DNA from: Hassallia byssoidea VB512170
GTDB taxonomy: Bacteria > Cyanobacteriota > Cyanobacteriia > Cyanobacteriales > Nostocaceae
Assembly (NCBI RefSeq): GCF_000817785.2
Contig: NZ_JTCM02000027.1
Location: forward strand, 1 to 35,362
DNA: 35,362 nt
Reading direction: 5' to 3'
Below, piece after piece: positions 1-35,362 of this stretch. Below the pieces are notes generated by a model. It was given only the letters and a program-made list of their open reading frames with translations. It ran no database searches and was not told the DNA's origin. A program made the position numbers and the translations under genes. Numbering within the stretch: position 1 is the first letter of the stretch; every line of letters starts with the position of its first letter.

Positions 1-1
1 A

Positions 2-78
2 GACAAATGTGGACAGCCTTCTTCCGAGTGACTGGTTGGGTGTTGAGGATCTTTAATACAAGGCTGTCCACATTTGTC
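2..78. repeat. 19-bp perfect inverted repeat, hairpin element
   Basis: The arm gacaaatgtggacagcctt (2-20) is exactly reverse-complementary to 60-78, with a 39-nt loop. Its inner 9 bases (gacagcctt / aaggctgtc) also form the core of the hairpin at 19991-20055, where the loop is 41 nt. This suggests a small dispersed palindromic or MITE-like element. No target-site duplication could be judged because the window starts at base 1. Confidence 0.6.
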
Positions 79-440
79 CGGGATTAGCCCAAGGGGAGAA
101 GTTTGGCAGCGCAATACGGGAAAGCCTGTTGCACAAATATTGAGTACTGGTGACATGGAAACGACAGTGCAAACCAGTTCAAGTGAATTGGAAAAGCTTG
201 TGAGTTTTATAATCAGAATCGTAGTGTTTTACTCTTAGCGTTGATATCGATATAATCAAAGTCTCCGGTCTAACATAACCTCTGAGACAGACGAGAATTT
301 GCTACTATCAAGGCAGCTAATTTGAAGATGCTTGTGACCCTGGCAATTGTGGCTGAAACTGATTCTCAGCAAATGAGGATGGTGTGATTCTTATCGGCAA
401 AACCCGCAGGAAACTGTATATTAAATTACTAAACTATCAG
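79..440. other. Non-coding stretch, no recognised gene
   Basis: No supportable gene is seen here. One plus frame stays open from about 44 to a TAG near 238, but it has no early start codon and resembles nothing I recognise. Around 240-260 the DNA is AT-rich and nearly self-complementary around gatatcgatat. Confidence 0.4.
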
Positions 441-468
441 CAAAAAAAAAGAGTCTAATTTAGACTCT
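441..468 (-). terminator. Rho-independent terminator of ndhF
   Basis: Arms agagtcta (450-457) and tagactct (461-468) enclose a 3-nt loop. Read on the minus strand the stem is followed by a run of nine T (complement of 442-450). It lies about 40 bases past the ndhF stop, in the right orientation to end that transcript. Confidence 0.75.
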
Positions 469-477
469 GAAAAAACT

Positions 478-503
478 TAGGGGCGGACATTCGTCCGCCC
501 CTA
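478..503. repeat. GC-rich palindrome after ndhF stop
   Basis: The arms taggggcggac (478-488) and its exact complement (493-503) enclose a 4-nt loop. GGGGCGGA-type palindromes of this kind are common between genes of filamentous cyanobacteria. It sits between the ndhF stop and the T-rich terminator and could stabilise the transcript end, but it may simply be a dispersed repeat. Confidence 0.55.
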
Positions 504-509
504 TTAAAA

Positions 510-2591
510 TCAGGTGACACCAAAGACAATCACTAAGCCCAAAACTGCCCCAAACACAATCAAGGCATAGAATTGAGCGCGACCGTTTTCTAGGTATTTC
601 AGACCTTCACCACTAACTAGGGTGAAAAAGCCTGTGAGGTTAACAGCACCATCGACAACGCGGAAGTCAACTTCCATGACTTGTCTGGCTACGCGACGCA
701 AGCCCAGGACAAAGACACGATGGTAAATGTCATCAAAATACCACTTGTTAAGAGATAGCTCGTAAAGCGGTTTGATTTTTTCGGCGATCGCACTAGCATC
801 AATCTTGCGCCACAGATACATAAAAGATGCCAATGTAATCCCAATCAAAGCGATTCCTACTGAATTTCCCGCCATAATGTAAAATTCCGTCGGGTTGAAC
901 TCGGCGGTTTTTTCCATTACTTCGGCGAGGGTTTCGCTGGGAGGAAAGATAAATTCCTCAAAGTAGTTGGCGTAAGGTGTTCCCACCAAACCAATCAACA
1001 TCGAAGGAATCGCCAGCACCACTAAAGGCAAAGTCATTGTCCACGGCGATTCGTGAGGAGAATCACTATGATGTCCGTGAGAATCATGTGCCTCTAATTC
1101 GCCATGTTTCATCGCCCCAGGACCAAAAACAGGGGTTGCTGCCTCTTCTGTCTCTAATTCCAGAACGATTGTGGCTGCTTTCTTCAGTTTTTGCTTAATT
1201 TTCTGGTCATTGCCTCTAAAGTTGCCTTCAAATGTCGAGAAATACATTCTAAACATGTAAAAAGCAGTAATGCCGGCAGTTAACCAGCCGACAAACCAAA
1301 GAAATGGGCTAGCTTGAAAAGCTTGTCCCAAAATTTCATCTTTTGACCAGAAACCTGCAAAAGGTGGGATACCGGAAATTGCCAAGCAACCGATAAAGAA
1401 GGTAATTGCGGTATATGGCATATACTTCCGCAGTCCTCCCATCAAGCGCATATCCTGCGCCAAAACGGGGTCGTGCCCAACGACACCTTCCATCCCATGA
1501 ATTACCGAACCAGAACCTAAGAACAGCATTGCCTTAAAGTAGGCGTGAGTCATCAGGTGGAAAAGTCCGGCAGAGTAAGCGCCTACTCCCATCGCCATCA
1601 CCATGTAACCGAGTTGGGAGATGGTAGAGTAAGCTAAACCCTTTTTGATGTCGTTTTGGGTTATGGCAATTGTCGCCCCCAAAAAGGCGGTGAATGCCCC
1701 AGTATAGGCGATGACGTTCATTGCCGCTGGGACGTGTTCAAAGACTGGGTACATCCGGGCGATGAGGAAAACACCCGCCGCGACCATTGTTGCTGCGTGG
1801 ATTAAGGCAGAAATGGGGGTGGGACCTTCCATCGCATCTGGCAGCCACACATGCAACGGGAATTGGGCTGATTTGGCTACCGGACCCAAAAATACTAAAA
1901 TCGCAAACAGAATGGCGAGGGCATTGCTGATCGAACCTGATTCTACAAGTTGTGCGAGGCGATCGCCCATTACCTGAAAATCAAAGCTTCCTGTCGCCCA
2001 AAAAAGCCCTAAAATACCCAACAGCAAACCAAAGTCACCCACGCGGTTGGTAACAAATGCTTTTTGAGCTGCATCTGCTGCTGACTTGCGATCGTACCAA
2101 AACCCGACCAGCAAGTAAGAACACATCCCGACTAGTTCCCAGAATATGTAAATCTGTACTAAGTTGGGGCTGACCACCAAACCCAGCATTGAAGAGCCAA
2201 ACAAGCTGAGATAAGCGTAAAACCTTACATATCCTGGGTCGTGAGCCATGTAGCCATCGGTGTACACCATGACCAAGAAGGCTACCGTTGTCACAATCAC
2301 CAGCATCAGGGCTGTTAGGTGGTCAATAGTGTAGCCCATGTTCAGGTGAAAATTGCCAGCAGCCGCCCATTCTATAGTGCGGATATAAGGCGCATGTCCT
2401 TGAAGTTGACTCCACAGCAAGGCAAACGACAGCCCCATTGCTATCCCCACCAGGGAAATAATAAACGCCGCGTTTAGCTTTCTGGCTGCGTTTGTCACCT
2501 GATTCATCGAGATTAACCCTAGACCGACCAGCATCGCCCCTAAAAGAGGTAATACCGGAATCAGCCAGGCATACTGATAGATAACTTCCAT
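510..2591 (-). CDS. ndhF: NAD(P)H-quinone oxidoreductase subunit 5 (NdhF, NdhF1-type)
   Basis: This is a membrane subunit of the thylakoid NDH-1 complex and belongs to the NuoL/Mrp antiporter-like family. It helps couple ferredoxin- or NAD(P)H-driven plastoquinone reduction to proton pumping in respiration and cyclic electron flow. The 693-residue protein is almost wholly hydrophobic, with many membrane helices. It has the family core around YIFWELVGMCSYLLVGFWY, the VGDFG motif, and the proton-channel segments KSAQFPLHVWLPDAMEGPTP and SALIHAATMVAAGVFL. A His-rich loop lies near residue 500, and a late amphipathic region precedes the last helix. Length fits NdhF1 rather than the CO2-uptake forms NdhF3/F4, though I assign the paralogue by resemblance only. 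ATG at 2591 is preferred to a GTG one codon upstream. It lies with a thioredoxin-like gene and an NnrU gene on the same strand, and has its own terminator downstream. Confidence 0.93.
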   Translation of the reverse strand: MEVIYQYAWLIPVLPLLGAMLVGLGLISMNQVTNAARKLNAAFIISLVGIAMGLSFALLWSQLQGHAPYIRTIEWAAAGNFHLNMGYTIDHLTALMLVIVTTVAFLVMVYTDGYMAHDPGYVRFYAYLSLFGSSMLGLVVSPNLVQIYIFWELVGMCSYLLVGFWYDRKSAADAAQKAFVTNRVGDFGLLLGILGLFWATGSFDFQVMGDRLAQLVESGSISNALAILFAILVFLGPVAKSAQFPLHVWLPDAMEGPTPISALIHAATMVAAGVFLIARMYPVFEHVPAAMNVIAYTGAFTAFLGATIAITQNDIKKGLAYSTISQLGYMVMAMGVGAYSAGLFHLMTHAYFKAMLFLGSGSVIHGMEGVVGHDPVLAQDMRLMGGLRKYMPYTAITFFIGCLAISGIPPFAGFWSKDEILGQAFQASPFLWFVGWLTAGITAFYMFRMYFSTFEGNFRGNDQKIKQKLKKAATIVLELETEEAATPVFGPGAMKHGELEAHDSHGHHSDSPHESPWTMTLPLVVLAIPSMLIGLVGTPYANYFEEFIFPPSETLAEVMEKTAEFNPTEFYIMAGNSVGIALIGITLASFMYLWRKIDASAIAEKIKPLYELSLNKWYFDDIYHRVFVLGLRRVARQVMEVDFRVVDGAVNLTGFFTLVSGEGLKYLENGRAQFYALIVFGAVLGLVIVFGVT

Positions 2592-2760
2592 CACTGACGC
2601 CTACATTTATAATTCTTCACGTTCGCGTTTGACAGTTTTGCCCAAAGGCATCTGTCCAGGTCGCAACTGTTAATAATTGTGACACACACCTTTTAGCATA
2701 AAATACCCCACCCGACGGTTGTTAGGTGAGGTAATTAAGCATGGTTTTAGATTTGGGGCA

Positions 2761-2910
2761 ATGGGGAGACAAGGAGAGGGGGGGATGGGGGGATGGGGAG
2801 ACAAGGGAGACAAGGGAGACAAGGGAGAAAAAAATTTATCTTGTCCTCCTTGTCCTCCTTGTCCTCCTTGTCCTCCTTGTCCCCACGCCCGTCGCCCTTG
2901 TCCCCTTGTC
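2761..2910. repeat. Purine-rich and pyrimidine-rich nonamer arrays forming an imperfect inverted repeat
   Basis: The left half repeats gggagacaa-like units (about 2763-2828). The right half repeats ttgtcctcc units (about 2840-2881). The halves are nearly complementary, so single strands could fold into a long imperfect hairpin. All reading frames through it are low-complexity, so the overlapping open frames are artefacts. The rest of the 2592-2911 spacer is the upstream region of ndhF, where I see no clear promoter. Confidence 0.8.
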
Positions 2911-2911
2911 T

Positions 2912-3298
2912 TTATGCCGTCCGACAACCTAAATCGGCTGTTTTTGCGGTGCTGTAGGTTTTAGGGCGATTAGTATAACTAACTTTTATTTCTTCTAACG
3001 CTTGGCGTAAATCCTCTCGTCCACGAAAACAGTCTAGACGTTCCCGGACAATCCCATTTTCTATCAACAGTAAAGTTGGCAGTGATTTTAGCCGATAAGT
3101 GGTAGAAAGTTTAAAATTTTGATCGGCGTTAACTCCAACCAATTTTATTTCTTCGCCACATTGAGTTTTAAACTGCAACAACAGCGGTTGGATTATACGA
3201 CATAAGCCGCACCAAGGCGCTTCAAAATTTACTAAAACAGGAATTGGAGATTCTAAAACTTCTTGATTAAATGTCCGCTCACTGACCAACAACACCAT
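2912..3298 (-). CDS. Thioredoxin-family protein with WCGLC active site
   Basis: A 128-residue soluble thioredoxin-fold protein. The N-terminal part follows the family: VLVNFEAPWCGLC with active cysteines at about residues 29 and 32, then LVGVNADQN, the cis-proline loop SLPTLLLIENG and a final helix REDLRQALEEI. The usual WCGPC motif is WCGLC here; proline in this position tunes redox potential, so a changed potential or partner is likely. About 25 residues after the last helix (from VSYTNRPK) look disordered and include one extra Cys. It is probably a thiol-disulfide exchange protein of the cytoplasm, with unknown substrate. It follows the NnrU gene and precedes ndhF on the same strand, but spacers over 300 bp argue against a tight operon. 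The start is an ATG. Confidence 0.8.
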   Translation of the reverse strand: MVLLVSERTFNQEVLESPIPVLVNFEAPWCGLCRIIQPLLLQFKTQCGEEIKLVGVNADQNFKLSTTYRLKSLPTLLLIENGIVRERLDCFRGREDLRQALEEIKVSYTNRPKTYSTAKTADLGCRTA

Positions 3299-3438
3299 GA
3301 TGCCTCTACAATTACAGGGTTTTTATATCAAACTAGCCATCAGCAGAAAGATTTGGCGCTTCAATACGGTTCTGCAAATAGACTGTTCCAGAGCACAAAT
3401 AATTATGCGAAAAACAAGCGCGTTTATTTTGCGCTGAT

Positions 3439-3475
3439 AAAAAAGCCAGCGCGAAGCTCTCACGGTGGCTTTTTT
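3439..3475 (-). terminator. Bidirectional-looking terminator after the NnrU gene
   Basis: The sequences aaaaaagcca (3439-3448) and tggctttttt (3466-3475) pair around a GC-rich loop, leaving a T-run on either strand. It fits termination of the NnrU gene transcribed leftward. Apart from this hairpin, the 3299-3703 spacer shows no gene I can support. Confidence 0.6.
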
Positions 3476-3703
3476 AGATTTTCAACTCCTGACTGCCTCT
3501 GGGGAGAGATTTTAAACTGTTTTCTCATCTAGTTTTTACTTTGGTAAAAGACTTGCAATTACCAATCTCAAATCTCGCTCATCTCATCGCGTCCCCCACT
3601 GACAGATGTTTTAACCAATCCTACAGGGAATTGGCTAGCAATTGAGAAGATGATATCTTCATCTATTTACTTTCAATTGCTGGTTACTGCTATTGGGGTC
3701 TAC

Positions 3704-4426
3704 CTAAAATAACCATTGTACCTTACTACTCGCCTGAATCAATAGGGGGTGTGACCACCAAAGTAGACCGATAAAAGCAGCGACTCCCAGGTAAGCGGGG
3801 CGGAGAAATTCCTGCCACTTAAGAGATTGACGGCGGTCGAGAACAGCTAGAAAAGGAATAATTGAAGTTCGCTGTTTGACGATTTCAAAGGCTTCGCCGT
3901 AACGCGATGCTAAACGGCGATCGCCATGCCAAACTCCAAATAAGTGATGCAGCACTAACCCCACCGAAGTAACAAGAGTAAAGCTGGTACCGAGCCAAAG
4001 GGTATGAGCGACACACCAAATTATCTGCCCCACCATCTGCGGATGACGAGTAATCCGAATAATGCCCGTTTCGTAGAGGTGGACGGAGGGCTTTTGAATA
4101 GCAGCAATTTCTAGTAGATTGAATGTAGCCGGATACAAAAACAAAAACGAAATCGCTGAAAGCACCCAAACTACTGTTTTTACTCCCGGCACACCTTGGA
4201 CTTGCCAAAGTTGCCAGCCATCATAACGGTGGTTAATAAAGTAAACGATTAAGATTACAGCTAAAGGCAGGCTGAGTAACGCGAAAAAAACGCGATAGAG
4301 CCTAGGTCCAATTTGTTTTTCGGCAAACGGACGCAAGGCAGCTCCTCCACTGTGGGCGATCGCAAAAACTAGTTGTAACCCCAACATGACAAAATGACTG
4401 TTGGTTAACCAATTGCTCAACATCAT
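3704..4426 (-). CDS. NnrU-family integral membrane protein (Z-ISO-like)
   Basis: About 241 residues with five or six hydrophobic helices and the NnrU signature: FAIAHSGGAALRP near the N-terminus, then TGIIRITRHPQMVGQIIWC and LVLHHLFGVWHGDRRL. The conserved His residues (AHSG, RHPQ, HHLF, VWHGD) are candidates for heme or metal ligation. The family includes plant 15-cis-zeta-carotene isomerase (Z-ISO), a heme-b membrane enzyme, and denitrifier NnrU, so a carotenoid-isomerase role in a cyanobacterium is reasonable but unproven. GTG at 4432 and ATGs at 4426 and 4423 are all possible starts; 4426 is chosen. It is divergent from the pacR-like gene across about 220 bp and upstream of the thioredoxin-like gene. 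Confidence 0.85.
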   Translation of the reverse strand: MMLSNWLTNSHFVMLGLQLVFAIAHSGGAALRPFAEKQIGPRLYRVFFALLSLPLAVILIVYFINHRYDGWQLWQVQGVPGVKTVVWVLSAISFLFLYPATFNLLEIAAIQKPSVHLYETGIIRITRHPQMVGQIIWCVAHTLWLGTSFTLVTSVGLVLHHLFGVWHGDRRLASRYGEAFEIVKQRTSIIPFLAVLDRRQSLKWQEFLRPAYLGVAAFIGLLWWSHPLLIQASSKVQWLF

Positions 4427-4552
4427 ATACACAGGTGAAGTAATTTAAAGAAAACGCCCATTAAGTACAACCAATACCACAAAGTATTCAAAAGGGGACT
4501 TTCGTCAAGATGTTGTGCTACTGTCTTTTTCGATTAAAGCTCAAAGTTTAAG

Positions 4553-4568
4553 ATGCAATAAATTGCAT
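4553..4568. promoter_or_regulatory. Inverted repeat atgcaat-aa-attgcat upstream of the LysR gene
   Basis: A perfect 7-bp inverted repeat with a 2-nt spacer lies about 80 bp before the LysR-type start and shortly before a TAAAAT -10-like hexamer (4583-4588). LysR regulators usually bind palindromes containing a T-N11-A core near their own divergent promoter, so it is a candidate autoregulatory site. The match is to the general pattern only. Confidence 0.35.
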
Positions 4569-4644
4569 TCGCCGTTTTTTGGTAAAATGCTACTTTTTTG
4601 TTGCAACTGCTGCTCATGCTCATGCGTTTTGTGGGTTTAGCCTT

Positions 4645-5649
4645 ATGTCTGACCTTCCTTTCACTTTAGATCAATTGCGTATTCTCAAAGCGATCGCCGT
4701 CGAAGGAAGCTTTAAGCGTGCCGCTGATAGCCTCTACGTCTCTCAGCCCGCTGTGAGTTTACAAGTTCAAAACCTAGAACGGCAACTAGATGTACCTTTA
4801 TTCGACCGTGGAGGACGTCGCGCACAATTAACCGAGGCGGGGCACTTACTTCTGAGTTACGGTGAAAAAATTCTCACCCTATGTCAAGAAACTTGCCGCG
4901 CTATTGAAGATTTACAAAATCTCCAAGGCGGAACTTTAATTGTTGGTGCTTCTCAAACTACTGGCACTTATCTGTTGCCGAGAATGATTGGCATGTTCCG
5001 ACAAAAATATTCAGATGTGGCGGTGCAATTGCATGTCCACTCTACCCGTCGGACTGCCTGGAGTGTCGCTAACGGACAGGTAGATTTGGCAATCATCGGC
5101 GGCGAGATTCCGGGCGAACTGGCAGAATCTTTGGAAATTATTCCTTACGCCGAGGATGAGCTAGCGCTGATTTTACCTGTTTTGCATCCTTTTGCCAAAC
5201 TAGAAACGATTCAAAAAGAAGACCTATATAAATTACAATTCATTGCTCTCGATTCTCAATCTACTATTCGCAAGGTAATCGACCAAGTGCTAGCACGCTG
5301 CGATATTGATGCAAGGCGTTTTAAATTTGAAATGGAACTCAATTCCATAGAAGCAATTAAAAATGCCGTGCAATCTGGCTTGGGGGCTGCCTTTGTTTCT
5401 ACTAGCGCGATCGCTAAAGAATTACAAATGGGTGTCCTACACCGCGCTCCAATTGAAGGCGTTGTTGTCAAGCGTACACTGTGGTTAATTTTTAATCCCA
5501 ATCGGTACAGATCCAAGGCGGCTGAAGCCTTTAGCCGAGAAATTTTGCCTCAGTTCGCTACCCCTGGATGGAATCAAGATGTGTTAAAATCATCACCAAA
5601 AAACATCGTCGTAACTACATTAGATATAGCGATGCCAAGCTCTGATTAA
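4645..5649 (+). CDS. pacR: LysR-type regulator of carbon assimilation (PacR/RbcR-like)
   Basis: A 334-residue LysR-family transcription factor. The winged helix-turn-helix occupies residues about 5-65 ([20 protein letters not shown], then [20 protein letters not shown]), followed by a linker helix. A two-lobed periplasmic-binding-like effector domain starts at about residue 92 ([20 protein letters not shown]). The protein closely resembles the cyanobacterial regulator called RbcR, or PacR in Anabaena, which controls Rubisco, CO2-concentrating and photosynthesis genes. Adjacency to ndhF and NnrU, and the devH-like gene nearby, fits the locus I recall from Anabaena. ATG 4645 is chosen because an in-frame start at 4579 would add 22 residues unlike the family, whereas [17 protein letters not shown] is the usual N-terminus. 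The C-terminal tail after about residue 300 is poorly conserved. Confidence 0.88.
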
Positions 5650-5679
5650 AGCTAAGATTTTGTCAATAGTCACTCATTC

Positions 5680-5719
5680 AAGGGTCAAAAGTCAAAAGTC
5701 AAGGGTCAAAAGTCAAAAC
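5680..5719. repeat. Short tandem heptanucleotide array (AAAGTCA type)
   Basis: Units of 7 bases, gtcaaaa / gtcaagg, are repeated about five times. Heptanucleotide arrays (STRR type) are typical of heterocystous cyanobacteria. The same unit has invaded the coding sequence at 14288-14310. Confidence 0.8.
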
Positions 5720-5866
5720 TAGAACACTGATGTAGATGCGTATCTTGAAGGAAAATTCGCTTCGGGCAAAACCGTGTACAAAAATAGTGGCGCAACTGTT
5801 AGGTGGATGATTTCCACCGCTTTTTCCCGTGTCCTTTTAAAGGTAAATATTCGCTCTTTTAATATC

Positions 5867-5910
5867 TTTGGACTATTGACTTTGGACTATTGACTTTGGA
5901 CAAAGGACAA
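5867..5910. repeat. Tandem 14-base array (TTTGGACTATTGAC)
   Basis: A 14-base (2 x 7) unit is repeated about two and a half times just upstream of the kinase start. It contains TTG codons that make false upstream starts. The 5650-5922 spacer otherwise holds no gene. Confidence 0.75.
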
Positions 5911-5922
5911 CAAACCAAAAAA

Positions 5923-7323
5923 ATGGAAGTTTACTGCACTCGTCCACGCTGCCCTCGCCCACAAAATTATTTTACGGATTTAGACGATAACACAACTTTG
6001 AAAACAGTACAGCAAAAATACTGCACTACTTGTGGAATGCCGCTGTTACTGGATGGACGATATGTACCGCTGAAGTTGCTGGGTAGAGGAGGGTTTGGAG
6101 CCGCTTTTTTGGCACGCGATCGCCGAATTCCCGGAATGCGTCAATGTGTAGTTAAGCAATTCCAACCCGCAGGAAATTTAACTTCTATTCAACTGCAACT
6201 AGCACAACAGTTGTTTGAACGAGAAGCAGATGTTTTAGCGCAAATAGGCAACCAAAGCGAGCAAATTCCTGACTTATTTGCTTATTTTGAAATAACAGTT
6301 AAAAGCTGGCAATCAGAACAGCAAGAGCAATTTTTTTATCTGGTACAAGAATATATTGATGGACAAAATTTAGAGGAAGAATTAGCTCAAAGAAATCAAT
6401 TCACTGAAGAAGAAGCCTTAGAAGTGCTGCGAGAAATTCTCAAAGTGCTAAAGTTTGTCCATAATGAAGGCATTATTCACAGAGACATTAAACCCTCTAA
6501 TATTATGCGCGATCGCCACGGCAAATTATACTTGCTGGATTTTGGCGCAGTTAAGCAAGTAACTAATGCCCCAACTGGGTTTGGTGGTTCTACCGGAATA
6601 TATTCTATGGGATTTGCACCTCCCGAACAAATGTCTGGAGGTCAAGTATATCCCTCTACAGATTTATATGCTTTAGCTGTAACAATTCTCACCTTACTGA
6701 CAAAGAAGGAAGCAAATCAGCTATTTGATGGTTATAGCAACCAGTGGAAATGGCGATCGCTTGTATCTATCAATTCAGGCTTGGCTGATATTTTAGATAA
6801 AATGCTATTGCCAGCCGCAAATCAACGCTTTCAGTCGGCACAAGAGGTTCTTTCAGCGTTAGATTCACTTTCTATACCCCCAACACAACTGCGTCCCTCA
6901 AAAGCAACTGTACCAAAGTTATCGTCACAAACACAACCACCACAAGCACCTATTGTTCCCCCACCAGCTAAACCAGTATTTTCGACAATTGAGTTATTGA
7001 GTGGTGCAGCGTTTAGTGGATTTGAGGGTGCATTGATAGCGATCGCTCTTTTAAGTCTACTCAAATCGCCAGAAATTACTCTAGCTGTTTCCTGTGTAAT
7101 TTTAGGGATACTGATTTTTGCCCAAACACGGCGATGGATTGAAAAGCTTGATTTGTTAATTATTGCTGTAATTACTTTTGTACCTATCTATTTTATCCCC
7201 ATTTTACATGCTTCTCTAAGCTCTAAGGAAGTGCTAATTTTCGCAGTTGCAGCTGGGTTAATAGCCATTGCAGTTACAGCAATATTTCGTCTGATATATA
7301 AATTATTATCTTTGATATTTTAA
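5923..7323 (+). CDS. Zinc-ribbon Ser/Thr protein kinase with C-terminal membrane segments
   Basis: A 466-residue Hanks-type protein kinase. Residues 1-45 hold a four-Cys zinc ribbon (CTRPRCPRP and CTTCGMPL). The kinase domain runs from about 50 to 315, with glycine loop LGRGGFGAAF, lysine in CVVKQF, catalytic loop HRDIKPSNI (H186, D188), DFG and a PPEQ segment, so all catalytic residues are present. A proline-rich linker follows (about 330-355). Then come about four hydrophobic helices to the end, so the kinase should be membrane-bound and cytoplasmic. It is followed after 28 bp by a substrate-binding protein gene and then a second, which suggests one operon in which these proteins could feed signals to the kinase; that link is inferred. 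ATG 5923 is chosen over a TTG at 5890 that lies inside the upstream repeat. Confidence 0.9.
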   Translation: MEVYCTRPRCPRPQNYFTDLDDNTTLKTVQQKYCTTCGMPLLLDGRYVPLKLLGRGGFGAAFLARDRRIPGMRQCVVKQFQPAGNLTSIQLQLAQQLFEREADVLAQIGNQSEQIPDLFAYFEITVKSWQSEQQEQFFYLVQEYIDGQNLEEELAQRNQFTEEEALEVLREILKVLKFVHNEGIIHRDIKPSNIMRDRHGKLYLLDFGAVKQVTNAPTGFGGSTGIYSMGFAPPEQMSGGQVYPSTDLYALAVTILTLLTKKEANQLFDGYSNQWKWRSLVSINSGLADILDKMLLPAANQRFQSAQEVLSALDSLSIPPTQLRPSKATVPKLSSQTQPPQAPIVPPPAKPVFSTIELLSGAAFSGFEGALIAIALLSLLKSPEITLAVSCVILGILIFAQTRRWIEKLDLLIIAVITFVPIYFIPILHASLSSKEVLIFAVAAGLIAIAVTAIFRLIYKLLSLIF

Positions 7324-7351
7324 ATACAGTTAACTACTTTAAAAAAATATT

Positions 7352-8767
7352 ATGTCCCAAAAGAACGAAACTACTGTTCTTGTTTTGGCTCTGTTAATTA
7401 CATTGGGAGTTGTCGGAGGTGGTTTGTGGTTATTTAAAGACAATATTATATCACAAAATCAACCTAATCCTAATTCGCAGTCAAATAAAAATCAAGAATC
7501 AATTAAAGACCGAATTAGTTTTGGGGAAAAAACTTTAATAGCTCTTGAAGTAACCCCAGCGAAAAAAGAAGGTGTAGAAGCGATCGCACGGGGAAGTTAT
7601 GAAAAAGCGATCGCTCCTTTGACAGCAGCTTTAAAACTAAACCCTAACGACCCAGAGGCGTTGATATTTCTTAATAATGCCCGAATTGGCTCGGCAAAAA
7701 ACTACACAATTGCAACATCTTTGCCTATTGGTAACGATCCAAATACCTCTTTAGAAATTTTACGCGGTATCGCTCAGGCTCAAAATGAAATAAATGCCTC
7801 TGGAGGTATTAAGGGAGTTTTTTTGAAGGTAGGGATAGCCAACGACGATGACAATCCGGAAATATCCAAGCAAATCGCTACAACCTTAGTTAAAAATCCC
7901 GAAGTATTAGGTGTAATTGGTCCTAATACCAGCGATGCAACTTTAGCCGCAGGCACTGTTTATACTTCCGGGAAACTTGTAGCCATCACTCCCACGAGTA
8001 CTTCTGTTAAGATTTCTAACTTGAGTCCTTACGTTTTTCGTACAGTTCCCAGTGATTTCATTGCTGCGAGAAGTTTAGCCAACTACATGGTAAACAAGTT
8101 GCAGAAAAGAAATGCAGCGGTTTTTTTCAATTCCCAAAGTAACTACAGCCAATCGCTCAAATCTGAGTTTGTCTCATCTGTGTCTTTGAATGGTGGACAA
8201 GTATCGAATGAATTTGACTTATCCCAAGCAAATTTTAGTGCGGCTAGAAGTGTAGAACAAGCCATTAAGCAAGGTGCAGAAGTTTTGATGTTAGCTTCTA
8301 ACGCTAATACTCTCGACAAAGCATTGCAAGTAGTTCAAGTTAACGATAAACGGTTAGCTTTGCTGGGGGGAGATGATGTTTACATGTTGAAAACTTTAGA
8401 ACTTGGGCGTGAAAAAGCTGTAGGAATGGTGGTAGCAGTTCCTTGGCATATTGATGGCAATCTTTCTTCAGACTTTCCTCAAAAGTCTCGCCAATTGTGG
8501 GGTGCTGATGTGAGTTGGCGAACTGCTTTATCATATGACGCGACAAAAGCATTGATTGCCGCCATAGAACTTAATCCAAACCGCGAGGGGGTACAGCAAG
8601 CACTTACCTCGTCTAACTTTTCTGCAACCGGTGCTTCGGGTGCGATTCGGTTTTTAGCATCAGGCGATCGCAATGCACCAGTTCAACTTGTGAAAATCGC
8701 TCCCGGTACTCGTTCTCGTACTGGGTATGACTTTGTGCCAATACCACAATCTGCAATAAAAAATTAA
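7352..8767 (+). CDS. Membrane-anchored branched-chain-amino-acid-type substrate-binding protein
   Basis: A 471-residue protein. Residues about 6-28 (ETTVLVLALLITLG then VVGGGLWLF) form one membrane segment without a lipobox Cys. A Gln/Asn-rich linker and a TPR-like helical pair follow (about 72-105, with YEKAIAPLTAALKLNPNDPEA). A type-I periplasmic binding domain of the LivJ/Peripla_BP_6 kind spans about 120 to 460 (LVKNPEVLGVIGPNTSDATL; AITPTSTSV; VFRTVPSD). No permease or ATPase genes of an ABC importer are adjacent, while a membrane kinase lies 28 bp upstream, so a sensory role is more likely than transport. The N-terminal anchor, including the bases before the ATG, is shared with the next gene. 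The ligand is unknown; amino acids or amides are typical for the family. Confidence 0.85.
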   Translation: MSQKNETTVLVLALLITLGVVGGGLWLFKDNIISQNQPNPNSQSNKNQESIKDRISFGEKTLIALEVTPAKKEGVEAIARGSYEKAIAPLTAALKLNPNDPEALIFLNNARIGSAKNYTIATSLPIGNDPNTSLEILRGIAQAQNEINASGGIKGVFLKVGIANDDDNPEISKQIATTLVKNPEVLGVIGPNTSDATLAAGTVYTSGKLVAITPTSTSVKISNLSPYVFRTVPSDFIAARSLANYMVNKLQKRNAAVFFNSQSNYSQSLKSEFVSSVSLNGGQVSNEFDLSQANFSAARSVEQAIKQGAEVLMLASNANTLDKALQVVQVNDKRLALLGGDDVYMLKTLELGREKAVGMVVAVPWHIDGNLSSDFPQKSRQLWGADVSWRTALSYDATKALIAAIELNPNREGVQQALTSSNFSATGASGAIRFLASGDRNAPVQLVKIAPGTRSRTGYDFVPIPQSAIKN

Positions 8768-8844
8768 AAATTAACCAATCGTTAACCTATAACCATCAGC
8801 AAAATGTCACATTGCGTTTATGGACAAAAATTAAAACAAATATT

Positions 8845-9873
8845 ATGTCCCAAAAACATCAAGCTAATGAAACAACAGTTTTAGTTTTAGCTTTAACGAT
8901 CACACTCGGATTGGTGGGGTGTGTGCTTTGGTGGTTGGCTAACAACTTTCCCAATAATTCATCGTTGCAAGTCGTACAGTCAAATCGTGAAAGTAATACT
9001 TTTGCCCAAGTGCCAAACGTTCCCTCTGGATTATTTAGCTATGGGGGTAGCACTACTTGGGCATCTATCCGAAGAGAAGTTGAACCACTGATTCAAACTG
9101 CCCAACCGCAATTTCGGTTACGCTACACAGATCCCACCACAGGTGCCCCTGGTACTACTTCTGGGATCAAGATGTTGTTGAGTAACCAATTGGCTTTCTC
9201 TGAATCCTCTCGTTCAATTAAACAAGAGGAATACCAGCAGGCACAACATCTGAATATTACCTTAAAAGAAATTCCGGTGGCGATTGATGCCATTGCGATC
9301 GCAGTTAATCCCAATCTTAATATCCCTGGTTTAACCCTCGCCCAGCTAAAAGACATTTACACAGGCAAAATTACTAACTGGAAACAGGTAGGGGGTCCAG
9401 AATTAGCAATTATACCGTACTCTCGGCATCTCGAAGACGGAGGCACTATCCAATTCTTTGAGGAAAATGTCTTAGAGAAAGAAAAGTTTGCAGCAAATGT
9501 GCAGTTTATCCCCAGGACAACTCAAGCTTTACAAGAAGTGGCGAAAAATCCAGGTGGCATTTACTATGCCTCTGCCCCGGAAATAGTCGGACAATGTACT
9601 GTTAAACCCTTGCCAGTTGGTCATCAATCAGATCGTGTCATTCCACCTTACAAAGAGCCTTTCGTTTCCCTAAAACAATGTCCGCAACAGCGTAACCAAA
9701 TAAATGCAGCTGCCTTTCAAAGTGGTGAATACCCCATCACCAGACGGTTATTTGTGATTGTTAAGCAAAATGGTCAAAGCGACCAGCAAGCTGGAGAAGC
9801 CTACGTCAACTTGCTCCAGACGGCTCAAGGTAAAGAATTAATCACAAAAGCTGGATTTGTCACGATTCGCTGA
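8845..9873 (+). CDS. Membrane-anchored PstS-type phosphate/anion-binding protein
   Basis: A 342-residue protein whose first 30 residues repeat the anchor of the previous gene (NETTVLVLALTITLGLVG). A Cys in LVGC resembles a lipobox, but the following WW-rich hydrophobic stretch suggests a membrane helix. The rest is a PstS-like type-II binding domain (PBP_like_2): YGGSTTWASIRREVEP near the start, GIKMLLSNQLAFSESSR, LTLAQLKDIYTGKITNWKQVGG, SGEYPITRRLFVIVKQNGQ and a closing QGKELITKAGFVTIR. An in-frame ATG at 8812 would add 11 residues before the shared MSQK start, so 8845 is chosen. Pst permease genes are absent nearby. With the kinase and the first binding protein it forms a likely three-gene sensory unit; ligand assignment rests on family resemblance. 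Confidence 0.85.
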   Translation: MSQKHQANETTVLVLALTITLGLVGCVLWWLANNFPNNSSLQVVQSNRESNTFAQVPNVPSGLFSYGGSTTWASIRREVEPLIQTAQPQFRLRYTDPTTGAPGTTSGIKMLLSNQLAFSESSRSIKQEEYQQAQHLNITLKEIPVAIDAIAIAVNPNLNIPGLTLAQLKDIYTGKITNWKQVGGPELAIIPYSRHLEDGGTIQFFEENVLEKEKFAANVQFIPRTTQALQEVAKNPGGIYYASAPEIVGQCTVKPLPVGHQSDRVIPPYKEPFVSLKQCPQQRNQINAAAFQSGEYPITRRLFVIVKQNGQSDQQAGEAYVNLLQTAQGKELITKAGFVTIR

Positions 9874-9908
9874 TACAGCAATGCAACGCAGTGGCGATCG
9901 CGCTTTGT

Positions 9909-10214
9909 GGTAGTGGTATAAAATCTTTAATTGACGGTCAACTGACATTTGCCCAGTCTTCTCGACCAGTTGAAGCTCAAGAGTTAGCTTTCTACCAAGA
10001 ACCATTTGTAACCGCGTCATTATGTCCTAATAAACGGAACAAGCTGAACATTGAGGCTTTCCAGTCAGGAAGTTACCCGATTACTGGCAATCTGTTTGTG
10101 GTAGTCAAACAAAATGGTCAAATCAAGCAGCAAGCAGGTGTTGCTTACGCCAACTTGCTGCTGACCGAGCAGGGACAGGAACTGATTACCCAGGCTGGGT
10201 TTGTCAAAATTCGC
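9909..10214 (+). pseudogene. Internally deleted PstS-like paralogue
   Basis: The first part (GSGIKSLIDGQLTFAQSSRP) matches GIKMLLSNQLAFSESSR of the preceding gene. The sequence then jumps to EPFVTASLCPNKRNKLN and follows the last 75 residues of that protein to AGFVKIR. Roughly the central 130 residues and the N-terminal anchor are missing, and no own stop follows the homology: the frame runs on to 10316 as antisense of the neighbouring regulator gene. A GTG at 9891 could start it but lies in a HIP1 site. It is best read as a decayed tandem duplicate. A short secreted product cannot be excluded, but there is no export signal. Confidence 0.75.
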
Positions 10215-10250
10215 TCTCCCCCAGCTGGTAGTAGGCGCTCTTGGTGCGCT

Positions 10251-11009
10251 TTAGCCGACTCTATTAATAGACTCTGCTGGCAAGCAAATGAGATTATCCC
10301 CTTGGGTGAGGATTAAACCGCGCTGACGCAACTTACCCATCAAGCGGGTGACGGTGACACGAGTCGAACCGATCGCGCTGCCAATTTGGGCATGGGTGAG
10401 GGGGAACGGCAGACAATAGCCGCGAATTACATCGGGGTCTGTTTCGCTCATTGACGGCTCACCATATTCCTCAATCAATAATGTGAGGAATCCTAAAAGT
10501 CGATCAATTGTGCGTCGTTGTCCCAAGGCACTCAGCCACAGCAGCTTGCGCTGGTGCTGATACCTAAAGGCATCCATAACTTCGCGGCGGAAATGGGGCC
10601 AGTTGTCTAGGTCGTGCCAGTACATCCAAAGCACGGCAGTTTGGTCAACATGGGCGTAGGACTGGAGTGTAAATGGTGATTGGGCAACAATTTCAAATGG
10701 CTGTCCTGCCCCGACAAAACCCAAGAAAGCTTCTTCAGGGGTTCTGTTGATTCGTCGAGACGTTAGCTGACTTGCAGTCGCGCTAACCTGGGCGGTGCCT
10801 ACCATGCGGATCGCACCCCTTTGCACCAAATATAGCAATCCAGGTCTAGCTGGAATGCGCTCATCTTTGCTAAAGGTACGGCAGCGATAGTGTTCTTGAG
10901 CCCAATCAATAATTCGTTGCCAAGTCAGAAAAGGGCGTGATGCCTCAGAAAAGGAGGATGGAGATTGCATAGGTAACAAAGAGCGTTCGGCTGAAGACAA
11001 AGACGTCAT
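10251..11009 (-). CDS. devH: Crp/Fnr-family regulator, DevH-like
   Basis: A 252-residue Crp-family transcription factor. The N-terminal sensor region, about 40-150, is a degenerate cyclic-nucleotide-binding fold. The long helix is at about 150-185, and the C-terminal helix-turn-helix LTHAQIGSAIGSTRVTVTR is nearly the NtcA recognition motif, so NtcA-like DNA sites are expected. It resembles DevH, needed in Anabaena for heterocyst envelope glycolipid formation. As I recall, devH adjoins pacR there, and here both lie within 6 kb with an accessory block between. The NtcA-type site upstream (11136-11149) agrees with nitrogen control. ATG 11009 is chosen over a TTG at 11021; an ATG at 10970 is also possible. 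Its 3' end overlaps the read-through tail of the PstS-like pseudogene. Confidence 0.82.
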   Translation of the reverse strand: MTSLSSAERSLLPMQSPSSFSEASRPFLTWQRIIDWAQEHYRCRTFSKDERIPARPGLLYLVQRGAIRMVGTAQVSATASQLTSRRINRTPEEAFLGFVGAGQPFEIVAQSPFTLQSYAHVDQTAVLWMYWHDLDNWPHFRREVMDAFRYQHQRKLLWLSALGQRRTIDRLLGFLTLLIEEYGEPSMSETDPDVIRGYCLPFPLTHAQIGSAIGSTRVTVTRLMGKLRQRGLILTQGDNLICLPAESINRVG

Positions 11010-11135
11010 AAAAAGGTGCAAGGAGTGTCTTTGCGTTGGTGATGTAGGCTTAACGCCTAACAGCGCCAGCCATCTTTAAGGATAGAAAGCAATTTGCTCT
11101 CTACACTTTTGTTATAACTTTACTGTACTATGATG

Positions 11136-11149
11136 GTAGTAAAGTTTAC
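11136..11149. promoter_or_regulatory. NtcA-type binding site GTA-N8-TAC
   Basis: GTAGTAAAGTTTAC matches the palindromic NtcA consensus GTA-N8-TAC exactly. It lies about 127 bp before the devH-like ATG and about 120 bp before the DALR-protein start on the other strand. Read toward devH, TATAAC-like sequence lies about 20-24 bases downstream, close to but not exactly the usual spacing to a TAN3T -10 box. Class-II activation of devH in nitrogen-starved cells is plausible. Confidence 0.55.
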
Positions 11150-11269
11150 TTACTATTAATCAAATTTTGCACAATTCTCATTTTTCTCTATCTAAATTAA
11201 AGTTCTGTCTAAAGATAGATGACATTATAGCAATAATCTGAAGGGTTAAGGGTTAAATGGTAGTCATCT

Positions 11270-12331
11270 GTGCATAAAAAGCTACAAGTAAGTAATAATA
11301 CAGCAATTAAACAGTTAATTTACAGTCATCTGCTATCAGCATTGAGTATTTATACTAATACAGACAGCATACTTAGTAGAGAGAATCATAAAATTCCTCT
11401 ATATAAAAGTAGAGATATTAATAGAATTTTATATATATCCGGGGTGGCTTTACAGCTGTCAAAATCTCAGAATCGTAACGCAATTGAGATTGCTTGTGCG
11501 ATCGCCTCTCATTTATCAGCGAATTGTGGCGACGAATTTATCATCGAAATTGTTCCCCCAGGTTACATTCATTTCGTCTTAACCGATCCTATTTTAGCTG
11601 CTTGGTTGCAGCGGCTGGTTGAGGGGAGGTGGGGAGAGGGGGAGAGGGGGAGAGGGGGAGATGGTGAGTCCAGCGCCGTGCGCGGGTTCCCCGCGTTGAG
11701 GAGCCAGTGCGTTGCGGGGGTTCCCAAGGCAGCTTTTGGGGGGAAGCTTCCCCCCAAAACGTGCCGCCCCGTTGTAGCACCTGGCGTGCGACTGGCGAAC
11801 CCGGAGGGGGAGAGGGGGGGACAAGGAGAGGGGGGGATGGGGGAAAGGGGGGGACAAGGAGAAACCTTAATCGAAAATTCTTCACATTTATTTGCAGTTC
11901 AATACGCTCATGCTCGCTGCTGCTCGCTGATGCGGCTGGCTGAACAAGAGGGGTTGATTCAACTTAATGAACCAAATACTAGTTCAGGTATGTTCTGTGT
12001 AATTTCTCCTTCTTCGATAGCTTGGCTCAACTGCGATCGCAAACTTCGCTCTTGTCATTCTGCTTCTTTTCGGCTAATTTCTCAGTTAGTACAAGTGGTA
12101 GATGATTTAGAATGTCCCGATCAAGCTGGTTCGGTTAACTGGGAAAAAGCAGCGATCAATTTGAGCCAAGCTTTTGAAGTTTTCTGGTGCAACTGTAGAA
12201 TTTGGGGTGAGGTGAAAATTACCTCACCAGAGCTTTCTCAAGCCAGATTAGGATTAGTTATAGCTACTCAGTCTGTATTAAGGTTTTTGTTAGAAGAAAA
12301 ATTAGCCATCTTTGCTTTAGTTGAATTATGA
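11270..12331 (+). CDS. DALR anticodon-binding-domain protein, catalytic core absent, with repeat insertion
   Basis: A 353-residue protein. The first ~115 residues recall the N-terminal (Add-1-like) part of arginyl-tRNA synthetase: IEIACAIASHLS, then a segment ending VLTDPILAAWLQ. The C-terminal ~140 residues resemble a DALR anticodon-binding domain: HLFAVQYAHARCCSLMRLA, LISQLVQVVDDL and the final RLGLVIATQSVLRFL. HIGH and KMSKS catalytic motifs are absent, so it cannot charge tRNA; it may bind tRNAArg or act as a regulatory relic. Residues about 118-198 are a low-complexity Gly/Glu/Arg-rich and Pro-rich segment made by an in-frame insertion of repeat DNA (11621-11863), which a DALR protein would not need. 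The start is GTG; I see no better ATG. Function is unknown. Confidence 0.72.
   Translation: MHKKLQVSNNTAIKQLIYSHLLSALSIYTNTDSILSRENHKIPLYKSRDINRILYISGVALQLSKSQNRNAIEIACAIASHLSANCGDEFIIEIVPPGYIHFVLTDPILAAWLQRLVEGRWGEGERGRGGDGESSAVRGFPALRSQCVAGVPKAAFGGKLPPKTCRPVVAPGVRLANPEGERGGQGEGGMGERGGQGETLIENSSHLFAVQYAHARCCSLMRLAEQEGLIQLNEPNTSSGMFCVISPSSIAWLNCDRKLRSCHSASFRLISQLVQVVDDLECPDQAGSVNWEKAAINLSQAFEVFWCNCRIWGEVKITSPELSQARLGLVIATQSVLRFLLEEKLAIFALVEL
11621..11863. repeat. Composite repeat inserted in frame in the DALR gene
   Basis: Two purine-rich ggggagag/gggacaagg arrays flank a GC-rich palindromic core (about 11671-11805) containing paired runs such as ttttgggggg / ccccccaaaa at 11735-11760. The core cagcgccgtg-cgggtt-cccgc-ttgag (11671-11700) recurs at 14332-14360 inside another gene, marking a dispersed element. 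Frame is kept through about 240 bases. Confidence 0.75.
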
Positions 12332-12367
12332 GTATAAAGACAAAATTAAAAAGTTTTGTAACAGATA

Positions 12368-12396
12368 TTGACTATTAGAATATCTCAGGCTATATT
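12368..12396 (+). promoter_or_regulatory. Sigma-70-type promoter of candidate small RNA
   Basis: TTGACT (12368-12373), then exactly 17 bases, then TATATT (12391-12396). Initiation would be expected near 12402-12404. No protein start follows; a terminator hairpin lies within 75 bases. Confidence 0.6.
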
Positions 12397-12402
12397 ATCT
12401 GG

Positions 12403-12474
12403 TGTGTGAGGAGCGAACCAGCAAGGGCACCGAGACGAAACACGGCCAGTCGTCGGTGTCCTTTCTGATTTTTT
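12403..12474 (+). ncRNA. Candidate small RNA, about 72 nt, complementary to the Yfr1 motif
   Basis: The stretch has its own promoter-like boxes and ends in a strong stem plus a T-run, with no reading frame, as expected for a small RNA. Its 5' part reads gtgtgaggagc (12405-12415), complementary at 10 of 11 positions to the conserved Yfr1 core ACUCCUCACAC. The long loop contains gaaaca, which recalls the GGAAACA motif that I remember for the Yfr2 family. It could therefore be a Yfr2-type RNA or a partner or sponge of Yfr1. Family assignment is from memory and unproven. Confidence 0.5.
12423..12474 (+). terminator. Rho-independent terminator
   Basis: The segments aagggcaccgagacga (12423-12438) and tcgtcggtgtcctt (12450-12463) form about 14 pairs with one small bulge and one G-U. 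T6 follows at 12469-12474. It ends the candidate small RNA and may also stop read-through from the DALR gene. Confidence 0.75.
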
Positions 12475-12518
12475 GGTTAGTTATTCGTTACTAATAATTA
12501 ATAACGAATAACTAACGT

Positions 12519-13367
12519 TTACAGCAAAAACTTTTCAATTGCTGTGGCAGCTCCATCTTGTTCGACGCTAGGAGCTACCCAAGTCGCGATCGCTTGAACT
12601 TCTGCTGGTGCATTGCCCATCGCTACACCAATACCAGCGTACTCTAGCATTTCCAAATCATTGAAGTTATCGCCAATAGTCATGACGTTAGTTCTTTGTA
12701 ATCCGAGCATTTCTTCAGCTAGGTAACGTACAGCAGTTCCTTTATTGACTAAAGGATTAGTCGCTTCAAAAAAAGTCGCCACAGATGTAGTGAGATACAA
12801 TTCAGCGGGGGTGTAAAGCGATCGCAAATTCCCCAGCAAATCTTTGATAATATCTATGTCATCGCACAAAGCTAAAATCTTTGTCGGTTCATTGCTTAAA
12901 GAAGAACGCAAGTCACCCACAACTATCGGGACAATACCAGAACGTTCGGCATAAATTTCAGTTTCTCTTGTTAATTCGCGCACATACAATTCATCGTTGA
13001 TGTAGAAGTGAACAGATAAAAGCGATCGCAGTTCTGGTTGTTCAAAATAATCTAGTAGTTTTTCTGCCATTTCTCTAGAAACAGTTAAATGGCGATGAAT
13101 TTTTTGCGTAATTGGATCTTGAATCCAGGCTCCTTGATAAGCTAATAATGGCAGGGTAGAGTTAAGTTGTTGGTGGAAACGCAAGGCAGAACGATACATT
13201 CTACCAGTAGCGATCGCTACTTTGATTTTCTTTGCTTTGACAGCTGCGATCGCTTGAAGAACTTTTGAGGTGAGGTTGTTAGATTCGCCGGCGATCGTAC
13301 CATCAATATCTACAACTAGTAGTTTAATGTCTGTTGCCGCTGAGTTAGTGGCAGATGCTTTATGCAT
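12519..13367 (-). CDS. HAD-superfamily phosphatase, Cof type
   Basis: A 282-residue soluble hydrolase. Motif I is LLVVDIDGTI (nucleophile Asp and acid Asp near residues 20-22), motif II is VAIATGRM, and motif III/IV includes the NKGTAVRYLAEEMLG lysine and MTIGDNFNDLEMLEYAG. A C2-type cap lies between about 85 and 190. These features place it in the Cof/YbiV-like subgroup, which dephosphorylates sugar phosphates, pyridoxal phosphate or FMN; the actual substrate cannot be read from sequence. ATG 13367 is preferred to a GTG at 13391 because MHKASATN leads directly into the family core. It is convergent with the small-RNA/DALR region and stands alone. Confidence 0.88.
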   Translation of the reverse strand: MHKASATNSAATDIKLLVVDIDGTIAGESNNLTSKVLQAIAAVKAKKIKVAIATGRMYRSALRFHQQLNSTLPLLAYQGAWIQDPITQKIHRHLTVSREMAEKLLDYFEQPELRSLLSVHFYINDELYVRELTRETEIYAERSGIVPIVVGDLRSSLSNEPTKILALCDDIDIIKDLLGNLRSLYTPAELYLTTSVATFFEATNPLVNKGTAVRYLAEEMLGLQRTNVMTIGDNFNDLEMLEYAGIGVAMGNAPAEVQAIATWVAPSVEQDGAATAIEKFLL

Positions 13368-13560
13368 AAATTTCCTAAGTTTTGAAGTCACAGTTAGAGA
13401 TTAGCAGGAGACTTGATAATTATTAACAAACGTCGCGAATCCTCAGATGAGGCAAACTCGTTTCCAAATGAGAATTGGTGTGTAAATATTTTGACGTTGG
13501 TTTGAAATTTATTCGCGCATCAGGGAATACTAAATCCGGAAGCCTCAACGATTAAATAAC

Positions 13561-16500
13561 ATGGCTAACATAAGAGTGAGTATTCCCGGATATCAAGTCA
13601 GTGAAGAACTGTACAACGGTTCTAGAACCGTAGTTTATCGGGGATATCGAGAAACTGACTTTTTACCAGTGGTGATTAAACTGCTGAAAAATCCTTATCC
13701 CAGTTTCAGCGAACTGGTGCAGTTTCGCAATCAGTATACCATTGCCAAAAATCTCAACTCACCCCTAATCATCCAAACTTACAGCTTAGAACCCTACCAA
13801 AATGGCTATATGTTAGTGATGGAAGACTTTGGGGGGATTTCTCTAAAAGAATGGGGAGTGGGGAGTGGGGAGTGGGGAGTGGGGGGAACTCTAGAATCTC
13901 TAATGGAGTTTTTGCAGATAGCGATCGCCCTTTCTAATACTTTAGATATTCTCTACCGATCGCGCATTATTCATAAAGATATTAAACCGAGCAATATTTT
14001 AATTAATCCTCTAACCAAACAAGTTAAATTAATTGACTTTAGTATTGCATCTCTGCTGCCAAGAGAAACTCAAACCCTAATTAGTCCAAATGTGTTAGAA
14101 GGGACACTCGCTTATATTTCTCCAGAACAAACGGGAAGGATGAATCGGGGGATTGACTACCGTACTGATTTTTATTCTCTTGGTGTCACTTTGTACGAAT
14201 TATTGACGGGAGAATTACCATTTACGTCAAACGACCCGATGGAGTTGGTACATTGTCATATTGCAAAACTTCCGCCATCCCTTCGGGAAGTCAAAAGTCA
14301 AAAGTCAAAAGGAGCCAGTGTGTTGGGGAGACAGCGCCGTGGGCGGGTTTCCCGACTTGAGGCGACTGTCGTCGGCTCTGCCGACTTGAAGCAACTGGCG
14401 TTCAAAAGTGAAGAGATTCCGCAAGTGTTGTCAGATATTGTCAGAAAATTGATGGCTAAAAATGCTGAAGACCGCTATCAGAGTGCATTCGGGCTAAAAT
14501 TTGATTTAGAAACTTGTTTGTATCAACTTAAAGAAACAGGTATTATAGAGAGTTTCCCAATTGCACAACGGGATGTGTGCGATCGCTTTATTATCCCCGA
14601 CAAACTTTATGGACGAGAAACAGAAGTAGAAATTCTACTCCAAGCATTTGAAAGAGTTAGCCAGGGTGCAACACAAATGATGCTGGTAGCTGGTTTTTCG
14701 GGTATTGGTAAAACTGCGGTTGTAAACGTTGTTCATAAACCGATTGTCAAACAACGCGGTTATTTTATTAAAGGTAAGTATGACCAATTTCAACGAAATA
14801 TTCCCTTGAGTGCATTTGTGCAAGCATTCCGGGATTTAATCGGGCAATTGTTAACAGAAAACGATGCACAAATCCAGCAATGGAAAAGCAAGATTTTATC
14901 AGCTGTAGGTGAAAACGGACAGGTAATTATTGAAGTCATCCCGGAATTATCAAGAATTATTGGTATCCAACCACCTGTTCTGGAATTATCAGGAACTGCG
15001 GCAGAAAATAGATTTAATTTATTATTCCAAAAGTTTACCCAAGTCTTTACCAGCTTAGAACATCCATTAGTGATGTTTCTAGATGATTTGCAATGGGCAG
15101 ATTCGGCATCGCTGAAGTTAATGCAGTTATTAATGGCTGATACAAATCATCTTTTATTAATTGGTGCCTATCGTGATAACGAAATCAAACCAGCACATCC
15201 TTTGATGTTGACTTTGAGTGATATCCAAAAAACAGCAACCACGATTAATACGATTACTTTAGCACCACTGAGTCAAAGACAAGTAAATCAATTAGTTGCT
15301 GACACACTTAAATCGACTGAAAATTTAGCCTTGCCTCTTTCTCAACTTGTATCTCATAAAACTCAAGGTAATCCGTTTTTCGCTACACAGTTTCTCAAAG
15401 CATTACATCAAGATGGATTAATTGAATTTAACTTCTCATCAGGGTGTTGGCAATGTGATATCACGCAAATAAATCAGCGATCGCTCACAAATGATGTTGT
15501 AGAATTCATGGCATTGCAATTACAAAAGTTGCCAGAATCAACTCAAGGTGTTTTAAAATTAGCTGCGTGTATCGGGAATCAGTTTGATTTAGAAACATTA
15601 GCGATTGTTTCTAAACAATCAAAAATAGAAACGGCTGCTTGTTTGTGGAGTGCCTTACAGGACGATTTGATTTTACCCCAAAGTGAGGTTTATAAGTTTT
15701 TTGTTGGGTCAGAAAATCAAGCTGTTACTCAAGAAAATTCGGAAATTATTGGATATAAATTTCTGCACGATCGCGTCCAACAAGCAGCTTATTCCTTGAT
15801 ACCAGAAGCTCAAAAACAAAAGACACATTTGAGGATTGGTCAATTGTTATTGCAAGAATTATCCCAGCAGGAACAACAAGAACGGATTTTTGACCTAGTA
15901 AACCAACTGAATCTGGGACAAGCTGCGATCGCCATCGATGAGCAGAAAAAACAACTGGCTGGCTTAAACCTGCAAGCAGGACAAAAAGCAAAACTCTCGG
16001 CAGCTTATCAAGCATCCCAGAGCTATTATACAACTGGGATTGATTTATTACCCGCAACCGCTTGGCAGACTGACTATGAATTAATGTACAGTTTGCACCG
16101 ATATGGCTCAGAAGCAGCTTATCTGTGTGGTAATTTTGACCAAGCCGAAGTCCTTTATGGGGAAGCACTTAGCCATGCTCAAACACCCCTAGACAAAGCG
16201 GTGATTTATCGCGTGCAGATGACTCAATATCAGCTTCAGGGACGCAATGCAGAAGCGATCGCCATTCAACGTCAGAGTTTACAATTACTTGGCTGGGAAA
16301 TGCCCGCACAAGAACTGATTCAACAAAGTCTGGACGAAGAAATTGCCATAGTTAACAGATTTTTAGAACAGCAGACTGTTGAATCCATTCTCAATTTTCC
16401 CAAAATGTCAGATGCCAATATTGCAGAAATGTTGCGAATTTTACAAATTCTCTTTTATGCTGCATGGCTTGATGGTCAATCGACTTTAGCATTGCTTGCA

Positions 16501-19083
16501 CTTGCTAAAATGACTACTTTGTGTATGCAGTATGGTAACAGCGATATGTCCCCCTTTGGCTATGTCGGCTATGGCTTAATTGCCAATGCGATGCTAAAAA
16601 ACTCTGCGATCGCTTATCAGTTTGGAGAAATGGCAGTGCAGCTTTGCGAACAGTTTGATAATGCAGATGTCCGGGGAATGACTAATTTTCTCTTTGCTGC
16701 CGATGTGCATAGCTGGAGTCGTCCAATTAGAGAAGCGGATACATACTACGACAACGCCTACAAGTATGGCATGGAAGCAGGGAACTGGCTGACCGTTGGC
16801 TTTACGATGATGCAAAGTGGTTCCGATCGCCTCACCTATGGTAAAAATCTCGATGAACTATATGCGATCGCCCAAGCGAATGCAGATTTTCTCCGTAACA
16901 TCAAAAGTTTAGAGAATTTAGATGCTTTAATAGTCGGAGTTATTCAACCAATTCGCAATCTTCTTGGTTTAACAAAAACCCCCTTCAGCTTTGATGACGA
17001 GAGTTTCAGTGAAGCTGAGTATTTACAAAAATATAGCAATACCCCTTATCATCTGGCTTGGTTATATTCTGTCAAAATTCGTCATGCTTATTTATTTGAC
17101 CACAAAGCCGCATACCCAGATTTAATTCTTCAACTGAGCATAATTGAAAACACCATTTCCAGTCATGCCAAAGTCCCTTCTAGCGTGTTTTATGTAGCAT
17201 TAATGCACCTGTCTCTAGCTGAAATTGCTAGCGACGAGCAACAGCGTCAGTTCCATTGGCAAGCGCTCATTCCTTTAGAGGAACGCTTAAACAGTTGGGC
17301 ACGGACCTGTCCGGAAAATATTCTCCACAAGTGTCTGCTAATACAAGCAGAAAAAGCACGGCTAAACGGACAAAAAGCAGAGGCACTCGATTTTTACGAA
17401 CAAGCCATTGCTCAAGCTCAACGTCAAGGTTATGGCTATGAAGAAGCGATCGCTAACGAACTTGCAGCTAAATTCTACCTCGACTGGGGCAAAGAAAAAG
17501 TCGCCGCAGATTATATACATGAAGCCTACTATTGCTATACCCGCTGGGGCGCAAAAGCCAAAACCTCGGACTTAGAAAAACGCTATCCCCAACTTCTCAA
17601 ACTTATTCTAGAACAGCAACGACTTACCCTCAAACACGACGAAACTATTAGCTTTCGTGGCACTTCCTCATCTACTTGCACGAATAGCACTTGCAGCACC
17701 AGTCTTTTCGATGTTCTGGATTTTACAAGCGTACTAAAAGCCGCTCAAGCTATCTCCAGTTCTCTAGAATTAGATCAACTCATTGCCAGCCTCACCCGCA
17801 TTATCCTCGAAAACTCCGGCGCGAAAAAAGCTGTACTGCTGCTTCCCCAAGAAAATACTTGGCAAGTTAGAGCAATTACCTTGATTGAGCATGAGGAAAT
17901 ACAAACTATCCTCGAACCACAATCACTCTTCAATTGTCAAGATATTCCCGTAAAAATTATCAATTACGTCAAAAATACCCAACAAACAGTTGTGATAGAT
18001 AATTGCAAAACAGATATCCCTGGTTTAATTGGGGAATATATGCTCGAACATCAACCCCAAAGTGTGTGTTGTACTCCGATTATTAATCAAGGGCATTTAG
18101 TAGGGATTCTGTATTTAGAAAATCAACTGACTCAAGGGGTATTTACTCGCGATCGCCTCAGCGTAATTAACTTATTGTCTTCTCAAGCCGCAATATCTCT
18201 AGAAAACGCTCGACTGTATCAACAAGCGCAACAAGCATTACAAGACTTACAACAAGCCCAATTACAAATCGTCCAAAGTGAGAAAATGTCTGCACTAGGT
18301 AATTTAGTTGCTGGGGTAGCCCATGAAATGAATAATCCTTTAGGCTTTATTGCTGCCAGTCTCAAACAAGCTAAACCCAGCCTTGCGGATATTGTTGAAC
18401 ATTTGAAACTATATCAACAAAGTTTACCCAATCCAGGTGATGAAATTATCGACCATGCGGTCGAAATTGACTTGGATTATAGCTTAGAAGACTTACCCAA
18501 GATAATTGATTCAATGGTGATGGCGTGCGATCGCCTCCGCAACATTAGCACCAGTCTCCGCACTTTCTCCCGCGCTGATAAAGATTATAAAGTGCCATTT
18601 AACATCCACGAAGGTATCGACAGCACGATTTTAATTCTCAAACATCGCCTGAAAGCTAACGAACAACGTCCCGCAATTGAAGTGATAACTGAATATGGTA
18701 ATTTGCCCAAGATTGAATGTTTTCCTGGACAATTGAATCAGGTATTTATGAATATTATGGCAAATGCTATTGATGCGTTAGAGGAATCAAATACTGGGCG
18801 GACTTTTGAGGAAATTCAAGTTAATCCCAACCGAATTACAATTACAACTTCAGTGGAAAATGAAGGCGTGAAAATTAGCATTGCTGATAACGGTCAGGGG
18901 ATGACTGAATCAGTCAAACAAAAGATTTTTGACCACTTATTTACTACTAAAGCTGTCGGGAAAGGTACGGGATTGGGGCTGGCGATCGCAAAGTCTATCG
19001 TCGAAGAAACCCACGGCGGAAAATTGAGTTTTAACTCTGTTCTCGGTCAAGGTACAGAATTTTTGATTGATATTCCGGTGTAA
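13561..19083 (+). CDS. Giant hybrid Ser/Thr kinase - AAA/STAND-like ATPase - GAF - histidine kinase
   Basis: The 1840-residue protein has the cyanobacterial trifunctional architecture. Residues about 8-300 form a Ser/Thr kinase with catalytic loop HKDIKPSNIL and KLIDFS in place of DFG, both usual in this subfamily. A PknK-type ATPase with Walker A GFSGIGKT (378-385) and Walker B VMFLDDLQWAD follows. A long helical/TPR-like region runs to about 1390, then a GAF domain (about 1400-1545), a coiled coil and a histidine kinase core with phospho-His 1588 in GVAHEMNNP, N box NQVFMNIMANAIDAL, DNGQGM and GTGLGLAIAKS. No membrane helix is obvious, so it should be cytoplasmic. Two repeat insertions lie inside the kinase domain: EWGVGSGEWGVGG at residues 97-109 and about 40 residues near 241-281. 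Both keep frame. It heads a signalling cluster with the next three genes; inputs are unknown. Confidence 0.92.
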   Translation: MANIRVSIPGYQVSEELYNGSRTVVYRGYRETDFLPVVIKLLKNPYPSFSELVQFRNQYTIAKNLNSPLIIQTYSLEPYQNGYMLVMEDFGGISLKEWGVGSGEWGVGGTLESLMEFLQIAIALSNTLDILYRSRIIHKDIKPSNILINPLTKQVKLIDFSIASLLPRETQTLISPNVLEGTLAYISPEQTGRMNRGIDYRTDFYSLGVTLYELLTGELPFTSNDPMELVHCHIAKLPPSLREVKSQKSKGASVLGRQRRGRVSRLEATVVGSADLKQLAFKSEEIPQVLSDIVRKLMAKNAEDRYQSAFGLKFDLETCLYQLKETGIIESFPIAQRDVCDRFIIPDKLYGRETEVEILLQAFERVSQGATQMMLVAGFSGIGKTAVVNVVHKPIVKQRGYFIKGKYDQFQRNIPLSAFVQAFRDLIGQLLTENDAQIQQWKSKILSAVGENGQVIIEVIPELSRIIGIQPPVLELSGTAAENRFNLLFQKFTQVFTSLEHPLVMFLDDLQWADSASLKLMQLLMADTNHLLLIGAYRDNEIKPAHPLMLTLSDIQKTATTINTITLAPLSQRQVNQLVADTLKSTENLALPLSQLVSHKTQGNPFFATQFLKALHQDGLIEFNFSSGCWQCDITQINQRSLTNDVVEFMALQLQKLPESTQGVLKLAACIGNQFDLETLAIVSKQSKIETAACLWSALQDDLILPQSEVYKFFVGSENQAVTQENSEIIGYKFLHDRVQQAAYSLIPEAQKQKTHLRIGQLLLQELSQQEQQERIFDLVNQLNLGQAAIAIDEQKKQLAGLNLQAGQKAKLSAAYQASQSYYTTGIDLLPATAWQTDYELMYSLHRYGSEAAYLCGNFDQAEVLYGEALSHAQTPLDKAVIYRVQMTQYQLQGRNAEAIAIQRQSLQLLGWEMPAQELIQQSLDEEIAIVNRFLEQQTVESILNFPKMSDANIAEMLRILQILFYAAWLDGQSTLALLALAKMTTLCMQYGNSDMSPFGYVGYGLIANAMLKNSAIAYQFGEMAVQLCEQFDNADVRGMTNFLFAADVHSWSRPIREADTYYDNAYKYGMEAGNWLTVGFTMMQSGSDRLTYGKNLDELYAIAQANADFLRNIKSLENLDALIVGVIQPIRNLLGLTKTPFSFDDESFSEAEYLQKYSNTPYHLAWLYSVKIRHAYLFDHKAAYPDLILQLSIIENTISSHAKVPSSVFYVALMHLSLAEIASDEQQRQFHWQALIPLEERLNSWARTCPENILHKCLLIQAEKARLNGQKAEALDFYEQAIAQAQRQGYGYEEAIANELAAKFYLDWGKEKVAADYIHEAYYCYTRWGAKAKTSDLEKRYPQLLKLILEQQRLTLKHDETISFRGTSSSTCTNSTCSTSLFDVLDFTSVLKAAQAISSSLELDQLIASLTRIILENSGAKKAVLLLPQENTWQVRAITLIEHEEIQTILEPQSLFNCQDIPVKIINYVKNTQQTVVIDNCKTDIPGLIGEYMLEHQPQSVCCTPIINQGHLVGILYLENQLTQGVFTRDRLSVINLLSSQAAISLENARLYQQAQQALQDLQQAQLQIVQSEKMSALGNLVAGVAHEMNNPLGFIAASLKQAKPSLADIVEHLKLYQQSLPNPGDEIIDHAVEIDLDYSLEDLPKIIDSMVMACDRLRNISTSLRTFSRADKDYKVPFNIHEGIDSTILILKHRLKANEQRPAIEVITEYGNLPKIECFPGQLNQVFMNIMANAIDALEESNTGRTFEEIQVNPNRITITTSVENEGVKISIADNGQGMTESVKQKIFDHLFTTKAVGKGTGLGLAIAKSIVEETHGGKLSFNSVLGQGTEFLIDIPV
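13852..13886. repeat. Heptanucleotide array GGGGAGT inside the kinase gene
   Basis: Four to five copies of ggggagt encode a Gly/Trp/Val/Ser stretch at residues about 98-109, between the adenine-pocket hinge and the next helix of the kinase domain. This surface loop tolerates insertion. Comparable GGGAATG-type arrays occur between genes at 29220-29300. Confidence 0.8.
14288..14404. repeat. Dispersed repeat inserted in frame in the kinase gene
   Basis: It starts with gtcaaaa heptamers (14290-14310) like those at 5680-5719, then a GC-rich core beginning gagccagtg and containing cagcgccgtgggcgggtttc (14332-14351), related to the core at 11671-11700. It encodes an odd Lys/Arg/Gly segment between normal kinase subdomains X and XI. 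Confidence 0.75.
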
Positions 19084-19157
19084 ATTTTTGTAATTGTTTA
19101 TTAATAACTTCATTTATCTGGGAAAACTAAATCTGTAAATTGTGAGGATTCAGCAGT

Positions 19158-20030
19158 ATGGTTACTCCTGGCATGAAACGGCTCAAGTATTGGCTCGTGC
19201 TGCTAACGGCGTTATGGTTCAGCATCGCGGCGACCGGCTGTAAATTCTTTTCTGCCAATACTCCAACTGCTTTATCACCTCAACCGACACAAAGAACTTC
19301 CCAGGCTACAGCTTCCGCTCAACGCTTTGACGGTGTAACAATTAACGTCATCACCCAAGATGAAACCGTTCATACAGGTACTAAGAAATGGATTGCTGGG
19401 TTTGAAGCCTTGACTGGAGCGAAGGTCAATCTGACGGGCGTCTTGTTTAAAAATTTATACAACATACTGCAAAAGAACTGGTCTAGCAGTGCTTCAAAGT
19501 ACGATATGGCAATTGTTTTACCTTCATGGCTGATTGACTTTATCGATGCTGAGTTTGTGGAAGATTTAACGGCGCGAGTCAAGTCTGATGCAGCCATACA
19601 GTGGGAAGATATTGCACCGATCTTTCGGAATTTTAGTGCGACTTATAAAGGACGCATCTACAGTATTCCGTTGGATGGGGACTATCACATGGTTTATTAC
19701 CGTACTGATTTGTTAAAACAAGCGGGGTTAACGCCTCCTACAACCTGGGATGAGTATCTGGCGATCGCCAAACGGTTTCACGGCAAAGACTTGAATGGTG
19801 ACGGTGAAATGGACTATGGCTCTTGTATTTCTAAGGGCGCTCCTGATAATAACACAAGCCTGTTGATATCCATTGCCACTCCTTTTTTGCAATCTCAGGG
19901 AACCGTACAAGGGGCATTTTTTGACCCAGACACAATGAAGCCTCTGGTGAACAATCTCGCCTTTGCCAAAGCATTGGATATTTATAAACAATTGACAGCC
20001 TTGTTCTTAGTTGTTCGTGCAGCATCATAG
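19158..20030 (+). pseudogene. Truncated sugar-type ABC solute-binding lipoprotein
   Basis: A 290-residue N-terminal part of an extracellular solute-binding protein of family 1 (MalE/UgpB-like). It begins with a lipoprotein signal: Lys/Arg, a hydrophobic core and lipobox AATGC. The binding domain includes NVITQDETVHTGTKKWI, YSIPLDGDYHMVYYRTDLL and PTTWDEYLAIAKRFHGKDLN. Homologues are usually over 400 residues; homology stops at YKQLTA, where the hairpin at 19991-20055 begins, and the last ~10 residues and the stop come from that element. The second lobe of the fold is missing, so ligand binding is unlikely. It lies between two sensor kinases with no permease genes, so it was probably a ligand sensor for the next kinase. 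Confidence 0.8.
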
Positions 20031-20055
20031 ACAGTCTGTGTAGAAGGCTGTCAAT
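19991..20055. repeat. 12-bp inverted-repeat hairpin element at the truncation point
   Basis: The arms attgacagcctt (19991-20002) and aaggctgtcaat (20044-20055) are perfectly complementary around a 41-nt loop. The inner nine bases are identical to those of the element at 2-78. The position coincides with the loss of homology in the binding-protein gene, pointing to insertion with deletion or to a residual IS footprint. Confidence 0.6.
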
Positions 20056-20153
20056 GAGTGTCCACGTTCATTCCAAGGGCAAAAATGACCTTGGGTGTGA
20101 CGCGCAATGCACGCCCATCTCAGTAGCTTAGGACTGTAAAACGAGCCACATCA

Positions 20154-22448
20154 ATGCAAAATTGGAACCTCAGCACAAAAATTATTGCTTCTTATTCAGT
20201 ACTAATCGCGGTGATGGCTGGGACATTGGCTTCGGGGATGTACTGGCAGTTGTACTCTAGTCAACGGCAGGCAATCCGTAATCGTCTTTTGGCGATTGTC
20301 AGTCTGGCAGTTCCACAAATCGACAGCGATTATCACGGATTGATTGTCAAACAAGGCGATCGCACCTCAGCGTTTTACAAAATTAATCAAGATAGACTTG
20401 TAGCCATTCAAGCCACCAGTCAAGATATCAAGCGTATTTATACGGTACGCCAGCAACCCAATAAAAAGTTTGTCTATGTCTTAAACTACGACCCTTCCGA
20501 TCAAGGCAAAAGTGTATTGATTGGCATGGATTACATCAAGCTATTAGATGATTTGGAGGCAGCCGTTGCCCGCAATGCACCGTTTGTTTAGCAGGAATTT
20601 CACCAAACTGCAAATGGCGAAACTCTTCTCTACGGCTATGCCCCAATTATCAATCCCCAGAGTCGGGTTAATGGATTCTTGGTGGTTGAACTGGACGCAA
20701 GTTCTGTAGTGAAAAAGGAAATTTGGGCTGCCGGATTTGCGATGGTGACTTTTTTCGCGGTGTTGTTACTGACCCTAGTTGTAGTGCGTTGGCTGTCGCG
20801 ATCGCTTGTCGTGCGACCTGTCTTACAACTCAATAGTGCCGCCAAACAATTGGCAACGGGGAACTGGAATGCTACTCTACCGAGCGATCGCACCGATGAA
20901 CTTGGAGAACTTTCCGCATCCTTTAATAGCATGGCAAGTCAGTTGCAAACCTCTTTTGCCACCTTAGAACAAAAGGTAGAAGAACGAACGCTAGAACTAG
21001 CAGAAGCAAAAGAGAAAGCCGATACTGCAAACCAAGCCAAGAGCGAGTTTCTCGCTAACATGAGCCATGAACTGCGGACACCGCTCAATGGCATCCTTGG
21101 GTATGCCCAAATTCTCCAAAACGGCGAACCCTTAACAGAACGAGGTAAAAAAGGTATAGATATCATCTCTGGGTGCGGCAATCATTTGCTCAATCTGATC
21201 AATGATGTGCTTGACCTGGCTAAAATCGAAGCCCGCAAATTGGAATTATATCCTGGCGATGTTTATTTCCCAGCGTTTATCGAAGGTATTGCGGAGATGA
21301 TGCGTGTTCGCGCTAGCCAAAAAGGAATTCCCTTCACCTATGAACCTGATTTAGATTTACCCACTGGGATTACAGTTGATGAAAAACGCTTGCGCCAAGT
21401 ATTGATTAATTTGTTGGGCAATGCTATTAAGTTTACTGAGCAAGGTGGAGTTACGTTTCGCGTTAAAATTCATAAACTGGAAACTGCAACCTATCAAATT
21501 CGCTTTGAGGTGGAAGATACAGGGGTCGGTATATTGCCAACCGGACTCAAGAAAATTTTCCAACCCTTTGAGCAAGTAGGTGATGTAAAAAAACAAGCAG
21601 AAGGCACTGGACTAGGATTAGCAATCAGTCAGCAAATCGTTAGCCTTATGGGTAGCACCATCAACGTGGAAAGCCAGATTGGAAAAGGTAGCACCTTTTG
21701 GTTTGTGGTTGAACTAACAGAAGCCAAAGAATGGGCAACAAGTCTGCGTACAACCAAGCAAGGTAAGATTGTCGGATTTGAAGGCAGCCAGCGCCGGGTT
21801 TTGGTAGTGGATGACCGTTGGGAGAATCGGTCAGTTGTTGTCAGTTTACTGGAACCTTTGGGTTTTGCAGTGATTGATGCTTGCAATGGTCGAGAAGGAT
21901 TGGCAAAGGCAAACCAAATGTGTCCCGATCTGATTATTACAGATTTGAGGATGCCAGAGATGGATGGCTACGAGATGCTGCGACAGTTACGACAGATTCC
22001 TGAGTTGAAGGATATTCCCGCGATCGCCTCTTCAGCTAATGTGTTTGAAAGTAACCAGAATCAGAGTATTGCCGCAGGAGCTGATGCTTTTTTGCCCAAG
22101 CCTGTAGATGCCCTAGCGTTGCTGAAGTTGGTAGAGAAATACCTAAATCTGGAATGGATTTATCAAGAAAATTCTCTTGCTTTTGAGTTAATGACAGTTA
22201 ACTTACAGGAGGAGTCTTCATCCACCCCAGAAGAGATCGTTCCCCCAACCGATGAGATTTTGTCGCAGTTACACACATTGGCGTTGCAGGGACGCTTGAT
22301 GGCGATAGAGCAACAGCTAAAAACCTTGGAAAAAGCAGATGAGAAGTATCAGCCGTTTATTCAACAAGTGCGTCAATATGCAGATAATTTCCAGACTGAA
22401 AAGATCCGAACATTCATTGAACAGTATCTCGCTAATGCTAAAAGCTAA
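20154..22448 (+). pseudogene. Hybrid sensor histidine kinase interrupted by an in-frame TAG
   Basis: One 764-codon frame broken by TAG at 20589-20591. The segments before (ending ARNAPFV) and after (QEFHQTANGETLLYGYAP) join without gap or overlap as one extracellular sensor. Order: TM1 (about 8-30), outer sensor region, TM2 (about 185-210), HAMP, HisKA with [10 protein letters not shown] (H305 of the joined frame), HATPase with INLLGNAIKFTEQGG and GTGLGLAISQQIV, then a receiver with TDLRMPEMDG (D597) and KP pair. The only in-frame start soon after the TAG is a TTG at 20679 inside the sensor, so the second part alone would lack TM1. A C-to-T change (CAG to TAG) would explain the break. It follows the truncated binding protein. 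Read-through, suppression or sequencing error remain possible. Confidence 0.82.
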
Positions 22449-22500
22449 TCCACCGATGTTAGTTTGAGCAATCTTTTATCATCTCATCACCATTTACCTC

Positions 22501-24310
22501 ATGACAAGCCTATCTGAAAATTCCATTACATTTAATAATTGCGTTACAACCCTATCTGAAAATAGCATTATTCTTATTGTGGATGATGTGCCAAATAATT
22601 TGAAGGTGCTTTCGGACACGTTAGCCAATGCTAATTTTGAAGTGGCGATCGCTACGAGTGGTGAAGGTGCGCTTCAACAATTGCAACATACTCCGGTGTC
22701 ATTAATTTTACTGGATGTGATGATGCCGGGGATGAATGGCTTTGAAACCTGTCAACAAATCAAAGCGAATCCGACAACCAGAGATATTCCGATTATCTTT
22801 GTCACAGCCTTGACTGATGCGGTGAACAAAGTTACAGGCTTTGAACTCGGAGGTGTTGACTACATCACCAAACCATTTCAACAAAGTGAAGTTTTAGCGC
22901 GGGTGCGAACTCATCTTGCGATCCATCAATTGAGCCAATCCCTCGAAGCTAGAAATTTAGAACTGCAACAACTCAATGAACAATTAGAGCAACGAGTCGC
23001 AAAACGAACTCAAGAACTATTTACATCAGTTGAAGCCTTCAAGCAAACTCAACAATTATTGCGTCTGATGTTTGATACTGTCCCGCAGTGGGTGGCGTGG
23101 AAAAATCTAAATTCAGTCTATCTCGGTTGTAACCAGGGTTTTGCCAAGGTAGCAGGTTTAAGTTCGCCCGATGAAATTATTGGTAAAAACGACTATGATT
23201 TGCCCTGGAGCCAAGAAGAAGCAGACTGGTATCGCAGGTGCGATCGCACCTGCGATTGAGTCTGGTCAAGCAGAACTCCATATTATTGAGCAATTGCGAC
23301 GGGCGGATGGTCAGCAAATTTGGTTGGATACAAACAAGATACCTCTACGCGATGCCAACGGGAATATATTCGGCATTTTATTAGTGACAGAAGACATTAC
23401 GGAACGTCAGCTAGCACAAGAGCAACTCAAACAACAAAAACAAAATCTAGAACAAGCACTGGTAGAACTTCAGCGCACCCAAATGCAACTAGTGCAGAGT
23501 GAAAAAATGTCAGCGTTGGGCAACCTCGTTGCAGGTGTGGCACACGAAATTAATAACCCTATCGGCTTCCTGGGGGGCAATATTCAACCCGCTTTAGATT
23601 ACATCAAAGATGTGTTTGGCTTAATTGATTTGTATCAACAGGAATATTCTACTCCCAGTGCAGTGATTCAAGACGAAATCGAAGCAATTGACCTCGATTA
23701 CATCCGCGAAGACTTACCTAAGTTAGTGGGTTCTATGCGAGAGGGTGTGAAGAGAATTCAAGATATTAGTACTTCCTTACGAACTTTTTCCCGTGCTGAT
23801 AGCGATCGCCCCGTTGCCTGTAACATTCATGATGGCATCGACAGCACCATTTTGATTCTCAAACATCGCCTTAAAGCTACGGAAACTCGCCCGGAAATTC
23901 AAGTTATCAAAGAGTATAGTCAGTTACCATTAATAGAATGCTTCGCCGGACAGTTGAATCAGGTATTTATGAATATTCTGGCAAATGCGATTGATGCACT
24001 GGATGAATCAAATATTGGACGCAGTTTTGAAGAGATTAAAACCAAACCTAATTGCATCACAATTAGTACCAAAATTAGCGATAACAAGCAACAAGTAATT
24101 ATTAGTATTAAAGATAACGGTAAGGGAATAGCAGAGTCAGTCCAACAAAAGGTTTTTGACCATTTATTTACTACGAAAGCTGTTGGTCAAGGAACGGGAT
24201 TAGGACTGGCGATCGCAAAGTCTATTGTGGTAGAAAAACATGGCGGGGCGATCGCTGTGGAATCTGCGATCAACAAAGGCACAACATTTGTGATTTCACT
24301 GCCCAAATAA
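22501..24310 (+). pseudogene. Response regulator - PAS - histidine kinase with a frameshift
   Basis: Two overlapping frames form one protein. Frame 1 (22501-23259) has a receiver domain with IILIVDDVPNN and phospho-acceptor D72 in LLDVMMPGMNG, a coiled coil, and the first part of a PAS domain ending WYRRCDR. Frame 2 (usable from about 23250) continues with IESGQAELHIIEQLRRADG, the rest of PAS, a coiled coil, HisKA with phospho-His at 23543-23545 (GVAHEINNP), and HATPase with NQVFMNILANAIDAL and GTGLGLAIAKS. The total of 1810 bases is one more than a multiple of three, so one extra base fits. The break lies in a 26-bp palindrome (23231-23256). The kinase core closely resembles that of the 1840-aa protein upstream. 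The C-terminal half has no good start and is probably not made. Confidence 0.85.
23231..23256. repeat. 26-bp perfect palindrome centred on HIP1 (GCGATCGC)
   Basis: The arm atcgcaggtgcga (23231-23243) is followed immediately by its exact complement (23244-23256), with HIP1 at the centre. It coincides with the frameshift in the kinase gene. Confidence 0.85.
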
Positions 24311-24317
24311 ATAGAAG

Positions 24318-25055
24318 TTAAAAACTATCTGGGTCGATACCTCGCTGTTTGAGCCGATTTCGCAAGTCTTGTAAGGCTTGTTGTGCCTGTTGTGCTTGTT
24401 GTTGTGCCTGTTGTGCTTGTTGTTGTGCCTGTTCTATGCGTTCATCAGGGGTAGGGAAGCGATCGCCAGCTTGATCAAACCAAAATAACCAGTCTCGCTC
24501 CCAACCCTTGTAGATACCCAAATCTACCCCAATTCCCAATTGCAACTGGGGTATCCAAAACCTCTCCTGCGACTGCAAAATAAACTCATCGTCAACCCGC
24601 TGGTACACCTCAAAGAAAGCATGATTATCGCGCTGCCAGTAGTCTGGATTGTAGATGACGTAATACAACACCCCTAAATCCAGATATTTCTCCATTTTGA
24701 TATCGTATTCTCCACCATAAGTTTGAGAGACGATTTCCACAACCAAAATCGGTGGTGTCCAATTCTCTTCCCAAAGTACGTAACTGAGTCTTCCATTCGG
24801 CACTCGCCGTCGCCGTTCCACACCCAAGCTTAAAAAACCATCGGGTATGACGGGTTTCCGGGGTGCAGTCGGCAGGTAGTAGATGCCCATGTCTACACCA
24901 AAGAACCAATCTTGGCGATCGCCCCAAACAGCAGATAAAATAGCCAAGAGTAAATTAGGAATCAGGTTTTGCAGTTCGTTATCCACAGGCGTATCGTCAG
25001 AGTCGGGAAGTTCTGCCGCCGTTGGAAGCGGCGGTAGGACAATGGAATATTCCAT
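24318..25055 (-). CDS. Uma2-family (DUF820) restriction-endonuclease-like protein
   Basis: A 245-residue protein of the Uma2 family, PD-(D/E)XK-fold proteins that are greatly expanded in cyanobacteria. Visible are the N-terminal PPLPTAAELPDSDDTP, the central GVDMGIYYLPTAPRKPVIPD, PPILVVEIVSQTYGGEYDIK (with the E-x-V-S core preceding a lysine) and YLDLGVLYYVIYNPDYW. The C-terminal ~45 residues are a Gln/Ala heptad-like coiled coil (QAQQQAQQAQQ type) ending in NRLKQRGIDPDSF, the usual tail of the family. The biological role is unknown; many copies occur per genome and some may be mobile-element derived. The start at 25055 (MEYSIVLPPLP) is preferred because 15 residues upstream are unlike the family. 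It is divergent from polA with about 80 bp between. Confidence 0.88.
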   Translation of the reverse strand: MEYSIVLPPLPTAAELPDSDDTPVDNELQNLIPNLLLAILSAVWGDRQDWFFGVDMGIYYLPTAPRKPVIPDGFLSLGVERRRRVPNGRLSYVLWEENWTPPILVVEIVSQTYGGEYDIKMEKYLDLGVLYYVIYNPDYWQRDNHAFFEVYQRVDDEFILQSQERFWIPQLQLGIGVDLGIYKGWERDWLFWFDQAGDRFPTPDERIEQAQQQAQQAQQQAQQAQQALQDLRNRLKQRGIDPDSF

Positions 25056-25136
25056 AAAATTGATTTTCTCACAACAGATAAACCCATTGTAAAGGTACAT
25101 TGTGAGGCTTTTTTTGCTTCAAGCTAAAATAGGGCT

Positions 25137-28076
25137 ATGTCTCAAACATCCTCAAATCAGTTGACTTCCGACTCTGCACTCCTCACACGTCCGGTGTTCA
25201 TCTTAGTTGATGGACACTCCCTCGCTTTTCGTTCTTACTTCGCTTTCGCTAAAGGACGAGATGGAGGACTGCGTACAAAAACGGGGATTCCCACCAGTGT
25301 ATGTTTTGGCTTTCTCAAGTCTTTGCTGGAAGTAATGGGAACCGAACAGCCACAAGCGATGGCTGTTGCTTTTGATTTGGGTTTACCAACCTTCCGTCAC
25401 GAAGCTGACGATACTTATAAAGCCGATCGCCCCGGAACACCAGAAGACTTTGTTCCTGACTTAAAAAATCTGCACGAGTTACTTGATGGTTTCAATTTGC
25501 CAATTTTCACCGCTCCAGGTTACGAAGCAGATGATGTGTTGGGAACTTTAGCACAAAAAGCAACTGCCGCTGGGTATAAAGTGAAAATTCTGACAGGCGA
25601 TCGTGACTTATATCAACTCATCGACTTAGATAAAGAAATTACTGTTTTATATTTTAGTCCAGACGCCTTAAAGCGCTCTACAAGTACTATCACCGAATTT
25701 AAACCAGAACAAGTTAAACTAAAGTTAGGCATTTTACCATCACAAGTTGTCGATTATAAAGCTCTTTGTGGCGATAAATCAGATAATATTCCTGGTGTTA
25801 AGGGAATCGGAGACAAAACAGCAGTGCAACTGCTAAATACCTACGGTACTCTTGATAATATTTATGCTGCTTTGGATGAAATTAAAGGCGCAACTCAGAA
25901 AAAACTTGCAGATGGTAAACAAGATGCCGAACATTCTCACTTTTTGGCAAGTATAAAACTTGATGTGCCGATAGAAGTTAACTTAGAAGATTGTAAATTA
26001 ACCGGATTTGATACCAGCGTCCTCACACCGCTTTTAGAAAAGTTAGAATTTAAGACTTTTTTAGGCAAAATAAACGAACTTCAGCAACGTTTTGGTGGGA
26101 CAATTGAAGAAGCACCAAAACCCGAAACATCAAAACAAATTCACGCAAATGAAGATAATGATTTGTGGTTTTTCACTGCTGAGGATACAGCAGCAGCACA
26201 AAAGCAATCAGCTTCCCCAATTCAACCACGCATCATCGACACGGAAGCCAAACTAAACGAGTTAGTCAAGCTTTTAGAAAAATTTACCAACGCAGAAACA
26301 CCCGTTGCTTGGGACACAGAAACCACCGATTTAGAACCGCGTGACGCTTCTTTAGTAGGAATTGGCTGTTGCTGGGGAACGGAACTGGATGAAATGGCTT
26401 ATATTCCTCTTAATCATAAAACAGGGGATAATCTGAATCAAGAAATTGCTCTAAAAGCACTACGTCCAATTTTAGAAAGTACTGAATATCCGAAAGCGTT
26501 GCAGAATGCTAAATTTGACCGCTTAGTTTTACGCTGTCAAGGAATTAAATTGGCTGGAGTAGTATTTGACTCAATGTTGGCAAGTTATGTGTTGAATCCA
26601 GATCGCAGCCATAATTTGGCTGATTTGTCTAAAAAATATTTGGATTTGACAGCAAAAAGTTACTCAGAATTAGTTCCTAAAGGCAAAACTATTGCTGATA
26701 TTGACATTCCCGCAGTAGCAAATTATTGCGGTATGGATGTCTATTGTACATTTGGGTTAGTACCAAAATTGCGTGAGGAATTAGAAAAAATTCCGACTTT
26801 GCATAAGCTTTTGCTGAAAGTTGAACAACCGCTAGAACCAGTTTTAGCGGAAATTGAATATACAGGTTTCCGCATTAATACAGATTATTTAAAAGAACTT
26901 TCCGAACAGTTAGAAACAGATTTAGCTAAGTTGGAAGAACAAGCTATTGAAATAGCTGGAGAAAAGTTTAACTTGGGTTCTCCGAAAAAATTAAGTGAGA
27001 TATTGTTTGATAAATTGGGATTAAGCACGAAGTATTCCCGCAAAATTCAAACGGGTTACTCTACTGATGCAGCGACACTAGAAAAACTACAAGAAGTAGA
27101 TGAAACCGGCTTTGTTGATGCGATTATGGAGTATCGCACTTTATCTAAATTAAAGTCTACTTATGTAGATGCACTGCCAACATTGGTACGTCCGGATACT
27201 CAGCGGGTACATACCGATTTTAACCAAACGGTGACATCTACAGGAAGGTTATCTTCTTCTAATCCAAATTTGCAAAATATCCCGATTCGGACTGCTTTTA
27301 GTCGCCAGATTCGTAAGGCTTTTGTGCCACAATCGGGTTGGTTAATGGTAGCTGCTGATTATTCGCAAATTGAGTTAAGAATTTTGGCGCATTTGAGTCA
27401 AGAACCAGTTTTAGTTGAAGCATATCAAAACAATCAAGATATTCATAATGTTACAGCCCGGTTGGTGTTTGAAAAAGAAGATGTAACATCAGATGAAAGA
27501 AGATTGGCGAAAACGATTAATTTTGGCGTGATTTATGGAATGGGTTCTTTGAGGTTTTCGCGTTCAACTGGTGTAGATAAAACCTTGGCTAACGAGTTTA
27601 TTCAACGTTTTTACAGTCGCTATCCGAAAGTTTTTGAGTATTTGGAGAATGTGAAAAAACAAGCGATCGCTCAAAATTATGTCGAAACAATTCTCGGTCG
27701 GCGTCGTTATTTTGATTTTACCAGCAATAGCATCCGCAAGTACAAAGGCAACAAACTAGAAGATATTGACTTGAAAAAATTGGGTAATTTGGGTGCTTCC
27801 GATGCCGGATTATTACGTGCTGCTGCCAATGCCCCAATTCAAGGTTCCAGTGCTGATATTATCAAAATTGCGATGGTGAAAATGCATGAGGTTTTGCAGA
27901 ATTATCAGTCGCGTTTGTTGCTACAAGTTCACGATGAATTAGTTTTTGAAGTTCTCCCAAGTGAGTGGTCAGAATTACAAATACAAATCAAGTCGGTGAT
28001 GGAAAATGCTGTAAAGTTGAGTGTGCCGTTAGTTGTAGATGTGCGTGCGGGTGAAAATTGGATGGAGACAAAGTAG
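25137..28076 (+). CDS. polA: DNA polymerase I
   Basis: A 979-residue family A polymerase for Okazaki-fragment processing and repair synthesis. Residues about 15-310 form the 5'-3' exonuclease (VDGHSLAFRSYFA; YEADDVLGTLA; CGDKSDNIPGVKGIGDKTA). A cyanobacteria-typical linker follows. A 3'-5' exonuclease domain (about 365-570) keeps its acidic residues (AWDTETTDLEP; NAKFDRL; YCGMD), so proofreading should be active. The polymerase domain has motif A DYSQIELRILAHLS, motif B RRLAKTINFGVIYGMG and motif C QVHDELVFE. It is complete in all three activities and near usual cyanobacterial length. A terminator follows at 28112. It stands as a single transcription unit divergent from the Uma2 gene. Confidence 0.97.
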   Translation: MSQTSSNQLTSDSALLTRPVFILVDGHSLAFRSYFAFAKGRDGGLRTKTGIPTSVCFGFLKSLLEVMGTEQPQAMAVAFDLGLPTFRHEADDTYKADRPGTPEDFVPDLKNLHELLDGFNLPIFTAPGYEADDVLGTLAQKATAAGYKVKILTGDRDLYQLIDLDKEITVLYFSPDALKRSTSTITEFKPEQVKLKLGILPSQVVDYKALCGDKSDNIPGVKGIGDKTAVQLLNTYGTLDNIYAALDEIKGATQKKLADGKQDAEHSHFLASIKLDVPIEVNLEDCKLTGFDTSVLTPLLEKLEFKTFLGKINELQQRFGGTIEEAPKPETSKQIHANEDNDLWFFTAEDTAAAQKQSASPIQPRIIDTEAKLNELVKLLEKFTNAETPVAWDTETTDLEPRDASLVGIGCCWGTELDEMAYIPLNHKTGDNLNQEIALKALRPILESTEYPKALQNAKFDRLVLRCQGIKLAGVVFDSMLASYVLNPDRSHNLADLSKKYLDLTAKSYSELVPKGKTIADIDIPAVANYCGMDVYCTFGLVPKLREELEKIPTLHKLLLKVEQPLEPVLAEIEYTGFRINTDYLKELSEQLETDLAKLEEQAIEIAGEKFNLGSPKKLSEILFDKLGLSTKYSRKIQTGYSTDAATLEKLQEVDETGFVDAIMEYRTLSKLKSTYVDALPTLVRPDTQRVHTDFNQTVTSTGRLSSSNPNLQNIPIRTAFSRQIRKAFVPQSGWLMVAADYSQIELRILAHLSQEPVLVEAYQNNQDIHNVTARLVFEKEDVTSDERRLAKTINFGVIYGMGSLRFSRSTGVDKTLANEFIQRFYSRYPKVFEYLENVKKQAIAQNYVETILGRRRYFDFTSNSIRKYKGNKLEDIDLKKLGNLGASDAGLLRAAANAPIQGSSADIIKIAMVKMHEVLQNYQSRLLLQVHDELVFEVLPSEWSELQIQIKSVMENAVKLSVPLVVDVRAGENWMETK

Positions 28077-28111
28077 AAATAGCCTGCAAACGCTACAGCG
28101 GTATCACCTTT

Positions 28112-28140
28112 AACCTTGTCAAGACTTGCAAGGTTTTTTT
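28112..28140 (+). terminator. Rho-independent terminator of polA
   Basis: aaccttg (28112-28118) pairs with caaggtt (28129-28135), and the T-run extends to 28140. It is 35 bases after the polA stop and just before the promoter of the next operon. Confidence 0.8.
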
Positions 28141-28145
28141 ATTGC

Positions 28146-28175
28146 TTGACATAACCCAAGCGCTTGGGTTATTCT
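28146..28175 (+). promoter_or_regulatory. Promoter with palindromic operator of the DUF4160/DUF2442 operon
   Basis: TTGACA (28146-28151) and TATTCT (28170-28175) are 18 bp apart. Nearly the whole spacer is a perfect 22-bp palindrome, 28151-28172 (arm ataacccaagc). A dimeric repressor here would block both promoter boxes, the classic layout for toxin-antitoxin autoregulation. Confidence 0.65.
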
Positions 28176-28209
28176 GGAAATATATAAGAAAAGTTATTAG
28201 TATTTTTTA

Positions 28210-28452
28210 ATGGCAACTGTATTTAATAAAGATGGCTTTAGTGTTCGTATTTACTTTAACGATCATCTTCCATCCCATGTTCATGTTTTTAAAGCTGAGG
28301 GAGAAGCCAAAATTAACCTGGGAAGTGAAACTGAGCGTCCTACATTCCTCGCAGTCTGGAACATGAGCAATAAAGATGCAACCAAAGCCCTAAACTTGGT
28401 GATCGAACATCAAGCGGAACTATTAGAAAAATGGAGAGAAATTCATGAATAA
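28210..28452 (+). CDS. DUF4160 protein, putative toxin-antitoxin component
   Basis: A complete 80-residue DUF4160 protein. The family signature is clear: FSVRIYFNDHLPSHVHVF with conserved His residues, GEAKINLGSE, then ALNLVIEHQAELLEKWREIH at the end. DUF4160 genes are very often followed directly by DUF2442 genes, as here, where the stop overlaps the next start by 8 bases (ATGAATAA), pointing to translational coupling. The pair is predicted to be a type II toxin-antitoxin-like module; which partner is toxic is not settled from sequence. Transcription would start from the palindrome-bearing promoter just upstream. Confidence 0.85.
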   Translation: MATVFNKDGFSVRIYFNDHLPSHVHVFKAEGEAKINLGSETERPTFLAVWNMSNKDATKALNLVIEHQAELLEKWREIHE

Positions 28453-28876
28453 CCTAGATTTTACGACGGAGGAAACCTTAAATAATGAAATAGCCCAGGC
28501 AAGAGCAGCCGCAGCTATGGCAGATGCCTCTGAACCACGCGCTCAAGCTGCCCATTACGATTTAGATTTGAATCGCATCGTCGTTGAACTGCGCTCAGGG
28601 GCTACTTTCTTGTTTCCCCCTGAATTGGTTCAGGGATTGGCGGGTGCATCTCCAGATAACCTTAATAATGTCGAAGTCACTCCTTCCGGCGAGGGGCTGC
28701 ACTGGGAACAGCTGGATGTTGATATGAGCATTCCAGCTTTGATGCTGGGGATATTCGGTACTAAGGCTTGGATGGCTGAATTAGGCAGCCGAGGAGGTTC
28801 CGTAAGCTCAACGGCAAAAGCTAAAGCGGCGCGTGAAAACGGCAAGCGAGGAGGACGACCGCGAAAAACATTATAA
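28445..28876 (+). CDS. DUF2442 protein with basic C-terminal tail
   Basis: A 143-residue protein. Residues about 35-115 match DUF2442 (AHYDLDLNRIVVELRSGATF; FPPELVQGLAGA; VEVTPSGEGLHWEQLDVDMS). The last ~30 residues are rich in Ala, Lys, Arg and Gly and end in NGKRGGRPRKTL, an AT-hook-like tail that suggests DNA binding and hence the antitoxin/repressor role. That tail would suit binding to the 22-bp palindrome in the operon promoter. It overlaps the DUF4160 gene by 8 bases. A shared terminator lies just after the stop. Confidence 0.83.
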   Translation: MNNLDFTTEETLNNEIAQARAAAAMADASEPRAQAAHYDLDLNRIVVELRSGATFLFPPELVQGLAGASPDNLNNVEVTPSGEGLHWEQLDVDMSIPALMLGIFGTKAWMAELGSRGGSVSSTAKAKAARENGKRGGRPRKTL

Positions 28877-28879
28877 TTA

Positions 28880-28936
28880 ATCTGCTTTCTTAAGCAAAAA
28901 GCTTGTCTTGTATAAATTTATTTTAAGAAAGCGGAT
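28880..28936. terminator. Bidirectional terminator between convergent genes
   Basis: atctgctttcttaa (28880-28893) pairs with ttaagaaagcggat (28923-28936) with one G-U, enclosing a smaller hairpin (aagc-aaaa-gctt). It sits between the DUF2442 stop and the LapA-domain stop. No long T-run directly follows the main stem. Confidence 0.55.
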
Positions 28937-28941
28937 AAGTA

Positions 28942-29214
28942 TCAAAAATCGTCGTCTACAAAAAACTCGGCGTCGTCTTCGGATCTATACTTACGCTGGG
29001 GAGCAGAAAGACCCCACAAAGGTTGCAACAGTGCAACGCCAATTATCCCGACACCAGCACTAAAAGCTAGTACTAAACCGACTGGGATTTGAATCGACTG
29101 AAAAGTAAAGAATTTTAAAGATACTGGCGTAGCGTTTTGAACTGAAATAATAGCGATCGCCACTACCCAAATAGCTACAACTAACGATATCACCAGATTA
29201 GCTAGAGTTTTCAT
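28942..29214 (-). CDS. LapA-domain (DUF1049) small membrane protein
   Basis: A 90-residue protein with two membrane helices (about 5-24 and 45-66) separated by QNATPVSLKFFTFQSIQIPV. This matches the lipopolysaccharide-assembly protein A domain, where NxxPVxL...F precedes a second helix. The C-terminus is acidic (SEDDAEFFVDDDF) and would face the cytoplasm. LapA helps regulate LPS synthesis in enterobacteria; cyanobacterial members are uncharacterised to my knowledge. The start ATG at 29214 is clear. A phosphohexomutase gene lies upstream on the same strand, separated by a repeat-filled spacer. Confidence 0.85.
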   Translation of the reverse strand: MKTLANLVISLVVAIWVVAIAIISVQNATPVSLKFFTFQSIQIPVGLVLAFSAGVGIIGVALLQPLWGLSAPQRKYRSEDDAEFFVDDDF

Positions 29215-29219
29215 TTTAG

Positions 29220-29394
29220 TTGGGAATGGGGAATGGGGAATGGGGAATGGGTAATGGGTAATGGGTAATGGAAAATAGGGAATGGGTAATTGATGGTTAA
29301 CAGTTAACAGTCAATATTTATCTACCAACCACTAACCACTAACCACTAACAATTACCAATTACCTATTACCAATTACCAATTCCCCATTACCGA
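29220..29394. repeat. Heptanucleotide arrays forming an imperfect inverted repeat
   Basis: The left side is ggggaat and gggtaat units in tandem (29223-29300). The right side is accacta and attacca units (29325-29393), partly complementary to the left. The spacer between the LapA and phosphohexomutase genes consists almost wholly of these arrays, leaving little room for a separate LapA-gene promoter. Confidence 0.85.
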
Positions 29395-30834
29395 TTAAAC
29401 TTTTACTGGCTCTAGTTTAGCAATTACGCTTTCCATCTCTTGGGCGATTTTCGCTAGCTTTTCTGGGGAGTTGGTTTCTAGATAAACGCGCATCAAGGGT
29501 TCTGTACCGGAAGGACGCAGCAGCACCCAGCTACCTTCTTCTAAGTAAAGTTTAATGCCGTCTTTGCGCCCTATTTCTTTGACTTTAATGCCTGCAACTT
29601 CTGCGGGGGGGTTTTTGGTAAAAGAGTCGATAACAGCGGCTTTATGGGCATCGTCGAGGTGCAAATCAAGACGTTTGTTGTCAAGCGGACCATTTGCTTC
29701 GGCGATCGCTTCAGTTACCATTTGACTCAGCGGTTTGCCTTCGTAGGCGATCGCTTCTGCCACTAGCATATCGGCTAATACGCCGTCTTTTTCGGGGATA
29801 TGTCCGATGATGCTTAAACCACCTGATTCTTCTCCACCAATCAAAACGGTGGTTTCGCGCATTTTTTCGCCGATGTATTTAAACCCGACTGCTGTCTCAT
29901 AAAGTTCCACCCCGTATTTAGCAGCAAAATTGTCCAAAAGATGAGTTGTTGCTACCGTGCGGACGATCGCGCCTTTTTTACCTTTATTCTTAATTAAATG
30001 GCGTGCTAGCAGTAGTAGCACAGTATTCGGGGTGAGGACGTTGCCTTGTTCATCGACAATGCCAAAGCGATCGCTATCTCCATCCGTTGCCAAACCTAAA
30101 TCTGCTTTACCGCTGCGTACTGCTTCTACTAACTCTACCAGTTGTTCACCTTTTGGTTCTGGCATTCCGCCACCAAAAAGAACATCGCGGTAGGTGTGAA
30201 AACTTTCTAACTCACAGCCACAATGTTGCAAAACTTCATCTAAATAGCCGCGAGATGTGGAATATAAAGCATCGTACTTGACCTTTAACTGAGCGCTCTT
30301 GATTTTATCTACATCCAATAAAGTGTAGATAAACTTCATATACTCTGGTTTTGGGTCAAAAGTGGAGATTTTCTCACTTGAATTGGTTTTGGGCAATTCA
30401 TCCGATGCTCCTTCAATATTTGCCACAATAGTATCAGTAATCTCTGGAGTGGCAGGACCTGCATAGTCAGGGATGTATTTAATCCCACAATAGGGTGCAG
30501 GATTATGGCTGGCAGTAAACATCAGTGCCCCGGCTGAATTTAAGTGACGGGCATTGTAAGCGATTACTGGTGTGGGACAATCCCTGTCAGTAATTTTTAC
30601 CGTCCAACCCAAGTCAGCCAATACTTGGGCTGCTGTCTGGGCAAACTGGTCAGCTAAAAAGCGAGTATCGTAGGCTATGAGAACTGGTCGGTCTTTTGTA
30701 TAAGCCGTTTCCAGATAACTAGCGATCGCTCTTGTTACTTTCCGCACATTTGGGAAAGTAAAGTCATCAGCGATAATTCCTCGCCATCCGTCAGTACCAA
30801 ACTTGATTTTACCGTCATTGCTACTCGCGCTCAT
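29395..30834 (-). CDS. Phosphoglucomutase/phosphomannomutase family protein
   Basis: A 479-residue alpha-D-phosphohexomutase, interconverting hexose 1- and 6-phosphates for glycogen, sucrose and cell-envelope sugar nucleotide synthesis. All four family signatures are present: phosphoserine loop TASHNP (S109), metal loop DGDSDRFG, sugar-recognition GGEESGG, and phosphate-binding RPSGTEPLMRVYLE. The start FGTDGWRGII is usual. Length fits the short PGM/PMM class, not the ~560-residue PGM; GlmM is less likely but not excluded. Start 30834 is chosen since MSASSNDGKIKFGTDGWRG is typical, whereas an upstream in-frame start at 30885 adds 17 unlike residues. Confidence 0.9.
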   Translation of the reverse strand: MSASSNDGKIKFGTDGWRGIIADDFTFPNVRKVTRAIASYLETAYTKDRPVLIAYDTRFLADQFAQTAAQVLADLGWTVKITDRDCPTPVIAYNARHLNSAGALMFTASHNPAPYCGIKYIPDYAGPATPEITDTIVANIEGASDELPKTNSSEKISTFDPKPEYMKFIYTLLDVDKIKSAQLKVKYDALYSTSRGYLDEVLQHCGCELESFHTYRDVLFGGGMPEPKGEQLVELVEAVRSGKADLGLATDGDSDRFGIVDEQGNVLTPNTVLLLLARHLIKNKGKKGAIVRTVATTHLLDNFAAKYGVELYETAVGFKYIGEKMRETTVLIGGEESGGLSIIGHIPEKDGVLADMLVAEAIAYEGKPLSQMVTEAIAEANGPLDNKRLDLHLDDAHKAAVIDSFTKNPPAEVAGIKVKEIGRKDGIKLYLEEGSWVLLRPSGTEPLMRVYLETNSPEKLAKIAQEMESVIAKLEPVKV

Positions 30835-30981
30835 ATTGCTACTTCCATTGAGTCCATGATGAATACTATATGAAGCTTCCCGCAAAGCGTGTGTAGCTGC
30901 AACTATCTACCGAAGTTATGAATTGCGGTTTTCTGCGATCGTACTTCTCCCCACCGTATTTTTTCTCACTGTTTCTGAGCA

Positions 30982-31818
30982 ATGTCAACCCCCGATCAAC
31001 CTTTTGCCAGTTATCACCTCTGGTCTTTAATTGCCCCAGCTTCCGGGCAAGAACGCTGGCATTGCCAGATGAGACGGGGGTTTATCAAAGCGCGTCAACA
31101 CGATCCGCTAGTCAAAGCACTGTTGAAAACAGCCACCGCACCCCAGCGCATTGGGCTACTTGCCCAAAAAGGCGTTTATGAGTTTCATCACAATCGACAC
31201 TTGTTGAACTCGGAAGACGGTGTAGAAAAAGTTGCACAGCTACTGAAATTAAATTACTCAAGTGACGAAGTTCAGCAGCGCGTATTGCAAATTTTAAAGA
31301 AATATCATGAAGAACCATTACTTTCGGGTAAGCGCATCATTCAATTAACTCGCGGTGATGAAGGCTTTCCCAAACCTATTTTGATTGAACGGGAAAATTA
31401 TTCCTTCCGCTTATATGCGACGATGGACTGTGTTTTTTCTGATTCTTCTGACACTTTACATATTTTAGATTTCAAAACTGGTAAATCTGCTTTTGATACA
31501 AGACAGGCATTAGTTTATTTGTTAGCTGCTCGTTATCTTTATCCGCAATATCAAGCGGTTGCTTCATTTTATAATTTAGAGTTTAGTAAAAAATCTGAGT
31601 TAATTAGCATTACAAAAGGCGAATTAGAATCTTTAGAATTTGAGTTAGCTAGCATTGCTCAAAAACATCAGCGAGATTTACAAAGATATCAACTAACTAA
31701 TAATAGCTTTAGTAAAATTTTTCCGCCAAATCCAGGATATCACTGTCGATTTTGTCCGTTTAACTCAATCTGTGATTTTTCCTCTTTAAAGCCGGCTAAG
31801 GTGCATTTGCCACGTTGA
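30982..31818 (+). CDS. PD-(D/E)XK nuclease-family protein with Cas4/AddB-like Cys cluster
   Basis: A 278-residue protein. The nuclease core has LYATMDCVFSD, then LHILDFKTGKS (D163, K165) as the D-x-K motif, and a following helix QALVYLLAARYLYP resembling the Q/Y motif of RecB-type nucleases. One N-terminal Cys (C28) plus a C-terminal cluster C255-x2-C258-x5-C264 matches the four-Cys iron-sulfur arrangement of Cas4 and AddB. No CRISPR array or cas gene is in the window, so a stand-alone repair or nucleic-acid-processing role is more likely than adaptation. It is divergent from the phosphohexomutase gene. Its stop at 31816-31818 is directly followed by a repeat array. Confidence 0.8.
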   Translation: MSTPDQPFASYHLWSLIAPASGQERWHCQMRRGFIKARQHDPLVKALLKTATAPQRIGLLAQKGVYEFHHNRHLLNSEDGVEKVAQLLKLNYSSDEVQQRVLQILKKYHEEPLLSGKRIIQLTRGDEGFPKPILIERENYSFRLYATMDCVFSDSSDTLHILDFKTGKSAFDTRQALVYLLAARYLYPQYQAVASFYNLEFSKKSELISITKGELESLEFELASIAQKHQRDLQRYQLTNNSFSKIFPPNPGYHCRFCPFNSICDFSSLKPAKVHLPR

Positions 31819-31822
31819 GGAG

Positions 31823-31900
31823 AGAGGGGGGCAGGGGGGGAGGGGGGGACAGGGGGACAAGGGGACAAGGGGGACAAGGGGGACAAGGGGGACAAGGGGG
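31823..31900. repeat. G-rich array (gggggacaa units)
   Basis: About seven gggggacaa-like nonamers follow a poly-purine lead-in. It is the same family as the gacaagg-type units at 2761-2828 and 11805-11863. G-runs on the plus strand could form G-quadruplexes. Confidence 0.8.
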
Positions 31901-31916
31901 CATTAGAAGCTGAAGC

Positions 31917-32147
31917 TTCGTGCTTGGAACTCGAAAGTTCGTGCTTGGAACTCGAAACTTCGTGCTTGGAACTCGAAACTTCGTGTTCAGAACTCGAAAG
32001 TTCGTGTTCAGAACTCGAAAGTTCGTGCTTGGAACTCGAAACTTCGTGCTTGGAACTCGAAACTTCGTGCTTGGAACTCGAAAGTTCGTGCTTGGAACTC
32101 GAAGCTTCGTGCTTGGAACTCGAAAGTTCGTGCTTGGAACTGCAACA
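31917..32147. repeat. Eleven tandem copies of a 21-bp unit
   Basis: Units of 21 bases, typically ttcgtgcttggaactcgaaa plus c or g, start at 31917, 31938 and so on every 21 bases to 32127. Two copies carry ttcaga in place of cttgga. Since 21 is a multiple of 3, several frames on both strands stay open and give false repetitive proteins. Each unit contains the small inverted pair agttc / gaact. 32148-32247 is ordinary spacer. Confidence 0.9.
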
Positions 32148-32247
32148 ACCGAGATCCAAAGGTGAATGATGGTGAGTAAAAGGCGATCGCTTCCGCAATT
32201 CCTAGCAGAACTGAATGTATAAAGCTCATCCCTGCCCAAGCACAACC

Positions 32248-32625
32248 TTAAGTACTGGGATTTTGCTTCTTCTCAGGAAACTTACACTTCACCTCGATTT
32301 CAAAATTACTCTCTGCTGAACCTTCAGTGACGAAGGGGATACCACTTTTTCCGCCTATCTTTAAGCCAAACTTCAGAGTCACCTCTTCAACTTCAGCTAC
32401 AGCTAAATTTTTAAACGCACCAATGGCATATTTGGTATAAGCTCGTATTTGATGGTGAACTTCCTCAATCTTGACAAATGCCTCTTCTCGCCAGCCGTAG
32501 GATTCTTTATCGTCATCAACCTCCGGTGTGACTACTTCTGGAACAGTTGACGTCTCCTTTGACTCGAACAGAATTGTATAGATTTCCCCGTCTTCTTCAA
32601 AGACTAAACGTTCTATGTTCGACAT
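32248..32625 (-). CDS. Trypco1-type (CU044_2847 family) small protein
   Basis: A 125-residue protein with no signal peptide. The pattern is IERLVFEEDGEIYTILFE at the N-terminus, a central helix (WREEAFVKIEEVHHQIRAYT) and the closing EVEEVTLKFGLKIGGKSG...IPFVTEGSAESNFEIEVKCKF. This is typical of the CU044_2847 family, the trypsin-co-occurring domain Trypco1, which accompanies proteases and STAND NTPases in predicted biological-conflict systems. It is divergent from a caspase-STAND-WD40 gene across only 67 bp, so it is likely the partner or regulator of that protein. The biochemical role is unknown. ATG 32625 is chosen; the preceding TTG codon is less likely. Confidence 0.72.
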   Translation of the reverse strand: MSNIERLVFEEDGEIYTILFESKETSTVPEVVTPEVDDDKESYGWREEAFVKIEEVHHQIRAYTKYAIGAFKNLAVAEVEEVTLKFGLKIGGKSGIPFVTEGSAESNFEIEVKCKFPEKKQNPST

Positions 32626-32646
32626 CAAGCCCTCAGATTTTAGGTG

Positions 32647-32685
32647 TATTTAAGTTATCTTATTCTGTAACAGACAACTTAAATA
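32647..32685. promoter_or_regulatory. 10-bp inverted repeat in the divergent promoter region
   Basis: tatttaagtt (32647-32656) and aacttaaata (32676-32685) are exact complements 19 bases apart. The element occupies most of the 67-bp gap between the Trypco1-type gene and the caspase gene and could be a common operator, or overlap both -10 regions. Confidence 0.45.
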
Positions 32686-32692
32686 TGTATAG

Positions 32693-35362
32693 ATGGCTCG
32701 TTACGCGCTTGTTGTTGGCATTACAGATTACAAAAGTCCGATTAACAACCTGACAAAACCAGCTACGGATGCAGAAGCGGTAGAACAGGTACTAAAAGCG
32801 CATGGTGATTTTGAGGATATCGCTGTTCTCAAAGGGAAAGTTAGTACAACTAAGTTGGCTGAAGCTTTAAAAACACTTTTGCAACAACAAGCAGTTAAAA
32901 ACGAAGCCCTAATTTACTTTACAGGGCATGGCATCACCGTATCTGACAGCTTAGGAACACAACAAACATATCTAGCAACCTCTGACTTGACAATTGTCAC
33001 TCAAGGCAAGCAAATTATTGAACAAACAGGCGGGATTAGTCTTGGGAGTCTGAACAATTTAATTAGAGATTCCGACCTGAGTAGTCTAGTAGTGCTGTTA
33101 GATTGCTGTCATAGCGGTGAATTTTTAGAACGCAATCTCATCGAAAAAACTCTTACTGCCTTTATTTCACAGCGCGATTACTACTTTATTGCTGCTTGCA
33201 GAGGTTTTCAACAAGCCTATGCGAAAAAAAGCGCACAACACAGTATTTTTACAACTGCTTTGCTGGCAGGTTTGTCACCAGAGAACACTAACGATCGCGG
33301 ACAGGTGACAGGCGATCGCCTTTTCGATATACTTGCTACAGAACTTAAAAGCAGTGGTCAAGAACCAATCCGCATGGGTTGGGGGCGTTCGATTACTCTA
33401 GTTACCCACAAAAATCAAACACAAGCTCAAACCTTTGAGGTAAAGGAAGAATGTCCTTACCAAGGTTTAAAAGCGTTTGAAACGGAACAAAAACAGTTTT
33501 TCTTTGGGCGCAAGCAGGTTGTGAGGAACATTCTGGGGAAACTAACACAAAAGCCCTTTGTTCCGATTATTGGCGCTTCCGGGAGTGGTAAATCTTCTGT
33601 AGTTCAGGCGGGTTTGATTCCAGAATTAGATCGTAGTGTCTGGCAAATTTTACCGCCAATCAAGCCAGGATTTCACCCTTTGCAGGAATTGAGAGGAGTT
33701 CTGAAAGCATTTTTTCCAGGGGCGAAAAAAGAAAGATTGCTTTGGGAGTTGATTACTAAAGAAGCGAATCCTTTACCTGTAATTTTGGATCATCTCACAG
33801 GTGCAGACAAATTTTTATTGGTAGTAGATCAGTTTGAGGAACTATTTACTGTCTCTATTGCTGAAGAAAAGCAGAGATTTATTGAATTGCTGACTCAGGT
33901 AGTAGAGATGACCGATTCGCGGTTGGCAGTTATAATTACCATGCGATCGGATTTTCTCGAACCATGTTCAGATTATCCGTCTTTAAATAAATTAATTGAA
34001 AATCAGCTTGTTTTGATGCCGCGTATCACTGGAGTTGATTTAAAAGAGACAATAACCGAACCTGCTAAACTTCAAGGTCATAGTGTTGAAGAAACATTAG
34101 TACTGAAAATTTTAGAAGATGTTGGTAAAGAACCGGGATACTTGCCGTTGATGGAGTTTGCTTTAACTAGACTCTGGGAAAAACGCGATCGACAAAAGCA
34201 TCAACTCACCTTAGAACAGTATGAAAACTTCCAAGGATTGACAGGGGCGCTGAATTTTCATGCAGAAAATGTTTATTTTTATGAAGATTATCAGCAAGAT
34301 TCCCCGACTCATGAACGAAATGAACAACACAAGGACTGGATTAAGCAAATTTTCCTGCGATTAGTGCGAACGGGAGAGGGAGAAAAGGACACGCGACAGC
34401 GCCAACCAAAAGCTGAACTGTTAGCCATTGCTGGTAATGAGCAAGAAAAGCAGGAAGCATTAAGTGAATTGCTAGATGAAGGATTGGTGAAAGGACGTTT
34501 GCTGGTTGCTGGCAAAGATGAACAAGGAAAAGCGTGGATTGATTTAGCCCATGAAGCCTTAATTGAGGGTTGGGAGCGGTTTGCCCAATGGCGACAACAA
34601 GACCGAGATTTGCGGCGGTTACATGATAAATTAGCCGATGCTTTGCGAGAATGGTTGCACAAGGAAGAAGATGAAAAATACCTCATGCCAAGAGGATTGT
34701 TAGCAGAGGTGCAGAACAATTGGGAAAAGTTAAAGCCTGATTTATCATCTCAAGCCCAGAAATTTTATCACCGCAGCCTTGCTTATGAAGAAGAACGGAG
34801 TGTTGAACGGCAAGTTGCTCTCAGAGTCAGCATTGAAGACTTTTTGCAAAAGAAAACAGCAACTATCAAGAAAATACTCCCTGTCCAACCCCTTACAGCT
34901 TCGGTTATGGCAATACAAGCAATAGGTGAGAATCTGGAGAAAATGCCAGAGCAAATTTTCACCCCAGTTCAGAATAGCCTGCAACAAGCGATGGAGGTCT
35001 TAACTCCTTTCCGTGGTCATGAGGGTGGGGTCTGGTCTGTCGCCATTAGCCCGGATGGGCAGACGATTGTCAGTGGGGGTGAAGACGGCACAGTGCGGTT
35101 GTGGAATTTCCAAGGTCAGCTTTTGGCTGAACCCTTCGGTGGTCATCAGGGTAGGGTCTGGTCTGTCGCCATTAGCCCGGATGGGCAGACGATTGTCAGT
35201 GGCAGTAGTGACGGCACAGTGCGGTTGTGGAATTTCCAAGGTCTGCCCTTGGCTGAACCCTTCGGTGGTCATCAGGGTAGGGTCAGGTCTGTCGCCATTA
35301 GCCCGGATGGGCAGACGATTGTCAGTGGGGGTGGTGACGGCACAGTGCGGTTGTGGAATTTC
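32693..35362 (+). CDS. Caspase-like peptidase - STAND NTPase - WD40 repeat protein (3' end outside window)
   Basis: An open frame of 890 codons runs to the window edge without a stop. Residues 1-240 are a peptidase C14 / metacaspase p20-like domain, with catalytic His79 in YFTGHG and Cys139 in LLDCCHSGEF, so it should be active. A STAND-type NTPase follows from about 265 (CPYQGLKAFETEQKQFFFGR), with Walker A GASGSGKSS (294-302, Lys300) and Walker B LLVVDQFEELF (Asp379), then winged-helix-like and helical parts. From about 775 three WD40 repeats of 42 residues begin (GHEGGVWSVAISPDGQTIVS, ending DGTVRLWNF). The layout is that of a signal-gated protease: WD40 senses, STAND oligomerises, caspase cuts. 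Such proteins occur in filamentous cyanobacteria and are linked to programmed death or defence. Start ATG 32693 gives the usual MARYALVVGI. It is divergent from the Trypco1-type gene. Confidence 0.93.
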   Translation, partial: MARYALVVGITDYKSPINNLTKPATDAEAVEQVLKAHGDFEDIAVLKGKVSTTKLAEALKTLLQQQAVKNEALIYFTGHGITVSDSLGTQQTYLATSDLTIVTQGKQIIEQTGGISLGSLNNLIRDSDLSSLVVLLDCCHSGEFLERNLIEKTLTAFISQRDYYFIAACRGFQQAYAKKSAQHSIFTTALLAGLSPENTNDRGQVTGDRLFDILATELKSSGQEPIRMGWGRSITLVTHKNQTQAQTFEVKEECPYQGLKAFETEQKQFFFGRKQVVRNILGKLTQKPFVPIIGASGSGKSSVVQAGLIPELDRSVWQILPPIKPGFHPLQELRGVLKAFFPGAKKERLLWELITKEANPLPVILDHLTGADKFLLVVDQFEELFTVSIAEEKQRFIELLTQVVEMTDSRLAVIITMRSDFLEPCSDYPSLNKLIENQLVLMPRITGVDLKETITEPAKLQGHSVEETLVLKILEDVGKEPGYLPLMEFALTRLWEKRDRQKHQLTLEQYENFQGLTGALNFHAENVYFYEDYQQDSPTHERNEQHKDWIKQIFLRLVRTGEGEKDTRQRQPKAELLAIAGNEQEKQEALSELLDEGLVKGRLLVAGKDEQGKAWIDLAHEALIEGWERFAQWRQQDRDLRRLHDKLADALREWLHKEEDEKYLMPRGLLAEVQNNWEKLKPDLSSQAQKFYHRSLAYEEERSVERQVALRVSIEDFLQKKTATIKKILPVQPLTASVMAIQAIGENLEKMPEQIFTPVQNSLQQAMEVLTPFRGHEGGVWSVAISPDGQTIVSGGEDGTVRLWNFQGQLLAEPFGGHQGRVWSVAISPDGQTIVSGSSDGTVRLWNFQGLPLAEPFGGHQGRVRSVAISPDGQTIVSGGGDGTVRLWNF
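35015..35362 (+). repeat. Near-identical 126-bp WD40 coding repeats
   Basis: Copies start at 35015, 35141 and 35267, with 126-bp spacing. They are nearly identical base for base (for example gtcgccattagcccggatgg in all three). The third is cut by the window end. Conservation at DNA level, not only in protein, points to recent duplication or gene conversion. Confidence 0.92.

What the first reader, a model, noticed from the sequence alone, without database searches (positions are those of the whole stretch)
32248..35362. Divergent Trypco1-type gene and caspase-STAND-WD40 gene: likely conflict or programmed-death module
The large protein joins an intact caspase dyad (His79, Cys139), an intact NTPase (Lys300, Asp379) and WD40 sensors. 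The small neighbour is of the CU044_2847/Trypco1 type, a domain named for co-occurring with proteases and STAND proteins in predicted conflict systems. A gap of only 67 bp suggests joint control. If the small protein gates or is cut by the caspase, this would be a two-gene protease switch. I know of no experimental description of this exact pair.
Basis: partly seen in the sequence, partly recalled or inferred. Interest (0 to 1): 0.75.

Follow-up and report, generated by a model that had tools for sequence, protein, structure and literature searches.

The report
Caspase sensor with divergent partner gene
A cyanobacterium carries a protein-cutting, death-type sensor gene back-to-back with a small partner gene, and this back-to-back pair recurs in many related cyanobacteria, which suggests that the small protein is a dedicated helper or gate of the cutting enzyme.

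Summary
Confirmed. The small gene is Trypco1 (PF19493 68.6 bits; NF041216 80.9 bits); the large one is caspase-nSTAND1-WD40 with His79, Cys139, Lys300, Asp379 and a 67-bp gap. It runs past the window end across 71 N.

The linkage is not chance: in 195 genomes of the order, 48 of 81 caspase rows have a listed Trypco1 within 2 kb, all 48 head-to-head; in a hold-out, 16 of 19 loci have a caspase neighbour, all 16 divergent.

New here: Trypco1 sorts by protease. Of 147 loci, 56 face a caspase divergently and 67 precede a trypsin-like gene in the same direction; these two sets need one change on the Trypco1 tree. C-terminal modules vary while the protease stays, so the protease domain is the likely partner. 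Trp (65 of 66, trypsin) against Cys (48 of 56, caspase; Trp never) marks a candidate contact.

Function is inferred: a conflict or programmed-death sensor protease with Trypco1 as gate or adaptor. Cleavage of Trypco1 is open. Caspases without Trypco1 are common, so it is not obligatory.

The parts
32248..32625 (-). Trypco1 / CU044_2847 family gene, 125 aa (P0001)
32626..32692 (.). 67-bp divergent intergenic region
   Evidence: aligned with relatives; no conserved operator-like repeat
32693..35362 (+). caspase-nSTAND1-WD40 gene, first 890 codons; continues past the window end across 71 N
32699..33286 (+). Peptidase_C14 caspase domain (aa 3-198)
   Evidence: a profile of 30 related caspase domains matches metacaspases and MALT1
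32927..32929 (+). catalytic His79 codon
   Evidence: His in 55 of 55 Trypco1-linked and 25 of 25 other caspases examined
33107..33109 (+). catalytic Cys139 codon
   Evidence: Cys in 55 of 55 and 25 of 25
33455..34675 (+). nSTAND1 NTPase (aa 255-661), Walker A Lys300, Walker B Asp379
35000..35362 (+). WD40 blades, 126-bp DNA period, near-identical copies

Best explanation
This is a two-gene sensor-protease module of the prokaryotic conflict / regulated-death kind. The large protein is an NLR-like receptor with its own effector: WD40 blades sense, nSTAND1 is the NTP-dependent switch that oligomerises, and a caspase that prefers basic residues is the cutting end. Trypco1 is a dedicated partner of the PROTEASE domain rather than of the STAND or WD40 parts; it most likely binds the caspase through its conserved loop and last strand and gates or positions it until the receptor is triggered. 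Shown here by sequence: identity of both families, catalytic residues, conserved divergent pairing, Trypco1 lineages that follow the protease class, a variable chassis. Inferred: physical binding, gating, Arg/Lys specificity (from metacaspase and MALT1 homology), oligomerisation, trigger and outcome.
For: Linkage: 48 of 81 caspase rows linked, 48 of 48 divergent; hold-out 16 of 19, 16 of 16 divergent. Counted without regard to orientation, 57 of 58 caspase-profile ORFs within 2 kb of a Trypco1 are divergent and 72 of 74 trypsin-profile ORFs are downstream in the same direction. Of 147 Trypco1 loci 56 are caspase-divergent, 67 trypsin co-directional; the tree needs 1 change between these two labels. 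Trypco1 and caspase clades agree in 54 of 55 pairs, distance r 0.86. The caspase is constant while its chassis changes: nSTAND1+WD40 29, nSTAND1 16, neither 11; of the 11, six were scanned: iSTAND 3, AAA-TPR 1, pentapeptide 1, one without a clear second domain. Trypsin partners carry nSTAND1 in 11 of 67. P0001 position 114: Trp in 65 of 66 trypsin-linked, 0 of 56 caspase-linked. Dyad kept in 55 of 55. Pairs on conjugative plasmids. Arg/Lys at P1 for caspase homologues: passage of PMC7475262.
Against: Caspase genes without a listed Trypco1 neighbour are common: 33 of 81 rows; 21 of the 33 were fetched and none has more than a weak 56-aa Trypco1 fragment. A close relative, L035, keeps an intact caspase gene without Trypco1, though part of the gap is gone too. 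Trypco1 ORFs of normal length without a caspase exist (L153, L131, L222). One locus, L080, has a second, distant caspase ORF downstream of Trypco1 in the same direction. With the 'other' loci counted, the caspase label needs 5 changes and the trypsin label 8 on the tree. The Trp/Cys switch fits one event on the tree, so it is one comparison. Congruent trees are expected of any linked pair. Trypco1 could not be modelled well (pLDDT 53). No experiment.
Confidence: 0.6

Rival explanations
1. Trypco1 is a substrate or pro-effector: the activated caspase cuts its acidic linker after a basic residue, and the freed part acts or a bound effector is released.
For: Caspase-linked Trypco1 has a longer linker (mean 27.7 and 39.2 residues in the two clades against 21.4 in the trypsin-linked set), low-confidence in the model (residues 19-51). 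[KRYM]G in the linker: 26 of 32 and 22 of 22 against 6 of 66 trypsin-linked (shuffled means 7.6, 6.6, 15.9); hold-out 9 of 14 (shuffled mean 2.5, none of 2000 as high). Proteolytic activation of a partner by a bacterial caspase is known (PMC12799240, passages).
Against: Motif picked by eye after seeing the sequences. The strict form [KR]G is in 22 of 22 of clade B but only 11 of 32 of clade A, within the shuffles (mean 6.2, max 13), and the window protein is in clade A with Tyr-Gly. 5 of 14 hold-out loci lack [KRYM]G. Pfam shows only Trypco1 in the small protein, no known effector domain.
Confidence: 0.2
2. The pair serves endogenous regulated proteolysis (stress, differentiation) rather than defence.
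For: Cyanobacterial orthocaspases are discussed for stress and programmed death (PMC7475262, passages). Of the 10 other window proteins given to Pfam (not every flanking gene) none bears the name of a known defence system; they were not scanned with PADLOC.
Against: Patchy presence (90 of 195 genomes have Trypco1); copies on conjugative plasmids; near-identical blades that suggest sensor remodelling (inference); parts shared with predicted conflict systems (PMC7159879, passages).
Confidence: 0.12
3. Trypco1 is a divergently transcribed transcriptional regulator of the caspase gene.
For: Head-to-head arrangement with short gaps (median 86 bp over 56 loci); a 10-bp inverted repeat in the window gap, longer than in any of 60 shuffles.
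Against: The inverted repeat is not kept in close relatives, and over 44 gaps the mean best arm is 6.1 against 5.8 in shuffles; Trypco1 is acidic (pI 4.7) and Pfam finds no DNA-binding domain; trypsin-linked Trypco1 is co-directional with its protease gene.
Confidence: 0.06
4. Neutral neighbourhood: the genes are adjacent by history only.
For: Trees of linked genes agree by default; either gene can occur alone.
Against: Adjacency and orientation recur in loci from 20 coded families of the order, in two genomes outside it (by coordinates) and in 5 plasmid records, while the gene on the other side of Trypco1 varies in length and strand.
Confidence: 0.02

Closest known systems
Trypco1-trypsin pairs of VMAP ternary systems (Kaur et al. 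2020, PMC7159879, passages)
   Same: Same small domain beside a peptidase; 11 of 67 trypsin partners seen here carry the same nSTAND1
   Different: Partner here is a caspase and the order is divergent instead of co-directional; the paper pairs VMAP caspases with an alpha/beta-hydrolase and calls the two pairings mutually exclusive in those systems
EACC1-caspase two-gene system (PMC7159879; NCBIfam NF047832)
   Same: Constant small gene beside a constant caspase with variable C-terminal modules, sometimes nSTAND1 (PMC8195603, passage)
   Different: Small gene is Trypco1, not the membrane domain EACC1; caspase domain scores 97.7, below the 140 cut-off of NF047832; divergent, while the paper describes a 5' and a 3' gene
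Canu caspase-nuclease system (PMC12799240, passages)
   Same: Bacterial caspase with a dedicated partner (CanB forms a soluble complex with CanA)
   Different: Receptor parts are fused to the caspase; a partner nuclease was not looked for systematically (a PD-(D/E)XK gene lies nearby in the window, but the gene at that place differs in length in relatives)
Cyanobacterial orthocaspases with NACHT or AAA_16 and WD40 (PMC7475262, passages)
   Same: Caspase p20, NTPase and WD40 parts, HC dyad
   Different: No Trypco1 partner in the passages shown
DGR-linked conflict loci with Trypco1 (PMC10907252, passages)
   Different: No divergent two-gene caspase pair in the passages shown

Membership tests
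Trypco1 / CU044_2847 | Profile score over curated cut-off | tested here: met
   68.6 against 24.6 bits; 80.9 against 23 bits
Trypco1-trypsin pair | Trypsin-like neighbour gene | tested here: not met
   Neighbour is a caspase; no trypsin-profile ORF within 6 kb of the window Trypco1
Orthocaspase / Peptidase_C14 | p20-like domain with His-Cys dyad | tested here: met
   PF00656 52.7 bits against 21.4; His79, Cys139
Orthocaspase / Peptidase_C14 | Cleavage after Arg/Lys | not testable with these tools
   D26 and D137 align with Asp of metacaspases and MALT1; their role in the pocket is recalled
STAND receptor | nSTAND1 NTPase with Walker A/B followed by a repeat sensor | tested here: met
   PF20703 357.5 bits, K300, D379, WD40 blades
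EACC1-caspase system | EACC1-type caspase over cut-off and EACC1 neighbour | tested here: not met
   NF047832 97.7, below 140; the divergent neighbour is Trypco1
VMAP ternary system | vWA, MoxR and VMAP genes together | tested here: inconclusive
   None named among 12 window proteins given to Pfam, but for the large protein only 25 of 51 families were shown, and the other window genes and the downstream contig were not scanned
Anti-phage defence system | Demonstrated protection | not testable with these tools
   PADLOC: partial matches of the large protein only (caspase 66 bits over aa 1-174; two weaker), none for Trypco1 at E 1

The most novel reading that the evidence does not exclude
Trypco1 is a general gate for two unrelated protease folds: one small protein family that holds either the trypsin-like or the caspase protease of NLR-like receptors inactive, with partner choice set by few residues (Trp versus Cys at position 114, Phe71) and release by cutting its linker after a basic residue that both protease classes could recognise.
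Probability: 0.25. Interest if true: 0.85.

Novelty: new variant of a known kind. Interest (0 to 1): 0.6.

Why it matters
Bacterial relatives of the apoptosome are predicted in large numbers, yet how their proteases are kept silent is mostly unknown (general knowledge). A partner that sits head-to-head with a caspase or directly upstream of a trypsin-like gene, and that follows the protease rather than the receptor body, points to the missing control step and gives one small, testable protein with named candidate residues.

Tried and rejected
Shared operator in the gap: a perfect 10-bp inverted repeat in the window did not hold across 44 gaps. Sigma-70 scan: one site, inside the Trypco1 gene (0.4 expected), no support. 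Trypco1 against solved structures by sequence: nothing better than E 0.65 (single sequence) or 0.19 (profile). Structure: low-confidence model (pLDDT 53.4, pTM 0.36; 9 sequences), strand-strand-linker-helix-strand-strand; the Foldseek search gave 0 matches at E 0.001 and is not used. Phage records: no match at E 0.001. Strict toxin-antitoxin reading: disfavoured, because caspases and Trypco1 each occur alone. Literature searches on the name: Trypco1 in 2 papers, 'trypsin-co-occurring domain' in 1, CU044_2847 in 0; further searches. Papers were seen as passages or listings; no whole text and no supplement was read.

Limits and rows left out: the row lists were truncated by the tool. 8 of the 150 Trypco1 places used were not fetched. 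5 of 152 loci had no Trypco1 ORF of 60 aa or more; 4 of the 147 are shorter than 95 aa. The class 'caspase-divergent' is divergent by definition; the orientation-blind counts are those. share most of their loci. The trypsin profile was built from the neighbours themselves; Pfam checked 63 of the 67 kind by gene position, not all 67. The hold-out was drawn by similarity to P0001, so it tests P0001-like Trypco1 only; L205 was removed because it has the contig length and the Trypco1 sequence of L037; L216 and L217 are near-copies; L218 and L223 have broken Trypco1 frames and are not in the residue and motif counts; the caspase of L223 is an 83-aa fragment and that of L211 is split by a stop. 12 of 33 unlinked caspase rows were not inspected. 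The [KRYM]G motif was chosen post hoc, then tested on the hold-out.
Full report
WHAT IS THERE. The window is bases 1-35362 of contig C147 (75,046 bp) of a 7.5-Mb genome. Among ten named relatives of its large gene, those most alike are from Spirirestis and Nostoc (91% in the best segment), so it is probably a filamentous cyanobacterium (inference). On the minus strand, 32248-32625 encodes a 125-aa acidic protein (pI 4.7) that matches Pfam Trypco1 and NCBIfam CU044_2847 well over the curated cut-offs. After 67 bp, 32693 onward on the plus strand encodes caspase (aa 3-198), nSTAND1 (aa 255-661) and WD40 blades. The window stops at a run of 71 N inside the blades; the frame is open on the other side to a stop.

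THE PAIR IS REAL. Ten relatives of the large protein were found in named genomes. Eight of ten have the Trypco1 gene head-to-head. The two misses are L035, with an intact 1442-aa caspase gene but a repeat array where Trypco1 and part of the gap should be, and L043, where the caspase gene itself looks rearranged (caspase ORF and WD40 ORF without nSTAND1). In 195 genomes of the order, PF19493 hits 90, and the caspase domain at E 1e-20 gives 81 rows in 57 genomes. Of these rows 48 (47 loci) have a listed Trypco1 within 2 kb on either side, and 48 of 48 are divergent. Of the 33 unlinked rows I fetched 21 (20 stretches); none has an intact Trypco1 there, and one (L185) has a weak 56-aa fragment 1.5 kb upstream.

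HOLD-OUT. Predictions were written before fetching: every fourth of the 81 listed P0001 hits from genomes outside the first sample. Of 20 loci one is a duplicate of L037. Of 19, 16 have a caspase-profile neighbour and 16 of 16 are divergent; L214 and L222 have none, and L217 only an nSTAND frame. No trypsin-profile ORF was found in these loci. All 18 Trypco1 proteins printed, the duplicate included, have Cys at the diagnostic column, 17 of 18 the Pro. The linker motif held in 9 of 14. Because the draw was by similarity to P0001, it tests P0001-like Trypco1 only.

TWO PROTEASES, TWO GENE ORDERS. I used 142 of the 150 Trypco1 places taken, plus the ten named relatives: 152 loci, of which 147 hold a Trypco1 ORF of 60 aa or more. 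Of 147: 56 have a caspase as first gene on the 5' side, divergent (median gap 86 bp); 67 have a trypsin-profile gene next downstream in the same direction (median gap 4 bp, up to 346); 1 has a convergent trypsin; 23 are other. Counted without regard to orientation, 57 of 58 caspase-profile ORFs within 2 kb are divergent; the exception is a second, distant caspase ORF downstream of Trypco1 in L080, which also has a divergent one. Of 74 trypsin-profile ORFs 72 are co-directional downstream, 1 upstream, 1 convergent. My trypsin profile was built from the neighbours; Pfam finds Trypsin_2 in 40 of 42 neighbours of a first set and in 18 of 31 of a second, which includes 10 genes upstream of Trypco1. 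Three of the 23 others (L123, L125, L132) have a CHAT-AAA_35 gene and a WD40 gene upstream in the same direction; CHAT is a caspase-fold protease family (recalled). The 56 caspase loci come from 20 coded families of the order, 7 named Nostocaceae and one without a family.

WHO FOLLOWS WHOM. On a quick tree of 143 Trypco1 proteins (123 columns, SH-aLRT only) the caspase and trypsin labels need one change when the 21 other loci are left out; with them the caspase label needs 5 changes and the trypsin label 8, against shuffled means of 44.5 and 47.5. Trypco1 and caspase clades agree in 54 of 55 pairs, with L058 the exception; distances correlate at r 0.86 (0 of 2000 shuffles), within the two clades at 0.77 and 0.74. 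Since linked genes co-inherit, this shows a travelling unit, not contact. More telling is what varies. Of 56 caspase partners 29 have nSTAND1 and WD40, 16 nSTAND1 without detected WD40, 11 neither. Six of the 11 were scanned with Pfam: three have iSTAND, one AAA and TPR (NB-ARC below its cut-off), one pentapeptide repeats, one (L167) only a marginal peptidase C13 match. Of 67 trypsin partners 11 have nSTAND1. The protease is the constant, so I infer that Trypco1 acts on the protease.

CANDIDATE CONTACTS. At P0001 position 114 trypsin-linked proteins have Trp in 65 of 66; caspase-linked ones have Cys in 48 of 56 and never Trp. Pro97 is in 55 of 56 against 5 of 66. Six proteins that branch beside the caspase group, five of them trypsin-linked, share Pro97 and Tyr63 but keep Trp. 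This fits one change at the base of the caspase group, so it is one event. The loop around residues 91-107 is highly conserved in nine close proteins and low-confidence (93-103) in the model.

LINKER. The stretch between strand 2 and the helix is longer in the caspase-linked clades. [KRYM]G occurs in 26 of 32 and 22 of 22 against 6 of 66 trypsin-linked; hold-out 9 of 14, shuffled mean 2.5, maximum 7 in 2000 shuffles. The strict basic form [KR]G is in 22 of 22 of one clade but only 11 of 32 of the clade that holds the window protein, within its shuffles. The window protein has Tyr-Gly. A cut site is therefore a hypothesis only.

CATALYSIS. The dyad is kept in 55 of 55 linked caspases and in the 25 others examined (24 without a Trypco1 neighbour and the second L080 ORF). 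A profile of 30 caspase domains matches metacaspases (E 1.2e-7) and MALT1 (E 1.2e-6) in the PDB; the window domain alone matches none at E 1. A review says that such caspase homologues are specific for Arg or Lys at P1 (PMC7475262, passage); that Asp26 and Asp137 shape the pocket is recalled from metacaspase work.

NOT OBLIGATORY. 24 caspases without a neighbouring Trypco1, and the L080 ORF, are spread over the caspase tree (10 changes, shuffled mean 21). Trypco1 ORFs of normal length without a caspase beside them exist (L153, L131, L222). In L168 a broken Trypco1 lies beside an nSTAND remnant. This speaks against an essential antitoxin.

MOBILITY AND RANGE. Five plasmid records, all cyanobacterial and three of them Acaryochloris, match P0001. 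H1, H3 and H5 have a divergent caspase-nSTAND1 gene by profile. For H2 and H4 I rely on annotation: a 'caspase family protein' head-to-head with a CU044_2847 gene in each; on H2 the best-matching Trypco1 copy faces a gene annotated as pentapeptide repeat protein that I did not scan. A second copy at the edge of H4's stretch was not examined. Three of the five records are typed conjugative. In 244 genomes of the phylum, 8 outside the order have the family; two, G407 and G518, show divergent pairs by coordinates, while G395 and G533 have both families apart. No phage record matched.

HOW IT LIKELY WORKS. Blades bind a trigger, nSTAND1 exchanges nucleotide and oligomerises, caspase domains come together and cut. 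Trypco1 sits on the caspase until then, or delivers it. Blades are near-identical within a protein (mean DNA identity 0.91 over 15 blades of L035), so the sensor may be under remodelling. Steps after domain identity are inference.

WHAT IS KNOWN. Trypco1 was named for trypsin neighbours in VMAP systems, with caspases there paired to alpha/beta-hydrolases (PMC7159879, passages). [quoted passage not shown] EACC1-caspase systems follow the same logic with another small protein. In the Canu system CanB forms a soluble complex with the caspase CanA (PMC12799240, passages). In the passages shown of the two papers that mention Trypco1 I saw no divergent Trypco1-caspase pair; papers outside the open library, the rest of these texts and their supplements were not read.

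Noticed in passing
window 31912-32141 and L003:10916-11191: A 21-bp tandem array lies beside Trypco1, and a similar array, judged by its reading frames only, follows the caspase gene; in L035 such an array stands where Trypco1 and part of the gap should be, so repeats may drive loss of the small gene.
   Followed up: partly
G000:C37:2446-2712 (L004): Second Trypco1 in the same genome, a 99-aa form beside a SWIM zinc-finger gene and what looks like an SNF2-type helicase (by eye only); no protease-profile neighbour.
   Followed up: partly
L123, L125, L132: CHAT-AAA_35 gene, WD40 gene and Trypco1 in one direction: receptor and protease on separate genes, Trypco1 of the caspase-type branch with Cys at position 114.
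   Followed up: partly
L080:865-2520: A second, distant caspase ORF overlaps the end of Trypco1 and runs in its direction, so this Trypco1 lies between two caspase genes.
   Followed up: no
L035:5001-9329: 15 WD40 blades, some identical at DNA level: ongoing blade amplification.
   Followed up: no
L058: Only pair of 55 whose Trypco1 and caspase clades disagree; possible partner exchange.
   Followed up: no
L228 (pMB04, Acaryochloris): Two Trypco1 genes, each head-to-head with a large gene, near each other on one plasmid with an IS transposase between them.
   Followed up: no
L077, L151, L184: Caspase-iSTAND genes divergent from Trypco1; an AAA gene follows in L077 and a vWA CoxE-like gene lies further on in L151: apparently iSTAND ternary systems with Trypco1.
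   Followed up: partly
window 30982-31818: PD-(D/E)XK nuclease gene on the other side of the small gene; the gene at this place differs in length in relatives.
   Followed up: partly
window 28210-28876 and L003:11315-12651: Small gene pairs on both sides (DUF4160 and DUF2442; PIN-like and RelE/Phd-like by eye): possible toxin-antitoxin modules.
   Followed up: no
window 13561-19083: 1840-aa Ser/Thr kinase-AAA_16-GAF-histidine kinase protein.
   Followed up: no
control genomes: Methanosarcina acetivorans, an archaeon, is the only one of 14 control genomes with a match.
   Followed up: no
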